From NCBI RefSeq assembly GCF_030409055.1, contig NZ_CP116619.1, positions 5,324,109 through 5,388,108 of the forward strand: DNA of 64,000 nt, read 5' to 3'. This document shows, piece by piece, positions 1 to 64,000 of this stretch (the first letter of the stretch is position 1; each line of letters opens with the position of its first letter). The notes under the pieces were generated by a model, which was not told where the DNA came from, did not search any database, and worked only from the letters and a program-made list of their open reading frames with translations. Both the position numbers and the translations under genes were made by a program. The DNA is from Trichocoleus desertorum NBK24 (GTDB lineage: Bacteria > Cyanobacteriota > Cyanobacteriia > FACHB-46).

Positions 1-123
1 TCCGAGGATAAAGGCGTTGCTTACTCTGGCGGAGTACAAGTCGATGCGTCAGATAACTTGTTTGTTGGTGTGGGGTATAACTCGGTTCGAGGAGTAAACG
101 GGCAAGTTGGACTTAGATTTTAG
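1..123 (+). CDS. C-terminus of an outer-membrane beta-barrel protein (5' end outside window)
   Basis: The first 40 codons are open in frame 1 and end at TAG (121-123). The peptide alternates polar and hydrophobic residues (for example NLFVGVGYNS) and ends in GLRF. A terminal Phe after an amphipathic strand is the usual signal read by the BAM outer-membrane insertion machinery. I therefore read it as the last two strands of an outer-membrane barrel or autotransporter-like protein. The rest lies to the left of the window, so neither family nor size can be given. Confidence 0.6.
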   Translation, partial: SEDKGVAYSGGVQVDASDNLFVGVGYNSVRGVNGQVGLRF

Positions 124-179
124 GCTAGCCCGATCGCGACCTAGTTGAAAGTATTGGGTAGTTTGGGCCATCGAGCCTG

Positions 180-362
180 TTAGTCACGAGCGTGAGACTT
201 TAGCTTCTGAGAGCAGGGCAAATGTAAACTGGCTTCTAACTCTGCACGCTTCACGAAATGATTGAAGTCACTAGCAGCCTTGGCCTTTTGTTCCAAGGGT
301 ACCCGGTCATACCACAACCAAAACAATGTTCTGGGGCTGATAGCGTCAGGTACATTAGCCAT
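180..362 (-). CDS. Small hypothetical protein, 60 aa
   Basis: An ORF of 60 codons starting MANVPDAISP. I chose the ATG at 362 over the upstream ATG at 383 because an AGGA Shine-Dalgarno-like stretch sits about 7 nt before it. The product is soluble, with an aromatic patch (LFWLWYDRVP) followed by a charged helical stretch (EQKAKAASDF). No signal peptide, membrane helix or recognised motif. It stands alone between the barrel gene and the Mut7-C gene. The function is unknown and coding status is likely rather than certain. Confidence 0.5.
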   Translation of the reverse strand: MANVPDAISPRTLFWLWYDRVPLEQKAKAASDFNHFVKRAELEASLHLPCSQKLKSHARD

Positions 363-512
363 AGTCTCATCCTGCATCAACAATATTGGTAAGCGTGACG
401 CAAAATGTTCGTTCTGACTATCGATAAGACACGGAGTTGAAGATATTGGAGGGATGTCAACCTCGTGTTTTTACCGATTGATCGATAGAGCTTAAAGTTC
501 TCCGGTCAATTT

Positions 513-1265
513 TTATTGATGATGCTTATCGTGCAGCACGCGATCGATAAATTGCTGGATGCGTTCGTGGTGTGCCCCTTTCCAGTAGATCTGGTCACAA
601 GCTGGACAAATGGAAAATTCCTCGTAGTGTTTCCGAGTCTGAGACGGTAAGCGATCGCAAACGCTTTCTTTAGCAACAGGCTGAAGTGAACCATTACAAC
701 GCAGACAACGCTGTAGCGGGGTAATTTCACCAAATAGGTCAAAGTGTTGTAGCACTTCTAGCACCTGTGTTTCCGGGTTTGACTCACGGACACAGTAGCC
801 GTAGGTAACGATGCTACGCTTCAGTACCCCTCGATCTCTAGTTAGTAAAATCCGCTTGGTTTGACTGGTGAGGTCAGCCAGCTCTTGATCTTGGTAATCA
901 TTTTGATAGAGAGCATCAAATCCGAGCAAGCGTAGGTAGGTAGCGAGTTTACCCAGATGAACATCGAGAATAAAACAAACGTAAGTTAAGGGTTGGGGTT
1001 GAACCTGAGAAAGTAAGCTAATGTCGAGGCTTCTGAACTTGGGATAGACACTGATGCGATCGCCATTTTGCACTAAATAAGAGAAGTCTACTGATTCTCC
1101 GTTGACCAGAATGAGAGCCACTTCTGGATGAGGTACGCCTAACGCTTCAATCGAATCCTTGATGGCAGCAGTCTCTTTTAAAACATGAACAAAATTAGCT
1201 TGCCTTTTGTGAAGAGGTAAGAAGTCGTTGAGTTCTGCATAAAACCGAAAGTAAGCTCGCTCCAT
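513..1265 (-). CDS. Ub-Mut7-C: ubiquitin-like domain plus Mut7-C PIN-type RNase domain and zinc ribbon
   Basis: A 250-aa protein in two parts. Residues 1-82 resemble the ThiS/ubiquitin-like fold (RFYAELNDFL... ending near GDRISVYP). Residues about 95-245 are a Mut7-C domain: the first acidic residue in FILDVHLGKLATYLR (D101), then ILLTRDRG (142-146), then two CxxC pairs (C187/C190 and C220/C223) forming a zinc ribbon. Mut7-C is a PIN-like nuclease fold named after the C-terminus of the animal exonuclease Mut-7, so RNA cleavage is the expected activity, though its bacterial substrate is not known to me. The C-terminal GG of a conjugating ubiquitin-like protein is absent, so the N-terminal domain is probably a binding module. 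The gene is monocistronic. Confidence 0.8.
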   Translation of the reverse strand: MERAYFRFYAELNDFLPLHKRQANFVHVLKETAAIKDSIEALGVPHPEVALILVNGESVDFSYLVQNGDRISVYPKFRSLDISLLSQVQPQPLTYVCFILDVHLGKLATYLRLLGFDALYQNDYQDQELADLTSQTKRILLTRDRGVLKRSIVTYGYCVRESNPETQVLEVLQHFDLFGEITPLQRCLRCNGSLQPVAKESVCDRLPSQTRKHYEEFSICPACDQIYWKGAHHERIQQFIDRVLHDKHHQ

Positions 1266-1343
1266 TGCGATGGAATTACCTCTACTAGTGAGTAGTGGAA
1301 TAAAAGGGGCTAAAACTCGGCCGATGGGATGAGTACTGACCCA

Positions 1344-1451
1344 CTACTTCTTCCAAGGGAGCTTGGTTCCCATTTCTGTGTAAGCAGAAAAAACTAAGTA
1401 CAACGCTAAAACACCAACACTAGCGAGAAAAATGATTAGATCGCTATTCAT
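1344..1451 (-). CDS. Tiny one-helix membrane protein, 35 aa, unidentified
   Basis: An ATG at 1451 preceded by GAGG at 9 nt spacing opens a 35-codon ORF ending at TAG (1344-1346). The N-terminus is MNSDLIIFLASVGVLALYLV, a single hydrophobic helix of about 20 residues, followed by a polar tail ending KLPWKK. Size and topology match the low-mass subunits of photosystems, cytochrome b6f or NDH-1, but I cannot match it to PsbN, PsbT, PsbX, PetG, PetM, PsaM or others that I know by sequence. It could also be a small stress or transporter-associated peptide. Missed by default length cut-offs. Confidence 0.5.
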   Translation of the reverse strand: MNSDLIIFLASVGVLALYLVFSAYTEMGTKLPWKK

Positions 1452-1550
1452 AGGCTTAGACCTCGAACTCACTCCTTGTTGATCATGGCAGAGTTGGGGT
1501 TCAGTCGTGAACTGCTCTACTCTACTGATGACTTTTAACAGAGCCTCAAA

Positions 1551-1600
1551 CTAAAAGCAGCGATCAGAGCTAAAAATATTGCTGCGATCGCTGCTTTTAG
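1551..1600. terminator. Perfect 15-bp inverted repeat between two tiny ORFs
   Basis: Left arm 1551-1565 (CTAAAAGCAGCGATC) and right arm 1586-1600 are exact reverse complements around a 20-nt loop. The right arm includes an HIP1 core. It sits just 20 nt downstream of the stop of the 36-aa ORF and 100 nt upstream of the 35-aa ORF, both leftward. It is best read as a terminator or transcript-stabilising hairpin. There is no strong T-tract, so intrinsic termination is not certain. Confidence 0.5.
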
Positions 1601-1619
1601 TTGATTTGATAGAGAGCGA

Positions 1620-1730
1620 TTAGAAGTTCATGAGTCCCAAATAAGAAGCCGAGGAAATGGCAATAATGGTTAGAACTCCAAAAATGATACTAAGACCGAA
1701 TTGAAAAGCAGGTTTTTTTCCAGCGCTCAT
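1620..1730 (-). CDS. Tiny one-helix membrane protein, 36 aa, unidentified
   Basis: ATG at 1730, stop TAA at 1620-1622. The product starts MSAGKKPAFQFG and then has one hydrophobic helix (SIIFGVLTIIAISSAS), ending LGLMNF. A basic N-terminus followed by one helix suggests an N-in thylakoid or plasma-membrane peptide of the kind common among photosystem and NDH accessory subunits. It is superficially like PsaX in size and layout but without convincing identity. Ribosome-binding site is weak (AAGTGGTG). Coding status rests on length, topology and intergenic location. Confidence 0.45.
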   Translation of the reverse strand: MSAGKKPAFQFGLSIIFGVLTIIAISSASYLGLMNF

Positions 1731-1831
1731 AATTGACACCACTTAAACTAATTTATTTAGTCATGGTGTCTGTGCCCTTGAAAAACTACATCCTGCTTCA
1801 GGACTAAGTAAGAAGGTACAAAAATTGGAGC

Positions 1832-1859
1832 AAATTGAGTGAGTTCACCGACTCAATTT
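1832..1859. other. 9-bp stem-loop in spacer upstream of the 36-aa ORF
   Basis: AAATTGAGT (1832-1840) pairs with ACTCAATTT (1851-1859) across a 10-nt loop. On the plus strand a T follows, but no gene ends immediately to the left in that direction. Between the leftward 36-aa ORF and the rightward gene at 1993 it could be a leader hairpin or an operator. Function not determinable. Confidence 0.3.
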
Positions 1860-1992
1860 TGGGTCGTTCCTCAAGAGGGATACTCAGAGGTGTTTAATTT
1901 TCCCTTTGGCAGAAGAGGAGAGATAGGGGCGATCGCTACACTAAGAAATTATTAATCGTCCCTTTACCCCTCCTGTAAATTGGTTTCGTATC

Positions 1993-2259
1993 ATGAAATA
2001 CCTAGGGCAAACTATTGAGCTAATGCAAAAAGATGGTGGTTGGGTGAGCATGTGGTACCACCATATTTGTACGATCCAAATTGGAACTTTTCCAACCGCT
2101 AATGCTGCTTGGGATGCTGCTATTGAGCTAATTCAACGAGATCTTGCAGTTCGAGCCTTGTTAGAAGTCATTGATGATTGGACTAGCGACAGCTTAATCA
2201 GTTGCCAAGAATACTCGTTTATGGAAGATTCACTCGTTCAGTTTGTTGTCTCGGTTTAA
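1993..2259 (+). CDS. Hypothetical protein, 88 aa
   Basis: An 88-codon ORF starting MKYLGQTIEL from ATG 1993, with CCTCCTG-like pyrimidine rather than a purine-rich site before it, so initiation may be weak. The sequence is soluble, aromatic-rich near the N-terminus (WVSMWYHH) and helical in the middle (ANAAWDAAIELIQRDLAV). I recognise no family. Its stop is only 30 nt from the convergent end of the GH57 gene. Confidence 0.5.
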   Translation: MKYLGQTIELMQKDGGWVSMWYHHICTIQIGTFPTANAAWDAAIELIQRDLAVRALLEVIDDWTSDSLISCQEYSFMEDSLVQFVVSV

Positions 2260-2289
2260 CAAGCTGTCAATGTTGTACCGAATCATCTA

Positions 2290-3795
2290 TCAAGTCTGAG
2301 CTAGCAACGATGCTTCGCCTCGGCGATATAACTCGCGAGCGTAATCTGTCCAAGTGCCTTGGCCCCAGTAACGGAAACAGCTAGTTTGTAACAGCAAGTT
2401 GTAAAGTAACGCTTCTTGATAGTCCGAGCGCTGCGTCACCGAACTATCTTGCTCTACTAGGCGATCGTATTTTTCGTGAAATAATGCACTGAGTTTTCTC
2501 ATGGGGTCTAAAACGTTTTCGTATCCGTTGACCCAACTTAAGTGATTCGTCCATGAAGCCCCGTCCATGTGGAATTGGTGATCAGTCGCTTTAATCTCGG
2601 CGATCGCGTTTTCTACTGCTTCAGGTGTGGCCTTGTCTGGATCAACTCGTTGCCAAATTTTGTGCTGGCTGACAGCTTGGCAAATAGGATAGTCTTCGGG
2701 ATTAGCACCTGCAGCTTCGATGAGTTCTAAGTATTCAGTTCCATTTAAGGCAACTACACCAGCTCTCCCTCCACCCTGTTCTCGTACCTCATGGCAGGCT
2801 TTAATGAAAGCTTGTGGGAACTCATTCATCATCACGCCGCCATTTTCTCCATCAGCAATTTGCGTGACGAGGGAAGGAACTGTGACATTGCCAATTTGTT
2901 GTTTGCTGCGTCCTTTAGCCTCATAATAAGGCTGCATTTGGCCCACTAGTTTGGTGTCCGAGCCTTGAGTTTTGATCAGGGCCGTAATGCTGATCGTTTC
3001 TCCATGACAATTTCGGGCGACCAAGCGATTAGGGATATATTTCTGATCGTGCTGTAGTCCAGAGCCATCTATGTTTTCGACCGAATGTTCTTGCACCATT
3101 AGCCAACGGTAGCCACATTCTTTGAGTGCTTTGATGTATTCATACAGCGTATCTGGGTGATTGGGTAAATGCATTTCTGGGGGTGAGAAGCCCTTCACCC
3201 GACGTAGAGCTTCGTAGCCAAAGATAGCTGCAAAGTGCTGTTGCCAAGCTTGAATGTGCAGCTTAATGTCTGGAATCGGAGTGGAGGGAATCACAGCATG
3301 ACCCCACATGGTTCCTAGCCATTCTACATAGGGCTGATATTGAGGGTCACAAGCAAGGCGTTTCAGGTTATTCAAAACATCCTCGCGTCCGAGCTGGTGC
3401 AACCCCCACAACAAATTACCTGAATAATCGAGCATTATGCGTGGATTGCATCCCTCTGCAACGAGTTGAGGGATAAACTCTCCCATACGGCTGTAGCACC
3501 AAGTAAAAGGATCAGCATTATGGTTGTCTCCTTCCCCAGAATGCTCAAACATATATTGCAGGTTGCTGATCAGAGCACCATTTGCTCCTGCTGGAATCGT
3601 GGGCTGGTGCATATGCAAAGCACAAGCAAAGCCCGCTGTAATGTCTGATAGCTGAAGATTTGTCTGAGGTAAGAAAACAGGTTGATTGTGGTTCACCACT
3701 GTATTGATCTCTGCCTCCCAACCACAGATGTTGGGCAGACCTGATCTCATTTTTGTCAGGGTGGGGAGAGGGGAAGCCGAAATTTGTGTAGACAC
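2290..3795 (-). CDS. Glycoside hydrolase family 57-like protein
   Basis: A 501-aa protein starting at GTG 3795 (GAAGGAAG ribosome-binding site 5 nt upstream). Residues 57-66 (CALHMHQPTI) carry the HxHQP signature of the (beta/alpha)7 GH57 barrel, and the length fits the family. GH57 enzymes include amylopullulanases, 4-alpha-glucanotransferases and branching enzymes acting on alpha-glucans, so a role in glycogen or maltodextrin turnover in the cytoplasm is plausible. I did not pin down the catalytic Glu and Asp with certainty. No signal peptide. Divergent from the HEVGH membrane-protein gene at 4011. Confidence 0.75.
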   Translation of the reverse strand: MSTQISASPLPTLTKMRSGLPNICGWEAEINTVVNHNQPVFLPQTNLQLSDITAGFACALHMHQPTIPAGANGALISNLQYMFEHSGEGDNHNADPFTWCYSRMGEFIPQLVAEGCNPRIMLDYSGNLLWGLHQLGREDVLNNLKRLACDPQYQPYVEWLGTMWGHAVIPSTPIPDIKLHIQAWQQHFAAIFGYEALRRVKGFSPPEMHLPNHPDTLYEYIKALKECGYRWLMVQEHSVENIDGSGLQHDQKYIPNRLVARNCHGETISITALIKTQGSDTKLVGQMQPYYEAKGRSKQQIGNVTVPSLVTQIADGENGGVMMNEFPQAFIKACHEVREQGGGRAGVVALNGTEYLELIEAAGANPEDYPICQAVSQHKIWQRVDPDKATPEAVENAIAEIKATDHQFHMDGASWTNHLSWVNGYENVLDPMRKLSALFHEKYDRLVEQDSSVTQRSDYQEALLYNLLLQTSCFRYWGQGTWTDYARELYRRGEASLLAQT

Positions 3796-4010
3796 AGAAC
3801 TTCCTTCATGCTGATTTTGCGATCGCTTTTAATTGTGACTCATTCCAGTCGCAATCGTCTTTTCGGGGTTGGTTTGTTCGTATAGTCTGCTGATGCAAAA
3901 CCGATGTACAAAATCAACTCAAACTGGGAATTCTACATTTCATAGCCAATACTGGTAGTGTAATTAACACGCTCAGTTATTGATTTCACTAGTCATGCTA
4001 GGAGTCAGCC

Positions 4011-5138
4011 TTGGAACTCGTGCAATTAGCCAAGCAGGGTGACGGTAGGGCGATCGCAATCTTATTAAATCGAGCTTTTAAGAAACACGGAATTGCTGTC
4101 AAAGTAAATCTTAAGGGTAGTTGCTTGCAAGTGTTACTAGAGGCGACTCCAGCGCCAGCGCCATTAGCTGCCATGACCTTGATGCAGCAGGTGATGTTGC
4201 AGTTACAACCAGAATCCTTAGAGCGAGTGGAAGTATATAGTCGGGAAATAGGGGCAAAAAGCTTTAACTGGCAGCAAGAACTACGACTTCAGCAGCCTCA
4301 GCGCTTCCCTACAGAAAGCGGGGCTGTAACTGGGGCGAGGTCAGCTTTCCACCCTAAACGCAGTCAAATCTTTGCTAGCTTACCTGCTAAACCTCAAGCC
4401 CAAGCAGTGACGAATGAGGGCTGGGGAGCAGTTTTGACAGGGTTGGGATTAGCAGTGATCTTATTTATCCTCAGTCCCTTGAAGTTGTTGTTTCGGGGAT
4501 TTTTGGTCATGGTGCATGAGGTAGGGCATGCTTTAACCCACTGGCTGTTTGGTCGTCCTGCTATTCCGATGGTTGATTTTGCTTTCGGCGGTGGCATTAC
4601 CCTAAATTTTGAGCAATCCTGGCTGATTTTAGGGCTGATTTACTCAGCGATCGCCTATCTGATCTGGCTCTGTCGGGTTTACCCCCGGCTGCAAGGCGTT
4701 CTCGTTTTATTAAGTGGGCTGTATAGCTTTTGTTTGTTCACCAATTGGAATCTCATTTTGTCAACCTTTATGGGGCATGGCATGGAGATTTTAGCTATTT
4801 TTGTTTGTCTCTATTTATCAATTAGTGGTTACTTCTGTCGGATGGGTGGCGATCGCACCATTTATGCCATGCTGGGCTTCTTTACTTTGTTTAGTGATCT
4901 TCAATTCTCATGGCAACTACTCTACGATCTGGATTTTCAATCTTGGTACGATGAGGGCAAAGGTGGGGTGATCGATAGCGACTTGGTAATCCTAGCTGGT
5001 GACTACTTCAACACTGACCTCTCAACTATTGTCGGGTTTCTGTTGATGGGCTGCATCACAGCTCCTATTCTTGCCTTTTTGTTGTTTCGGTATGGGTCTT
5101 GGTTACATGTTGGCGTAAGCAAGCTGTTAGTTACGTGA
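4011..5138 (+). CDS. Membrane M50-like metallopeptidase family protein with HEVGH motif
   Basis: A 375-aa protein starting at TTG 4011, supported by AGGAG 6 nt upstream. Residues 1-90 form a soluble domain, 130-140 a linker, and from about 139 on there are six or so hydrophobic helices. HEVGH at 169-173 lies inside a membrane helix segment (FLVMVHEVGHALTHW), which is the zinc-site layout of site-2-type intramembrane proteases. The usual downstream Asp motif (NPDG-like) is not evident. The gap fits either a divergent peptidase or a family member that only uses the fold. The cytosolic N-terminal domain may gate substrate access. Stands alone in the plus orientation. Confidence 0.6.
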   Translation: MELVQLAKQGDGRAIAILLNRAFKKHGIAVKVNLKGSCLQVLLEATPAPAPLAAMTLMQQVMLQLQPESLERVEVYSREIGAKSFNWQQELRLQQPQRFPTESGAVTGARSAFHPKRSQIFASLPAKPQAQAVTNEGWGAVLTGLGLAVILFILSPLKLLFRGFLVMVHEVGHALTHWLFGRPAIPMVDFAFGGGITLNFEQSWLILGLIYSAIAYLIWLCRVYPRLQGVLVLLSGLYSFCLFTNWNLILSTFMGHGMEILAIFVCLYLSISGYFCRMGGDRTIYAMLGFFTLFSDLQFSWQLLYDLDFQSWYDEGKGGVIDSDLVILAGDYFNTDLSTIVGFLLMGCITAPILAFLLFRYGSWLHVGVSKLLVT

Positions 5139-5285
5139 TCACTGAGCCATTAGACTCAGCAAACAAAAACCGATTCTGCCTTGCTTGGTTAGCTTTAGCT
5201 GTTAGAGCTTAGGTAGGGAAAACCTCACCTTGAGATAGTGCGGATGTGCAAAGATCAAAGAAGTGTTTATCCGAGTCACTAGCCA

Positions 5286-5708
5286 ATGTCTGTGTATCCT
5301 TTACCGCTAGAAAACAGCATTGAAAAACTGCGTGAAGTCCGGGCTGCTTTGCTCCGCTTACACAAAGCTCTTTTAGAGTTTGAGCGGGTGAATTATGAGC
5401 AGTTTTTTGGTCGCATTCAGACTAAAGGTGAGTATTTTCAGCTCGTTGTCAACCATGACTGGTTTAGTTGGCTGCGTCCCATTTCTCAATTCATTGTGCA
5501 AATTGACGAAGCGTTGAGCGCAAAAGAACCCATTACGGTCGGTGCCGCGAATGAGTTGCTCAATCAAGCTCGCCAAATGCTGCGGCCTGCACAGGATGGA
5601 ACTACGCTAGAAAAACGATACTACCGTGCGATTCAACAGGAGCCAGAGATCGCTTTACTGCACGCAGATGTATCGCAACTACTGGCAACGCAACCTCAGT
5701 CTAAGTAG
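5286..5708 (+). CDS. Conserved-type hypothetical protein, 140 aa
   Basis: An ORF starting MSVYPLPLEN. All-alpha prediction: three or four amphipathic helices (residues about 8-40, 55-80, 88-102, 110-135) with a loop rich in aromatic residues (VNHDWFSWLRP). No signal peptide, no membrane segment and no catalytic motif. The helical bundle design suggests a small adaptor or nucleoid-type protein, but that is inference. The gene is 148 nt after the HEVGH gene on the same strand and may not share its transcript. An IS element lies 150 nt downstream. Confidence 0.6.
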   Translation: MSVYPLPLENSIEKLREVRAALLRLHKALLEFERVNYEQFFGRIQTKGEYFQLVVNHDWFSWLRPISQFIVQIDEALSAKEPITVGAANELLNQARQMLRPAQDGTTLEKRYYRAIQQEPEIALLHADVSQLLATQPQSK

Positions 5709-5854
5709 TGTTTTGGTTTGGCAGGGGGCTGGCTGCGTACAGATTAGCTGTATACAATCGCTACCTACAATTGCTACCTACAAGAGAGCGTAGGGGATAC
5801 ATCCTTCCTAGATCTAAGAAGGGCGATCGCCTACGCTAGGTAGATCAATCAGGA

Positions 5855-7190
5855 AGCGTGTAAAAATAAGTTGAGCAATTAAGCAGCTTTTCTGGGGCTG
5901 ATTTGATAGTTCCAATCTCCATGAAACCGTTTGCGCCGAATCGCAATCGCGTTAAACTCTTCATCCGTTACTTTAATGCCCGTTTTGTATCGCTTTTCAT
6001 CGAGTTGAGCATGAACTTCTAAGCCTTGCTCTGTCGTAGTGCTTCCAATCAGGTTGATGATGACTTGCAAACTCGTTAAAGGTCTACCTCGCCAGTTTTG
6101 CGTGATATGGCAGAACAGTCGATGCTCAATCTTGTTCCATTTGCTCGTACCTGGTGGGAAATGGCACAGGTGAACCGTTAAACCCATCTCATCAGCGAAC
6201 TCTTGGAGTTTCAACTTCCACAAGCGATTGCGGTAGCCATTGCTGCCCCCACAGTCTGCCGTGATTAATAAATGCTTACTACGCGGATAAAGCAGTTGCC
6301 CCATGTCTAACCACCAGTGACGAATGGACTCAACGGCAAATTCAGCCGTGTCATGGTCAATGCCGACGCTCACCCAACCCTGGTTCAAAGCCAAGTCATA
6401 GATGCCATAGGGAATTGCTTTGCCCAATGTCTTGTCAGCAAAGTCATGGACATTGACCTCCACAGGCTCTCCCTTTGGTTCCCACTCTCGCCCAGGATGA
6501 TGGAAATTGCCCACCAGTTCCTTGTTCTTGGTATCGATTGAAATCACAGGGCGATGCAACTGTTGAAACTGCTCAACCGTGGTTGCGATGTGCTCAAACT
6601 GGGCATCACGGTCGGGATGATCTTTGCCTTCGCGAGTTTTGCGATTGCTTTGCAAGCTGTAGTCCATTGACTTGAGCAGGGTATAAACGGTCTTAGCGCT
6701 GACTTGATGTCCCTGTCTTTGAAGTTCCTGTGCTAATTTGTTCACACTTTTACAGGTCCATCGCAGTGCCGAAGTCGGGTCTCCTCGAGTCGTCGGTTCA
6801 ACCAGGTCATCGAGACGCTTGATTAATGTCTCATCGCGCTCTTCGACTCGCTTACGTCCTCCTCCTGGTTTACGAATCGAACCTGTGACAATCGTTTCCT
6901 CAGTCGCTTCTAGAGTTCTTTGTCCCGATGTAATCGTATTGCGGCTCAGTCCTGTTGCCTTTGATAGTGCACTCACACCACCATGCCCCAAACTTCGTGC
7001 TTCAATTGCTGCCCAGATGCGTCGTGTTTGCTCATTCAAATAAGGAGCAAATGCCTCGTACTTGAAGCGAATTTGTTCAACAACATCCGCTGCGATCATG
7101 CTGCTCATAATAACCCTACAGTTCAAGCTTAGTTGCTCTGTTGAGGTAGGTCATGAAGTCAGGAAAAAGCTCAACTTATTTTTACAAGCT
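5855..7190 (-). mobile_element. ISAzo13-type insertion sequence, about 1.33 kb
   Basis: Imperfect terminal inverted repeats of 22 bp (one mismatch) bound the element: 5855-5876 and 7169-7190, with an 18-bp perfect core TGTAAAAATAAGTTGAGC at 5859-5876 and its complement at 7169-7186. It holds a single transposase gene. A 3-bp AGC occurs on both sides (5855-5857 and 7187-7189), which would be a target duplication if the true tips are nearer the 18-bp core; I cannot decide between the two readings. The right end is 28 nt downstream of the carbonic anhydrase stop. Confidence 0.8.
5879..7108 (-). CDS. ISAzo13-family transposase
   Basis: A 409-aa protein. I prefer the ATG at 7108 (MSSMIAADVV) over the ATG at 7126, because AGGG lies 5 nt before it. 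The N-terminus (about 30-75) holds a helix-turn-helix (GVSALSKATGLSRNTI). The body has DDE-type segments (VISIDTKNKE, LITADCGGSN, and a KWNKIEHRLF stretch late in the protein) characteristic of ISAzo13 transposases, which cut and rejoin the IS ends. Open along its full length, so likely functional. Confidence 0.85.
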   Translation of the reverse strand: MSSMIAADVVEQIRFKYEAFAPYLNEQTRRIWAAIEARSLGHGGVSALSKATGLSRNTITSGQRTLEATEETIVTGSIRKPGGGRKRVEERDETLIKRLDDLVEPTTRGDPTSALRWTCKSVNKLAQELQRQGHQVSAKTVYTLLKSMDYSLQSNRKTREGKDHPDRDAQFEHIATTVEQFQQLHRPVISIDTKNKELVGNFHHPGREWEPKGEPVEVNVHDFADKTLGKAIPYGIYDLALNQGWVSVGIDHDTAEFAVESIRHWWLDMGQLLYPRSKHLLITADCGGSNGYRNRLWKLKLQEFADEMGLTVHLCHFPPGTSKWNKIEHRLFCHITQNWRGRPLTSLQVIINLIGSTTTEQGLEVHAQLDEKRYKTGIKVTDEEFNAIAIRRKRFHGDWNYQISPRKAA

Positions 7191-7218
7191 GCCTCAGTGT
7201 GACTTATCGACCAGATTT

Positions 7219-7959
7219 CTAAGTGACAAGAGTGATAGCTCCTGTATCGAGGTCATAGCGCCCTCCGACAATCTTTAACTTGCGCTCTAAAACCAGTTGC
7301 GCCAACACACTAGAATTTTGCTTTAACTGCTCTACTTGATATTGCACATTCGCCGTTACGGCCTGATCAATCTGCTGAGCGACATCAGCCGACTTAGTTT
7401 TGATGGTGGCGATCGCAGGTTTAATCGCTTTGACAAACGTACCAATATGGCCTGGAAGCGCTTCTCCTTGAATCGCCGCCGTCACAGCACCGCAGCGTTC
7501 GTGCCCGACTACCATAATCAGACGAGTCCCTAAGAGAGCCGCCGCATATTCCAGGCTGCCCAAGACTTCAGGCGTCACGACATTGCCAGCGACCCGCACA
7601 TCAAATAAATCGCCAATGCCTTGATCAAAAATAATTTCTCCGGGCACTCGTGAGTCGGCACAAGTCAGTAAAGTTGCAAAAGGGTGCTGTGATGTTGCGA
7701 CTGCCTGTAAATCTTTGGATGTTTCATGCGGGTACTGCCGTTTTTGCTGTACAAATCGCTGATTGCCATCCAATAGTTTTTGTAATGCAGCCTCTGGACT
7801 CACCGCATCAAAACTTTGAGTGCCAGGTGTTGGCTGATCGGCATAAGCAGGTTCAGCGTATTTAAAGCTAGCGGCGGTCGCTGCGACCAAGCCAACTCCG
7901 CCGACTCCAAATAACTTCAATAACTCTCTGCGACCCGTCCACTGACTCATTTGTTTCAT
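7219..7959 (-). CDS. Tat-exported beta-carbonic anhydrase
   Basis: I chose the ATG at 7959 (MKQMSQW), because GAGG sits 6 nt before it; a GTG at 7971 is possible. With that start, residues 1-40 are a twin-arginine signal: TGRRELLKLF followed by a hydrophobic stretch and a PAYADQ cleavage site. The mature part carries the full beta-class zinc site: C100-A-D102-S-R104, H153 and C156. The enzyme interconverts CO2 and bicarbonate, here outside the plasma membrane. It is the third gene of the leftward sbtA-sbtB operon (57 nt after sbtB), so it probably supplies or recaptures substrate for the bicarbonate transporter. Confidence 0.85.
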   Translation of the reverse strand: MKQMSQWTGRRELLKLFGVGGVGLVAATAASFKYAEPAYADQPTPGTQSFDAVSPEAALQKLLDGNQRFVQQKRQYPHETSKDLQAVATSQHPFATLLTCADSRVPGEIIFDQGIGDLFDVRVAGNVVTPEVLGSLEYAAALLGTRLIMVVGHERCGAVTAAIQGEALPGHIGTFVKAIKPAIATIKTKSADVAQQIDQAVTANVQYQVEQLKQNSSVLAQLVLERKLKIVGGRYDLDTGAITLVT

Positions 7960-8028
7960 TAGGTTCCTCACCTTCTCTCACTAACGACTCGTTCTGTTTG
8001 GCGATCGCTCTGCTATAAAATTGTTCTC

Positions 8029-8343
8029 CTATAGAGAAGACACACATTTCATCGAGCCAATCTCCATGACATCGGAAATAAAGCAAGATCCCCCAAACTT
8101 ATTTAGAATGGGGCGCACAATTTCCACAACAGATTTAAGAATTTCAGGTGAGCAGAAGGCGATGACATAAGCGTTGTCTAGCATTGTCACGGCAGAATCA
8201 TCAAACACGCTGCCTCGCACTCCTTTGCCTGCCACATTCCGAATTACCGTATAGCTAGAAACACCGCCTCGTTCTAAACCACTGATAATTTTGGCTAACT
8301 CTACAGAGTCCGAAAAAATTTCAATTTTCTTTACCACATGCAT
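8029..8343 (-). CDS. sbtB: SbtB: PII-like regulator of the SbtA bicarbonate transporter
   Basis: 104 aa from the ATG at 8343, chosen over an ATG at 8367 because GGAG lies 8 nt upstream and because it leaves only 4 nt between the sbtA stop and this gene. The PII fold is visible as an early beta strand (VVKKIEIFSDS), then LERGGVSSYTVIRNVAGKG leading into the T-loop (GVRGSVFDDS), and a second strand and helix (EIVRPILNKFGG). SbtB trimers bind adenine nucleotides and plug SbtA from the cytosol. The long C-terminal CGPxGC redox tail of some SbtB proteins is missing here. Confidence 0.8.
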   Translation of the reverse strand: MHVVKKIEIFSDSVELAKIISGLERGGVSSYTVIRNVAGKGVRGSVFDDSAVTMLDNAYVIAFCSPEILKSVVEIVRPILNKFGGSCFISDVMEIGSMKCVSSL

Positions 8344-8347
8344 AATC

Positions 8348-9319
8348 TTATCTCCATAGCAAATCAATCCCGTACAGATACAAAGGAATGCCGAAGATGA
8401 TGTTAAAGGGGAATGTCACAGCCAAAGCCGTAGAGATATACAAACTCGGATTAGCTTCTGGAACCGTTAACCTCATGGCGGCTGGCACAGCGATGTAGGA
8501 GGCACTGGCGCACAACACAGAAAACAAGAGGGCGTTTCCTGGAGGCATTCCAATCAGCTTGGCAATCAGCAGCCCAATTCCTGCATTGACTATTGGGATC
8601 AGTATGGCAAATGAGATCAGAAATGGGCCAGTTTTCTCCAAATCTTTAATTCTTTTAGCGGCGACTAAACCCATATCTAGCAAGAAGAAGGTAAGGACGC
8701 CATAAAACATATCTTGTGTAAAGGGAGATAGAACTTTCCAGCCATGCTCTCCTGTTAAAAAGCCAATAATGAGGCTACCAACTAGCAGAAAAACCGAACC
8801 ATTCAGAAATGCTTCTCGCAAAACTTCAGGCCAGGAAAAATCACGCTCGTTTTGCTCTTGAGTAAAGAGATTGACCAAGATCAATCCCACAATAATCGCT
8901 GGAGACTCCATTAAGGCTAGGGCTGCGACCATGTAGCCATCGAAGTCAATGCCCAACTGTTGTAGGAAAGAGCTAGCTGTAATAAAGGTGACGGCACTAA
9001 TTGAGCCATAAGTCGCAGCGATCGCGGCAGCATTATAGGCATCAAGCCTGATCTTCAGGATAAAGAACGTGTAGATAGGCACTAAGCACGCCATCACGAT
9101 TGCTACCAGCATCGTCAGGAATACTTCCTGATTCAAGCCACTTTTGGCAAGCTCTACTCCTCCTTTAAAGCCGATAGCAAATAGCAAGTACAGTGAAAAC
9201 AGCTTCGGAATCGGTGGAGGAATCTCCAAGTCTGATTTCACAAAAACCGCTGTCATCCCCAAAAAGAAAAACAGCACTGGTGGATTCAAGATGTTAGACA
9301 TAATCAGGCTTACGTCCAT
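8348..9319 (-). CDS. sbtA: SbtA: sodium-dependent bicarbonate transporter
   Basis: 323 aa from the ATG at 9319, with a strong GGAGGGG site 6 nt upstream; an earlier start at 9349 lacks one. About ten hydrophobic helices arranged as two inverted halves. Family segments include PPIPKLFSLYLLFAIGFKGG, a helix-crossover region (YGSISAVTFITA) and ASYIAVPAAMR near the C-terminus. SbtA imports bicarbonate driven by the Na+ gradient across the plasma membrane and is induced by carbon limitation. It is about 50 residues shorter than the Synechocystis protein, mostly because the central cytosolic loop is short. First gene of sbtA-sbtB-carbonic anhydrase. Confidence 0.9.
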   Translation of the reverse strand: MDVSLIMSNILNPPVLFFFLGMTAVFVKSDLEIPPPIPKLFSLYLLFAIGFKGGVELAKSGLNQEVFLTMLVAIVMACLVPIYTFFILKIRLDAYNAAAIAATYGSISAVTFITASSFLQQLGIDFDGYMVAALALMESPAIIVGLILVNLFTQEQNERDFSWPEVLREAFLNGSVFLLVGSLIIGFLTGEHGWKVLSPFTQDMFYGVLTFFLLDMGLVAAKRIKDLEKTGPFLISFAILIPIVNAGIGLLIAKLIGMPPGNALLFSVLCASASYIAVPAAMRLTVPEANPSLYISTALAVTFPFNIIFGIPLYLYGIDLLWR

Positions 9320-9568
9320 ATCCACCCCTCCACATTGCTTAAATAGCAATCTAATACAGTTTGCTTCATGCTAGGCCGTGAAATATTCAGTACTCAGTCA
9401 TCAATAGTCTTGTAGATATACTGTATGGCGAGTCAGGAAAGTTACATTTCTATGTAATCTATCGCTACTTCTGCATGACACGTTAAAGCTCGATGGCCCC
9501 AGGTTTAAGCTACTTTTAGAGTCAAGATCATCTTACAAAAGTACATAACTTAGAGCGATCGCAGCTTT

Positions 9569-10705
9569 CTATTCCACCGCTACTGGGTCTACAACGATGC
9601 CCATAAACAAAATGGCTCCAGTCTGCTGATCTCGAATTGCACAGAAGAACGGGCGATCGATGGTTAAGGTTGGGGGTATTCCTCTTTCCATTTCAATGGC
9701 AGTTACAGCTGCTGCTTCCGCCCCTGCTTCGTTGACCTCAAAAAAAGTTTTGTGAGTAATTTGGCTAATAGCTGCACTACCAGAGCAAAGTTGTGAAAAA
9801 TTAGCTGTTTGCTCAAATGCTTGCTTCATGCCCAAGTTTATGAGTGCTTGCTTCAGTTCGGGTTTGGCTTCATACGTTAGTTGAAATTTAGGTATCACAA
9901 GGTTGATCAGACGTTGGGGCATGGACTTTGACGGAAACTGACTGAGCCATTTGGCAGCAGTTCCTAACCCCAAGCTTTGATAAAAACTATTCACATCAGC
10001 TAGAGACGGAGGCAAAAAGACATCAAGACTGAGGCGTTTATCTCCAAATGGCACGCTGACGGCTGCAAAATCTTTACCTTGATAACAGCAGTATTCATTC
10101 AGTTGCCTCATCATTAAAACTTGCTTCTCGCTGCCATCTAGAAGCGTGAATAGGGCTGGTTCGGTCTGGTCTGGATCAAAACAATCAGTCCAAGCACCTT
10201 TGAAGTAGATGGCGTTGAGCAGAACTAGAATTGTAGCTGGGCTAAGTCGCTGCACAATTTGCTGAATCTTGCCACAGGTTTTATCACTCGCCCATTGATT
10301 AATGGTTGCTGCTGCATCAGGGCTACTAAAGTCTAGGTGACTAACTTCTGCTTGATAGAACTCTTGCACTCGCTGCAAAAAGTCAGCTCGAAATTGCAAA
10401 TTTGGTTTGGCCCAGAGCGAGTTAGCGATCGCCACTTGCACATCAGTTAATTTTTCTAGCAGCTTAATCAACTGAGCATTAGCTTGATTCACCTCCTGCA
10501 CACTCATGTTTTGAATGCCCAACGCGATCGCCATTTCTGCTTGGGTTTGACCCACAGCCCCGTTGTAGAGCATAGAAAGCGCGATCGAAATGCTGAGGGG
10601 AGAAATAAAAATATTTTGGTTCGGCTGTTGCTTGATTAATTCCGCAAAAAGCTTGAAACCGAATCGATTACTGGCTGCGATCAATTGATCAGTCGCGGTT
10701 TTCAT
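9569..10705 (-). CDS. Serpin (serine protease inhibitor)
   Basis: 378 aa with the complete serpin fold: NIFISPLSISIALSMLYNGA near the N-terminus, LVLLNAIYFKGAWTDCFDP in the shutter region, and a reactive-centre hinge EAGAEAAAV at 326-334. Aligned on the IPP after the loop, P1 is R341 and P1' G342, predicting inhibition of trypsin-like proteases by the suicide mechanism. The small-residue hinge indicates an inhibitory rather than a non-inhibitory serpin. No signal peptide, so it acts in the cytoplasm or is released by another route. Monocistronic, leftward. Confidence 0.9.
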   Translation of the reverse strand: MKTATDQLIAASNRFGFKLFAELIKQQPNQNIFISPLSISIALSMLYNGAVGQTQAEMAIALGIQNMSVQEVNQANAQLIKLLEKLTDVQVAIANSLWAKPNLQFRADFLQRVQEFYQAEVSHLDFSSPDAAATINQWASDKTCGKIQQIVQRLSPATILVLLNAIYFKGAWTDCFDPDQTEPALFTLLDGSEKQVLMMRQLNEYCCYQGKDFAAVSVPFGDKRLSLDVFLPPSLADVNSFYQSLGLGTAAKWLSQFPSKSMPQRLINLVIPKFQLTYEAKPELKQALINLGMKQAFEQTANFSQLCSGSAAISQITHKTFFEVNEAGAEAAAVTAIEMERGIPPTLTIDRPFFCAIRDQQTGAILFMGIVVDPVAVE

Positions 10706-10772
10706 AGAATCTAGTCATTGAAGAAATACTGACGCGATCGCTTACCTCTACCACAATTGCCTTCTAGACAAG

Positions 10773-11753
10773 CTATGAGTGGATAGAGCCATCGGGCATA
10801 ATAGTCCCCGATAAATTAGCTCCAGTTAGCTTAATCATCAAGCGATTGTTCATCCCAACACGGGCACCACTGAGGTCGGCACCGCTCAGGTTAGCGCCAC
10901 TAAAATCGGCTCCAATTAAATTGGCTTCTCTCAGGTCGGCGTAGCTCAGATTGGCCTGTAGCAAGTTGGCGCGGTACAGGTTGGCGCGGTACAGGTTGGC
11001 GCGATTGAGATTGACGTTATGGAGAAAAGCATCGCTGAGATTGGCATGACTCAGATTGGCGTTGCTTAAGTTGCGATTGGCGTAGTCTTTTTCTTTGAGA
11101 TCTGCACCTTGGAAGTCGCTGCCGCTCAGGTCAGGCCCTTGGTATTGGGGAACCTGAGGCGTTTGATATTTGGGAACTTGAGGTGTGGGTGTTTGGGTTG
11201 GGTAGGCAGGATAGTCAGCCGCTTGGGGCTGAGACGGGGGAGATTTAGGTTCTGGTGAGGGAGAAGTTTGGGTCTGGTAAACCGCGTAGTAGGACGATTG
11301 CAAGTAAGGGTGCAGAGGGTAAGCAGCAGGCTTAGGGGGCTGAGCAGCAGCGGGTTTAGGGGGTTGAGGAGCAGTAGGGGGTTGGTAAGCGGCTCTGGGG
11401 GGGTGATAAGTAGCCTTAGGGGGAGTAGCTTTTGGCGGTGGGGGTGGGGCAGGTGGTGGAGTGGGAGGAGTGCTTTTGCTAGCGCTACTTTTGCTGGTGG
11501 TACTTTTGCTAGTGGTTTGGCTGCGTTTGGCTCCGATTTTGGCGTGGCAAGACCGTAGCAGGTCTCGCGCCTCATTAATTTCTTTCAGTTTTTCGTGGGC
11601 TTCGTGCTGCCGTTCAGAGTCATCTTGAGGCACGCGATCGGGATGCCACAATCTAGCCAAGTCTTTGTAAGCTTGGTTGATTTCATCTAGAGATGCGCCT
11701 GGTTTTAATCCCAGAACCCTATAACATCGATTGAGCTCGTTGATCCGTACCAT
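10773..11753 (-). CDS. J-domain protein with Pro-rich linker and pentapeptide repeats
   Basis: 326 aa in three blocks. Residues 7-65 are a J domain with the invariant HPD at 37-39 (LWHPDR), which stimulates Hsp70 (DnaK) ATPase. Residues about 80-205 are a Ser/Lys then Pro-rich linker (PPTPPPAPPPPP). Residues about 208-325 are pentapeptide repeats (A/N-D/N-L-x-x), including a tandem NLYRA pair, forming a right-handed quadrilateral beta-helix. It ends TIMPDGSIHS, nearly the same cap as the gene at 20123. Probably a DnaK co-chaperone that binds a partner through the beta-helix. Soluble. Confidence 0.85.
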   Translation of the reverse strand: MVRINELNRCYRVLGLKPGASLDEINQAYKDLARLWHPDRVPQDDSERQHEAHEKLKEINEARDLLRSCHAKIGAKRSQTTSKSTTSKSSASKSTPPTPPPAPPPPPKATPPKATYHPPRAAYQPPTAPQPPKPAAAQPPKPAAYPLHPYLQSSYYAVYQTQTSPSPEPKSPPSQPQAADYPAYPTQTPTPQVPKYQTPQVPQYQGPDLSGSDFQGADLKEKDYANRNLSNANLSHANLSDAFLHNVNLNRANLYRANLYRANLLQANLSYADLREANLIGADFSGANLSGADLSGARVGMNNRLMIKLTGANLSGTIMPDGSIHS

Positions 11754-11921
11754 CCACTACCTCAGGCGACCAATTGTGCTGCCTACCCAAATGGGCGTTG
11801 ATCTTCAGACTGTAGCAGGCTGCACGATTTTGTCTGTCCATTCTATCGCGGAGGAATTCCCCACTCGCTGCCTTAGAGAGGGTGATTTAACAATGTGGGG
11901 CGTTTAGGTAGCCCCCGTTAC

Positions 11922-13445
11922 TCAAGGCAACCAGAAGTTAGGCAGGAGAGTTTGCCCCCAATTTCGGAGAGATTGATTCAGCGATCGCATGGTTTGAATA
12001 TGCGGTTCATCTGGCTCCACGGCCAGAATTGGGGCAGGGGTGCCTCGTCCCAGTTGGGCGATCGCTAAGTTGGCGGCTTCTAAACCCGTCACATACGCTT
12101 TCTCCTGAGACCAAGAGCCGTGGCGCGTTACAACCCAATCACCGCTCATAAATAGGTTGCTAATGCTGGTTTCTGCTGGCAACAAATAGCGGTAGCTGCC
12201 AGGGGCAAAATGAGTGACTGCTTTAGGGAGCCGTACCACACCACTATCAATCACTTTGGCTTCGTGGAAGGCAGGAATACAGGTGGCTAGGTCTCGTTGC
12301 ACCAACGGCACAATTTCCGTGTCACTTAAGGGCAAGAATTGGTTGGCATGGTAGAAATCTGCTTCCACCACGGTTCCGGGTGCGTCTCGGAATTCGTCAT
12401 GGAGGGCATTCAGGTCAAAGAACGTCCAACCTGTAGTGGCTTGGAAACCAAAGCAAGCGTTGGAAGGTCGAGGGATCTCAATTTTGCGATCGAACCATAG
12501 GCGCGTTGCCATGACATCAATGGCACTCAGGTTCATCAAGTCGCGGAACTCACGGCGATCGCGGAGTGTGGGGCTACCACTGACAATTTTCTGCATCCCT
12601 GTCACCCCTACGGCAAAGATCACCGCATCGGCATCAAAGACTTCATCGCCGCAAACTACGCCTGTGGCTTGGCCCCGACTATCTAGGCGCACATCGCTAA
12701 CTCGGCGCTGGGTCAAGACTTTGCCGCCTGCTTGCTCAATCCGCTCTACCCAAGGTCGGAAAATCATTTCACCCACGGTGCCCCGACACCAAACCACATC
12801 AAAATCGGGCTGATGGGCCAGGATGAAGTAGTAGAGCATGCCCAAGGCTGCTGCTGCCGAGCATTGTTCTCCTGGGGCAAATAGACCTACCAAGAGCATC
12901 GGTTCAAAGGATTCGCGGTAGAGCCGAGCGGAAACCCCAAAATCTTTGAATAGTTCGCGGGCTGTTACAGAGTCGTAGCGTCGCCATGCGGCATCGGAGT
13001 TATCAAAATCTATCAGTGCATAGAGTAACGGTAGGGCAGAGAGGCGATCGCGCAGAGGGAGCCGTTTGAACTGGGTATAGAGAAACGTGCCGAGCGGTGT
13101 AGGCAAACGCGGCAGGTCTTGGAAGATGGGAGACTCCACCTCCAGCCCCACGGGGGAATATTGGGAAGACCGAGTCCAAGGCGTAAAAGGTTTCAGTCCC
13201 AGTTGGTCTACTAGAGAAAAAATATTGCGGTAGGGATACCAAAATCCATGAATCCCCGCTTCGATGGAGCGACCCCCCGGTGTTTTCCAGCCTGCCACCA
13301 AGCCGCCGGGATGAGCGCCTGCCTCTAGGAGCGTCACGTCATAGCCCTGCTTTGCCAGATGATAAGTTGCACCGAGGCCAGCCCAACCTGCCCCTACAAC
13401 CACAACTTTTGGTACATCTTGGGGCGATCGCCTGTCCGTCACCAT
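11922..13445 (-). CDS. FAD-dependent carotenoid-desaturase-like oxidoreductase
   Basis: 507 aa. The N-terminus is a Rossmann dinucleotide site VVVVGAGWAGLG (G18, G20, G23) with the acidic end of strand 2 (LLEAG), followed by GGLVAGW. The C-terminus has the second FAD motif (NLFMSGDWVVTRHG...EKAYVTGLEAA). This is the amine-oxidase/phytoene-desaturase superfamily, closest in feel to zeta-carotene desaturase-like proteins. It probably oxidises a polyisoprenoid at a membrane, but the substrate is not determinable here. Alternatives in the superfamily are squalene-related or polyamine oxidases. No neighbour from carotenoid synthesis supports a specific step. Confidence 0.75.
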   Translation of the reverse strand: MVTDRRSPQDVPKVVVVGAGWAGLGATYHLAKQGYDVTLLEAGAHPGGLVAGWKTPGGRSIEAGIHGFWYPYRNIFSLVDQLGLKPFTPWTRSSQYSPVGLEVESPIFQDLPRLPTPLGTFLYTQFKRLPLRDRLSALPLLYALIDFDNSDAAWRRYDSVTARELFKDFGVSARLYRESFEPMLLVGLFAPGEQCSAAAALGMLYYFILAHQPDFDVVWCRGTVGEMIFRPWVERIEQAGGKVLTQRRVSDVRLDSRGQATGVVCGDEVFDADAVIFAVGVTGMQKIVSGSPTLRDRREFRDLMNLSAIDVMATRLWFDRKIEIPRPSNACFGFQATTGWTFFDLNALHDEFRDAPGTVVEADFYHANQFLPLSDTEIVPLVQRDLATCIPAFHEAKVIDSGVVRLPKAVTHFAPGSYRYLLPAETSISNLFMSGDWVVTRHGSWSQEKAYVTGLEAANLAIAQLGRGTPAPILAVEPDEPHIQTMRSLNQSLRNWGQTLLPNFWLP

Positions 13446-13577
13446 TACCTTTCCTCTGCTTCTATATCCTTCGTTCAGGATGCCATTTTTTCGCGGGGGC
13501 TGCGCTCAATCTGGTGGGTTAAGCAATCTTTTCTAATTTATGACTGAAAGTTTGGTTAGCAAGGCGATCGCCCCAAA

Positions 13578-14276
13578 CTATGAAACTATTGGGTGCAAAA
13601 TCTCAATCAGTTCAGGCTTCTTCATCTTGCTATAACCAGCAATTTGGTGCTCCTTAGCAAGCTCTTTCAGCTTTGTGACTGTTAATTTGTCCAAGTCTAT
13701 CCGGTGATCTGTGGGAGGCTTAACAACTTTGGGTTGTGGAGTTAAGTAAAAAACTTCTTTCAAGGCATTCAGTTTTTTGCCTTTGGTAATACCACATTTC
13801 AGACTGGCAATTGGATCTAGGGACTTCCAGTTTTGGCGAGGTGCTTCTTCGATTCGGTTTGTAGCGATCGCGATTTTTACTCCTTTAAGAGCGCTTCCAG
13901 GCTGTTCAATTGCATATTGCAATGCTGCCATAATGTCTTCTCTAGAGGCTGTGGAAAGATTGAGCTTAGGAACCACTTCACCTGCTAATACCTTGGTGAC
14001 TTCGGCAGTCTCATCACTAGAATCAGCGACTACACACCAAACTTGCTTTAAACCTGCCGCCTCTGCAACTGCGTAAACAAACGAGTTGCCAACTACTTGA
14101 TATTGGTCTTTGCCTGTTTCCTTGACAACAATTGGCACCCAATTTCGTCCACCCTTTTGGTTTAATAAATTGGCAGCAGCATTAATTAAAAATTCAGGAG
14201 CATCCGTAGCTTCACCTGGCTGAATTGAATCCAGGTATAAATATATGAGATTCCCAACATCACTTAGACTACTCAT
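13578..14276 (-). CDS. ParB-like protein with C-terminal Rho_N/SAP-like domain
   Basis: 232 aa. Residues about 10-90 resemble the ParB/Srx N-terminal fold: LYLDSIQPGEATDAP, then NWVPIVVKETGKDQYQVVGN, then AEAAGLKQVWCVVAD. The canonical GERRxRA CTP-binding box is replaced by VGNSFVYA, so CTPase activity is doubtful. Residues about 195-230 (LDKLTVTKLKELAKEHQIAG followed by KKPELIEIL) are a Rho_N/SAP-type helix-extended-loop-helix that binds nucleic acid. The start codon overlaps the stop of the ParA-fusion gene by 4 nt (ATGA), so the two are translationally coupled. Probably the DNA-binding partner of that ATPase. Confidence 0.7.
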   Translation of the reverse strand: MSSLSDVGNLIYLYLDSIQPGEATDAPEFLINAAANLLNQKGGRNWVPIVVKETGKDQYQVVGNSFVYAVAEAAGLKQVWCVVADSSDETAEVTKVLAGEVVPKLNLSTASREDIMAALQYAIEQPGSALKGVKIAIATNRIEEAPRQNWKSLDPIASLKCGITKGKKLNALKEVFYLTPQPKVVKPPTDHRIDLDKLTVTKLKELAKEHQIAGYSKMKKPELIEILHPIVS

Positions 14277-15634
14277 TGTACAAAATACTCCTTGGCTAAA
14301 GCTAAGTAATAGTCACGAGCTGACTTATCACGATAAGTAGCAGGTATACGAGAAAAAGCTGCACTAGCGATATTGGCATACCCAGGCAATTCAAAAATAT
14401 GACAGTCTCTTCTGGCAGCGGTATAACGTGGGTAGAAGTAAGGAAGTAAGTCAAATCCTTCTCTTTTGACCTTCAAAATAATACTGTTGATTTCTTTTTG
14501 AGCGGCCTCAAGTTTCGCTGAGGTAATCTTTTCGCCATTAAAGAAAATGGGTAGAGCAATAGGCCCTCCATCTTCCCTATGGCTCTGAACTTCAGGAATA
14601 AACTTCTTGATAGCGATCGCTGCATTCTCTAAAGAGAAAAGATTGTTATGTTTTGTTGGAATCAAAACAACATCAGCAGCATATAAAGCGCTTTTGCTAA
14701 AAAGTTGCCAGTTAGGAGGAGAATCAATCAAAATATAATCATATTCAGTTCTTAACTCCTCTAACTTACGGCTCAGCAAACTGAAACTCTTCGGATACTG
14801 CTGTAATCTTCTAATATTACTGGCATCTTGATAGCTTTCCAAATCATATGCCAATGTTCGATCTGCTGGAAGGACATCAAACTCAAACTTCTGGCCTGCC
14901 TTGGCAGAAACAGAGTGAGATTTCATAGCTGGTTTGATGCTCAAATCTCTATCCGTTAGAGATTCATATACATCTCCCTCGCTCAATGAAATTCCTAAAG
15001 AGTTTGTTAAATCCTGCTGATTAGGGTCAAAGTCTACAGCCAAAACCTTTTTTCCTAGGAGAGTTAGGATGGCTGCAAGATTGACTGTTGTTGTCGTCTT
15101 ACCAACTCCGCCTTTGTTATTGTAAATAGCAACGATTAAAGCTTTTTTAGGTTCTTCTATTTTTTGTCTAATCTCAGCTATAATCCCATCTATATTTCCA
15201 GCTTCAACTTTGATGCAGGGTGTAGCTGGATGAACAGCTTTTCCATGTTTTTTAAACAACTGGATATGAGACGAATTAAAAATCATTCCCCACTGAGCTG
15301 TTTTGCAATTAGCCCCTAACAAAGATCTCTTAATTTGAGCAACAGTGCTCCTATAGGTTGCTGAATCCGGGCTTAGATTGCAGTTACGGCCTTTCCACTC
15401 AATCAAAAGATAGGGATTAGCTTTGGTCATCAGAAAAATATCATCATTAGTATTTTTCCGAAGTGCATGATCCACAAATCCAGAACCAGTGTTGTACTGC
15501 GGAAAAATTTCATTATGCTCAAATCCCAGAGCTTGATGAAAATATGGAGAGAACAGACTCACCACTGAGGCTTCTTTCGCATCATCTGGAAGGCTTTGTA
15601 AAGCCTCTTGCAGTTTTGTGGATGACATAAGCAT
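14273..15634 (-). CDS. ParA-type ATPase fused to N-terminal PD-(D/E)xK nuclease-like domain
   Basis: 453 aa. Residues about 5-150 look like the N-terminal nuclease domain of type I restriction HsdR and related PD-(D/E)xK proteins: D55 (GFVDHAL), then E79-W-K81 (YLLIEWKG), then Q100 (STVAQIKR), in the order and spacing of that fold. Residues about 167-453 are a ParA/MinD ATPase: deviant Walker A KGGVGKTT (174-181), VDFDPNQQ, and Walker B-like YILIDSPPNW. ParA proteins position DNA or protein cargo on the nucleoid. The gene precedes, and overlaps by 4 nt, a ParB-like/Rho_N partner. Possible roles are segregation of a former mobile element or DNA defence. Confidence 0.8.
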   Translation of the reverse strand: MLMSSTKLQEALQSLPDDAKEASVVSLFSPYFHQALGFEHNEIFPQYNTGSGFVDHALRKNTNDDIFLMTKANPYLLIEWKGRNCNLSPDSATYRSTVAQIKRSLLGANCKTAQWGMIFNSSHIQLFKKHGKAVHPATPCIKVEAGNIDGIIAEIRQKIEEPKKALIVAIYNNKGGVGKTTTTVNLAAILTLLGKKVLAVDFDPNQQDLTNSLGISLSEGDVYESLTDRDLSIKPAMKSHSVSAKAGQKFEFDVLPADRTLAYDLESYQDASNIRRLQQYPKSFSLLSRKLEELRTEYDYILIDSPPNWQLFSKSALYAADVVLIPTKHNNLFSLENAAIAIKKFIPEVQSHREDGGPIALPIFFNGEKITSAKLEAAQKEINSIILKVKREGFDLLPYFYPRYTAARRDCHIFELPGYANIASAAFSRIPATYRDKSARDYYLALAKEYFVQ

Positions 15635-16014
15635 GGATAAAATTGCTAACCTCGGCTCCTTTCACCCCCTAGAGTACCCTCGTAATTTTTCTTTTAACCT
15701 TAGTCAGAGTTTTTGTTGTTCAAGTTTTTATAGTTTGAAGAGTTACAGCAAGCTTTCATGAGCAAAGCTATCATTTGTTGAAATAAAGTAATATTTGATA
15801 CTCCGTATTGCATCGCTTTGAGCATTGCGATCGCTTTTTTTACATCCTCCATCCAGGTAGGATTTTGTAAATTTGAGATTGAGAAGGCAAGATTAAATTG
15901 ATGCATCACAACTGGATTTTGTGACAGCAATCTTGTTGAAAACACCAGTCATCCCCGAAAAAGAACTGTACCTTGTTGATTCCATAGATGGAGTACAGTT
16001 CAAACGGATAAGTT
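15635..16014. other. AT-rich spacer between parA-fusion gene and SH3b gene
   Basis: About 380 nt, visibly richer in A and T than its neighbours. It holds one leftward ORF of doubtful status (15700-15945), one HIP1-like GCGATCGC near 15827, and the divergent promoters of the two flanking genes. I see no repeat array or parS-like tandem sites; that is only an eye inspection. Confidence 0.4.
15700..15945 (-). CDS. Doubtful small ORF upstream of the parA-fusion gene, 81 aa
   Basis: An 81-codon leftward ORF (MFSTRLLSQN...), possibly starting at the internal ATG of MHQFNLAFSI. The middle part is amphipathic helix (EDVKKAIAMLKAMQYGV) and the end is Asn/Ser/Lys-rich, typical of chance translation in AT-rich DNA. 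It lies on the strand of the ParA/ParB-like pair and could be a leader gene of that operon. No recognisable family. Weak support. Confidence 0.25.
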   Translation of the reverse strand: MFSTRLLSQNPVVMHQFNLAFSISNLQNPTWMEDVKKAIAMLKAMQYGVSNITLFQQMIALLMKACCNSSNYKNLNNKNSD

Positions 16015-16635
16015 ATGAAATTGAGATTGATTTCAGCAATGGCAGGTGGTCTGATGTTGTCTCTGTGTTTGGCGTTGCCAGCACTGGCACAAACAGAAAT
16101 GGGAACACTGCGAGGCAACCCAGGAAGCCAAATCAACGTGCGATCGCAACCCTCTACCAATGCACCTGCGCCTAGCTATGGCATACCAGGCGATCGCGTC
16201 CAAATTTTGAGTTCAACTCGCGGTGGAGATGGCTACACCTGGCACTATGTAGAGTTCTCGCAATCTAGAGCTAGAGGATGGGTACGGGGTGATTTGCTGA
16301 GGCTCGACAGTGGCAACGGCAATCCTGCTCAGCGAGTTTCTTTTGCACCAGGAACTTCTGCTGCCACCGTCAACGGCAGTGTTCGAGGATATGAAACGCG
16401 AGACTATCTCTTGAATGCGCGAGCAGGTCAGCGGATGACCGTTGATCTACGCAGCAATAGCACCTTTATGCAGGTTGCCGTACTCAGCCCCCAAGGAGAA
16501 ACCCTGTATGTGGGGACGAACTGGACAGGGAGTTTGCCCAGCAGTGGGGATTATTTGCTACGGGTGGGGCTAGTGCGGGCAGAAGCGAGACGCGATGGTG
16601 CAGGTGGATTTAAGCTAACCGTTGGTGTTAGATAA
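16015..16635 (+). CDS. Exported SH3b-domain protein
   Basis: 206 aa. Residues 1-25 are a Sec signal peptide (basic KLR, hydrophobic core, cleavage near ALPALAQTE). Residues about 30-100 form a bacterial SH3 domain (INVRSQPST... VQILSSTRGGDG... WHYVEF... GWVRGDLL), a fold used to bind peptidoglycan or cell-wall peptides. Residues 110-206 form a beta-rich domain like those closing secreted hydrolases (ARAGQRMTVDLRSNS, GDYLLRVGL). Probably a periplasmic wall-binding protein without its own enzyme. Divergent from the ParA-fusion locus. Confidence 0.75.
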   Translation: MKLRLISAMAGGLMLSLCLALPALAQTEMGTLRGNPGSQINVRSQPSTNAPAPSYGIPGDRVQILSSTRGGDGYTWHYVEFSQSRARGWVRGDLLRLDSGNGNPAQRVSFAPGTSAATVNGSVRGYETRDYLLNARAGQRMTVDLRSNSTFMQVAVLSPQGETLYVGTNWTGSLPSSGDYLLRVGLVRAEARRDGAGGFKLTVGVR

Positions 16636-16719
16636 AGATCTGTAGCTTTGCTTGCTCATCTTTGGATTAGGCGTTGAGCCTTGACTCCTGCGGGCTCTAA
16701 AGTTTGGAGCAAAACTGCC

Positions 16720-18057
16720 TTAATTAGGAATTCTAGGAGCTGGTAAATCTTGACCAAACTGGTGCAACGTTACTTTTTGAGCTTGGCCTTGCTTACCCAC
16801 CTCAAACGTTAACTGAGCATCCACGATCTTCCAGAAAAAGTACGTAGGAGAAGTAGGGTAAATGGCGTATTTCTCCTGTCCGGTGAGCTGAGCAAAGAGC
16901 TGCCCTGACTCTGTCGTAATTGTCAAAACCACCTCAGGTGTTAGCTGATAATCCCCCACATAAGCTGGATAAACCGCTGGATCGATCGCAACCTCTTGAT
17001 ATACCTTCGGCAATTGGTAAGGCTCCCCAAACGCGATCGCCGCTAAACCCACAGCGATCTCTGCCACTGCTGCATTGCTCAGATTCGCTAGCACAATTAT
17101 CGTGACTTGGTCATCGGGATACCGGGAAAGAATCGTGCGGAACCCATCAATGCCCCCACCATGACTGATATGTTTATGACCCAACTGCTCAGCCACAACC
17201 CAGCCGTATCCGTAATAAACTTTGGCCTCCTCCGACTCAACCACTGGCACTGTAGGCGCAAACATCTCAGTCTTAGCGCGATCGCTCAACACCGCTTCCG
17301 TATAGAGTGCCTGATCCCATTTATAAAGATCTTCTACCGTTGAGTATAGACCTCCCGCTCCCGTCGGCACCGACATATCAATAAATTCAGCATGCCTATA
17401 GCCTGTATCCGTCAGGTCGTAGCCAGAAGCTCGATGTGGCAATATCTCTCGATGGCTGTCATAACCTGATCCCATCATCCCCAACGGCTCAAACAGATGC
17501 GCTCGCAAGTACTCTGCGTAGGGTTGCTCCGAAACCGTCTCGAGAATGTGAGTCAACAACGCATAGCCAGAATTGCTGTAGCGATGCTGATTGCCAGGTT
17601 CAAACTCCAACAGTCTGTCCTTGAACCAATCCACAACTTCTGCCACAGACATAGCTAGACGCTTTTTTGCCTCATAGTCCGGAAAACTGGTGTAGCTAGG
17701 AATACCACTGGTGTGATTCAAGAGTTGATGAATAGTAAGGCGATCGCCATTCGGGTAGCCAGGGAGATACGTGGCGATTGGTGCCTGTACATCCAGCAAA
17801 CCTTGGGCTTGCAGTTGTAGGATGGCAGCGGCGGTAAATTGCTTCGTTACCGAAGCCAAACGAAACTTGGTCTGCGTTGTGTTGGGTACGCTATGCTCCA
17901 AGTTAGCCATGCCATATCCCTGGCTAAACAGAACTTCGCCTCTCCGCCCCACCAAAACCGCTCCCATAAATCGCTCGGTAGCAAAGTGAGCCTCTAGATA
18001 AGTGGCGATCGCTGCTGACAAAACTGTTGTGTCTGTCTGATCCGCGTGAGCTGCCAT
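16720..18057 (-). CDS. Class C beta-lactamase-like serine hydrolase
   Basis: 445 aa. The active-site signatures of penicillin-binding-like hydrolases are in order: S69-V-T-K72 (LASVTKQF), then Y159-S-N161 (HRYSNSGYALL), then HGGG (ISHGGGIDGF) in place of KTG. HTSG at about 114-117 is also typical. Family members are D,D-peptidases, esterases or beta-lactamases. The C-terminal ~100 residues form a lipocalin-like beta domain found in many of these. No signal peptide is visible from this start, so it is more likely a cytoplasmic esterase/peptidase than a secreted beta-lactamase. Confidence 0.85.
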   Translation of the reverse strand: MAAHADQTDTTVLSAAIATYLEAHFATERFMGAVLVGRRGEVLFSQGYGMANLEHSVPNTTQTKFRLASVTKQFTAAAILQLQAQGLLDVQAPIATYLPGYPNGDRLTIHQLLNHTSGIPSYTSFPDYEAKKRLAMSVAEVVDWFKDRLLEFEPGNQHRYSNSGYALLTHILETVSEQPYAEYLRAHLFEPLGMMGSGYDSHREILPHRASGYDLTDTGYRHAEFIDMSVPTGAGGLYSTVEDLYKWDQALYTEAVLSDRAKTEMFAPTVPVVESEEAKVYYGYGWVVAEQLGHKHISHGGGIDGFRTILSRYPDDQVTIIVLANLSNAAVAEIAVGLAAIAFGEPYQLPKVYQEVAIDPAVYPAYVGDYQLTPEVVLTITTESGQLFAQLTGQEKYAIYPTSPTYFFWKIVDAQLTFEVGKQGQAQKVTLHQFGQDLPAPRIPN

Positions 18058-18255
18058 GTCTGCTTCTCCAAACCTAGCCGTATTCTAGTATTCCATCACC
18101 TCATCTATATTCTGCAAAGCTTGATGTGATACAGGGGTTCCAGTTCAGACTAGCAACCAGATATTAGTGAGTCAGTGAGGTTGGATTGATTTGACGCAAA
18201 TTTCAGCCTAGATAAGGGTGAGAAGCAGTAATTCATGCCAGCGCTGCGCTGTCCA

Positions 18256-18624
18256 TTATCGGGTGTAAACCACTCGTGAATCTAAACCTCGCGATCGCAA
18301 AAACCAAGCCAAACTCTCTGCCCCAGCGCGAGTCGGAAAAGAACCCGCATGAACGTAAGGCCCTAGGCGAGAGCGAGTAATAAAAGCATCGGGGACACAT
18401 TGCCGCACCGCATCTAACGTACCTCGGCTTTGGGAAGGTACTGCGACTATATAAGGATACTCGTTGCGTTGCCCCAGTACGATTACATCGTCTTGCTGAG
18501 TTGTATTAAAGCCAGTCACAATGGGTTGACAAGGCAAATAAGAAATGGATTGAGCTTGGGCTAAGGAAAGACAGCAGTTCCAAGCAATCCAACTGCCAAC
18601 GCTTAGGGTTAGAAATCGATTCAT
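18256..18624 (-). CDS. Exported small SPOR-like protein
   Basis: 122 aa from ATG 18624 (a GTG 3 nt upstream is equally possible). Residues 1-25 are a signal peptide ending AQAQS. The C-terminal half (YVHAGSFPTRAGAESLAWFL, then RGLDSRVVYTR) has the SPOR pattern: a V-x-x-G-S-F strand, a helix over which residues are skipped, and a final R-x-V strand. SPOR domains bind denuded glycan strands of septal peptidoglycan. Two cysteines may form a disulfide. Function beyond the periplasm is inferred. Confidence 0.6.
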   Translation of the reverse strand: MNRFLTLSVGSWIAWNCCLSLAQAQSISYLPCQPIVTGFNTTQQDDVIVLGQRNEYPYIVAVPSQSRGTLDAVRQCVPDAFITRSRLGPYVHAGSFPTRAGAESLAWFLRSRGLDSRVVYTR

Positions 18625-18889
18625 CACGAACTCACGTTGCTTAAGGATGATTGGTTTAATCGTTTATCGAATAAAAATTTGTAAACTTAGAGAATATCGC
18701 TTTGCCGAGCTTAGTTGATTACTCTGAAATTACCATCCCGCTTGAGTCTGAGAGCTAAACTTTTGCAAAATCTTCTAGGAGAGCCATTAAAGTATTAGTG
18801 AACTAGGTTTTTGTCACCCGCGATCGCTCAGAGCTACCCAATCACCCTGTACTATACGTAAGGAACTCATCGCCTTACATCGTCTCCCT

Positions 18890-19984
18890 ATGTCTGTCAC
18901 CTCGGCTGCTGACTCCAGCTTATTAACCGCTGACTCGCCACTGTGGCCTCAATTGCTTCAACAACTGCTAGACCGTCAATCTCTAGCCGCAGAGGAGGCT
19001 GCAACGCTGATGCGTGGCTGGTTGAGCGAGACAATTCCACCCGTTTTGTCAGGCGCGATTTTGGCGGCGATTCAGGCCAAAGGGGTGTCTGCAACGGAAC
19101 TGGCAGGGATGGCTCAGGTATTGCAATCCCAGTCTGCGGCGAGTGGCATGACTTTGCCAAAATTTTCAACTCCCTTAATTGACACCTGCGGTACGGGGGG
19201 AGATGGCGCTTCTACTTTCAATATCTCGACAGCGGTGGCATTTGTCGCGGCGGCAGCAGGGGTGTCTGTCGCCAAGCATGGCAACCGTTCTGCTTCTAGC
19301 AAAGTTGGTTCTGCGGATGTTTTGGAAGCCTTAGGCGTTAACCTCAGTGCGAGTCCAAACCAAGTGCAAGCCGCCTTGCAAACGGTGGGAATTACCTTTT
19401 TGTTTGCTGTGGGCTGGCATCCAGCGCTGAAAGGAGTGGCTCCACTGCGTAGAACCCTGAAAATCCGCACCATTTTTAACTTGTTGGGGCCTTTGGTGAA
19501 TCCCCTCAGACCCACCGGACAAGTCATTGGCGTGTGCGATCCTCATTTGGTAGATGCGATCGCTGAAGCTTTAAACCAACTCGGCATCCAGCGGGCGATC
19601 GTCCTACATGGACGAGAAAGGTTAGATGAAGCGGGCTTGGCAGATGTGACAGATTTGGCGGTACTGACCAACAAAACAGTGCAGCGAGTGACACTGAATC
19701 CCCAAGATTTAGGGCTAGAGTTTGCCCCAACTAGTGCGTTGCAAGGCGGAGATTTAGCAGAAAACGCTGCAATTCTGAAAGCAGTGCTGCAAGGGAAAGG
19801 TACAACCGCTCAACGGAATGCTGTGGCCTTGAATGCGGCTTTGGCTTTGCAAGTGGGAGAGCAACTACCTGAAACGGCTAACCCGCTGGAAGCTTATGCC
19901 AAGGGAATCGCGATCGCCCAGGACATCCTCCAAAGCGGAGCAGCTTGGGCCAAATTGGAACAGTTAGTAGAGTTTTTGCAATAA
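18890..19984 (+). CDS. trpD: Anthranilate phosphoribosyltransferase
   Basis: 364 aa, the usual length. Transfers phosphoribose from PRPP to anthranilate, the second committed step of tryptophan synthesis, in the cytoplasm. Diagnostic segments: [17 protein letters not shown] at 99-115 (PRPP and Mg2+ site), [20 protein letters not shown] from 129, and [13 protein letters not shown] further on. The gene is alone, as commonly found in cyanobacteria where trp genes are scattered. ATG at 18890 follows a weak ribosome-binding site. There is no attenuator or leader peptide in the 260 nt upstream that I can see. Confidence 0.95.
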
Positions 19985-20049
19985 CCGTCTCCACCCAGTA
20001 AACTTCGCAGTACGCTAGAAATCAACAGCTAATGCTGGAAGGTCGTAGT

Positions 20050-20084
20050 GGATTGCCACTTGGATTGCCACTTGGATTGCCACT
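20050..20084. repeat. Three tandem copies of a 12-bp unit
   Basis: GGATTGCCACTT repeats at 20050-20061, 20062-20073 and partly at 20074-20084. It lies between trpD and the pentapeptide gene and would be read as HLDC units if a GTG at 20048 were used for translation. Replication slippage is the simplest explanation. Confidence 0.85.
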
Positions 20085-20122
20085 ACAGAAGCGAGATCTT
20101 TAACTGGGTGAGAGCGATCGCT

Positions 20123-20641
20123 ATGAATACTGAAGAACTGAAGCAGCGCTATCAATCTGGAGAACGTAATTTTAGCCAGACTCACTTAAACCAAACCAAC
20201 CTGCAACGGCTGAAATTAGGGGCAGTAGACCTCAGCCGCGCCAGTTTGGTTAAGAGCAACTTGCAGAAAGTGAACTTAGAAGATGCCAACCTCGATGGAG
20301 TCAATCTGTACCGGGCTAATTTAAGCAAGTCTCGTTTGCAACGTGTTAACCTCAACAAGGCGATTTTGGGAGAGGCCAATCTGAGCGAAGCCAATCTCTA
20401 CCGCGCTAGTTTGATTCAAGCGGATCTATGTGCTGCCAACCTAAGCAAAGCGGTGTTAAATCACGCTCAACTGAGTGGTGCTGACCTGAGAAAAGCCAAT
20501 TTGAGCCACGCTCGTTTATGTTGGGCCAACCTACGCAAGGTGAATTTGCACCAAGCTCAGCTAGAGGGCGCAGACTTGAGTGACGCTAAGTTCTGTAACA
20601 CCATCATGCCAGATGGCAGTCTCAGGAATGATGATTGCTAG
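20123..20641 (+). CDS. Pentapeptide-repeat protein
   Basis: 172 aa from the ATG at 20123 (MNTEELKQRY); upstream GTG 20048 would add a slippage-repeat peptide and is rejected. Nearly the whole protein after residue 20 is pentapeptides of the A(D/N)LxxA form (NLQRLKLGAVDLSRASL, GVNLYRANLSKSRL, GADLRKANLSHARL), giving about 28 coils of a right-handed beta-helix. It closes with NTIMPDGSLRNDDC. Many such proteins are scaffolds or DNA mimics; function here unknown. Cytosolic, no signal peptide. The C-terminal cap TIMPDGS matches the J-domain fusion gene. Confidence 0.85.
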   Translation: MNTEELKQRYQSGERNFSQTHLNQTNLQRLKLGAVDLSRASLVKSNLQKVNLEDANLDGVNLYRANLSKSRLQRVNLNKAILGEANLSEANLYRASLIQADLCAANLSKAVLNHAQLSGADLRKANLSHARLCWANLRKVNLHQAQLEGADLSDAKFCNTIMPDGSLRNDDC

Positions 20642-20672
20642 TATTACACCCCGTTAGACTGGTGGGGTTGCG

Positions 20673-20706
20673 CTGAGCCAAAAGACTGAGCCAGAAGACT
20701 GAGCCA
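20673..20706. repeat. Three copies of CTGAGCCA at 13-bp period
   Basis: CTGAGCCA at 20673-20680, 20686-20693 and 20699-20706, in the 133-nt spacer after the pentapeptide gene. Likely slippage-derived. Confidence 0.8.
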
Positions 20707-20774
20707 GGAGGCTAGGTCAGCATCTATTTTTACCCTGTCCAAATCTAAATTTTGATTTCACTGCGAAAGTTACC

Positions 20775-21146
20775 ATGACAGATTTCAACGACTGTTTAAA
20801 CCACCGCATTGCCCAAGTCGCGATTGGCGAGTTTCACTCGGGCACCTTTGCTGAAGCGAAACGCCTCTATGACGAAGCAGTTGCCACCTACGGCGAAGGG
20901 TTTAAAGAAGCTTACTTGCTCCAAGAACAAGGAACCGACAAAGGGATCTCGGTGATTCTTTGGGATAGCGAAGACAGCATGAAAGCCAACGTCAACGATG
21001 CTTATAAATCGATCCTGAAAAAACTGCTACCCCTATTTGTCAGTCCCCCCAGCTTGAGAACCTATGAGGTAGTCAGTGAAGTGCGGGCTTCTGAGGGTGA
21101 AGCATCTAGACCTGAAGCATCCAGAGCTGAAGCATCCAAAGTATGA
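20775..21146 (+). CDS. Hypothetical protein with ABM-like fold, 123 aa
   Basis: 123 aa. The first 95 residues read as a ferredoxin-like alpha/beta fold of the antibiotic-biosynthesis-monooxygenase type (VAIGEFHSGTFAEAKRLYDEA, FKEAYLLQEQGTDKGISVILWDSEDSMKAN). Such small dimers range from monooxygenases to simple ligand binders; no catalytic residue can be named. The last 25 residues are a low-complexity EAS repeat (EGEASRPEASRAEASKV) caused by a 15-bp tandem duplication. The stop overlaps the start of the methyltransferase gene by 4 nt, implying coupled translation. Confidence 0.65.
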   Translation: MTDFNDCLNHRIAQVAIGEFHSGTFAEAKRLYDEAVATYGEGFKEAYLLQEQGTDKGISVILWDSEDSMKANVNDAYKSILKKLLPLFVSPPSLRTYEVVSEVRASEGEASRPEASRAEASKV

Positions 21147-21928
21147 GCGTGAGTGGCATCAGCGATCGCTCTTTGCTACAGAAAGCTCTCATCAGACGAG
21201 CGATCGCGTTGTTGCTCACGACTTGCTTGGGGTTGTTGCTCACTTGTATGGGGCCAATGACTCCCGCTGTCCTTGCGGACGTGGCAAGTGTCTACCAGCA
21301 GCGCGATCGCCATAACTCTGACGGAATCGGCAAAATCTACATGGGCCGAGAGATTGCTCAGGTGATGGGCCATCAGGGAGCGGCTTGGCTAGAGCGATCG
21401 AGTCGGAGTTGGCAAGAGCAACCGCAACGAGTTGTAGAAGCACTAGATCTCCAACCGTCGGATGTGGTGGCGGATATTGGAGCAGGCACAGGTTACTTTA
21501 GTTTTCGGCTTAGTCCCTTGGTACCAGATGGAAAAGTGTTGGCGGTCGATGTCCAGCCAGAGATGATTGACATCCTCAATTTTCTCAAGCAAGAAAACCA
21601 AGCAACCAATGTCGAACCCGTTCTTGGCACCGTGCAAGATCCGCATCTCCCTGCTGCGAGTGTAGATCTCGCTTTAATGGTGGATGCTTATCATGAATTT
21701 GAGTATCCCCAAGAGATGATGACAGCCCTGGTGCGATCGCTCAAACCTGGAGGCAGAGTTGTTCTAGTAGAGTACCGGGGTGAAAATCCCCTAATTCTGA
21801 TTAAAGGTCTCCACAAAATGACCCAGCGCCAAGTCAAAAAAGAGATGCAAGCGGTGGGCTTAGTTTGGCAAGAAACCAAGAACTTGTTACCGCAACAACA
21901 TCTAATGATTTTTCGCAAAGTTGCCTAA
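21143..21928 (+). CDS. SAM-dependent methyltransferase with N-terminal signal or anchor helix
   Basis: 261 aa. Residues about 14-45 are basic then strongly hydrophobic (RRAIALLLTTCLGLLLTCMG) and end at a plausible AXA-type site (PAVLADV), so it is exported or anchored. The body is a class I Rossmann methyltransferase: motif I DIGAGTGYFS at 111-120, then LAVDVQPEM, then VDLALMVDAYHEF and LKPGGRVVLVEY. It would use S-adenosylmethionine, which is cytosolic, so either the helix only anchors the enzyme with its active site inside, or substrate is carried elsewhere. Second gene of a 4-nt-overlap pair with the ABM-like gene. Confidence 0.75.
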   Translation: MSVSGISDRSLLQKALIRRAIALLLTTCLGLLLTCMGPMTPAVLADVASVYQQRDRHNSDGIGKIYMGREIAQVMGHQGAAWLERSSRSWQEQPQRVVEALDLQPSDVVADIGAGTGYFSFRLSPLVPDGKVLAVDVQPEMIDILNFLKQENQATNVEPVLGTVQDPHLPAASVDLALMVDAYHEFEYPQEMMTALVRSLKPGGRVVLVEYRGENPLILIKGLHKMTQRQVKKEMQAVGLVWQETKNLLPQQHLMIFRKVA

Positions 21929-21957
21929 CCAGCGATCGCCGTTTCTCTAAACGCTGC

Positions 21958-22239
21958 TTAAGCTGAGGCAGGAGGAATCACAGTGGCTTGGTTGGTAGCG
22001 CTGTTCCACACAATCCAACCACAAGTACCCTCTGTTTCGGGTTCGCTCTGGCTGACTTTAAAGTAGAGCTTGTCACCTGTACGAGGTTCGATCGCGAAGT
22101 CAGCGTTTTGAGCGTATACGACCTTGAAGCCCCGATCTCTAAGGCAGTAAGTGGCCCAAGCTTTCAGTGAGTGTTTGGCTGGCTCAAAGGGAATGGGAGG
22201 ATTTTGAAAAACAGTTTCAATCGTAGCGATCAGTGACAC
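21958..22239 (-). CDS. Hypothetical protein, 93 aa
   Basis: 93 aa starting at GTG 22239 with an AAGGA ribosome-binding site. Compact alpha/beta sequence: a helix (SLKAWATYCLRDRGFKVVYAQ), then strands (DFAIEPRTGDKLYFKV and GTCGWIVWNS). Length and lack of signal suggest a small soluble cyanobacterial protein. I do not recognise a family. It converges on the methyltransferase gene. Confidence 0.6.
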   Translation of the reverse strand: MSLIATIETVFQNPPIPFEPAKHSLKAWATYCLRDRGFKVVYAQNADFAIEPRTGDKLYFKVSQSEPETEGTCGWIVWNSATNQATVIPPASA

Positions 22240-22428
22240 GGGACTCGATCCTTTAGAAATACAACTCTAAACGGCAAAACTAACCAGGTGAAACACTAGT
22301 ATTTCTTTAGTATCTCCGAGGATGGCTCCGGAAATGAATCCATTGGGTTCTGAGTTGGGAATACTGCCAGTATTTAGGGCAAGTATTTACGGCGGTAGCG
22401 GACCCATCCATTTGGAGAGTCAGAGAGT

Positions 22429-23754
22429 GTGAAGAAGCCCATAGGAAAATTCATTCACCAGTTCAGGCAATGGTTGCCGACCCTACTGGAAGCCCCTGGC
22501 GAGGTGGAGTTTAACAACTACTGGGCGTGGCGACGGCGCTTTCTCTACAAGCGTTTAAGCTTAGGTTTGGGATTGGGGCTACTTTACTTTTCAGGATTGA
22601 CAGGGCTGTACCTAATCCAGATGATGTTGGGCGATCGCTCCCTGAATGCATTTATAGTCAAGAACCTGATGACCTCCTTGAGCATGGCAGGTTGGCTGAT
22701 CTGGCTGCAATTGCCTGTGGGTAGACGCCAGCAAGCGATCGCCTTTCTGGGACTTTCGTGGTCTATCACCATGCTCACCAATGTCCCCTTGACGCTCGAT
22801 CCAGTTATCATTCCGGATCTCAAGGGCTGGACAATCACTTTCTTTGCTCAAGCTACTATTGTTCCATTTCGCTGGCGGCTACATCTGCTCTCGCAACTAG
22901 GCGCTTATGCCTTTTTCTTTTCCACCAATTGGGTTCTAACTCAGCGGTTGTTGCCTGCAAATATTCCACCCACGGGCCTTCTGTTCGACATGGCATGGAT
23001 TTGCCTCATGTCAACTTTGGTGGTGTATCTCTATGAGCGCCTGTCCAGAGCTGAGTTTCAGACTCGCTACAGGCTCAGGCAAGAACAACAGCGATCGGAA
23101 CAATTGTTGCTGAATATCCTGCCTCCCTCTATTGCCGAACGCCTGCTCAAAAAACAACAGACGATCGCTGATAGTTTTGCTGAGGTCACGGTGCTGTTTG
23201 CCGATATTGTGGGTTTTACGCGACTCTCAACTCAGATGTCGGCCCCTGAAGTGGTGGACTTACTCAACCAAGTCTTCTCCCGCTTTGATGAGTTAGCCGA
23301 ATATCATGGGCTGGAAAAGATTAAGACCATTGGCGATTCTTATATGGTAGTTGCTGGGTTGCCCCAACACCGCATCGATCATGCCTCCGCGATCGCCCAG
23401 ATGGCTTTGGCAATGCACCAAGCGCTGAAGCAGCTCAATATTCAGACAGGCCATACGTTGGAGATCCGGACAGGGATTCATACTGGGCCTGTGGTAGCAG
23501 GGATTATTGGTCTGAAAAAGTTTGCCTACGACCTATGGGGCGATACCGTCAACACTGCCAGCCGCATGGAGTCCCAAGGCTTACCAGGAGAGATTCAAGT
23601 TAGTCAAACCACCTATGAGTGTTTGAAACAGCAATATGTTTTTGAGGAGCGAGGCAGTATCTCGATCAAGGGAAAAGGAGAGATGAACACTTATCTACTG
23701 AGAGGAAAGTGTGTTCCTGAAGCGATCGCCGCTGAGCAGACAAATTTAATATAA
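22429..23754 (+). CDS. Membrane-bound class III adenylate cyclase
   Basis: 441 aa starting at GTG 22429. Residues 35-200 hold about six hydrophobic helices, then a coiled linker (FQTRYRLRQEQQRSEQLLLNILPPSIAERLLKK), then a class III cyclase domain at about 253-425. Metal-binding D259 (LFADIVGFT) and D303 (KTIGDSYM) are present. Specificity residues are K299 and D368 (YDLWGD), the adenine-selecting pair, and N375 and R379 complete the active site. It should make cAMP from ATP on the inner face of the membrane. Paralogous in its cyclase half to the protein at 55981. Confidence 0.85.
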   Translation: MKKPIGKFIHQFRQWLPTLLEAPGEVEFNNYWAWRRRFLYKRLSLGLGLGLLYFSGLTGLYLIQMMLGDRSLNAFIVKNLMTSLSMAGWLIWLQLPVGRRQQAIAFLGLSWSITMLTNVPLTLDPVIIPDLKGWTITFFAQATIVPFRWRLHLLSQLGAYAFFFSTNWVLTQRLLPANIPPTGLLFDMAWICLMSTLVVYLYERLSRAEFQTRYRLRQEQQRSEQLLLNILPPSIAERLLKKQQTIADSFAEVTVLFADIVGFTRLSTQMSAPEVVDLLNQVFSRFDELAEYHGLEKIKTIGDSYMVVAGLPQHRIDHASAIAQMALAMHQALKQLNIQTGHTLEIRTGIHTGPVVAGIIGLKKFAYDLWGDTVNTASRMESQGLPGEIQVSQTTYECLKQQYVFEERGSISIKGKGEMNTYLLRGKCVPEAIAAEQTNLI

Positions 23755-23938
23755 CTTTGCGGCGGGTGAGTGGCAGATCCAGAGACTTTGCGTAGCTTTA
23801 AAAACTATGCAGACTTGTCATAATTTTGTTTTTCCGGGTGGCAAATAGTTAGATTCGATACACTTTTCGCTGATTCGGGTGAGGCGACTCGCTAACAGCA
23901 AATTTTGAATAGAGATCTAACATTAGGAGAATAAAACT

Positions 23939-25447
23939 ATGACTCGTCATGGACAGATGCCTCTAGGCGGCGAGAATCCTCCTCGCTCTACTTATTATGA
24001 CCAAGGCAAGTTCGGACGACTTTTCCCCACACTTCCCCCTTTCGCGATGGACAGCCCTCAGCTTCGAGAAGCGTTGAAGGAGATTGGCAAAAAGGGCGGC
24101 ATTATGGACCCCAAGGACGATCTAAATGATCCCATCGGTCTCATCATTAACCCGGACAAGAATGTCGAGAATCCTAATAATCCCAATCTAACGGCTGGGA
24201 TTACCTTCTTAGGTCAGTTCCTCGATCACGATATGACCTTTGATACCACTTCTAGCCTGGAGCGGCAACAAGACCCTGAAGCGATCGCCAACTTCCGGGC
24301 ACCTTTCCTAGAACTCGATAGCTTGTATGGTTCTGGGCCAAATGCCTCACCTCACCTGTATGACCAATCCAGCAATGGTGGGGGGATCAAGTTCTTAGTA
24401 GAACCGATTCCTGGCTCCGAGGCGATCGCCCGTGATGGCAAACTGAAATTTGATTTGCCGCGCAATAGCCAGAATGTGGCCTTAATTGGCGATCCTCGCA
24501 ATGATGAAAATTTGATTGTCTCGCAACTCCACCTAGCCTTTCTCAAGTTTCATAATGCGGTGGTAGATCATGTGAAAGCTAAAACAGGCTGGACGAACCC
24601 GATGGAAGTGTTTGCCGAGGCACAACGCCTGGTGCGGTGGCATTATCAGTGGATTATTGTCCATGAATTTCTGCCTGCTACAGTCGGTCAAAAAATGGTA
24701 GATAAGGTACTGGAAAAAGGACGGAAGTTCTACAATTGGCGCAATTTGCCCTTTATCCCGGTTGAGTTTGCGGTTGCAGCTTATCGGTTTGGGCATTCTC
24801 AGGTGCGACCCAGCTACCGCGCCAACTTTGGCCCCAAGCCAGACGATAGCGGCCAGTTTATCGCCTTGATCTTTGATAAAGGTAGACCAGGCTCGCCCCA
24901 GCCAGATGCCTCTGACCCAAATGACCTACGAGGTGGCAAACGAGCGGCGCGTCGGTTTATCGACTGGCAAACTTTCTTTGACTTTGGAGATAAGCGAGTT
25001 CGTTCTAACAAAAAAATTGATACTCAACTGTCCTCGGTACTGTTTGATCTCCCTGGACTTCCAGGTACAGAACCCCAATCTCTGGCACAGCGTAACTTGC
25101 TGCGGCAACTCACTTTCAGTATGCCATCAGGACAACGGGTAGCCAAAGCCATGAAGGAAGATATCCTCTCTCCAGGAGATTTGGCTGACCTCAAGCCTTA
25201 TCAGTTGGAAGCTCGTACTCCCCTCTGGTTCTACATTTTGCGAGAGGCGGATGTGCTCGGTGATGATGGCAAGCGCTTGGGACCAGTCGGTGGTCGAATA
25301 GTCGCTGAGGTGTTTATTGGTCTGCTCGAAGGAGACCGTCAGTCTTATTTGCGGCAAGACCCAGAATGGCAGCCAACCTTGGGCCGTGATGGGAAGTTCA
25401 CGACGGTAGACCTGCTGAGGTTTGCAGGCGTTGTCACCAACCTGTAA
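23939..25447 (+). CDS. Animal-type heme peroxidase
   Basis: 502 aa. Distal His H97 lies in LGQFLDHDMTF, catalytic Arg R187 in GDPRNDEN and proximal His H205 in AFLKFHNAVV, which are the three key residues of the peroxidase-cyclooxygenase superfamily. AGVVTNL ends the protein, and no calcium-repeat or signal peptide is attached. Bacterial members oxidise halides, thiocyanate or phenols with hydrogen peroxide, and related ones oxygenate fatty acids. Substrate unknown here. A good AGGAG ribosome-binding site precedes the ATG. Monocistronic. Confidence 0.85.
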   Translation: MTRHGQMPLGGENPPRSTYYDQGKFGRLFPTLPPFAMDSPQLREALKEIGKKGGIMDPKDDLNDPIGLIINPDKNVENPNNPNLTAGITFLGQFLDHDMTFDTTSSLERQQDPEAIANFRAPFLELDSLYGSGPNASPHLYDQSSNGGGIKFLVEPIPGSEAIARDGKLKFDLPRNSQNVALIGDPRNDENLIVSQLHLAFLKFHNAVVDHVKAKTGWTNPMEVFAEAQRLVRWHYQWIIVHEFLPATVGQKMVDKVLEKGRKFYNWRNLPFIPVEFAVAAYRFGHSQVRPSYRANFGPKPDDSGQFIALIFDKGRPGSPQPDASDPNDLRGGKRAARRFIDWQTFFDFGDKRVRSNKKIDTQLSSVLFDLPGLPGTEPQSLAQRNLLRQLTFSMPSGQRVAKAMKEDILSPGDLADLKPYQLEARTPLWFYILREADVLGDDGKRLGPVGGRIVAEVFIGLLEGDRQSYLRQDPEWQPTLGRDGKFTTVDLLRFAGVVTNL

Positions 25448-25483
25448 TTTCATCATGCAATCAGGGTGTAGCTTAACCAAACT

Positions 25484-25540
25484 AGTCAGAGGGCGATCGC
25501 GCAATCTCAAATCAACAATCCTCAGCGATCGCCCCTGACT
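25484..25540. terminator. HIP1-containing stem-loop after the peroxidase gene
   Basis: Arms 25484-25500 and 25525-25540 pair (AGTCAGAGGGCGATCGC against GCGATCGCCCCTGACT) with one bulge, around a 24-nt loop. It begins 37 nt after the peroxidase stop, so a role in transcript ending or stability is likely. Confidence 0.45.
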
Positions 25541-25614
25541 CAAAACTAACAACGATATGATGGCTAAAGACTCCCTCGCGGTTGGCGATCGCCATCTCAT
25601 TCGTGCCTGTTCCC

Positions 25615-28224
25615 ATGAATATTGCTCACCCAGTCACTGAACCCAACTCATCTACCTTTCAGCGCCCCGAACTGCTGGCTCCGGCGGGAAACTGGGACTG
25701 TGCCAAAGCTGCCGTAGAAAACGGAGCCGATGCGATTTATTTTGGCTTAGACCGCTTCAACGCCCGGATGCGAGCGCAGAACTTTACCGAAGCTGACTTG
25801 CCCAAGTTGATGGAGTTTCTGCACCGACGCGGTGTGAAAGGGTACGTCACGCTCAACACCCTGATTTTTCCCAACGAACTCACCGAAGCTGAGCAGTATC
25901 TCTGCACCATTATGGCTGCTGGCGTAGATGCAGTAATCGTGCAAGATGTGGGCATCTGCCGCCTAATTCGGCATCTTTCTCCTGATTTTCCGATTCACGC
26001 TTCTACCCAAATGACCGTCACCAGCGCCGCAGGCGTAGAATTCGCCAAAGATCTCGGTTGCCATTTGGTGGTGTTGGCACGGGAATGTTCCCTGAAAGAA
26101 ATCAACAAAATTCAAGCCCAAATTGTTGAGCAGCAAGTAGCGTTGCCCCTGGAAGTGTTTGTGCATGGGGCGCTTTGTGTGGCTTATTCGGGTCAGTGCT
26201 TAACCAGTGAGTCGCTAGGGGGACGCTCGGCGAATCGAGGTGAATGTGCTCAAGCTTGCCGCATGACCTACGAGCTGATTGCCGATGGGCAAACAGTGGA
26301 TTTGGGCGATCGCAAATACTTACTCAGCCCTCAAGATTTGGCAGGGTTGGATGTATTGCCAGAACTCGTAAAAACCGGAGTCACTAGCCTCAAAATTGAA
26401 GGCCGCTTGAAAGCACCGGAATATGTGGCTAATGTTACGCGGGTTTATCGAGAAGCTCTCGATCGCGTCATGGCAGATTTGGAACCTAACCCCCTAGCCC
26501 CCTTCCCTCGTAGGGAAGGGGGAAGTAGAGAACCTCGACAACCTGAAGGGCAAGTTGCACAGGGAGAGCAGGATCAGTACAACTTGGAGATGGCGTTCTC
26601 ACGGGGGCTTTCGACGGGGTGGTTCCAAGGGATTAACAATCAAGAATTGGTACATGCTCGTTTTGGCAAGAAGCGGGGAGTGTATTTGGGTGAGATCACT
26701 CGTATCCGGAATGAGCAGATTACGGTGCGGCTGGAAGCTCCAGTGAAACCAGGGGATGGCATTGTGTTTGACAGTGGTCATCCGGAGGCGAAGGAAGAAG
26801 GAGGCCGCATCTACACCGTTGATTTGCGGGGGCCAGAAGCCGTATTAACATTCGGTCGGGATGCACTTAATCTCCGTCGTATTCATGTGGACGATCGCGT
26901 TTGGAAAACCAATGATCCTGAACTCGATCGGGAGATCCGCCAAACTTATTCCGGTGAGCATCCCCAATTTCAGCGCCCCATTCAGGTGGAGGTTCATGGT
27001 GAGGTTGGGCAACCGCTAGTTGCGATCGCTCGTGACGGATTAGGACATGTGGTTCAGGTGGAATCAACCATGCCGTTGGTCGAAGCGCACAACAAACCTC
27101 TGACGACAGGGCGCTTGCAAGAACAATTAGGGCGACTGGGCAACACTCCCTTCGAGCTAGGGGCACTAACTAACCACTTGGCTGGAAATGTCATGTTGCC
27201 CGTAAGTGAGTTGAATCGACTACGGCGGGAGATGGTCGTTCAATTAGAGGAATTAAGAGCGCAACCTAAGCGTTGGCAATTGCGATCGCCAGCTTCTTGG
27301 CAAGAGCTATTATCTCAACCCCTCTCTACTCTCAAAACTCATGTTAATCCACAGGTGCAAACACCCGAACTTGTAGTTCTAGTACGCAACCTGAAACAAT
27401 TACAAGCAGCTCTGTCAGCAGGAATTCAAACCCTTTACTGCGAATTTGAAGACCCGCGAGCTTATCGAGATGCAGTCCAAATGGTGAGGAAGGAGAAGGA
27501 TGAAAAAGCTTCTTTATCTTTTCCTTCTATCTATGTCGCACCACCGCGTATTACCAAATCTGGAGAGAACTGGATTCTGCAACAGGTAAAAGCTTGCGAT
27601 GCGGATGGTTATCTGGTGCGAAATTATGACCAATTGCAGTTTTTTGGAGCCGATCGCTGTGTTGGTGACTTTCCCCTCAACGTTGCCAATCCCCTAACGG
27701 CGGGCTATTTCAAGCAGCGCTATGGGTTGGAGCGTCTCACGGCTTCTTATGACTTGAACATGGCTCAGTTAGAAGCGTTGCTGACTAGCTGCCCCCCCGA
27801 TTGGTTTGAGGTGACTGTGCATCAACATATGCCAATGTTCCATATGGAGCATTGTGTGTTTTGTGCGTTTCTCTCGGAAGGGACGGACTATACCAACTGT
27901 GGCCGACCTTGTGAAGAACATAAAGTAACACTCCGCGATCGCGTGGGCACAGAACATATCCTCCAAGCCGATGCGGGCTGTCGTAACACTGTGTTTAATG
28001 GCACAGCGCAAACTGGGGCGGAATATGTGCAACATCTCCTAAAGCTGGGATTGCGGCACTTCCGGATTGAGTTTGTTAATGAAGCTCCGGAGCAGGTAGC
28101 ACAAACCATCCAGCGCTATCAACAACTGCTGCAAGGAGAGATCACAGGTGCCCAACTTTGGCGAGAATTACGGCTCCAAAATCAGTTGGGAGTGACGAGA
28201 GGGCCGTTGGAGACGCGATCGTAA
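25615..28224 (+). CDS. U32-family protein (RlhA-like, 23S rRNA hydroxylation)
   Basis: 869 aa from the ATG at 25615 (a TTG at 25582 gives 11 more residues and is less likely). N-terminal PELLAPAGNWDCAKAAVENGADAIYFG and the U32 signature EVFVHGALCVAYSGQC (C188, C195, then GECAQACR C211/C215) mark the U32 peptidase family. Its length and the C-terminal Cys-rich half (EHCVFCAFLSEGTDYTNCG) match RlhA/YdcP-type proteins, which hydroxylate 23S rRNA cytidine through an Fe-S cluster rather than hydrolyse peptides. Residues near 290 contain a palindromic repeat inserted in frame (LAPFPRREGG). Monocistronic. Confidence 0.85.
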   Translation: MNIAHPVTEPNSSTFQRPELLAPAGNWDCAKAAVENGADAIYFGLDRFNARMRAQNFTEADLPKLMEFLHRRGVKGYVTLNTLIFPNELTEAEQYLCTIMAAGVDAVIVQDVGICRLIRHLSPDFPIHASTQMTVTSAAGVEFAKDLGCHLVVLARECSLKEINKIQAQIVEQQVALPLEVFVHGALCVAYSGQCLTSESLGGRSANRGECAQACRMTYELIADGQTVDLGDRKYLLSPQDLAGLDVLPELVKTGVTSLKIEGRLKAPEYVANVTRVYREALDRVMADLEPNPLAPFPRREGGSREPRQPEGQVAQGEQDQYNLEMAFSRGLSTGWFQGINNQELVHARFGKKRGVYLGEITRIRNEQITVRLEAPVKPGDGIVFDSGHPEAKEEGGRIYTVDLRGPEAVLTFGRDALNLRRIHVDDRVWKTNDPELDREIRQTYSGEHPQFQRPIQVEVHGEVGQPLVAIARDGLGHVVQVESTMPLVEAHNKPLTTGRLQEQLGRLGNTPFELGALTNHLAGNVMLPVSELNRLRREMVVQLEELRAQPKRWQLRSPASWQELLSQPLSTLKTHVNPQVQTPELVVLVRNLKQLQAALSAGIQTLYCEFEDPRAYRDAVQMVRKEKDEKASLSFPSIYVAPPRITKSGENWILQQVKACDADGYLVRNYDQLQFFGADRCVGDFPLNVANPLTAGYFKQRYGLERLTASYDLNMAQLEALLTSCPPDWFEVTVHQHMPMFHMEHCVFCAFLSEGTDYTNCGRPCEEHKVTLRDRVGTEHILQADAGCRNTVFNGTAQTGAEYVQHLLKLGLRHFRIEFVNEAPEQVAQTIQRYQQLLQGEITGAQLWRELRLQNQLGVTRGPLETRS
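26498..26522. repeat. Palindromic repeat (11-bp stem, 3-nt loop) inside the U32 gene
   Basis: CCCCCTTCCCT (26498-26508) pairs exactly with AGGGAAGGGGG (26512-26522) around CGT. Preceded by CTAACCCCCTAG. This is the form of a widely dispersed cyanobacterial palindromic element, and here it sits in frame in the coding sequence. Confidence 0.85.
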
Positions 28225-28229
28225 TGCAA

Positions 28230-28940
28230 CTAACCTGCTCCCATCCGGAGGGCTGCTTGCTCGAAATCTGTGGCGGCTTGCTCAGTAGCAGCGACCTCAA
28301 AAAGTGCAGCAGCGATCGCGGGAGAGAAAGTAAATGTATCTAACCCGTGACTGGCGAGAAAGGTGATGTCGTCTACACTGCGGATGCTGGCCACTAGGAG
28401 ACGAGTATTACTATTCGTCCCAGCTAGCGATCGCTGCATTGCCACCAAATCTTCTCGTCCGTTGCGGCCCAAATCGTTGATCCGACCCAAATATGGAGCC
28501 GCATAGGCACCTCCTAGCGCCGCAGCGATCAGAACTTGGTGAACTGCATAAACAGCAGTCAAAGTGGTGGGAATGCCTGCCGCTATTAGTTGTGCTGCCG
28601 CTGTCGTTCCAACTTGGGTGATTGGAACCTTGACCACGACTCGCTCATCAATGGCTGCCAAGCGCTTGCCTGTACTCACCAAGGCCTCTACGGTATTGCC
28701 CCACGTTTGTAGCTGAATTTCTTGTGCTCCTAGCGCCAATGCTTGCTGAGCTAACTGCTGCAATTGCTCAACTGTGCAAGCCACCTGAGCCCGTTCTAGT
28801 AGTAGTGGATTGGTAGTGATGCCATAAAACAGACCTGTGGGCAACCAAATTTGCCACTGCTTCAGATCAGCGGTATCGAGGCATAGACGAATCTGTCGAG
28901 AAGTGGAATTGACTGGGATAGGGCGATCGCGATCTATCAT
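28230..28940 (-). CDS. Transaldolase-family protein (fructose-6-phosphate aldolase-like)
   Basis: 236 aa. A short transaldolase barrel: LCLDTADLKQW near the start (D22 in the phosphate/substrate side), GITTNPLLL at 40-48, then VVVKVPIT with the Schiff-base lysine K104. The C-terminal LASHGLDTFTFSPAIAAAL completes the barrel. Proteins of this length are fructose-6-phosphate aldolase/TalC-like and cleave or transfer dihydroxyacetone units. Substrate range is not readable. Convergent with U32 gene (5 nt between stop codons). Confidence 0.8.
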   Translation of the reverse strand: MIDRDRPIPVNSTSRQIRLCLDTADLKQWQIWLPTGLFYGITTNPLLLERAQVACTVEQLQQLAQQALALGAQEIQLQTWGNTVEALVSTGKRLAAIDERVVVKVPITQVGTTAAAQLIAAGIPTTLTAVYAVHQVLIAAALGGAYAAPYLGRINDLGRNGREDLVAMQRSLAGTNSNTRLLVASIRSVDDITFLASHGLDTFTFSPAIAAALFEVAATEQAATDFEQAALRMGAG

Positions 28941-29073
28941 ACGGTTTCAAAAATCAGGATTGTAGCATTTCATCCCATTGGTAGAGCGTCACCCACGTTA
29001 TACTGACCGGAAAATCACCCTTGAGGGTACTGCGAGAGCAGGGGAATACTTGTCATCTTGAAGGAAGTTATTT

Positions 29074-29190
29074 TTAGATAAATCTTTTACCATTTATCTC
29101 TCTCACTTTAGGCGCTAACTTGCTAGGAAATGCGATGGAACTGTCTTTAGGGTTGCTAAAGTCACTGTTAGTTGTATTGGATTTTGTAGA
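29074..29190 (-). pseudogene. 3' part of a small ORF apparently split by the ISH3 element
   Basis: Leftward reading frame STKSNTTNSDFS ... ending EINGKRFI before TAA at 29074-29076, running out of the IS right tip without an ATG of its own. It may be the tail of the 10-residue start fragment at 30433-30462 on the far side of the element, joined in frame as about 48 residues. The sequence is polar and low-complexity, so the call is tentative. Confidence 0.3.
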
Positions 29191-30434
29191 CTCAGTAGAT
29201 CGCAAATTCATTCCAGAGCGGGTAAGTAGATGGCTGTGATGACTGGAAAATGCCGCTCCACTGCCTGGGACAGGAATTCCAGCATTGTCTTGAGGGCAAA
29301 CAGTTCTCGGTAAACCACTCGTCCTCCTCGTTGCGTCCAACTGATAAAGAACCACAGCAAATACACCCAAAGATTGACTAGGACAAACGCTAGAGCGACA
29401 AACAGAAAGCGGGTTACAGGATTTTTACTCGTGGTGCGGATGCGACACTGGTTCTTGATCCTGTAACTGGTTTCAATGCCAAAACGGTCTCTGTAATGCC
29501 GATGGGTCTGGTGCAGGGCAACCTTCACCCGATGCAGCACATAGACAGTGTATTGAATCCCATGCTTGCCCTTGAGCCCTTTGTAATAGTTACAAATCAC
29601 CCGCATCTGACAGCTGACCGAACCATACTGGGGACTGTTGAGGGTGTAGGGTGTCTGGTAGCTGCGCCGTCCCCTTAGCAGTTGACGGGTTCCTCCAGTT
29701 TTGCCCCGAATCACCGCAGGCATCAGGAAGGGAATCTGCAATGCCTTCAGCCAACGGATGACAGGGACACTATAAAACCCTCGGTCCAGGTAAAGCCGTT
29801 TGACTCGGACTCGCAGCGGACTCAACCTCGCGAGCAAATAAGTCAGGGTCGCCACTAAGGTTTCTTGACGATGCACTGCATGAATCCCTAGGGTCACACG
29901 TTTGTGACGACAGACAACATAGACTGTGGCATAGGCGAAGAATGAGGTAGTTCCAGCTTTAGCTTGAGAGCGGTAGATGTAGGGAGCCTCCACCTCACTT
30001 GGGTTGCCGTAGTAGGGAATTAAGTGTAAATCGATGGCAATGCGATGCTGCCTTCTGCAAATCTTGGGTGGAATTCGGCTTTGCAGAGCCGCATTGAGTT
30101 GGCTCTCCAGTGTGGCCATCTCATCCAATTTGTCCAAGTGATAGCGGATACCATTACCACTGGGTGTACCTTGCAAGCGTTGAGCCGTGTGTTCGATGCT
30201 ATCGCCTCGGCTGGCAGCCCGCAGCAGGATCTCGAATAGGTCTTGGGGGGTGTATCCGCCTTCCATGTTCAGTGGAACAGACTCGAGTAGACAATCAAGG
30301 GCAGCTTCCAGTGTCCCTTCATCGGTCAGAGCGGGAGCAGGAGATAATGAAGATGGGTAGGTCGTCATGGCTTGATCTAATGCTTTTAGCCTGACCCTAC
30401 CCCTTTCCTAGAGAATTTGCGATCTACTGAGACT
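29188..30434 (-). mobile_element. ISH3-type insertion sequence, about 1.25 kb
   Basis: Inverted repeats of 22 bp with one mismatch: 29188-29209 and 30413-30434, with a 19-bp perfect core CTCAGTAGATCGCAAATTC (29191-29209) and its complement at 30413-30431. One full-length transposase inside. I see no clear target-site duplication (flanks GTAGA and ACTTC), which would fit recombination after insertion or an unresolved tip position. Confidence 0.85.
29208..30368 (-). CDS. ISH3-family transposase
   Basis: 386 aa, full length. DDE catalytic segments: IAIDLHLIPYYG (first D), VKRLYLDRGFYS (second D) and RFGIETSYR (E). An N-terminal helical DNA-binding region precedes (EHTAQRLQGTPSGNGIRYHL). Reads from near the left tip almost to the right tip of the element, as usual in single-gene ISH3 elements. 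Apparently intact. Confidence 0.85.
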   Translation of the reverse strand: MTTYPSSLSPAPALTDEGTLEAALDCLLESVPLNMEGGYTPQDLFEILLRAASRGDSIEHTAQRLQGTPSGNGIRYHLDKLDEMATLESQLNAALQSRIPPKICRRQHRIAIDLHLIPYYGNPSEVEAPYIYRSQAKAGTTSFFAYATVYVVCRHKRVTLGIHAVHRQETLVATLTYLLARLSPLRVRVKRLYLDRGFYSVPVIRWLKALQIPFLMPAVIRGKTGGTRQLLRGRRSYQTPYTLNSPQYGSVSCQMRVICNYYKGLKGKHGIQYTVYVLHRVKVALHQTHRHYRDRFGIETSYRIKNQCRIRTTSKNPVTRFLFVALAFVLVNLWVYLLWFFISWTQRGGRVVYRELFALKTMLEFLSQAVERHFPVITAIYLPALE

Positions 30435-30462
30435 TCTTACTTGCGCCACTTGGACTCACCAT
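30433..30462 (-). pseudogene. Possible 5' fragment (10 codons) of the IS-split small ORF
   Basis: ATG at 30462 opens MVSPSGASKK and runs straight into the IS tip. In the same phase as STKSN on the other side of the element. No clear ribosome-binding site. It may be chance, and only an uninterrupted homologue would settle it. Confidence 0.25.
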
Positions 30463-30529
30463 TTTACTTGGTTTAGGTAGCTATTATTGGCTGCTCCAAG
30501 TATTAGGGCTTTGTTTTTGAGTAAAAGAT

Positions 30530-31597
30530 TTACTGATAGAGGCGATCGCGGCCATGCGGCTCTGAGAGATTGGTAATATCAGGCCCTAGAGGAATGATGC
30601 CACCAGGATTGAGTGGAAATAGATTGCCGTAGTAATCCTGCTTTACGGCCTCCAGATTACAGGTATCTGCTACACCTGGGAGTTGGTACAGGTCGCGTAG
30701 ATACGGCCCTAAATTCTTGTAGTCTTGAATTTGGCGCTGATTGCACTTGAATAAACCGTAGTACACCACATCGAAGCGGAATAAGGTGGTGAACAGGCGG
30801 ATATCTGCCAAGGTTAGGCGATCGCCACAGAGATAACGGTTCATTTCTAGAGCTACATCTATCTCATCTAAAGCCGCAAATAGCTCCTTACAAGCTTGTT
30901 GGTAAGCAGCCTGAGTTTGAGCAAAACCGCAGCGATAGACACCATTATTCACAGCGTCGTAGGTCTTCTCATTCCAAATGTCAATTTTTTCTTGGAGATC
31001 TGAGGGATAGAGATCCAGAGTGGCTTGTTGAGCAAACTGATTCAACTCCGAGTTCAACATCACAATGATCTCGGCACTTTCATTATTGACAATTGTGTTT
31101 GTCTCCGTATCCCAAAGGACTGGGACTGTGCAACGTCCGCTATAACCGGGTTGCGCGAGTTCATACAGATCCGCTAAGCTGCGACATCCTAACTCTGGTT
31201 GATTGAGTATCCAACCTCCCTCGCTGGGGGAAGGAGAAACAATGGTGATCGCGATCGCATCTTCGAGTTGCTTGAGGGCTCGTACCACTAGAGTTCGGTG
31301 CGCCCAAGGACAGCCTAGCCCAACATATAGTTTGTAGCGCTCCTTTGCGGGTTGGTAAGGATTATCTGGTGCTGTACCAATAAAATTGCGGAACTGACTG
31401 CTAGGCCGCACATAGGCTCCCGATTGGTTACGAGGAGCCAGTTGAGACATCATCAAGTGCCACATCGTGCTCCAAGTAAACTTGCCAAGCTGAATAATTA
31501 GTTTGGGCGGGAGCGCTCGACGCTTTTTCTTTGTCGTCCCAGGGGATACAGGCTTGATTTCGTTGGATGCAGTTGGGGTAGGAGTTGGTTGGGACAT
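30530..31597 (-). CDS. Glutathionyl-hydroquinone reductase / omega-GST-like protein
   Basis: 355 aa. The thioredoxin-like domain carries GCPWAHRTL with the catalytic Cys at C96, the hallmark of glutathionyl-hydroquinone reductases (YqjG/ECM4 group), which strip glutathione from quinone conjugates. The C-terminal half is the all-helical GST domain (MNRYLCGDRLTLADIRLFTTLFRFD). The first 30 residues are a Thr/Lys-rich tail not shared by most homologues. Cytoplasmic, likely in redox or xenobiotic detoxification. Monocistronic. Confidence 0.85.
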   Translation of the reverse strand: MSQPTPTPTASNEIKPVSPGTTKKKRRALPPKLIIQLGKFTWSTMWHLMMSQLAPRNQSGAYVRPSSQFRNFIGTAPDNPYQPAKERYKLYVGLGCPWAHRTLVVRALKQLEDAIAITIVSPSPSEGGWILNQPELGCRSLADLYELAQPGYSGRCTVPVLWDTETNTIVNNESAEIIVMLNSELNQFAQQATLDLYPSDLQEKIDIWNEKTYDAVNNGVYRCGFAQTQAAYQQACKELFAALDEIDVALEMNRYLCGDRLTLADIRLFTTLFRFDVVYYGLFKCNQRQIQDYKNLGPYLRDLYQLPGVADTCNLEAVKQDYYGNLFPLNPGGIIPLGPDITNLSEPHGRDRLYQ

Positions 31598-31697
31598 AAC
31601 ACCACAGATCGAAGGGGCGGTATCTCTAACTTAACGCGAAGGCCCCAAACACGAATGATTAGGATTGAGACGGCTGCGATCGCTTACACCAGTTCGC

Positions 31698-32699
31698 TTA
31701 TGACTGCCGGAAATATTTCTGTTTTACCTTGCTCCAGATTCGTTGCACTTGTAGTTTTTTGACTCGCATTCTGGTCAAGCTGGGAATGTTAGAAGTGTGA
31801 TTTTGTTTGTGATCGAAAAACTCATTCACTTCTTGCAAGATTACTGTTAAGCGCTGAATGATATTCTCAGTGCGATACTCCGAAAAGAACTGCTCCGACA
31901 GACTAGTAGGTGTGGCTGTATTAACTGCTTTGAGGATGCGTTGCACATCGTACTCTAAGGAGTAACCCGCAATCTTGTGACAGTTAAATCCAGGGTCTAA
32001 GTAATCTGATAAGCCACCATTGATACTAGAGAAAACTTGGCATCCACAGGCCATTGCCTCCATCGGCTGTAAGCCAAAGCCTTCGCTTACTCCCTGCTGT
32101 GCCCAATATTCTGCTGAGTCGTAGAGATAGACTTTGGCGCGATTAAAAAGTTTATCGAGATCTGCAACATAGGAATCAACGACACAAACACGGCACTCTT
32201 TTTCTAAAGCTGGAATTAGTTTTTGCAGCAGATATTCTGAAGATTTTCGTGCCTGAACCAACACATCAATATCACGTTCGAGACGGAGATCCTGAAATTG
32301 CTCAGAGATTTGATTGGGCAAGTAATAAATTAAGGAATTCGGCGATTGCTGCCCCCAATACCCCATCGTGTTACGGCTCACGGTAACAATGGGAACATCG
32401 GCAGGGAGGTTAAAGGGATAACCGGAGCTATGAGCATGATAGATCACGTTGTAGGGTTTTAACTGAGCGGCTAGTTTGCCCACATCAAACCCCCAACTAA
32501 TGACAAAAATGCTGTCTTTGAGGTTTTTCTGTTGCAGTAAATCTGCTAAAAAAAAGGTGTTGGCTTCCCGTTGGCGATAAGTGACGACTTCAGACGGACA
32601 AATCTGTTGCGCTAAATTGAGCGTTTTGAGTTCAGCCCACAGCCCCCCACAGGCAAATTTGTCCCCTGTGCCTGGAACTAAGAAGTAAAGCTTCCTCAT
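31698..32699 (-). CDS. GT-B-type glycosyltransferase
   Basis: 333 aa, preceded by AGGAG 8 nt before the ATG. Conserved C-terminal nucleotide-sugar motif SEGFGLQPMEAMACGCQVFSS, typical of family 1/4-like GT-B transferases, with the EX7E pattern (E in SEGF and E in PMEAMACG). N-terminal half is Rossmann-like (YFLVPGTGDKFACGG) but less conserved. Basic C-terminal tail (MRVKKLQVQRIWSKVKQKYF) may touch the membrane. Probably adds a sugar to a lipid or surface polymer. Donor and acceptor unknown. No polysaccharide cluster around it. Confidence 0.7.
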   Translation of the reverse strand: MRKLYFLVPGTGDKFACGGLWAELKTLNLAQQICPSEVVTYRQREANTFFLADLLQQKNLKDSIFVISWGFDVGKLAAQLKPYNVIYHAHSSGYPFNLPADVPIVTVSRNTMGYWGQQSPNSLIYYLPNQISEQFQDLRLERDIDVLVQARKSSEYLLQKLIPALEKECRVCVVDSYVADLDKLFNRAKVYLYDSAEYWAQQGVSEGFGLQPMEAMACGCQVFSSINGGLSDYLDPGFNCHKIAGYSLEYDVQRILKAVNTATPTSLSEQFFSEYRTENIIQRLTVILQEVNEFFDHKQNHTSNIPSLTRMRVKKLQVQRIWSKVKQKYFRQS

Positions 32700-32883
32700 A
32701 TCAACGCTCCTCTACGCATTGGCGTGGCTGACTCACACAAAATCGCCCGTAGATAAGCCTACCTGATTTGAGGTTGAGCGATCGCCTGATGTCATTTCAT
32801 TCTTTTCTCTCCCACGGCCCTTAATCAGGAGACAAGAATCGATTAGGCTGGCATATATAGCGATCGCTGAGGAAGTTTTCAAA

Positions 32884-32994
32884 ATGCCTAACCCAGAGAA
32901 AAACACGATCAAAATTGAACCCGGAACTCTAGCGTTGATTATGGCCGCCCTAATTCTTTTGCCTTTATTGTTTGTTGGCTTTCTCTCCCAATGA
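32884..32994 (+). CDS. Tiny one-helix membrane protein, 36 aa
   Basis: ATG at 32884 with GAGGAAG 8 nt upstream, stop TGA at 32992-32994. Polar N-terminal 15 residues (MPNPEKNTIKIEPG) then a hydrophobic helix (ALIMAALILLPLLFVGF). Small single-helix design typical of thylakoid accessory peptides, but no match to a named psb/pet/psa gene. It ends 4 nt before the convergent DUF2237 gene's stop. Confidence 0.5.
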   Translation: MPNPEKNTIKIEPGTLALIMAALILLPLLFVGFLSQ

Positions 32995-32998
32995 GCCT

Positions 32999-33364
32999 TT
33001 ATCCAACTGCGTGCTGCTTAAGTTCGTCTAGCGAGGCGTATTCCAAAGCTGAGGCATGAGTCGCGGCTAAAACCACTGGAGGAGCGGTGCCCTGATCTAG
33101 GGCTTCCTTCCAGCGGGATGCACATAAACACCAGCGATCGCCTGGTTTCAGACCAGGAAACTCAAAGGCAGGAACAGGGGTGCTCAAATCATTGCCCTGA
33201 GCTTTCGTGAATGCCAAAAACTCTTCTGTCATCTGAGCGCAAACGACATGGGCACCAAAGTCACCCCCACCCGTATTACATTTGCCATCTCGATAAAACC
33301 CTGTCATCGGTGAAGTACAGCAGGTTTCGAGGGGGCCACCGACCACATTGCGGGCTTCAGTCAT
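32999..33364 (-). CDS. DUF2237-family protein
   Basis: 121 aa. The sequence is Cys/His/Gly-rich and matches the compact DUF2237 pattern: NVVGGPLETCCTSPMTGFYRDG, then CNTGGGDFGAHVVCAQMTEEFL, then DRWCLCASRWKEALDQG. Function unknown. The cysteines suggest a metal or redox site. A GAGAGGATAA region 6 nt before the ATG serves as the ribosome-binding site. Convergent with the tiny ORF above, upstream of the giant kinase gene in orientation only. Confidence 0.85.
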   Translation of the reverse strand: MTEARNVVGGPLETCCTSPMTGFYRDGKCNTGGGDFGAHVVCAQMTEEFLAFTKAQGNDLSTPVPAFEFPGLKPGDRWCLCASRWKEALDQGTAPPVVLAATHASALEYASLDELKQHAVG

Positions 33365-33417
33365 TGCGTTATCCTCTCACAACAGCTTCTAAGTCTACGC
33401 TGATTTCGCCTCAAGGT

Positions 33418-36400
33418 TCATTCAGGCGGTTGAAATTGCTTAATGAACTCGATGATTTGTCGCATTCTAAATCCTTTTGCCAATTGTTGCAGATGGGTAG
33501 CAAAAGGGAACCATCGTGCATCTAACGTTTCTAGTTCAGCAATTCTCTCGGTCAGTTTTTTGAGATCGCCCATCATGGCTAAGTGCAATAAAGCTGCAAG
33601 TTCATCGGGCGGAGGTGCTAGAAAAGTTGAGGGCAAAGTTGAGGGGATAGAGTTGACTGTTTCAAAGGAGGATGGCGACGCTAATGAGGCTTCCCGGAGC
33701 TGAGAGGTACTCCCCGTTTTCTCATAAATCCATTCCAGTTGGAGATGATAGCCCAAGCGCTCTAATAGCTCTGTCTCCCGAATTGGCTTGGGTAGAAAAT
33801 CGTTGCAGCCAACCTCCTGGCTCTGCTGGCGATCCATCTCAAAGATACTGGCGGAGGTCGCAATAATTACAGTTTGCTGTAGGGTAGGAAGCTGGCGGAT
33901 GCGACGAGTCGCCTCAAATCCATCAATTCCAGGCATGACTAAATCCATTAAAATCACATCTGGCTGAAATTGTAGGGCTTGCTGCACTCCCTCTCGACCG
34001 TCGATCGCTGCGACGACTTCAAATCCTAGCGGCTGGAGCAGGTTGATCAAAACTGAGCGATTATCCTCTTTGTCATCTATGACCATGATTTTTCGGCGAT
34101 CGCCATTAAAGCCACAAATTCGGCGATCGTTATAGCTGGTTTCAGGGCCGCAATCAACTTCATCCAAAGCGAGATCAAACCAGAAAGTACTTCCTTCTCC
34201 TGGTCTACTCTGCACCTTGATGTCACTTCCCATCAACTGCACCAGTTGACGACTAATTGAAAGTCCTAGACCCGTACCTTCTATCTGTCGATGCTGCTCA
34301 CTGACCTGCCGAAAGGGTAGAAAAATCTCTTGGAGATGTTCTTGGGTAATACCAATTCCTGTATCCTCCACTTGAAACCGAAACTGATTGGAAGATTGAG
34401 AGTTGGGGAGATAGCCAACTGTGAAAGTGACCCCACCCTTTCCGGTGAATTTGACCGCATTTCCTAATAAGTTGAGTAGCACTTGTCGTAGTCGCTTCTC
34501 ATCGACTAGCACTAGTTGGGGGAGAGATGAAAGGGTTTTATAAGTTAGTGAAATGCCTTTTTGCTCAGCTCGGACACGACAGATTTTGACAATTCCCTCC
34601 AGAAACTCTGGGAACTGAACGTGATTCAACTGAAGCTCCATTTTTTGAGCTTCGATTTTAGAGAGGTCAAGCACATCACTAATCAACATTAGAAGATGCT
34701 CACCACACTGATGAATTACATTTAAACCGTTCCTTTGAGGGTCGGTTAGAGCTTTATCCTTTTTGAGGATTTGAGTATATCCCAAAATCCCATTGAGGGG
34801 AGTACGGAGTTCATGGCTCATATTAGCTAAAAACTCACTTTTGGCTCGACTGGCAGCTTCAGCACTTTCTTCGGCCCGTTGCCTTTCTTGGATCTCTTGC
34901 TGCAAGTTGAGGGTTCGTTCCTCTACCTTCGCTTCCAAGGTGCGATTCGCTTCTTCTAAGTCAGCATAAAGACGAGCATTTTCAATCGAAATTGCGGCTT
35001 GAGCAGAAAGTAATTGCAGAACTTCTAAGCGTTCTGAGGTAAAGGCTCCAATAGTTAGGTTGTTTTCTAAATAGAGAGTTCCGGTCAGCTTACCTTGATG
35101 CAAAATTGGTGTACATAAAACCGACTTCGGTCGATATTTTCTGATGTACGCATCCAATGTAAAAGATCCCTCATGGCTGGCATCATTGAAGACCAGAGGC
35201 TCATGGGTTCTAGCCACATAATTGATCAGTGAGGTGGGATAGGGATATTGGGTGGCTCGATCTTCGATCGCTGTGGTAATCTCAGACTGCCAAGCTAGGA
35301 CATTCCTGCTAGTGCTACTAAAGGCGGCAACTTCTAGCTCTCCTGCCTGCTCTAACAGTAGTAATCCTATTTCTGCCCCAGCATTTTCCATCACAATCTG
35401 CATCAGCTTCTCTAACAACCGAGTTAAGACAATCTCGCTCGATAAGACTTGAGAGGCTTTGAAGATAGTGGCTAAATCTAGCGTTTGAGTATGACTGCCT
35501 GTGGTGGATCGATGAGTGGGTTGTTTGCCACGATTAAAGCTTTCTCGTTGCTGAATCCGAGAGAAAATCTCTGGATATTTTGCTTCTAGATGTTTAACTT
35601 TGGCGATCGCTCCCCAGCGCACATAGCCATAGTAGGCTTCGCTTAAGTATTCCTGAGCGAACTTGTTCCTACCCAATGAAAAATAGAATTCTGCGGCTCG
35701 TTCGTTAGCTAGCGCTTCTTCTTGCAAATATCCTTGTGCTTTAGCACCGATGATCGCCTGATCATAGAATTCCCTGGCTTCAGCAATCTGTCCTAGAACT
35801 CGCGATCGCTCTGCCTCTACTAGCTCATACTTATGCTGAAAGTTCGTTGGGGCATGATCCGCCCAGTATCGCAGTTTCTCTTGGTTTTGCTGAACTTGGT
35901 CTAAGATGAGTTCTTGTTGGGTCTCTGGAGCGGAGAGATAGATAGATAGTTGAACTAAAGAATCATAAAAGTAAAAAACTGGCATAGAAAACCAGCCTCT
36001 AACGCCATCTAAATATTGTTTTGCTTCCGCAGCGTGCTCAATAGCTTGAGAAAACTCTTCAAAGAGATAACATAAAATCAATTTGTTGAGAAATACGTAG
36101 TGAACTGTGGTGCGTTCATTCAGTTGAATATGAAGTGATAAATATTGCTCTTCGTTGTAGGCATCTCCGACTAGGCAACAAGGCTGCTCAGCAAATCCCA
36201 CTAAATTTAGAACAGTTTGATGAAATACCTGTTGCCACTTTAGAGCGGTTTCTTGATTGATCTGAGCGATCGCCTCACTGCATCTCGCCATTTCTGGCTC
36301 TAAGCTTCTTAGCTCCAAACCGCTCCAATAAAGATACTGACACTTATGGCTAGCTGAATAACCCGCATGTGCTAAATCCCCACTTTCTAGACTGCTGGAG

Positions 36401-39400
36401 TAAGCATTTTTTAATAGAGGTAAGGTTGCTCTAATATGATGCTTCCAATGAAGGATAAAGGTCGAAACTTTAAATAAAGTTTGCCCCCTGACCTCACGAG
36501 CATCGAGAGACTCCAACAGATTTAAAGCGAGTTTTCCAAATTTATAAGCGGTATCAATATCTTGGAGTAATCCACTAAAAACAATTCCATAATCTGCGAA
36601 TCCAACTGCCGAAAAAAGCGTATTGCCATACTGAATGGATAGTTGGACTTCTTGGCAAGCCATGAGAATAAACAGAGCAGGTGAAGATTGATAGGCCGCA
36701 GGAATTAAACTAGCAAGGAGCCGAAGCGCCGCTAGTTTGTTCGTATCCATCATGGGTGATAGATGAATTAAATCTTCTACTTTTACTGTTGCTAAATCGT
36801 TTGTTACCTGAGCGATCGCTTGCTGGACATGTAGGGAGCTAGGCGATTCTGGTAGTTCAACTCCTAATATGGCTAAAGCTTGTAAACCTAATTTGACTGC
36901 TTCAAGTAATTTCCTTTGGATTTCGCAGGACTTGATGCGTAGCTCATAGATTTTTACTTTATCTAGTTGGGTTTGTGCTTGCTGAAGTACGACAGCGGCT
37001 AGTTGCTCCATCTGCTCAAAGTCACCGCTCAGAAACGAGACTTCCACCGCTTCTTGATGCAACGCTAAAGTCAGATTGTATTGATTTTTCCAGCTAGAAT
37101 CTGTTAAAAGAATTAAACCAACTTTGATGTAACGAACAGCCGCCCCATAAGCAGTTGATATTTTTGCTTTTTGCCCTGCTATCAGATTTAGTTCTGCGAG
37201 TTCATATTTCTCTGACTCTGAACTAAGTGAATTAGCACCATAATTAAGTTGATTTACTAAAGCAAAGATGTTTTCTTCACGCTTTTCGGGTGGTGTGTTT
37301 TGTAGTAGCGATTGACCAATTTTTAAGTGAGTTTGATTTTTTTTGGAATTTGGGATTAGAGAATAAGCAGCTTGCTGTACTCGGTCATGTAAAAATTTAT
37401 AGACAATTGAATTTGGGGTATCTAAAAGATTTGGAGTCTCAGAACCGTAAACCAAAGGAAGTTTGTAGGATTCGTTGAGCGGAAAGACTAAGTTTGCTTC
37501 TAGAGCGGGCCATAAGTCCTGGGCTGTTTCTATCTCAGATTTTTGGTTGGCGATCGCTAAAATGTCTAAAGAGAATTTATCGCCGATACAGGCAGCTAAC
37601 TTCAAAACCTGCTGAGTTTTTTCTGATAGCTTTTGAATTTGAGCGATCATTAGCTCAACAACATTTTCTGTAATTTCAACTTTTTGCAAAACATCAATGT
37701 CCCATTGCCAACAATTTTGCTGGAAATCAAAGTTCAGAAGACCTTCTTGATGTAGGGACTTCAAGAGTTGAGTTAAGAAAAAAGGATTCCCTTGAGTTTT
37801 TTGCCAAATTAACTCTGCTAGCGGTGTTATTTTGGCAGAGTCAGCGCGTAACGCATCAGCCATTAATTGATTGACATGTGCCAGACTCAGGGGCTGGAGG
37901 GTAATGTGATGAACAATGGCTCCAGCTTGTTGAATTTGCTTTAAGGTATCTGTCAAAGGATGCGCGGCGCTGATCTCGTTATCTCGATACGCACCTATTA
38001 GCAATAAATACTGGCTCTCTGGATCGCTGACCAACAGTTCAATGAGTTTCAGAGAGGAAAGATCTGCCCACTGCAAGTCATCGAGAAAAAGCACGAGTGG
38101 ATGTTCCACCTGACTAAAAACTCGAATGAATTGTTTAAACACTCGATTGAAACGATTTTGAAATTCCGAGGAGTTGAGTTGAGTAACGACGGGCTGTGGG
38201 CCGATCAGCCGCTTGACATCTGGGATTACGTCAATAATCACTTGGCCGTTCGTGCCCAGAGCTGCCAAAAGCTTAGTTTGCCAAACCTCTATTTTCTCAA
38301 CACTCTCTGTCAGAATTTGCTGGATCAAGTCTTGAAATGCCTGAATTAAAGAAGCATAGGGAATATTGCGCTTGAATTGATCAAACTTCCCAGAGATAAA
38401 GTATCCCCGCTGCTCTGCGATCGGTTTATGTACTTCGTTGATCAACGAAGATTTGCCAATCCCGGAGTATCCGCTGACCAAGATCATCTCTGTTTTGCCA
38501 TCTGTTCTGCCATTTCTACCAGAACTGGCGCGATCGCCTGGTGCACAAGCTACCCGACCAAACGCATCCATGAGTAGACGTACTTCCGATTCGCGCCCAT
38601 ACAGCTTCTGGGGAATGGTGAATTGGCTAAAGGAATCGAGTTCTCCGACCTGAAAAGAGATAACTTCACCCGATTGCCACATCCGCAGGCAAGTTTCTAA
38701 GTCTACTTTAAGTCCCAAAGCACTCTGGTAACGCTCCTCTGACGTCTTTGCCAGCAACTTCATCACTATGTGGGAGAGGGTCGCTGGAACAGCTGAATTG
38801 ATTTGGGTAGGAGACGGAGGAGTTTTGGCGAGATGGCAGTGAACCAGCTCTAATGGGTCTGTCGTTTGGTAAGGCAGTTGTCCTGTCAGCAGTTCGTAGA
38901 AGGTAACTCCCAAAGAATAAAAGTCCACTCGGTAGTCGATCGCGCGATTCATCCTTCCCGTTTGCTCTGGTGACATATAGGCAAGGCTGCCCTCTAGCAA
39001 ATTAGGATGGCTGATCGTCTGGTTCTCTCTAGAAAGACGAGAGGCAATGCTAAAGTCAATGATTTTGACTTCTCCCGTGTCGGGATGAATCAAGATATTT
39101 TGCGGCTTAATGTCTTTGTGCAAAATATGGTGTTGGTGCAGTTGGCCTAAAATTTCGGCTAGTTGCATGCCAATCCGTAGAAACTGACTCAGCTCTAGGG
39201 GCTGTCCAGCACAGAATTCTGTTAGGGACGTGCCAGCAAAATCTGGCAAAACCAAAGCCAAGCCGTTGTGATAGTTCTCCAGCGCGATTGGCTTAATGAT
39301 GCCGTTAATCTCTAGAGATTGCAGGATTTGAAACTCATGCCTGAGCTTGGTCAGCTCCTCTACGGAAGGATACTCAGCTTTCAATGCCTTGATAATCACT

Positions 39401-39492
39401 GAGTCTTGCTCTGGCGGTTTAGCAGCGCGATAAATGATGGTGTTGGTTCCGTCATAAATCACTTCTAGAATTTTGTAGCCCGCAATAGTCAT
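33418..39492 (-). CDS. Giant Ser/Thr kinase-AAA-GAF-histidine kinase-receiver hybrid (HstK type)
   Basis: 2,024 aa from ATG 39492 (AGGTG 9 nt upstream; a GTG at 39504 is possible). Order of parts: Ser/Thr kinase about 1-265 with HKDIKPQN near 127 and DFS in place of DFG; AAA/STAND ATPase with GYSGIGKSS near 342; long helical solenoid about 600-1300; GAF about 1335-1500; coiled coil; HisKA/HATPase with [10 protein letters not shown] near 1557; receiver with phospho-Asp in ILMDLVMPG near 1847. Cyanobacterial HstK proteins couple both kinase types in one signal chain. The input is not identifiable. Cytosolic; no output DNA-binding domain. Confidence 0.9.
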
Positions 39493-39800
39493 AATTGCTT
39501 TCACCTATACCTGCAATAGACTTCTTGCAAATTAGAGTTCTTGACAAGTTGAGGCGGGGTCTCTACTCCTACCCAGAGTAATCTGTAAGCGTCTGTAAAA
39601 GGTCTGGATAAGATCAATAATGACGCAAGGGGCGCTGGGAAGAGAATGATTTAGTAGAGCCGCCAAACTTCTTAAGAATTCTGGGCAGAAAGGTAAGTAC
39701 TTGAGGGGGTTGAATTTCTGGCTAGGCACTATCTAAAGGCAGATGCCAAACTTATGTTCCCTAAGATACATTGGCATCGATACAATTCGTAATATGACGC
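39493..39800. other. Spacer without a supported gene
   Basis: A 308-nt spacer between divergent kinase genes. It contains a leftward 65-codon ORF (39532-39729) with no family, no ribosome-binding site and biased composition, which I do not accept as a gene. Likely holds the divergent promoters. Confidence 0.5.
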
Positions 39801-41309
39801 ATGTCAGAGCTGAACTCAGAGTCCTTCCCACTACCCATTAACGAGAGCGATCGGTTGGACGCGCTGCACCGTTATCAGATTCTCGATACCCCTCCAGAAG
39901 AGGCATTTGACGATTTAACAGCTCTGGCTGCTCATATTTGTGGTACCCCGATCGCTTTGGTGAGCCTGGTCGATGCCCATCGTCAGTGGTTTAAGTCTAA
40001 ATTCGGTGTGGCGGCTACTGAGACTCCCAGAGAAGTTGCGTTTTGCACCCATACCATTCTGCAACCTGACCAATTGTTTGTGGTGCCCAATGCGCTAGAA
40101 GATGAACGCTTTGCGACTAATCCTTTGGTCACGGCTGATCCGCAAATCCGGTTTTATGCGGGAACCCCGTTAGTTTCACCGGATGGTCATGCCCTAGGTA
40201 CTTTGTGTGTGATCGATCGCGTGCCTCGCCACCTGAGCGAAGATCAAATGAACGCTCTAAGAGCATTGGGGCGACAAGTCATTAATCAATTGGAGCTACG
40301 TATTAACCTAGCCAAAGTGCAACAAACTTCTGCGGAGCTAGAGAGTACCGTTAAAGCTTTGCATCGTAGCAATCAGCACTTAAATCAAACGTTGCAGGAG
40401 TTACGCCAAACCCAAACCCAACTGGTTCAGGCGGAAAAAATGTCGGGTTTAGGGCAGTTAGTTGCAGGCGTTGCTCACGAAATTAATAATCCTGTGACGT
40501 TTATTCACTGCAATCTGCCTCATGTCCGCCGCTACGCTACAGATTTGCTAGAGCTAGTGTCAATCTACCAAGAGCGGTTTCCCCAACTAGACCCAGAGGG
40601 CCAAAGCCGCATTGAAGCACTGGATGCTGACTTCATTGTCAAAGATTTGAAAAAAGTGCTGGGTTCGATTGAGGTTGGCACAAGTCGGATTCATCAAATT
40701 GTGCGATCGCTCCAAAACTTTTCGGGTAAAGACCGCAATCAGAAGGAATTGGTTGATGTTCATCAAGGGCTAGACGACACCCTTTTAATTTTGCAGCATC
40801 GCCTCCAAACCCCATCTGCCCCGATCCGAGTCGTAAAGGAATATGGTGACTTGCCGATTGTGGAATGTTATGGTGGGCCACTAAACCAAGTCTTTATGAA
40901 TGTGCTGACGAATGCCGTTCATGCCTTGGAGCAGGCTAGTCAAGACCGCTCAACGGCAGATTTAGCTAAGCAACCCCCCACCATCACCATTCGCACTGAA
41001 GTCGTTGATGGGAAGCGTAGCGGAGAAACTGCTATTCGGATCAAAATTGCTGATAACGGCTTGGGCATTCCTAAAGATGTAATTGACCAAATCTTTAATC
41101 CTTTTTTCACGACCAAACCTACAGGGAAAGGGGTGGGTCTAGGGTTGTCAATTAGCTATCACGTGGTTGTGGAAAAACATGGGGGGCAACTGAAGTGTTG
41201 CTCGGAGCCTGGAAAGGGCACAGAGTTTTGGATTGAGATTCCCCACAAAGAGATAAATCAGGTAAAGCCCAACCTACATATCCGGAGGGAGGTAGGAGCG
41301 AGAAGTTAG
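39801..41309 (+). CDS. GAF-domain sensor histidine kinase
   Basis: 502 aa. Residues about 20-175 are a GAF domain of the ILDTPPEEAFDDLTALAA type, with [10 protein letters not shown] and FYAGTPLVSPDGHALGTLCV. A coiled linker follows, then the dimerisation/phospho-His motif GVAHEINNPVTF (His near residue 226), and an ATP-binding domain with NVLTNAVHA, DNGLGI and GVGLGLSI. No receiver or transmembrane helix, so a soluble redox/light/ligand sensor whose partner regulator is not in the window. The GAF is paralogous to the one at 55981. Confidence 0.85.
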   Translation: MSELNSESFPLPINESDRLDALHRYQILDTPPEEAFDDLTALAAHICGTPIALVSLVDAHRQWFKSKFGVAATETPREVAFCTHTILQPDQLFVVPNALEDERFATNPLVTADPQIRFYAGTPLVSPDGHALGTLCVIDRVPRHLSEDQMNALRALGRQVINQLELRINLAKVQQTSAELESTVKALHRSNQHLNQTLQELRQTQTQLVQAEKMSGLGQLVAGVAHEINNPVTFIHCNLPHVRRYATDLLELVSIYQERFPQLDPEGQSRIEALDADFIVKDLKKVLGSIEVGTSRIHQIVRSLQNFSGKDRNQKELVDVHQGLDDTLLILQHRLQTPSAPIRVVKEYGDLPIVECYGGPLNQVFMNVLTNAVHALEQASQDRSTADLAKQPPTITIRTEVVDGKRSGETAIRIKIADNGLGIPKDVIDQIFNPFFTTKPTGKGVGLGLSISYHVVVEKHGGQLKCCSEPGKGTEFWIEIPHKEINQVKPNLHIRREVGARS

Positions 41310-41446
41310 AAATCAGGCGTGGCGTAACAGTTAGGTTGCTGAGTTGTGGGGCTGAAAATCAGGGTCTACCTTAAGGCTGTGTAAACTTGTCTATAAATTC
41401 CCTAGCCTTGGCATATAGCCCATTCAAGCTTAGGGAAAAAATTTAT

Positions 41447-42016
41447 ATGACAACCAATGTTTCTCCTGAAGTTAAGAAAGAGATTAATGGCTCTCTCTGG
41501 ACTGGCATCTTTCTGATTGTTTTAGGAATTGCCGCGATCGCTTTGCCTCGGATTTCCACTGTGGTGGCTGAAACTTGGATTGCGCTGATCCTGGTTTCTG
41601 CGGGTGCTACTAAAGTGGCTTACGCCTTTCAAAGTCGTGACCAAGGTGGTTTTGTTTGGAAGCTCTTGCTGAGTGCCCTTTACATTGCCACAGGCGTAAT
41701 GCTGTTTGTCAATCCTTTAACGGGTGTCTTGACTCTAACCCTGTTGTTGGGCAGCTTCTTGCTCGCTGAAGGTTCATTTGAGCTAATTCTGGCATTCCGT
41801 CTGCGCCCCCAACAGAACTGGACTTGGGCACTAACTAATGGCATTGTTACCCTTCTCTTGGGTGCCATGATTTTCTTCCAGTGGCCCTTCAATGCTCCTT
41901 GGTTAATCGGCACTTTGGTGGGAGTTAGCGTTCTCTTCACAGGCGCTTCTCGGGTTATGCTGTCTCTCAATGCACGCTCTGAGCTAAGTCAACCTGATCA
42001 AACCGCATCTGCCTAG
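41447..42016 (+). CDS. HdeD/DUF308-family membrane protein
   Basis: 189 aa from ATG 41447 (a TTG at 41387 would add a poorly conserved stretch). Six hydrophobic helices in pairs, each pair ending with a short Arg/Gly turn: GIFLIVLGIAAIALP, LILVSAGATKVAYAF, LLSALYIATGVMLFV, GVLTLTLLLGSFLLAEG, ALTNGIVTLLLGAMIF, IGTLVGVSVLFTGASR. This is the HdeD/DUF308 repeat pattern. HdeD is linked to acid resistance in enteric bacteria; in cyanobacteria the role is not established. A palindromic repeat lies 40 nt after the stop. Confidence 0.75.
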   Translation: MTTNVSPEVKKEINGSLWTGIFLIVLGIAAIALPRISTVVAETWIALILVSAGATKVAYAFQSRDQGGFVWKLLLSALYIATGVMLFVNPLTGVLTLTLLLGSFLLAEGSFELILAFRLRPQQNWTWALTNGIVTLLLGAMIFFQWPFNAPWLIGTLVGVSVLFTGASRVMLSLNARSELSQPDQTASA

Positions 42017-42056
42017 CATCTGCCTCATTTGAGGTTCTTGTAGACCTCTCCCCCCA

Positions 42057-42079
42057 CCCCTCTCCGACGCGGAGAGGGG
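42057..42079. repeat. GC-rich palindrome, 9-bp stem with 5-nt loop
   Basis: CCCCTCTCC (42057-42065) pairs with GGAGAGGGG (42071-42079), loop GACGC, followed by CTTTAATG. Forty nt after the HdeD-like stop. It is one of a class of short GC-rich palindromes shared with the U32 insert, and may double as a terminator. Confidence 0.75.
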
Positions 42080-42165
42080 CTTTAATGTTTACTTCCCTTC
42101 TCTAGTAGGGCGGGATGTCTAGGGGTTGGATTTGAAGGAAACAAAGAAAGAACATCAATTAATAT

Positions 42166-42537
42166 TCAAAGCTTAACCTGACCACTTAAGCCTAATTTTT
42201 CTCGAATTGTCTCCTCTTTATCTTTGAACCCTACTAAGACTGCTGTACCATCTTTAACGAAAAGAGGGCGTTTTAGTAACATGGCATCTTGAGCAAACGC
42301 CTCAGTCCATTGCTCATCGCTCCATGTGCTTTTTTCCTCACCCAGCGCCCGGTACGATTGACCAGAGGTATTACGCAAGGGTTTGGTTCCTAGACGAGCG
42401 GCCCACTCCTGAATCGTGGCACGGGTTGGAGGATGCTCTTTGGTGTTGATGAACTCGTAGTCAACTCTGTTGTCATTTAGCCACTTAAAAGCCTTTTTGC
42501 AAGTGGTGCAGGTGGGAATTCCGTAGACTGTAATCAT
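42166..42537 (-). CDS. Spx/ArsC-family thioredoxin-like protein
   Basis: 123 aa. Thioredoxin-like fold with CTTC (C10 and C13) at the expected site, then VDYEFINTKEHPPT and KPLFVKDGTAVLVGFKDKEETI at the C-terminus, the standard ArsC/Spx/MgsR-type layout. ArsC reduces arsenate with its first Cys; Spx and MgsR proteins instead bind RNA polymerase. With two adjacent Cys and without the ArsC Arg triad obvious, a redox regulator of the Spx/MgsR class is as likely as an arsenate reductase. Convergent region with HdeD gene. Confidence 0.75.
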   Translation of the reverse strand: MITVYGIPTCTTCKKAFKWLNDNRVDYEFINTKEHPPTRATIQEWAARLGTKPLRNTSGQSYRALGEEKSTWSDEQWTEAFAQDAMLLKRPLFVKDGTAVLVGFKDKEETIREKLGLSGQVKL

Positions 42538-42665
42538 GCTGCTTGATTTAGTTTTGGCACTAAAAACTCATGGAGGCTTCTGCCTAAAAACTTATTTAAG
42601 CGATCGCGGGTCGTAGATCAAATGTTAAGTTTATTAACGGTAAGCGACTGAACCCTTTGACTGAC

Positions 42666-43163
42666 ATGCGTGTATTTCGGCCTCTCCTAGGAATTTTGAT
42701 TTGTCTACTGCTCCTCGTGACGGTGCCGCAACCTGCCCAAGCTGCTAGCTCCGCCGCCATCCGAGCTTACGACGATGTAAATGCTGCTGCTAAGGACTTT
42801 TCTGGCCAAGATTTAGCGAAGGCAGAATTTAGCAATGCCAAGTTGATAGAAGCCAATTTTAGCAATGCTAACTTGCAAGGTGCGGTTTTCAATGGCTCAG
42901 TTGTGAAAAATGCCAACTTCCACGGAGTTGACTTTAGCAATGGCATTGCTTATCTCAGCAATTTCTCTGGCGTTGACCTGAGCGATGCGGTGCTCACTTC
43001 GGCTATGCTGCTTAAAACCAGCTTCCGGGGTGCCAAGATCACGGGTGCTGACTTTAGTTTTGCTGTCCTCGATCGCGACCAACTATTAGAACTCTGCAAG
43101 TCTGCTAGCGGCACTAACCCAGTTACGGGAGTAGATACCCGCGAGTCTTTGGAGTGTTCTTAA
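42666..43163 (+). CDS. Exported pentapeptide-repeat protein, thylakoid lumen type
   Basis: 165 aa from ATG 42666; a TTG 9 nt upstream is less likely. Residues 1-30 are a Sec signal peptide (MRVFRPLLGILICLLLLVTV...PAQAAS). After residue 45 come pentapeptides (KDFSGQDLAKAEFSNAKLIE), and the end has two Cys (ELCKSASG, SLECS) that may form a disulfide. The arrangement matches lumenal pentapeptide proteins TL15/TL17-like from plants and cyanobacteria. Function unknown. Confidence 0.8.
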   Translation: MRVFRPLLGILICLLLLVTVPQPAQAASSAAIRAYDDVNAAAKDFSGQDLAKAEFSNAKLIEANFSNANLQGAVFNGSVVKNANFHGVDFSNGIAYLSNFSGVDLSDAVLTSAMLLKTSFRGAKITGADFSFAVLDRDQLLELCKSASGTNPVTGVDTRESLECS

Positions 43164-43169
43164 CCACTT

Positions 43170-44147
43170 CTAGCTGTACACTTCAGGATTAACACAGTGA
43201 GTTAGGCGATCGCCCTTGAGACCTGCTATCAAGTTAGCGATCGCGATATCTGCCATTTGCTTGCGAGTTTGTAGGCTAGCGCTGCCAATGTGCGGCGTGA
43301 TGATGAGGTTATCTAGGGTCAGTAAAGGACTGTCGGAGGAAATCGGTTCTGGGTCGGTGACATCCAGCGCTGCCCCCGCAATCTGCCCTCCGCTCAGCGC
43401 CCGATGCAATGCGGCTGGGTCTACAATTGGCCCACGGGCAGTATTGATTAAAATCGCTGATCGTTGCATTTGCTCAAATTGGCGATCGCTAAATAGATGA
43501 TGAGTTTCGGCAGAGAGCACCGTATGAATCGTGATGAAATCCGATTGCTGTAACAGTTGCTCAAAGGAGACAAATTCTGCTCCTAGAGCTTGCTCTAGCT
43601 CAGGATGAGCCCGATGGAGATCTGTGTAGAGAATCCGCATTTCAAACCCCTTGGTTCGTCGGGCCATTGCTTGCCCAATGCGGCCAAACCCCACAATTCC
43701 TAACGTTGCACCAGAAACATTTAGCCCCAACAGTAAATCGGGTTCCCAAGTTTGCCACTTCCCTTGGTGAGTAAAGCGATCGCCCTCTACCACTCGTCGG
43801 GCCATTGCCATCAACAAGGCCCAAGTAAGATCTGCGGTGGCATCAGTTAGCACTCCTGGGGTATGGCCTACGGGAATTTTGTGAGCGGTAGCAGCCCCAA
43901 TATCAATGTTGTCGAAACCTACGGCCATTTGGCTAATTACTTTTAGCCCAGGATTGGCTGCGATTAAAGCTTGATCAATTTGATCGGTCAGGAGACAGAG
44001 TAAGCCATCGATCGCCTGTACTTTCTCTCGCAACACTTCATAAGCGGGTGGCTGTCGCTCCAGCCAAACCTCAATCTCAGCGATCGCTTCTAGTTTCTCT
44101 AGAATTGTAGGGAGACGACGGGTAATAAAAACTTTAAATTGAGACAT
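43170..44147 (-). CDS. D-2-hydroxyacid dehydrogenase (glyoxylate/hydroxypyruvate reductase-like)
   Basis: 325 aa. NAD(P)-binding motif GFGRIG at 153-158 and the catalytic triad R238 (NTARGP), E267 (DPEP) and H286 (TPHIGS). Length and residues favour GhrA/GyaR-type reductases, which return glyoxylate and hydroxypyruvate to glycolate and glycerate. With the alanine-glyoxylate-type aminotransferase at 48764 it could serve photorespiratory metabolite clearance. Cytosolic. Ends 6 nt from the convergent stop of the pentapeptide gene. Confidence 0.85.
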   Translation of the reverse strand: MSQFKVFITRRLPTILEKLEAIAEIEVWLERQPPAYEVLREKVQAIDGLLCLLTDQIDQALIAANPGLKVISQMAVGFDNIDIGAATAHKIPVGHTPGVLTDATADLTWALLMAMARRVVEGDRFTHQGKWQTWEPDLLLGLNVSGATLGIVGFGRIGQAMARRTKGFEMRILYTDLHRAHPELEQALGAEFVSFEQLLQQSDFITIHTVLSAETHHLFSDRQFEQMQRSAILINTARGPIVDPAALHRALSGGQIAGAALDVTDPEPISSDSPLLTLDNLIITPHIGSASLQTRKQMADIAIANLIAGLKGDRLTHCVNPEVYS

Positions 44148-44280
44148 AATTTAGCGCTCCCATACTATGTACAGGCTCAATCATGCAAGATTGGCAACTC
44201 CCTATCTCTATCTTCGCGTCTCTCTTTTATCTCGGTTGGAATTGACAAATAAGTTCTTAATAAGCGATCGGTCTTTCCTC

Positions 44281-45036
44281 TCAGCCAGCGATCGCCTTCT
44301 TCGCTTTGCCGATATACATCACAGATGTATCTTCATTGATGCTGATCTGGAAGCCTTTGGTTTTACGGTAGTGCCAATAGGCAGTTAGATTATCCAGTAC
44401 CGTCTCTCCAAAGATGTTGAAGCCTTTGATCTTGATCTCCTCAAAATGGTGCGATCGCATTAAAGTAGTCATCTCTGTGGGTTGGATAAACTTTTGCCAA
44501 TCATGAATGCCTGCTGGGATTTCTCGCAAGATATTTTCCAGCAGCCAAATCATGATCAACTTTGACTTCAACGTGCGATTGATGGTGTCGAAACAGAAGG
44601 TGCCACCAGGTTTCAGTACCCGATGAATTTCTGCGATCGTCTGCTTGAGATCATCCACATGCTCCAACACATCCACACAGACGACCACATCAAAAGCATC
44701 ATTCGGATAAGGTAGCGCTTCAGCATAACCGTGTTGGTAGGCGATCGCCAGTTGATTGCTCAGGGCATGTTCCTGAGCTTTGGCAATGCAGTTACGAGAT
44801 TGGTCAATTCCTGAGACGATCGTGCCTCGCTGAGCTAAGAACTCACAGGAAAATCCACCGCCACACCCAACATCTAAAACTTTTAAGCCTTCCCAACTGG
44901 GGATATGGCGATCGAAGTACTCAAAGCGGGGGGCGTTCAGATGGTGAAGCGCATAGATCTTGGCTGTTTCGCTCCACCACTGGTCTGCGCTCAGGTCATA
45001 AAATGCCAAATCATTAGTAACCACTGACTTACGCAT
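44281..45036 (-). CDS. UbiG-like class I methyltransferase
   Basis: 251 aa. SAM motif I LDVGCGGGF at 54-62, followed by GIDQS and later FDVVVCVDVLEHV and LKPGGTFCFDTINR. The YDLSADQWW start and general layout match the 3-demethylubiquinol/quinone O-methyltransferase (UbiG) class. Cyanobacteria make plastoquinone, so the real substrate may be another quinone or phenolic. No quinone gene is next to it. An IS630-type element begins 97 nt upstream of its start. Confidence 0.75.
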   Translation of the reverse strand: MRKSVVTNDLAFYDLSADQWWSETAKIYALHHLNAPRFEYFDRHIPSWEGLKVLDVGCGGGFSCEFLAQRGTIVSGIDQSRNCIAKAQEHALSNQLAIAYQHGYAEALPYPNDAFDVVVCVDVLEHVDDLKQTIAEIHRVLKPGGTFCFDTINRTLKSKLIMIWLLENILREIPAGIHDWQKFIQPTEMTTLMRSHHFEEIKIKGFNIFGETVLDNLTAYWHYRKTKGFQISINEDTSVMYIGKAKKAIAG

Positions 45037-45133
45037 TTGCAGTATTGCCTGGGTTGAATAATCGATCCAGTCATCAACGTGAATCCAGCTACATAGCTTT
45101 TCTTAGCTTATGGCGAGCAGTAGTGATGACCTA

Positions 45134-46293
45134 CTCCCTTCCCATTGTAAGATCGAAGAAAGAGTAGGGAGCCTCATGAATCGAACTCAAGCCCTGCAAG
45201 CTAAGGCCTTTGATGCAGACGAGTGGCAGAAACTCTACTACCGCAACCAGCAACAGTACATGCGCCAACGATTGAGCGCAATCAAACTGCTGCATGAAGG
45301 GCACAGCCGTACCCAGGTGAGTGAGCAAGTGGGCTGTCGCTATGACACGTTAACGAGTTGGATAGACAGATATCTTAGCGGCGGATTCAGCGGCTTAGTC
45401 AGCCCGATTCAGCATCAAAAGCCTAGTCGGTTGAACCCAGAGCAACAACAGCAACTCAAAGACATGGTGCTGAGGCAACGACCCACCGATTACGGATACG
45501 ATCGCAATCTGTGGACGGGAGCCATCCTATCGCAAGTGATTGAGCAACGCTTTGGGGTGCGCTTGAAAGACTCACGTATCTATGAATTGTTAGGCGAATT
45601 AGGCTTGTCTTATCAACGAGCGCATCGGGACTACGCCAACGCTGACCCAAAAGCGCAAAAAGAGTGGGTAGAGGCTGTAAAAAAAACTGCAATCGCCTCC
45701 ATCAGGTGAGCGCACTGTGTTTTTCGATGAGTTCGCGCTCTACGATCGCCCGAGTTTGTTTTATGGTTGGGCAGAACGCAATACTCGTCCAGAAGTGCCA
45801 AGTGATGAGCGGGTGCGTCACAAACTCAACGGTCTCCTGTGCGTTGATGCCCACAGCGGCGAAGAGTATTTTCGCCTGAGTGCACAGGCAAAAACAGAAG
45901 ATGTTTCAGAGTACTTTGCAGAGTTCTGTTTAGACTGTGTGGAACTGGGCTACGCTCGAGTGTGCATTATTCTCGATAACAATCCGACTCATAAGCAAAA
46001 GATGCAAGCACAGCTTGCTGTGCATCTAGAACAAATGGGGCTGGCTGACTCGATTCAAGTTGAGTTTTTGTATTTGCCGTCCTACTCACCGAAGCTGAAC
46101 TTGGTGGAATACGTGATTCATTTGCTGCGTTTACGATTTCTGCATCATCTTCCGATTGGAACGACGCTGGCACAGATTGAACAACAGTTGAATCAATTTT
46201 TCCTCTCGAACCAGTTTCTGTCGGCAGAACAAGTGCAGAAAACGCTCAATTTCATCTTTTCACTTGTTCCCTAACCTTTAGGTGGGAAGGGAG
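45134..46293 (+). mobile_element. IS630-family insertion sequence with TA duplication
   Basis: Eleven-bp terminal inverted repeats (CTCCCTTCCCA at 45134-45144 and its complement at 46283-46293) flanked by TA on both sides (45132-45133 and 46294-46295), the signature target of IS630/Tc1 elements. Total 1,160 bp. One transposase in two frames. It sits between the UbiG-like gene and hemD. No gene is visibly interrupted. Confidence 0.9.
45176..46274 (+). CDS. IS630 transposase split at an A8 run (single gene, two frames)
   Basis: The first frame runs from ATG 45176 (MNRTQALQAK) to TGA 45707-45709; the second starts in frame one base later and runs to 46274. The first part holds a helix-turn-helix (KLLHEGHSRTQVSEQVGC), the second the DDE residues (VFFDEFALYD, IILDNNPTHK, YSPKLNLVEYV). 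Read through by skipping one base in the run of eight A at 45679-45686, the protein joins as KKLQSPPSGERT. Either programmed slippage or a crippling insertion. The initiation stretch 45110-45175 is upstream of and partly outside the element. Confidence 0.85.
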
Positions 46294-46317
46294 TAACTAA
46301 CTTTTACTGCACTTTTA

Positions 46318-47133
46318 CTACGCTTGATCAGCAAAAAATTTAGCGATCGCCTCGGCAAACCCAGCAAAAGAGCTAAAGTCTGCTGCCACAATCTGCACTG
46401 GCAAACCCAACTTCTCGGTATTGGCGGCTGTGTAAGGCCCAAAGCAAGCGATCGCACAATTTTGGTAGTCTGTCTCAGATACCATTTGTAGAAAACTGCT
46501 GACTTCGGCGGTGCTGCTAAAGGCGATCGCATCGATCTGACCCTGCTTGAGTAGCGCTAACTCGACTGTATACAAGGCTTTATCAATGGCGCGAGTTAGG
46601 TAGGTGGGAACGCGATGCACGATCATTCCTAGCTGTTGCAAGCTGGCGACAAAGTTGGGGACTACATCAGGCTCTGGCACGCCCTCAACTTCTGGCACTG
46701 GCACCAAAACAACTTGCCCTGCAATATCAGGTATCTTGGCTAGCTCAGCAGTGATGCCTTGAGGACTCGATTCTTCAGGAATCAAATCGGCTTTAAGGCC
46801 AAACTCGGCTAGTTTCTCAGCATCTTTTCCGATCGCACAAATCTGGCAATGTTCAATCAGGGAAAAGGATAGCTCTAGCGATCGCATTCGCTCAAAAAAT
46901 GCTTCGATGCCGTTCCGACTGGTGAAAGCAATCCAGTCATACTGATCTAGATGCTCTAACGCGACATACAACTCTGTGAAGTTCTCTAGATGACAAGTCG
47001 CGATCGCAGGCATCAAAATTGGCAATGCCCCTTGAGCAATCAAAGCTTGCGATAACCGAGCGGCATAACTGCGCGGAGCGGTAATCAGAATACGTTTGCC
47101 CTGTAAGGGGAGAACAACAGAGGGGTGTAACAG
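46318..47133 (-). CDS. hemD: Uroporphyrinogen-III synthase; no canonical start at its natural N-terminus
   Basis: About 271 aa. Cyclises hydroxymethylbilane to uroporphyrinogen III for heme, chlorophyll and corrinoids. The fold is shown by GKRILITAPRSYAARL, DWIAFTSRNGIEAFFERM, ICAIGKDAEKL and DAIAFSSTAEVSSFL. Family identity begins upstream of the first TTG (47043); residues LPLQGKRILITAP are encoded before it. No ATG, GTG or TTG lies between that point and the in-frame stop TAG further up; the best candidate is CTG 47133 with GAGG 8 nt upstream. The product would have 271 residues, a normal length. Unpaired with cobA. Confidence 0.8.
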   Translation of the reverse strand: MLHPSVVLPLQGKRILITAPRSYAARLSQALIAQGALPILMPAIATCHLENFTELYVALEHLDQYDWIAFTSRNGIEAFFERMRSLELSFSLIEHCQICAIGKDAEKLAEFGLKADLIPEESSPQGITAELAKIPDIAGQVVLVPVPEVEGVPEPDVVPNFVASLQQLGMIVHRVPTYLTRAIDKALYTVELALLKQGQIDAIAFSSTAEVSSFLQMVSETDYQNCAIACFGPYTAANTEKLGLPVQIVAADFSSFAGFAEAIAKFFADQA

Positions 47134-47173
47134 ATGTATTACCTCGTTATTGAAGGATGGTAACCTCGATTGA

Positions 47174-47215
47174 AAAACTAAGAACTAGTAGATAAATGTG
47201 CTAGTTCTTAGTTTT
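47174..47215. promoter_or_regulatory. 15-bp perfect inverted repeat upstream of hemD
   Basis: AAAACTAAGAACTAG (47174-47188) and CTAGTTCTTAGTTTT (47201-47215) are perfect complements with a 12-nt loop. It lies 41 nt upstream of the proposed hemD start and 149 nt before the diverging GGDEF gene. On the hemD strand five T follow the stem, like an intrinsic terminator. It could be a leader attenuator for hemD, the end of a lost transcript, or an operator. Confidence 0.55.
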
Positions 47216-47363
47216 ACTTCCGATGGGAAATAAATAAAAACCTAAAATGCACTGGGTAATGCTTGGATGAATTGGTAGAAACAGTGATGCGACAGCACTA
47301 ATATTTATTATCTTTCAAGAGCGGAAGAAGAATAGCCTAATTTAGAACCATGATTCAGTCCCT

Positions 47364-48545
47364 ATGAAATTTCCACCCTTATGGATTAGTTCTGCTCCTC
47401 CGATTCCTCAGGAATGGCATCAAGATTTCCAACATGAATCGCTTCTAGCTGTTTACGCTAGGGCGAGAATGATCGCTTGGTTTTTCCTGGTTTACCCCGT
47501 AGGAATGACCCTGCTGTTAATTTTTATTCACTTTGTTAAGAAAATCTTAGTACTGGTTATCGTAGGGATTTTACTATCAAGTATCTTTATACTATCTTTT
47601 CTGGTCTTAGTAAGTCAGGCTGATATTTCATCTCGAAAAAAACAACAGCGGCTCAGAAGCATAGTGCGCCTCTATGCAGGTAGCTTCCTACTTATTATCG
47701 ACTGTGGTTTTTTGCTTACTTGGTACAAGACGGGATTGAATACACCCTATCTTGTGGGCATTTTTATTTATACTTTCTTATTCTATTCTCCTAGTAAACT
47801 TAACTCATTCTTTTATGTTTTGAATTTTATATTTTACCTAGCTTGTATTTATATTTTCAAACACCCATTTCATAATATACTAGCTGCTTATGTATCAGGA
47901 ATAGTGTCTACTTTTACTGCCTGGTTAATTGCCAACCAATTGTTTAATGCAAAAGTCAAAGAATTTATTAATCGGCGTACGATTGAATTACAGGCGGAAA
48001 TGTTGCAACAGGCCAATGAACGCCTCAACCAGCTCGTTTGTTTAGATGGTTTAACTCAGGTCGCAAATCGGTATCATTTTGATCAGCATTTGCAACAGTT
48101 ATGGAATTTGCTAAGCAGATCTCAAAAGCCGTTGGCAATTTTGCTTTGTGACGTTGATTATTTCAAGCTTTATAATGACACTTACGGCCATCAAGCGGGC
48201 GATCGGTGCCTGCAACAAGTAGCTATGACAATTCAAAAGCAAGTAAAGCGAAGTGGGGATTTGGTAGCTCGTTACGGTGGTGAAGAGTTTGTAGTGATTC
48301 TAAGCCATACATTCGGAAAGGATGCAGTTGAGCTAGCGGAAAAGATATGCAAGGAGGTACAGCAGTTAAATATTTCTCATCGTTTTTCTCCTACTGAGCA
48401 AGTAACCATCAGTATCGGAGTTTCTTGGGTTATTCCTTCTGTTAATTACAGCTCAGAGCAACTAATTGCCGTAGCAGATAAAGCGCTTTATCAGGCAAAA
48501 CATCAGGGCCGAAACCAAGTTTCTGACTGGAAGGTAGCTGATTGA
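47364..48545 (+). CDS. Membrane diguanylate cyclase (GGDEF)
   Basis: 393 aa. Residues about 33-205 form six hydrophobic helices (a MASE-like sensor), then a coiled segment and a GGDEF domain about 225-390. Active-site GGEEF near 309 is intact (an accepted variant) and the inhibitory-site RSGD lies five residues before it, so product feedback inhibition is expected. It should make cyclic di-GMP, commonly controlling motility or adhesion. No EAL partner nearby. Signal sensed by the helices is unknown. Confidence 0.9.
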   Translation: MKFPPLWISSAPPIPQEWHQDFQHESLLAVYARARMIAWFFLVYPVGMTLLLIFIHFVKKILVLVIVGILLSSIFILSFLVLVSQADISSRKKQQRLRSIVRLYAGSFLLIIDCGFLLTWYKTGLNTPYLVGIFIYTFLFYSPSKLNSFFYVLNFIFYLACIYIFKHPFHNILAAYVSGIVSTFTAWLIANQLFNAKVKEFINRRTIELQAEMLQQANERLNQLVCLDGLTQVANRYHFDQHLQQLWNLLSRSQKPLAILLCDVDYFKLYNDTYGHQAGDRCLQQVAMTIQKQVKRSGDLVARYGGEEFVVILSHTFGKDAVELAEKICKEVQQLNISHRFSPTEQVTISIGVSWVIPSVNYSSEQLIAVADKALYQAKHQGRNQVSDWKVAD

Positions 48546-48704
48546 AAGGATATTGTATGAAATAGTGGAGGAACTGATCTGGTACAAATTTAGCTTCCGA
48601 AATCCTAGCCTTTTTTCCAATAGTTAGGATCGCCAATTACAGTCCTTAGAAAGACGGACAGACGTGCTCGACCAAAGTATTTACTAGCCTTTTTTTAAGA
48701 ATGA

Positions 48705-48725
48705 GGGCATCTACAAGAGATGCCC
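48705..48725. repeat. Short palindrome GGGCATCT-N5-AGATGCCC
   Basis: 8-bp stem at 48705-48712 and 48718-48725, loop ACAAG. It is 39 nt after the 3' end of the aminotransferase gene, inside the convergent spacer with the GGDEF gene, preceded by a T7 run on the plus strand. Likely a dispersed repeat also serving as a terminator. Confidence 0.65.
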
Positions 48726-48763
48726 CTACAGTTGGTTGTTGAGAGGTTATAGCCGACAGGAAC

Positions 48764-49915
48764 TTACTGTTTGGGTAGAACTTGCTTCAGAGCTGCAACT
48801 AGACGATCAACGCTTTCGGGGCGGCTGTTATAGCCCATTAGACCCACGCGCCAGACTTTGCCTGCCAGTTCGCTTAAACCGCCGCCGACTTCAATATTGT
48901 GTTCGTTGAGGAGTTGACGGGCGATCGCTTTGCCATCCACGCCTTCAGGAATTCGTACTGTGGTTAGAGTCGGGAGGCGGAACTCACGCTCAACGTGGGG
49001 AGTGAGGCCAACTTCTTCTAGTCTTTGCCAGAGGTATTCCACGTTCTTTTGGTGGCGCTGCCAGCAGTTAGCCAATCCTTCTTCACCAATCAGGCGCAGG
49101 GCTTCCCGCAGGCCATAGTAGAGGTTGATCGGTGCAGTGTGGTGATAAACCCGCTCACTCCCCCAATATTTGCCCAGCAGGTTCATGTCCAGATACCAGT
49201 TCGCCACCTTGGTTTTGCGTTGCTGCATCTTCGCGATCGCCCGTGGTCCCATTGTGAAAGGAGAAGCCCCTGGAGAACAACCCAAACCTTTCTGGCTGCA
49301 ACTATAAGCCAAGTCTACTTTCCACTCATCCAAGAAGATAGGCACACCACCCAGACTGGTAACGGTATCAAGTAGCAACAAGCAGTCGAACTCGCGGCAC
49401 AGATCACCCACTCCTTCTAACGGTTGGCGGGCTCCGGTGGAAGTTTCAGCATGAACTAGAGCCAAAATCGCCGGACGGTGAGTTTCTAAAGCGGTGCGGA
49501 GTTCTTCTAGAGAGAAAACTTGGCCCCAAGGCTTGGTAATGCTGCGAACATCAGCGCCGTAGCGTCCAGCCATATCAACCAGACGGTTGCCAAAGTAGCC
49601 TGCGACACCCACCAGCACCACATCCCCTGGTTCGACGGTATTGGCGAGGGTGGCTTCCATAGCCGCTGTACCCGTACCGCTAACCGCGATCGTCAGTTGG
49701 TTTTCGGTTTGCCAGACGTAGCGCAACTGCGATTGAATCTCGTCCATCAATTGCAGAAAAGTTGGATCGAGATGGCCTACTGGTGTTTGGCTCATGGCGG
49801 CTAACACGTCGGGGTGAGCATTAGAGGGACCAGGCCCCAACAGCAAGCGGGTAGGCGCGGCTAGAGGAGCGAGTTGTAATCGCTGAGCGTCGTTGATGGA
49901 AAGTGTTAATGTCAT
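48764..49915 (-). CDS. Class V aminotransferase (alanine-glyoxylate / serine-pyruvate type)
   Basis: 383 aa from the ATG at 49915 (MTLTLSINDA); a start 11 codons upstream exists but looks like an addition. GPGPSNAHPDV at 27-37 and SGTGTAAMEA at 79-88 hold the cofactor pocket. PLP lysine is K209 in SCSQKGLGCSPG. Class V alanine-glyoxylate or serine-pyruvate transaminases convert glyoxylate to glycine or hydroxypyruvate steps of photorespiration. Cytosolic. No neighbour clarifies whether alanine or serine is preferred. Confidence 0.85.
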   Translation of the reverse strand: MTLTLSINDAQRLQLAPLAAPTRLLLGPGPSNAHPDVLAAMSQTPVGHLDPTFLQLMDEIQSQLRYVWQTENQLTIAVSGTGTAAMEATLANTVEPGDVVLVGVAGYFGNRLVDMAGRYGADVRSITKPWGQVFSLEELRTALETHRPAILALVHAETSTGARQPLEGVGDLCREFDCLLLLDTVTSLGGVPIFLDEWKVDLAYSCSQKGLGCSPGASPFTMGPRAIAKMQQRKTKVANWYLDMNLLGKYWGSERVYHHTAPINLYYGLREALRLIGEEGLANCWQRHQKNVEYLWQRLEEVGLTPHVEREFRLPTLTTVRIPEGVDGKAIARQLLNEHNIEVGGGLSELAGKVWRVGLMGYNSRPESVDRLVAALKQVLPKQ

Positions 49916-50090
49916 TGTTGGTTCTAAAGTTTTCAGCGAATCAAGCAAGGCATAATTCCAAGTCTAAGGGCTGGTTGGACTCGAACAAAACTGCGTTAGG
50001 TTTCATTATTTGAAGAGCTTGGCGATCGCGGAATCTAAATTCAGCAGTTTGTAGTCTAGGGGGCTAGCTCTCTCTTCAGTTTTAACCACC

Positions 50091-51473
50091 ATGAATACAC
50101 CACCTCAGGGAATCCCCGCTCTCCCTGACCTCACCCATCCCCAGGAGTTGATCCAATTTGGGGAGCAGGGAATGAAGTTGTTTCTACTATTTGTTGTGCT
50201 GACAGGTTTGTTGGGAGGTGCGATCGCGCTTCTCAATCTCTCCTTGGGTCGTCGCAGCAAAATCCTCTGGACAGAAACTTGGATGCCGCAGTACAGCCTG
50301 CTACTGCGAACCGTGCAACACACTACCTTAATCCTGTTGATTGTGGTCAGTGGCTTTTTTCTCTGCTCCACACTAGCCAACCGTTATCACCATTGGGAAC
50401 AAGCTCGGATTGCAGCGATCGCCAGTAATGTCGCAGGAGAACGGCTAGAACATACGGCTCCCCAACTGCGATATACCGTGGCGGAACCCTATACAACTAC
50501 CACGGTTGTCAATGGGCAAGTTGTGGAGGAGAAACGCACTCAGGAGGTCAGCCGCTTTCTCACGCCCAGCCGTACCCAAGTTGATGTGACGCTGCGACAA
50601 ACCACTGACCCCGCTACCAATCGTCTCCTCTATCAGGTTGGCTTTGATGGTAACTATGAAGTCGTGAATACGCTAGGGACTGCTGATGATTTTTTCTTTG
50701 AAACACCGCCACCTGTGGGCTATACCTTACTGCAAGACTACCGGGTAGAACAAAATGGTCAGCGTCTACAGCCTTCTCAGCAAAGTAACTATAGCTTTCC
50801 GCTCCGTTTAGGTGCGGGTGAATCGGCTCAGTTCCGTATTACCTACCAAGCTGTGGGGGGTCCGCGTTGGGTTTATAGTGCGGGGTCGCAGTTACTTTCA
50901 AACTTTCGCTTAACGGCACTCGCCAACTTTCCCGGCGCACAATTTGCCAGTGGTATTGTGCCTACAAAGATGCAACCGGAGGGACGCGGCACTCGCTTCA
51001 CTTGGGAGTTTGCTGATAATGTCTCGGTCTTAAATCCCTTTGGCGTCTTTACAGCGACAGCTCCGGTACGCAATACAGGGGTGTTGCCTCGCTTGCTGCT
51101 CTTGGCTCCGGCGTTGCTGCTCTGGTGGCTGTTGATTCTATATCTCTCGGTGCCTTTGAGACTGCGAGATGTAGCGATCGCCTCTGGAATCTTCTTTGCC
51201 AGCCTCTTGACCCTCACCTACCTCAGCCGCATTATCCCCGCTGCTTTTGCTTGGGCTATCCTGGCTCCTGTGGTGCTGATTCTGTCTTGGGGTTTGGGGA
51301 GAAGCCAACGTGCCTCGATTGCTGCTGCGATCGCGACCATTAGTAGCGCAATTCTACCCGTGTTTGGATTGCTGGTGCCGTTTACAGGTCTGACGCTGAG
51401 TTTAGCAGGACTACTCTCGGTGGTTTGGCTTACCCTCCGCCACTGGTACGGCTGGCAACCTCGCGCCAAGTAA
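50091..51473 (+). CDS. Integral membrane protein with large soluble loop, unknown
   Basis: 460 aa. Two helices near the N-terminus (about 29-50 and 77-100), a ~220-residue extracytoplasmic or cytosolic beta-rich region (YTTTTVVNGQVVEEKRTQEV...), then five or six helices at the C-terminus. The overall plan is reminiscent of CreD-like inner-membrane proteins, but I can show no sequence identity. Function unknown. The gene directly precedes the TraX-like gene (45 nt) and may share its transcript. Confidence 0.5.
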   Translation: MNTPPQGIPALPDLTHPQELIQFGEQGMKLFLLFVVLTGLLGGAIALLNLSLGRRSKILWTETWMPQYSLLLRTVQHTTLILLIVVSGFFLCSTLANRYHHWEQARIAAIASNVAGERLEHTAPQLRYTVAEPYTTTTVVNGQVVEEKRTQEVSRFLTPSRTQVDVTLRQTTDPATNRLLYQVGFDGNYEVVNTLGTADDFFFETPPPVGYTLLQDYRVEQNGQRLQPSQQSNYSFPLRLGAGESAQFRITYQAVGGPRWVYSAGSQLLSNFRLTALANFPGAQFASGIVPTKMQPEGRGTRFTWEFADNVSVLNPFGVFTATAPVRNTGVLPRLLLLAPALLLWWLLILYLSVPLRLRDVAIASGIFFASLLTLTYLSRIIPAAFAWAILAPVVLILSWGLGRSQRASIAAAIATISSAILPVFGLLVPFTGLTLSLAGLLSVVWLTLRHWYGWQPRAK

Positions 51474-51518
51474 CTAAACCGTTAGACTGCAAATAGTGTT
51501 TTATTCAAGCCCCCACTC

Positions 51519-52154
51519 ATGTCGTTGCAGCTAAATAACTTCCACATCAAGCTTTTGGCTGCAATCTTCATGGTGATCGACCATGTGGGGGTAGTTTTCT
51601 TTCCCAACGTCCTAGCGTTTCGTATAGTAGGTCGTATCAGCTTTCCTTTATTTGCGTGGCTGCTGGCACAAGGAGAACAACATACTCGTAATGTAGAGCG
51701 CTATTTATTCAGGCTGCTGGTGTTAGGCCTTATCAGTCAGCCGTTGTATATCCTGGCTTTGCAGGGTGAATTCCTCAATATCCTATTTACGCTGATGTTG
51801 GGAGTAGCGATGTTGCGATTGGCGCGTCACTGGCCAGAACAGCGCTATGGAATTTGGGCGGCGAGTATGATTGCCGCAGAACTGCTGAAGTTTGAATATG
51901 GCGCTTACGGGCTTGCGATTATTGGGCTATTGTCGCAGCATCGCTCTCGCTATTACTGGTGGGGAATCTGGCTAGGATTACATCTCTTTTTGGCGATCGC
52001 TTCCAGTGAATTTGGTTTATTTCAACTGCCTGCTGCATTGGCTCCACTGTTCTTGTTATTAGCAAATCAGCAGAAAGGGCCGACGATGCGCTGGTTTTAT
52101 ACTTTCTACCCTGCTCATCTACTGTTGATTTGGGCTGTGGTTCGTAGCCAGTAA
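51519..52154 (+). CDS. TraX-family membrane protein
   Basis: 211 aa, six or seven hydrophobic helices. TraX signatures: MVIDHVGVVFFP, RIVGRISFPLFAWLLAQGE and WFYTFYPAHLLLIW. In F plasmids TraX acetylates pilin; chromosomal relatives are common in bacteria without conjugation genes and probably acetylate other membrane or surface molecules. No conjugation genes are nearby, so transfer is not implied. The last 40 nt overlap the convergent DUF2809 gene. Confidence 0.75.
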   Translation: MSLQLNNFHIKLLAAIFMVIDHVGVVFFPNVLAFRIVGRISFPLFAWLLAQGEQHTRNVERYLFRLLVLGLISQPLYILALQGEFLNILFTLMLGVAMLRLARHWPEQRYGIWAASMIAAELLKFEYGAYGLAIIGLLSQHRSRYYWWGIWLGLHLFLAIASSEFGLFQLPAALAPLFLLLANQQKGPTMRWFYTFYPAHLLLIWAVVRSQ

Positions 52155-52546
52155 CGGAGCGATCGCAGCCCCAGCCAGCCGATAAAGCTGCCAATAAAAT
52201 AGCTGAAAAAATCTGACCAAGTAAATGTATTTCCTAGTACAAGTCGGCCTGGTAGCGTGGTGCGTAAGGCTTGTAGCCACGGAGGTTGCCAAAGTTGCAG
52301 AAACTCTAGACCACTGGTAGCTAAGCAGACACCTACAGCAATCCGAAGAGGAGATGCGGTGGGTAGAAAAAACGCCACCAGGAAGATCCAAAAGATTTCG
52401 TAGGCGACACTACCCGCCCCATCGTTGAACCAAGCAGGGCCAAATTTGGAGAAGCGAACTCCATAACCGAGAGGTGCGATCGCCAAAATACCTAGAAACA
52501 AGGCGATTCGATATTTCATCCAGTCATGGTGAGATGGCGTAGGCAT
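52115..52546 (-). CDS. DUF2809-family membrane protein
   Basis: 143 aa with four hydrophobic helices. Typical start FLGILAIAPLGYGVRFSKFG and AYEIFWIFLVAFFLP, matching the DUF2809 family of small membrane proteins (unknown role; near VanZ-like folds). Overlaps the TraX gene's 3' end by 40 nt on the opposite strand, so their transcripts converge. Four nt after the HD gene stop in the same direction. Confidence 0.75.
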   Translation of the reverse strand: MPTPSHHDWMKYRIALFLGILAIAPLGYGVRFSKFGPAWFNDGAGSVAYEIFWIFLVAFFLPTASPLRIAVGVCLATSGLEFLQLWQPPWLQALRTTLPGRLVLGNTFTWSDFFSYFIGSFIGWLGLRSLRYWLRTTAQINSR

Positions 52547-52549
52547 GCG

Positions 52550-53194
52550 CTAGGGTGCTGAGAGAGCCTGTAATTCTCGGTTGAGGTTGTCACGGGCTAA
52601 AGGTTCTAGCTTAGCCTGCATGTCAGGAGTGTAATAAATTTGAGGGCGTTGTAAAAATCTCTCTAGTACCTGCTGACGACCTCTGCGGTAATCAATTTCT
52701 GGAACCCAAGCATACTCTTGGCGAATCGCCTGAGCATAGCGTTGATATTGATGGGGAGGTGCGCCTAAGATCGCTAAGTCTGCATCTAATAGAATTTGGC
52801 TGTTGATGTCTGTAGCCGCCGCTTGGTGATGTTGAGTGTTGAGAATTAAACGCACTGTGGTGGCGATTGTATCGGAAGGGACTGATAAATCAGCTAAAAG
52901 GATACGAGCATATTCAGCGCTTTGGGCCTCATTATCCTTAGCTTGTGGCTCGTAAACCACGTCATGCAACCAAGCAGCAAATTTCACCGCTTGCCAGTCT
53001 TGAGCTTGAGATTTGAGCGTATCTAAGGTGCTGAAAACTGCTTGAATGTGCTCTAGGGTGTGATAGTAGCGATCGCAACGAGAGTAAGCTGCAACCAGCT
53101 CAGCAAAAGTTGATTGAATCGTGAATGACTCAATGCCAAGCTGTTGCAATAGTTTTTGCCAGTCTAAAAATAGCTCATCAGTCAGTGCTTGCAC
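52550..53194 (-). CDS. HD-domain metal-dependent phosphohydrolase
   Basis: 214 aa. RYYHTLEHIQ (H45, H49) and AWLHDVVYEP (H77, D78) supply the HD-fold metal ligands. Alternating helices complete the fold (EAQSAEYARILLADL, QILLDADLAIL). Family members cleave phosphates from nucleotides, including cyclic or stringent-response types, but this compact one lacks RelA motifs. Substrate unknown. First in a leftward pair with the DUF2809 gene (4 nt apart). Confidence 0.8.
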   Translation of the reverse strand: MQALTDELFLDWQKLLQQLGIESFTIQSTFAELVAAYSRCDRYYHTLEHIQAVFSTLDTLKSQAQDWQAVKFAAWLHDVVYEPQAKDNEAQSAEYARILLADLSVPSDTIATTVRLILNTQHHQAAATDINSQILLDADLAILGAPPHQYQRYAQAIRQEYAWVPEIDYRRGRQQVLERFLQRPQIYYTPDMQAKLEPLARDNLNRELQALSAP

Positions 53195-53277
53195 GATGCT
53201 AGGTTGAGTAGACAGTCTAGAAATGAATAGTACTAATTCTTGAGGCTGATCTATCCTGAAGAATAAAATGGTGCACC

Positions 53278-54234
53278 TTAGACCAAATTAACCAAATTCT
53301 TCAATTCAGATGACCATCCCACAGTATTTTTCAAATCCGCAATTTGCCTTCCTTCTTCCTGCAAATAGTCGAAAAAAGTTTGAGCTACAACAGAAAGCTG
53401 TTTGCCTGTGGGATAGACCACATACCAGTGTCGTAGGATGGGAAAGTGTTCGACATTCAAAATGCTGAATTGCCCGCGGTTTCCCTCCAAATTTAAGCTG
53501 TGCAACGAAAGCACCGAGATTCCTAAACCCCCTGCGATCGCTTGCTTAATCGCTTCATTGCTGCCAATTTCGAGCTTAACCTTGATGGGGATTCCATAGC
53601 GATCGAACAGTTCCTGCACTACTTTGCGCGTTCCAGAACCAGGCTCCCGCATAATAAACGGCTCGTCTGCTAACTGCTTGAGAGAGATATGTTTGGCATG
53701 CGCTAAAGGATGATTGGGAGGAGCCAAGACCACCAAAGGGTTTTCGACAAAGGCATAGGATTGAAGATCTAGATGCTCTGGTGGCTGGCTCACAATATAG
53801 AGATCATCCATGTTCCCTGTCATCCGTTCTAGAACCCGTTCGTGATTGGTCACTTTCAGCGACACATCGATACCGGGGTAGCGCTGGCAAAACGGCCCCA
53901 GCAATCGAGGTACAACATATTTTGCAGTTGTAATAACTGCGAGACGTAGTTGCCCCTGCTTAAGACCCTTCATATTCGCCACAGCCATTTCTAGCAAAGA
54001 GAGGCGCTCAAAAATCTCCCGGCAAGTCACAAGGAGTTCTTGCCCAGCGTCTGTCAAGAAAAGCCGCTTACCCACTTGCTCAAACAAAGGCAAGCCGATC
54101 GCTTGAGAGAGTTGCTTCACCTGCATGGAAATGGTGGGCTGAGTCAGAAAAAGTTCTTCAGCAGCACGAGTGAAACTGCAATGGCGAGCTGCCGCTTCAA
54201 AGACTTGGAGCTGGTGGAGCGTAATTTGTTTCAC
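53278..54234 (-). CDS. LysR-type regulator, CmpR/CcmR group
   Basis: 318 aa. N-terminal winged HTH (LHQLQVFEAAARHCSFTRAA) and substrate-binding domain with LAVITTAKYVVPRLLGPFC, DLYIVSQPPEHL and IKQAIAGGLGISVLSL. The sequence is of the CmpR/NdhR (CbbR-like) kind, which sense carbon status through 2-phosphoglycolate or RuBP and activate high-affinity bicarbonate uptake in cyanobacteria. The assignment to CmpR versus NdhR is a judgement. A palindrome just upstream suggests autoregulation. Confidence 0.75.
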   Translation of the reverse strand: MKQITLHQLQVFEAAARHCSFTRAAEELFLTQPTISMQVKQLSQAIGLPLFEQVGKRLFLTDAGQELLVTCREIFERLSLLEMAVANMKGLKQGQLRLAVITTAKYVVPRLLGPFCQRYPGIDVSLKVTNHERVLERMTGNMDDLYIVSQPPEHLDLQSYAFVENPLVVLAPPNHPLAHAKHISLKQLADEPFIMREPGSGTRKVVQELFDRYGIPIKVKLEIGSNEAIKQAIAGGLGISVLSLHSLNLEGNRGQFSILNVEHFPILRHWYVVYPTGKQLSVVAQTFFDYLQEEGRQIADLKNTVGWSSELKNLVNLV

Positions 54235-54712
54235 AGGTACTACTCCGAAATGAATGATTCATAGATATTATTCTATGATAAATATTTTCAAAGTCAATTT
54301 TTACTTATATATCTATCAGCATATCATCTTAGTCAAGAGCCTCTGGAACCTCCTGCCAAGCATTACAGCTCTGCAATGAAAAACCGTTGGCGATGAAGTA
54401 AACTTTGCTGTCAAATTGATCTTATTTTTGCTACTTCTCTTAAGCTAAGAGGTAAGAAACTGCCATTGATAAGTTTCTTAGACAGTATCGGAGTAAGCAG
54501 TTACTATCACGTTGTTCGCGCCCCTGTGTACAGACGCTCCTGAGTGAACTTCTAATCACAAACGACTTTTCTACTGCTTCATACCCTTTCTCACGAGGTA
54601 CCGTCAGATACTTTTTCTGTTTAACTACTGGCTATCTAACTGCTGACCGTGATGCTGCCCAGCGCTAGTCTTAGCGATCGCGCTTATCTATGTTTTAAGA
54701 GGACATGACATC
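54235..54712. other. Long spacer between divergent LysR and Nif11 genes
   Basis: 478 nt. The left 60 nt are AT-rich and carry a LysR-type palindrome. The rest has HIP1 near 54678 and a GAGGACATG site for the Nif11 ATG at 54713. I see no gene, RNA hairpin or repeat otherwise. Confidence 0.5.
54259..54278. promoter_or_regulatory. Palindrome TCATAGA-N6-TCTATGA before the LysR gene
   Basis: TCATAGA (54259-54265) and TCTATGA (54272-54278) are perfect 7-bp inverted repeats 25 nt upstream of the LysR start codon. The T-N-A spacing of LysR-type operators is compatible. Probably the autoregulatory site of the gene; binding not demonstrated. Confidence 0.55.
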
Positions 54713-54943
54713 ATGACACAAGGTGCAGCCCAATTTTTTAAGGCGGCCACCCAGGACGAAGCCTTAAAAAACAAGCTAAAAGCAACTTCCAATCCGCAAA
54801 CTTTTATTGAGATTGCGGCCCAAAGTGGCTATGAATTTACTTTGGAAGATCTTAATACAGCTATTGAGCAACTTTCGGAAGCTGAAATCGCGGCGATGAT
54901 TAATCCTGGAATTGGGCCGCGTCAGCACATATTACCCAGGTAA
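54713..54943 (+). CDS. Nif11-domain small protein (orphan, no peptide-modifying partner)
   Basis: 76 aa with a GAGGACAT ribosome-binding site. MTQGAAQFFKAATQDEALKN and FIEIAAQSGYEFTLEDLNTA match the Nif11 leader domain, used by RiPP precursors (NHLP group) for enzyme recognition. The C-terminus is only NPGIGPRQHILPR: it has no cysteine-rich core and no double-Gly cleavage site, so it is not a peptide natural product. Stand-alone Nif11 proteins are common in cyanobacteria with unknown role. No modification enzyme or ABC transporter nearby. Confidence 0.8.
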   Translation: MTQGAAQFFKAATQDEALKNKLKATSNPQTFIEIAAQSGYEFTLEDLNTAIEQLSEAEIAAMINPGIGPRQHILPR

Positions 54944-55017
54944 ATCCTGGGAGCTAGCTTTAGTCAATAGCTTCACTCCATAGCCTGAGTAACATGTGTG
55001 ACAGCCCAAGCGATCGC

Positions 55018-55836
55018 CTAGGTTTGATCTTTTAATTGGAATGTTTTTCTGAAAATCCACTGCATTAAGCTGGGGAAAGTGCGGCTCGCTGCAATTGACA
55101 TATTTGCCGAACCAACAACGACCTCAGCTTTTTTATGAGCGATCGCGCTCCAAATGGCCTGTGCCACATCTTCTGGCTTCTCTACCACAGGCACCTTCAA
55201 AACTTGTTCTAACTGTTCCTGCCGCGCTTGCTGATCTTGAGTATCTTTACCCCGGAAGATAGCTCGCTGCATAAAATTGCTTTTGATCACATTGGGATAG
55301 ATGCCCGCGACATGAATCCCTTTGGGAGATAGCTCCGAGTGCAAGGATTCCGTCAGGCCAGTCACAGCAAATTTGGTTGTGCAGTAAGGAGCCAAATAAG
55401 GAACCGGAACTTTACCACCAATAGAACTCACATTGACGATGGTGCCAGTGCCACGCTGAAGGAAGTGAGGAAGCAAGGCATGAATAGCATGGATATATCC
55501 CCATAAGTTAAGGTCGATAGCTTGGTGCCAGTCATCTAAAGAGAAGGCTTCGACCGGACCAGAGAGATATATCCCAGCATTATTCACTAAAACATCTAAG
55601 TGGCCGTAATGTCCTAGAGCTTTGTCAACGAGTGTGTTTACCTGAACTGGATCTTTCATATCCGTTACCACAGGCAATACATCTCGTCCCAGCGATCGCA
55701 CTTCACTGGCTGTCGCGTCGAGTCGGTCGCTATGGCGCGCTGCTAGGACTAAGTCATAACCTTGGCGAGCTAGAAGCAGGGCTGTTGCTTTGCCAATGCC
55801 TTCAGAGCCGCCTGTAACTAATGCTGTAGGAGCCAT
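55018..55836 (-). CDS. Short-chain dehydrogenase/reductase
   Basis: 272 aa. Classical SDR: TGGSEGIG at 8-15, NNAG at 85-88, serine S137-S138, Y151-C-T-T-K155. The length and C-terminal extension (SIAASRTFPSLMQWIFRKTFQ) resemble the ketoreductase-like classical group. Uses NAD(P)H; the substrate is unknown. Cytoplasmic. Divergent from the cyclase gene at 55981. Confidence 0.85.
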   Translation of the reverse strand: MAPTALVTGGSEGIGKATALLLARQGYDLVLAARHSDRLDATASEVRSLGRDVLPVVTDMKDPVQVNTLVDKALGHYGHLDVLVNNAGIYLSGPVEAFSLDDWHQAIDLNLWGYIHAIHALLPHFLQRGTGTIVNVSSIGGKVPVPYLAPYCTTKFAVTGLTESLHSELSPKGIHVAGIYPNVIKSNFMQRAIFRGKDTQDQQARQEQLEQVLKVPVVEKPEDVAQAIWSAIAHKKAEVVVGSANMSIAASRTFPSLMQWIFRKTFQLKDQT

Positions 55837-55980
55837 AACTGTTTATAAACATCGTTTTACTCTTACTAGCTTGTGTAACAATACGTTAGAAATCCTCTCA
55901 CTTTCGCCGGATTTCGTTTGCAATTCAGCGATTGGCGCAAGTTTCTTCAGCCAAATCTCACTTTCGAGGTTCGATGAGAG

Positions 55981-57780
55981 TTGATAGAGTTCTGGCACGG
56001 CAAATTTTGGGAATTAATGGATTGTGGTAAGATTACGGCTCCTGTGTCGCAGTTGAAACCAGCTTCTCTTTCACTTCTAACCAGGTCAGGAGATAACCTC
56101 AGTGGGATGGCTCGCTTAAGTCGAATGAATCAATGGGTCACTGCACTTGTGAAAGCGGTTGTGCGTCTCCTCCATCGCTCTAGGCTTAGAAAACCCCAAA
56201 ACCTACAGCGATCGCCTCAACCTACCGTCTCCCAGACTGCTCTGCCCGCTCCCCCCATCCCTAGTAATGAAGCCGAACGGCTAGAAGCCTTAAAGCAATA
56301 CAACATTCTGGATACCTTGCCGGAAGAGGCATTCGATGAATTAACCGCTTTGGCGGCGCAGATCTGTGGTAGCCCCATTTCCCTGGTTAGCTTAACGGAC
56401 TCCCATCGGCAGTGGTTTAAGTCCAAGGTCGGCATAGATGCTGTGGAAGTCCCCAGAGAGCAAGCCTTCTGTGCCCATGCGATCGCTAAGCCAGATGAAT
56501 TGTTCGTGATCCCCAATATGCTCGAAGACGATCGCTTTGCTGAGAATCCTCTCGTCACCCAAGATCCCAGCATCCGCTTCTACGCTGGGGCACCACTTGT
56601 GACTCCAGATGGTTTTCCCTTGGGCACGCTTTGTGTCCTCGATCGCATGCCTCGCAACCTCACCGCAGAGCAAAGAAAAGCCTTGCAAGTCCTAGGGCGA
56701 CAGGTCATTACTCAAATGGAACTGCGCTTGCAAATTGAGAAACTAGAGCGCCAAATTTCTCGCTATCAGCAAGCCGAAGCCAAACTACGAGCCTCCGATC
56801 AGCAAGTCGTAGATCTACTAGAAGGCATGACGGATGGTTTTTGGGCCTTAGACCGTCAGTGGCGCTTCACTTTTGTCAACCAACGAGCAGGTCAGATTTT
56901 ACAGAAACTCCCAGAGGAATTGCTAGGTAAAGTCATTTGGGAAGTTTTGAGTGACTTAGCAGGTTCAAAATTTGATCAAGAGTTTCATAAAGCGGTTACT
57001 CAGCAGGTTAGCGTCAATTTTGAGGAGTTTTATGCTCCTCTAGGCCGTTGGATTGAAGTCCGAGCGTTCCCTTCCTATGAAGGTCTATCTGCTTTTATCC
57101 ATGACATCACAGTGCGACGAGTGATGGAAGAAGCCTTGCGCTACCAGCAAGAACAGACAGACCGTCTACTCTCAAACACATTACCTGCGCCGATCGCCAA
57201 GCGCCTCAAATTCCAAGAAGACGCGATCGCGGATAGTTTTGAAGAAGTGACGATCCTCTTTGCCGATCTAGTCAACTTTACCCAATGGGCCAGCGAAATC
57301 ACCCCGACAGCCTTGGTTAGCTACTTAAATGAAATTTTCTCTGTGTTTGACCAACTCACTGAAAAACACGAATTAGAAAAAATCAAAACCATTGGGGATG
57401 CCTATATGGTGGCGGGAGGATTGCCTATCCCTTCAGAGCATCATATAGAGGCGATCGCAGAGATGGGGCTGGATATGTTGGATGCAATCAAACAATTCAA
57501 CACTAAACATGGCACGAACCTAAATTTATGTGTTGGCATCAATACTGGGCCTGTGATAGCAGGGGTAATTGGCACCAAAAAGTTCTCCTATGATCTGTGG
57601 GGAGATACCGTTAACCTAGCTAGCCGTATGGAATCTCACGGTCTACCAGGTAGAGTTCAGGTGACTGAAACCACCTATCAGCATTTGCAGAATTTGTACT
57701 CGTTTGAAGAGCGAGGTCTAGTTGAGATTAAAGGCAAAGGCTTGATGAAAACCTATTTGATAACTGGTAGAAAATCTTAG
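55981..57780 (+). CDS. GAF-PAS-class III adenylate cyclase
   Basis: 599 aa if TTG 55981 is used; ATG 56017 or 56107 are also possible, and the first domain only begins near residue 95. GAF about 95-245 ([20 protein letters not shown]), PAS about 265-395 ([20 protein letters not shown]), coiled link, cyclase about 415-590 with both metal Asp ([18 protein letters not shown]), Lys in EKIKTIG and Asp in YDLWGD indicating ATP use. A soluble sensor making cAMP. GAF half resembles the histidine kinase at 39801 and cyclase half the membrane cyclase at 22429. Confidence 0.85.
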
Positions 57781-57821
57781 AGGCAGCTACAGCCTGTTCT
57801 CCTCAATAGGCTTTGCCTCTA
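57778..57821. terminator. Bidirectional terminator between cyclase and DUF11 genes
   Basis: TAGAGGCA (57778-57785) pairs with TGCCTCTA (57814-57821), and AGCCT (57791-57795) with AGGCT (57808-57812) inside it. The arms overlap both stop codons (57780 and 57819), so it can end both converging transcripts. Confidence 0.6.
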
Positions 57822-60800
57822 GTCTACTTTCGCCTTAAAGCGGACAAAACCATAGGAATTGGTGGATGAACCAGAGACGGGTGCTTTGGGGATATTACCA
57901 AGATTAACCACGATCGCGCCATTACCATTGGTGCTGGTGTTAGTGGCTGGGCAAGGCTGGGGACTTTTGCCACCAACAGGAACAGGTACGGTTGTGTTAC
58001 TGGCATAGAAGCGACCTGTATCTCCATCTGCAATGTTGGTGTAGGAGACTTGTGTGCCGTTGATGGAGGCGGTCATGCTGCGATCGCTCCCTGAGGTGCC
58101 ACCTGATGCAGGCGTAACGCTATTGAAGGCATCAGGTACTAAAGTTTGATTCTTCGGCACCAAGTCGCAGAAGGTGACATTTTGAGCATCTGATCCACCA
58201 TCCGAGAGGAAATAGATCGTGTACTCTACCTCGTCTCCAGGCCTAACTACCCCCCCATTAATGGCACCTCGTAAAGATGTAGCGGTGGGTGCTGGCCACT
58301 TTGCTGAGCTGTCATCAGCACTATTGGGGTCATCAACAAAACCAGCAATATCAGTACCGTTGATACTAGTAATGCGCTTAACCAAACGTAGTTGAGCGGG
58401 CGTTACCGTCACTGTATCTGTATCAGTGCTGCTGTTATTACCAGTATTGGGATCAGTGACTCCGGTTGGTGCAGCGACAGTCGCTGTGTTAACGACACTA
58501 CCTGTGGCTGTGGGAGAGATAGTACCGCTTAAGGTCAAAACGATACTCTGCCCACTCGCCAGATTTAGCCCTGTCCAAACTCCTGTACTGCTGTTATAGG
58601 TTCCCGTTGTGGTTGTAAAGACAGGATTTTGGATTACAGCCGGGAGAGCATCCGTAACCGTAACACTGCTAAGAGTGCTAGGGCCATTATTCGTCACCGT
58701 AATGGTATAGACAACAGAACTACCAGGCGCAACACTGGTTTGATTATCCGTTTTGTTAATGCTGAGGTCTGCGGTGGGTGTGAGCGTATTCTCATCGGTG
58801 CTGCGGTTGTTATTAATATTAGGATCTGTCACACCAGAGGGAACCGCTACATTCGCTGTATTGATTAAGCTACCTGTAGCGCTGGGAGAAACAGTACCTT
58901 TGACGGTATAGGTTGCCGTTCCTCCACTTAGCAGGTTGACCGCCGTGTTGATGGCATTACCCGTACCATTCACTGCACTACAACTTGAACCAGAGGAAGC
59001 GCTACAAGTCCACGTTACTCCTGTAATGCTGCTCGGAACGGTATCTGCGATCGCTGCTCCGGTGACGCTGCTAGGGCCGTTATTCGTGACTGTAATGGTA
59101 TAGGTGATGGGGCTACCTGGCGTTACAGTCATCTGTCCATCTGTTTTATTAATGCTTAAGTCAGCGCTAGGAGTGACGGTAGTAGTCACTTGAGCATTAG
59201 CAGCAGTACCGTTGTTGTTCGTAGGTGTGGGGTCACTGGTGCTAGAAGTGCTAGAAACAATATCTGTGAGAGTGCCACCATTAGCAGAGGCAGTCAGGCT
59301 AACGGTGTATTTGAGAATCTCACCATTGGCAAGGCTGGCAACGGCAGGAAAAGTGACAATCCCTGTTGAAGAATTGTAGATGCCGCCATTCGAAGCAGTG
59401 ACACCTGTTAGACCTGTTCCGATGTTGTCGCTGACTACGACATTCGTTGCAGTGCTAGGCCCGTTGTTGACGGTAGTTAAGTTGTAAGTGACAGTCGAAC
59501 CAGCAACAGCAGTAGTCGGGCCAGTTTTGGTAGTCACTAAATCGGCGCTAGGAGTGACGGTAGTAGTCACTTGAGCATTAGCAGCAGTACCGTTGTTGTT
59601 CGCTGGTGTGGGGTCGCTGGTGCTAGAAGTGCTAGAAACAATATCTGTCAGCGTCCCACTAGCAGGAGCCGTAACGCTGACAGTATAAGGTAGAGCAGCC
59701 CCATTAGCAAGGCTAGGTACGGCAGGGAAGGTGACAATGCCAGTTGTGGAGTTATAAACACCACCATTTGAAGCTACTACGTTGGTTAACCCAGTGCCGA
59801 TGTTGTCACTGACAACGACGTTACTGGCAGCGTTAGGGCCGTTGTTGATAGTGGTCAGGGTGTAGGTAACGGTTGACCCTGCTAAGGCTGTGGTTGGCCC
59901 TGTTTTAGTTGTCACCAAATCTGCTTGAGGAGCACCAATCGGAGCAGGTGTGCCTACTGCAAAGTAGGTCCACTGCGCTCGTTGCACTGGGTGGCTAGAT
60001 GAACCAGCATTAGCGTTAGTACCGCCACCAAGCCGTGGTCGGAGCCGAACTAAGTAATATTTGTTGTTAATTAAAGTGTTAGCAGAAAAGCTGGCAAAGT
60101 TTGTATTGGCAGTTAAGCTGCTGCCAACTACCTTAGAGTAATAAAAACTACTAGATATAGAACTATCAGCAGCTGCACCTGAATTTAAGGTGTAGTTAGG
60201 CGTCCAAGACGAAAGCGTTGTTGCAATATTGGTAGAGTTATTAGCATAGTCTGTCTCAGGATCACCTGTAGGAGGAACGTCTAGACGGACAATATCTACA
60301 ATGTCGTTGAATGTGTCCCCCCAGCTAGGCAATTGAGCGCCTGTTGTTGTGCTGGGAGTCGTGGTTGTATCATTAGCACCCATCGTAGAATTTTCGATGG
60401 TGATTGTATCGGTCGTTGCATAAACTGTCTTGTTTGCAGTTAACAAAACTGAGGAAGTATTACCAGGTTTAGTGGCTCTGTTTCCTCCACAGTCGGAACT
60501 AGAACGGTAAATTACGCTTTGAGAGGTTGCTGCTGTACCGTAATAAGTACTGAAGTCACTGCTAAAAACTTCAACTCTAAAATTAATCGGGGTAGACTGA
60601 CCGCTAGCTAAACCTAGAGCATTGATCAATTGTTGAACATTAAGACCAAAGTTTGCCCTAACTGTATAGCTACCCCCATTCGCAATAATTGGGGTATTAG
60701 TAACCTGACCATAACTATCGTCCCAGTTGGCACCACCCACACTGGGGGTTCTGTTCATGTAGGTTGGGCCGCCATATAGTAGGTCTTCAGACAAGGTACG

Positions 60801-61106
60801 GGTAGTACCACCGCGAGTAGATATTGCTCGAAAGACGACTCGAAAAGCTTGGTTGGTACCTGTTGTGTTAGTCAGGTTGGTAGCAACAGTAATCGTATCT
60901 CCTGAGTTAGGCCCTAAGTCAGGAATCGTTTGTACGCAACCATCATCAAGGATAGTGAATGAAGGGCTACCAACCGAGACTCCTGACACTTGAGCTTGAA
61001 CTGCCTGAGGTATTGGAAGTTGACTGCTGACCCCAAGAGCGATCGCGCTGAAGAGACTAGCAACACGCTTTGACTGTTTACGTAGTTTATATAGCTGTGG
61101 TTTCAT
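57819..61106 (-). CDS. Secreted DUF11-repeat surface protein
   Basis: 1,095 aa. Residues 1-40 are a signal peptide (SLFSAIALGVSS... cleavage near AQAQV). Residues about 40-390 are a beta-rich head. From about 400 on, four DUF11 repeats of about 127 residues (ADLVTTKTGP twice, ADLSINKTD twice), each starting ADLxxxKT and closing with NxGT or similar. The rest (QLRLVKRITSINGTDI onwards) is a further beta-domain without LPXTG or barrel. DUF11 units are immunoglobulin-like and pass off as adhesive, outer-surface or S-layer-like modules. Downstream of an outer-membrane barrel gene, so the pair may form a surface system. Confidence 0.85.
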   Translation of the reverse strand: MKPQLYKLRKQSKRVASLFSAIALGVSSQLPIPQAVQAQVSGVSVGSPSFTILDDGCVQTIPDLGPNSGDTITVATNLTNTTGTNQAFRVVFRAISTRGGTTRTLSEDLLYGGPTYMNRTPSVGGANWDDSYGQVTNTPIIANGGSYTVRANFGLNVQQLINALGLASGQSTPINFRVEVFSSDFSTYYGTAATSQSVIYRSSSDCGGNRATKPGNTSSVLLTANKTVYATTDTITIENSTMGANDTTTTPSTTTGAQLPSWGDTFNDIVDIVRLDVPPTGDPETDYANNSTNIATTLSSWTPNYTLNSGAAADSSISSSFYYSKVVGSSLTANTNFASFSANTLINNKYYLVRLRPRLGGGTNANAGSSSHPVQRAQWTYFAVGTPAPIGAPQADLVTTKTGPTTALAGSTVTYTLTTINNGPNAASNVVVSDNIGTGLTNVVASNGGVYNSTTGIVTFPAVPSLANGAALPYTVSVTAPASGTLTDIVSSTSSTSDPTPANNNGTAANAQVTTTVTPSADLVTTKTGPTTAVAGSTVTYNLTTVNNGPSTATNVVVSDNIGTGLTGVTASNGGIYNSSTGIVTFPAVASLANGEILKYTVSLTASANGGTLTDIVSSTSSTSDPTPTNNNGTAANAQVTTTVTPSADLSINKTDGQMTVTPGSPITYTITVTNNGPSSVTGAAIADTVPSSITGVTWTCSASSGSSCSAVNGTGNAINTAVNLLSGGTATYTVKGTVSPSATGSLINTANVAVPSGVTDPNINNNRSTDENTLTPTADLSINKTDNQTSVAPGSSVVYTITVTNNGPSTLSSVTVTDALPAVIQNPVFTTTTGTYNSSTGVWTGLNLASGQSIVLTLSGTISPTATGSVVNTATVAAPTGVTDPNTGNNSSTDTDTVTVTPAQLRLVKRITSINGTDIAGFVDDPNSADDSSAKWPAPTATSLRGAINGGVVRPGDEVEYTIYFLSDGGSDAQNVTFCDLVPKNQTLVPDAFNSVTPASGGTSGSDRSMTASINGTQVSYTNIADGDTGRFYASNTTVPVPVGGKSPQPCPATNTSTNGNGAIVVNLGNIPKAPVSGSSTNSYGFVRFKAKVD
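59164..59650. repeat. Near-identical DNA blocks of about 105 bp, spaced 381 bp
   Basis: The DNA encoding the end of one DUF11 repeat and the start of the next is almost identical at 59164-59268 and 59545-59649, including GCGCTAGGAGTGACGG. The 381-bp period equals 127 codons, one DUF11 unit, so it is a recent internal duplication or a gene-converted tract. Confidence 0.8.
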
Positions 61107-61257
61107 AGTCTTTTCTCTCAGGGGCAGGAGTCACAGGGAAGAGCGTGCTAGTAGTCGTTACTAGGAGCTTCTGGTTGCAGGTCGGCTTCTTTCGGCTCAG
61201 AGATAATCTCTACAACTCGGATATCTTGGCAAGTGAATTTGCACTGCTCCCTCAGGC

Positions 61258-61476
61258 TTATAGCAATACACTGCTTCCAGCATTCCCGCAAATGAGGTTT
61301 GATGCGCTTTGATAGCCGCGAATTACGCCTTCTAGCCGAATTTCATGTAGTATCCCGGCAAAACTATTGCCAACAATGATGTTTCGTGCAAACTGCGAGT
61401 TCTCCCATCTGGCCTTAAAACTCCCAGAAAGGAGCCTAAAGAAATGTTTGCGGGATGTAGGTAGAGCAATTTTCAT
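61258..61476 (-). CDS. Doubtful small ORF overlapping the barrel gene end, 72 aa
   Basis: A 72-codon ORF (MKIALPTSRK...) whose ATG overlaps the TGA of the outer-membrane gene by 4 nt. It fills most of the gap to the DUF11 gene, suggesting translational coupling, but it carries no signal, membrane helix or known motif, and frame shadows of a repeat-rich region are likely. Unrecognised. Confidence 0.25.
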   Translation of the reverse strand: MKIALPTSRKHFFRLLSGSFKARWENSQFARNIIVGNSFAGILHEIRLEGVIRGYQSASNLICGNAGSSVLL

Positions 61477-64000
61477 AGCGATGCACCTACATGAGCAGAG
61501 GAATGAAGCAATGACGTTGGTGCAGATGACTGAGTTGTGGAATTGTTGTTCGAGGTGGTTGGAGTGGGTGCTACAACATTCGCTGGTGTAGAGGGAACTG
61601 CTGGCTGAGTAGCAACTGGCTTCACTTCAGATTCTTGTTGCTGTCGAGGCGGGACTTTTTGTAACCCAAAGCCATCGAATAACTCGTTGAGCTTCACGGT
61701 TAAACCGAGGTAAGGTCCATCCACGGTGCGAGAGCCACTGAAATCGCGATCGCTAGCACGTCCAAAGCCGTAGCCCGCCGAGAGCCGCAAGTTAGGAGTC
61801 ATGTAGTAGCCTGCTTCAATGTTGAAGCCAGTCTCGCTATAACCTAGGTTGGGTTGATTAATCCAACGAGCTTCTCCGACTAAATCCCAACTGTAGCCGA
61901 GACGATAGGTAGCGCGGAGTTGAGCTAGAGAGACATTGCTAGTACCAACCAAGTCTTTGGCGAGGTAGGTAGTGCTGTGGCGGTAAGCATATTTCCCGTA
62001 AAATTCCCAGCGCCAGTTCGGAGCATAGATGGCTTCAGCAGCAAAGAGTTGTTCTTCCGAACCAGTACCACTGCCTAATAAAACAGAGTCAGGAATCGTA
62101 GCAGGATTTTGGCGATATTCATAACGCAACAGAGCATTAAATTTATCATCATGGATATCGCGGTAAGCTAGTCCGACCTTCAGCGTTTTGGTATCTCCCA
62201 ATCCTGTGAGTTTTTGGTTTGCAGCGTTGGCTTGGTTGTAGCGAACCAAGGCGGTGAGAGAGGGTGTGATTTTGCCTGTTGCCGCAGCCGTAATAACTGT
62301 GTTGCTACCTTCAGAAGAAGAACGGTGTTCGTAGCGAGCGCTGGCTTGAAACTTAGGATTATCTGTGTACTCTAGACCGACACTATAGCTACTACCAGAA
62401 GCTAACCCTAAAGCCGAAGCACTTTGACCTGTGGCGAAAGGTTGCAGATACTGAGGGCCAGCCGCTGTTCGCTTAGTAAAGTCACCAAAAACATGTTCAT
62501 AAGCGAGATCCATCCGCAGACCAGGAGCGATATTCCAGCGTTGATTGAGGCCAACTGCACCTTGCATTTTCATGCCGTCACCCCCACCCAATAGTGTGTA
62601 GCGTCCGGTCAAGGTGGTGTCAGAACCGAGTTTGTAAGAACCATTTACATCTAGGCTGGTGATGGCATTGCCTGCATATTGTCCACGGGTAAAGAACTGC
62701 TGAGCCAGACGAACATTGACCCCAGACATCACTGCCCAATCTAAACCGAGGAGGGTGCGATCGCTATAAACGCTGTCTACTTTTGAGGAGAGCGTAGTTT
62801 CGTTTTGTGCCAGCAAGGTGAGGTTGCTAGCGAGAGGAACTGTCAGCCGAGAGCGTAACTGATCTGACTTGCCGCTGAGTTCGGGAGAGAGACGGTCTTC
62901 GCGATCGCGGTGAATCCAATCAAGATCTAGTTTTGACTTGCCAATCTTCTGTTGAATGCCTGCCGAGATAGTCGTCAGGGAGTTGTCTACTGGGCTACCA
63001 GGGAGAGCTTGAGAGCGAGGCGCAAACAGATCTTCAAAGGTGTCGAGAGGACGGGGAGCCACACCATAGTTGTCTTCGTGGTCGTACTGCGCCCGGAGAT
63101 TAGTGGTATCAGATAGTTTGCCTGTAACCTGAGCGCCGTAGCGAGTTTGTCCTGGTACAAAGCTAATGGTGGCATTGTTCGAGAAACCTGGGTCAGCAGC
63201 ACGGTAATAAGCTCGTCCTTGAATCCCTTTGGCAATCTCACCCTGAGCTTCTAAACGATACGCAGAACCACTCACCTTGCCCATGACATCAGAGTCATTG
63301 TTGGAGTGAGCATATTCAGCAATCAGTTGCCCTTTGGAACCTAAACTGATCAGGGCATCGGCCCCATAAAGCTCAAAGTCACGAATACCTTGATTTTCTT
63401 TAATGTAGGTAGCGCCTAACCAGCTTTCATGATTGAGTGTGCGATCGAGGTGGTATTGAACCCGACCAGCATAGATGTTGCTGGAACCTTGGCTTTCGTA
63501 TTGGTAGGTGGCTACAATTCGCCGAACTAATACCTCGCCATCTGCGCCGATGTCTGTACGAAGTAAAGGTTGGCGGAAGATCAAAGTGCCGCGATCGTAG
63601 TCAACATCATAATCAGCGCCTCGATTGAGTGCTTGACGATCGAGTACTGTACCAGGACGATTGAGTTCTTCTAATTCAACAAAGACATTTTCACTACCAG
63701 GAACTAGGAGGCGACGAGAGAGAAAGTAGTAACCACTGGTGCCATCCGGTGCGATCGTATCTCTTTGGAATCCTTCTACATCATTACCGTAGAAACCTGT
63801 AACTTGTAGATCACCAAGGCTATAGTTAGCTTTGAAGCCATGTAGTTGCCGTGAGATCGCTGTAAATTGTTGTGATTTTGTCGCAAATTCGTTGGTGTTG
63901 TAGTCGCCCCACATTGCAAAGTCAGGCGCGGCACCTGCAACCTTAGCGGAACGTTCTACTTTTAAATAAAGGCTATCTTTGGAGGGGGTAAGATTATCAA
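61473..64000 (-). CDS. Large outer-membrane beta-barrel protein (5' part outside window)
   Basis: At least 842 codons; the frame stays open to the window edge upstream of the ATG at 63914, so the start is outside. Repeated amphipathic beta-strand pairs (VDYDRGTLIFRQPLL, RIVATYQYESQGSSNIYAGR, GAQVTGKLSDTTNLRAQY) show a large barrel with an N-terminal plug or passenger-like region. A Ser/Pro/Thr-rich tail (TPTTSNNNSTT) follows the last strand, unlike most barrels that end in Phe. Probably in the outer membrane, transcribed upstream of the DUF11 protein. Confidence 0.75.
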   Translation of the reverse strand, partial: DNLTPSKDSLYLKVERSAKVAGAAPDFAMWGDYNTNEFATKSQQFTAISRQLHGFKANYSLGDLQVTGFYGNDVEGFQRDTIAPDGTSGYYFLSRRLLVPGSENVFVELEELNRPGTVLDRQALNRGADYDVDYDRGTLIFRQPLLRTDIGADGEVLVRRIVATYQYESQGSSNIYAGRVQYHLDRTLNHESWLGATYIKENQGIRDFELYGADALISLGSKGQLIAEYAHSNNDSDVMGKVSGSAYRLEAQGEIAKGIQGRAYYRAADPGFSNNATISFVPGQTRYGAQVTGKLSDTTNLRAQYDHEDNYGVAPRPLDTFEDLFAPRSQALPGSPVDNSLTTISAGIQQKIGKSKLDLDWIHRDREDRLSPELSGKSDQLRSRLTVPLASNLTLLAQNETTLSSKVDSVYSDRTLLGLDWAVMSGVNVRLAQQFFTRGQYAGNAITSLDVNGSYKLGSDTTLTGRYTLLGGGDGMKMQGAVGLNQRWNIAPGLRMDLAYEHVFGDFTKRTAAGPQYLQPFATGQSASALGLASGSSYSVGLEYTDNPKFQASARYEHRSSSEGSNTVITAAATGKITPSLTALVRYNQANAANQKLTGLGDTKTLKVGLAYRDIHDDKFNALLRYEYRQNPATIPDSVLLGSGTGSEEQLFAAEAIYAPNWRWEFYGKYAYRHSTTYLAKDLVGTSNVSLAQLRATYRLGYSWDLVGEARWINQPNLGYSETGFNIEAGYYMTPNLRLSAGYGFGRASDRDFSGSRTVDGPYLGLTVKLNELFDGFGLQKVPPRQQQESEVKPVATQPAVPSTPANVVAPTPTTSNNNSTTQSSAPTSLLHSSAHVGASL

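What the first reader, a model, noticed from the sequence alone, without database searches (positions are those of the whole stretch)
7219..9319. sbtA-sbtB operon that ends in a Tat-exported beta-carbonic anhydrase
SbtA, SbtB and a periplasm-directed carbonic anhydrase are in one tight unit (4 nt and 57 nt gaps). An exported carbonic anhydrase in the transporter operon suggests that CO2 from outside is converted to bicarbonate at the membrane just where SbtA takes it up. Most described SbtA/B pairs stand without such a partner.
Basis: partly seen in the sequence, partly recalled or inferred. Interest (0 to 1): 0.55.

Follow-up and report, generated by a model that had tools for sequence, protein, structure and literature searches.

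The report
Bicarbonate pump with exported carbonic anhydrase
A cyanobacterial gene trio joins a second-type bicarbonate pump, its regulator and a carbonic anhydrase made for export, an arrangement shared by many cyanobacteria, which suggests that this poorly understood exported enzyme feeds the pump.

Summary
In detail: three minus-strand genes, 8348-9319, 8029-8343 and 7219-7959/7971, with no terminator-like site between them. The names need correction. The transporter is not canonical SbtA: it is about 27% identical to the organism's own canonical SbtA, which lies with its own SbtB elsewhere. It is the divergent SbtA2 type, and the PII-like protein is SbtB2-like, without the redox C-terminus. 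The trio is conserved. In 80 named SbtA2 loci, 79 have SbtB2 and 48 also the carbonic anhydrase (CA); in 388 class genomes, 65 of 150 listed SbtA2 places have it 318-760 bp downstream. Of 40 canonical SbtA1 regions two held a CA, one of them part of a neighbouring SbtA2 trio. A twin-arginine signal is visible in all 79 different linked CA genes. These CAs form their own clade, apart from EcaB of the genus Synechocystis, whose clade sits repeatedly inside ndhF3-ecaB-ndhD3-cupA operons, also in this genome. So two exported CA paralogues are tied to two carbon-uptake systems. Best explanation: the CA supplies bicarbonate to SbtA2 at the plasma membrane. Periplasm versus thylakoid lumen, activity and co-transcription are untested.

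The parts
8348..9319 (-). sbtA2-type Na+/bicarbonate transporter family gene (Sbt_1, 323 aa)
   Evidence: Pfam E 4.7e-129; 27% to own canonical SbtA; low-confidence model matches SbtA structures first
9325..9331 (-). ribosome-binding site GGAGGGG of sbtA2
   Evidence: read in sequence
8029..8343 (-). sbtB2-like PII-like regulator gene (104 aa, no CGPxGC C-terminus)
   Evidence: Pfam P-II E 2.4e-10; nearest solved chain 5d4n; 0 of 79 relatives carry CGxxGC
7219..7959 (-). beta-carbonic anhydrase gene (246 aa from ATG 7959; 250 aa if GTG 7971)
   Evidence: Pfam Pro_CA E 1.1e-40; start supported by relatives
7840..7959 (-). twin-arginine (Tat-type) signal peptide region up to AYA-DQ
   Evidence: motif by eye; RR invariant in 19 aligned CAs; seen in 79 of 79 different linked genes
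7492..7662 (-). catalytic segment CADSR ... HERC (zinc ligands C104, H157, C160; D106/R108)
   Evidence: invariant columns; role of the residues recalled from beta-CA family knowledge
5879..7126 (-). ISAzo13-family transposase just downstream (boundary, not part of the unit)
   Evidence: NCBIfam NF033519 610.7 bits; 6 identical copies in genome

Best explanation
This is a conserved sbtA2-sbtB2-CA operon. SbtA2 imports bicarbonate at the plasma membrane, the PII-like SbtB2 regulates it from the cytoplasm, and a soluble beta-carbonic anhydrase carried out by Tat acts on the outer face of the membrane, turning CO2 (from outside or leaking from the cell) into bicarbonate where SbtA2 takes it up. 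Shown: gene order, identities, export-type signal, conservation, a separate CA clade. Inferred: co-transcription, periplasmic location, direction of the reaction, functional coupling.
For: Trio order in 48 of 80 named SbtA2 loci and 65 of 150 listed places, in 12 family labels. Control: 2 of 40 canonical SbtA1 regions held a CA, one of them belonging to an SbtA2 trio; 65/150 against 1/40 gives Fisher p 1.3e-7 (rows are related, so only a guide). Twin-Arg signal in 79 of 79 different linked CA genes, 0 of 2 CcaA-type. Linked CAs form one clade, 100/93, 74 linked of 77 rows. The own genome keeps a second exported CA in its ndhF3-ecaB-ndhD3-cupA operon, so the two are probably not interchangeable spares. 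SbtA2 bicarbonate uptake and binding of SbtB2 are reported by a review passage (PMC13249358).
Against: 30 of 76 named SbtA2 loci with at least 1 kb downstream lack the CA, so SbtA2 does not need it; 16 fetched unlinked SbtA2 regions had no exported CA and one had a CcaA-type, signal-less CA in that position. Tat signals do not separate periplasm from lumen, and the signal is shared by all EcaB-like CAs, linked or not. An added external alpha-CA had no discernible effect in S. elongatus (abstract of PMC11360081). EcaB has been reported both inactive and active (passage in PMC9865033). No expression data.
Confidence: 0.6

Rival explanations
1. The exported CA goes to the thylakoid lumen, like most of Synechocystis EcaB, and serves NDH-1 CO2 uptake or luminal chemistry; it shares the operon with sbtA2 only because both are needed at low CO2.
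For: EcaB, a paralogue, was reported mostly thylakoid-bound and tied to NDH-1(3/4) (passage in PMC11360081). In G020 the trio runs straight into ndhF3-ndhD3-cupA.
Against: The SbtA2-linked CAs are a different clade from EcaB, and this genome has an EcaB-clade gene inside its ndhF3/ndhD3/cupA operon already.
Confidence: 0.2
2. The CA sits in the periplasm but mainly recaptures CO2 that leaks out of the cell, or buffers periplasmic pH, rather than feeding outside CO2 to the pump.
For: Same anatomy; many trio carriers are Nostoc, Leptolyngbyaceae and Nodosilinea lineages that from general knowledge often live on land or in fresh water.
Against: Nothing here separates it from the main reading; the link to a bicarbonate importer fits both.
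Confidence: 0.12
3. The neighbourhood reflects shared inheritance or shared promoter use without functional partnership.
For: The trio is absent from about two fifths of assessable SbtA2 loci.
Against: Same order and short gaps in 12 family labels, strong contrast with SbtA1, and a single CA clade following SbtA2.
Confidence: 0.08

Closest known systems
SbtA2/SbtB2 bicarbonate uptake system (named in PMC13249358, SbtA2 subfamily in PMC9477826)
   Same: Divergent Sbt_1 transporter followed at once by a PII-like gene
   Different: Here an export-type beta-CA is the third gene; the passages read on SbtA2 do not mention one
Canonical SbtA1/SbtB (Slr1512/Slr1513 type)
   Same: Sbt_1 family, fold match to the SbtA structures, PII-like neighbour
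   Different: About 27% identity, shorter central loop, no CGPxGC C-terminus on the PII-like protein, CA partner
EcaB (Slr0051 type), Tat-type beta-CA
   Same: Beta-CA with twin-arginine signal, about 50% identity to the EcaB-clade paralogue of the same genome
   Different: Different clade; EcaB clade sits in ndhF3-ndhD3-cupA operons or alone; no cysteine for lipid attachment in the window protein's N-terminus
CPII, carboxysome-associated PII-like protein (5d4n; this name recalled)
   Same: Nearest solved structure to the window SbtB2 (E 2.6e-6)
   Different: From another bacterial group (recalled); ligand binding of SbtB2 not tested

Membership tests
Canonical SbtA (SbtA1) | High similarity to Slr1512, as the own-genome copy has | tested here: not met
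   27% to the own SbtA1 in a full alignment; E 9.5e-26 to Slr1512 chain 7cye
Canonical SbtB | C-terminal CGPxGC redox loop (not universal: lacking in Cyanobium 7001 per PMC10991534) | tested here: not met
   Window protein ends MKCVSSL; 0 of 79 SbtB2 relatives carry CGxxGC against 31 of 37 SbtB1-like ORFs
SbtA2/SbtB2 | Sbt_1 domain, divergent from SbtA1, PII-like gene adjacent | tested here: met
SbtA2/SbtB2 | Groups with the marine picocyanobacterial SbtA2 proteins | tested here: inconclusive
SbtA2/SbtB2 | Chloride-dependent, intermediate-affinity bicarbonate uptake | not testable with these tools
   reported in PMC13249358 (passage)
Beta-carbonic anhydrase | Pro_CA domain with CxDxR and HxxC zinc/catalytic residues | tested here: met
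Beta-carbonic anhydrase | CO2 hydration activity | not testable with these tools
   no assay
Tat substrate | Twin arginine, hydrophobic stretch, AxA cleavage site | tested here: met
   read by eye and by script; no signal-peptide predictor was available
Tat substrate | Actual export, and to which compartment | not testable with these tools
   needs localisation
EcaB orthologue | Falls in the clade of EcaB proteins of the genus Synechocystis | tested here: not met
   Three Synechocystis-genus proteins group with the NDH-linked clade 100/100; the window CA is in the other. Genus inferred from 95-97% identity of three genomes to a Slr1512 fragment

The most novel reading that the evidence does not exclude
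Cyanobacteria give each of several inducible carbon-uptake systems its own exported carbonic anhydrase: one paralogue clade is dedicated to SbtA2 at the plasma membrane and another, EcaB, to NDH-1(3) at the thylakoid, so that SbtA2-SbtB2-CA works as a CO2-capturing bicarbonate pump and explains the long-unassigned exported CA.
Probability: 0.35. Interest if true: 0.7.

Novelty: new variant of a known kind. Interest (0 to 1): 0.5.

Why it matters
A review states that the role of periplasmic EcaB-type CA is undefined (passage in PMC10096703). A conserved operon gives such an enzyme a named partner and a direct genetic test, and it adds a possible third component to SbtA2, a transporter being tried for carbon-uptake engineering in plants (title of Rourke 2026a in a reference list).

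Tried and rejected
Canonical SbtA reading: rejected. EcaB orthology of the window CA: rejected by tree. RbcR-type site (consensus from the review passage) upstream of sbtA2: 10 hits in the window against 7.9 expected, none in the 9320-9568 gap. Sigma-70 promoter scan of 7000-9700: none found, 3.8 expected, so uninformative; terminator-like hits only on the plus strand. Structure prediction: the CA model is poor (pLDDT 59) and was not used; the SbtA2 model is low (pLDDT 62.7) but its first five PDB matches are SbtA. The primary SbtA2 paper (PMC13187645) is not held, and the primary EcaB-NDH-1 paper was not among the listings; both are known only through review passages.

Rows dropped: one search used the 150 SbtA2 rows and the CA rows printed; both lists were cut, so 65 is a lower bound; some unlinked rows end at a contig end (e.g. 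G246 and G272, loci L020 and L033). In the tree, 96 of 101 different CAs were used (2 CcaA-type left out, 3 too short); three pieces (L102, L130, first piece of L009) had been dropped earlier as short, and L102 and L130 were read by eye. The 40 SbtA1 regions, 16 unlinked SbtA2 regions and 20 CA regions not linked are picks from longer lists, chosen mostly for rank and contig room, not random; one of the 20 (L169, G007) proved to be SbtA2-linked and one (L168, G020) holds a linked CA as well. One search used 23 of the SbtA2-linked CAs, partly hand-picked, partly random.

Full report
What is there. On the minus strand of window 7219-9319 lie three genes in a row: a 323-aa Sbt_1 transporter, a 104-aa PII-like protein and a beta-carbonic anhydrase (Pfam E 4.7e-129, 2.4e-10, 1.1e-40). 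The first gap is 4 nt. The second is 57 nt from GTG 7971, but relatives share the start at ATG 7959, which makes 69 nt and a 246-aa protein. No terminator-like site lies on the coding strand and the promoter scan was uninformative. The next gene downstream is an ISAzo13 transposase; the next upstream, past about 250 nt, is a serpin.

The transporter is not canonical SbtA. The genome (one contig, 5.46 Mb) holds two Sbt_1 genes. The other, at 3.13 Mb, codes for a 396-aa protein followed by a PII-like protein that ends in CGPDGC: the classical SbtA1/SbtB pair. The window transporter is 27% identical to it in a full alignment (30% and 23% in local pieces), lacks its long central loop, and has Tyr where SbtA1 has Asp in the SSSD motif (the Tyr is invariant in 12 SbtA2). 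A low-confidence model (pLDDT 62.7) still gives the SbtA structures as its first five PDB matches. It fits the SbtA2 subfamily named in PMC9477826 (passages) and PMC13249358 (passages), where SbtA2 is said to have high flux, a Km near 150 uM and chloride dependence, and to interact with an SbtB2 protein. The window PII-like protein lacks CGPxGC, as do all 79 of its named relatives, against 31 of 37 SbtB1-like ORFs that have it. A missing loop alone is not defining, because Cyanobium 7001 SbtB also lacks it (PMC10991534, passages).

The CA. Zinc and catalytic residues are intact (C104, D106, R108, H157, C160). The N-terminus has a twin arginine, an uncharged hydrophobic stretch and AYA before the mature part, and no cysteine for lipid attachment, whereas EcaB is said to have a putative lipid attachment site (passage in PMC11360081). 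No signal-peptide program was available; this is a motif reading. The same reading holds in 79 of 79 different SbtA2-linked CA genes: 76 of 77 by script, with two (L049, L137) whose printed segment starts at an earlier RR but contains the true one; the 77th, in G303, is split by a frameshift with the signal in its first piece; L102 and L130 were read by eye. It also holds in 14 of 14 unlinked, 7 of 7 NDH-linked and 1 of 1 SbtA1-linked CAs, and in 0 of 2 CcaA-type CAs. So the signal marks the whole EcaB-like group, not the trio alone.

Conservation. In 388 genomes of the class, 301 match the window transporter, counting weak SbtA1 matches. Of the 150 places printed (145 genomes), 65 have a window-type CA on the same strand 318-760 bp downstream, in 12 family labels (labels); both lists were cut, so this is a lower bound. 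In 80 named loci, 79 have SbtB2 at once downstream and 48 the CA within 1.5 kb; among the 76 with at least 1 kb downstream it is 46. Carriers include Nostoc, Calothrix, Fischerella, Scytonema, Nodosilinea and Leptolyngbyaceae; among those without it are Pseudanabaena, Acaryochloris and most Microcoleus. Against it: 16 fetched unlinked SbtA2 regions had no exported CA, and in G096 a CcaA-type CA without a signal follows a double PII-like gene. Control: of 40 SbtA1 regions, one (G064) has an EcaB-type CA just upstream and one (G120) contains a whole SbtA2 trio divergent from sbtA1-sbtB1. Fisher for 65/150 against 1/40 is p 1.3e-7; the rows are not independent and G120 was not counted.

A second exported CA with another partner. 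The genome has three beta-CAs: a CcaA-type, the window gene, and a Tat-type one lying between ndhF3 and an ndhD3-type gene, followed by a CO2-hydration protein gene of the CupA/CupB family (NCBIfam ndhF3_CO2, NDH_I_M, chpXY). Among 20 fetched CA regions not linked, four more show ndhF3-CA-ndhD3-cupA, G211 has the CA divergent from ndhF3, and G020 carries sbtB2-CA-ndhF3-ndhD3-cupA-CA in one run, with sbtA2 just before it. In the tree of 96 CAs the SbtA2-linked ones form one clade (74 of 77 rows, 100/93), five NDH-linked ones and the SbtA1-linked one another (100/100), and most free-standing ones a third, which also holds the two remaining NDH-neighbour CAs. Synechocystis-genus EcaB proteins fall in the NDH clade; in one such genome (G230) ecaB lies between genes that look like ndhF3 and ndhD3, in two it stands alone (no family scan of these neighbours). 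The genus was inferred from 95-97% identity of three of its five genomes to a Slr1512 fragment; Slr0051 itself was not obtained. This agrees with reports that EcaB works with NDH-1(3/4) (passages in PMC10096703 and PMC11360081).

Mechanism. Most likely SbtA2 imports bicarbonate, SbtB2 gates it, and the exported CA keeps CO2 and bicarbonate in rapid exchange at the outer face, so that CO2 becomes usable to SbtA2. Location, direction and coupling are inferred. The main rival is lumen targeting. An external alpha-CA added to S. elongatus had no discernible effect (abstract of PMC11360081), which warns against assuming a benefit, though that enzyme was of another class and the host another species.

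Novelty. The parts are known kinds; the trio with a dedicated CA clade is a new variant as far as I can tell. Searches for a description in print. Of the five papers listed with SbtA2 I read passages of four and none of these passages mentions a CA gene next to sbtA2. The primary SbtA2 paper (PMC13187645) is not held, so prior notice cannot be excluded.

Noticed in passing
window 5879-7126: ISAzo13-family transposase gene 92 nt past the CA stop codon; six identical full copies in the genome, so probably active recently.
   Followed up: partly
L146 6668-12251 (own genome C1:4586667-4592250): ndhF3 - Tat-type beta-CA - ndhD3 - CupA-type operon, downstream of nitrate/bicarbonate-type ABC transporter genes.
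   Followed up: yes
L168 (G020) 73-7048: Carbon-uptake supercluster: sbtB2 - CA - ndhF3 - ndhD3 - cupA - second exported CA, with sbtA2 just before.
   Followed up: partly
L155 (G096) 2739-5257: sbtA2 followed by one ORF with two PII-like domains (210 aa) and a CcaA-type CA without signal.
   Followed up: no
L199 (G064, Synechocystis-like genus): EcaB-type CA gene directly upstream of canonical sbtA1-sbtB1.
   Followed up: no
L009 (G303) from about 2918: The linked CA gene is split by a frameshift in this genome.
   Followed up: no
window 9569-10705: Serpin gene (Pfam E 5.4e-108), same strand, upstream of sbtA2.
   Followed up: no
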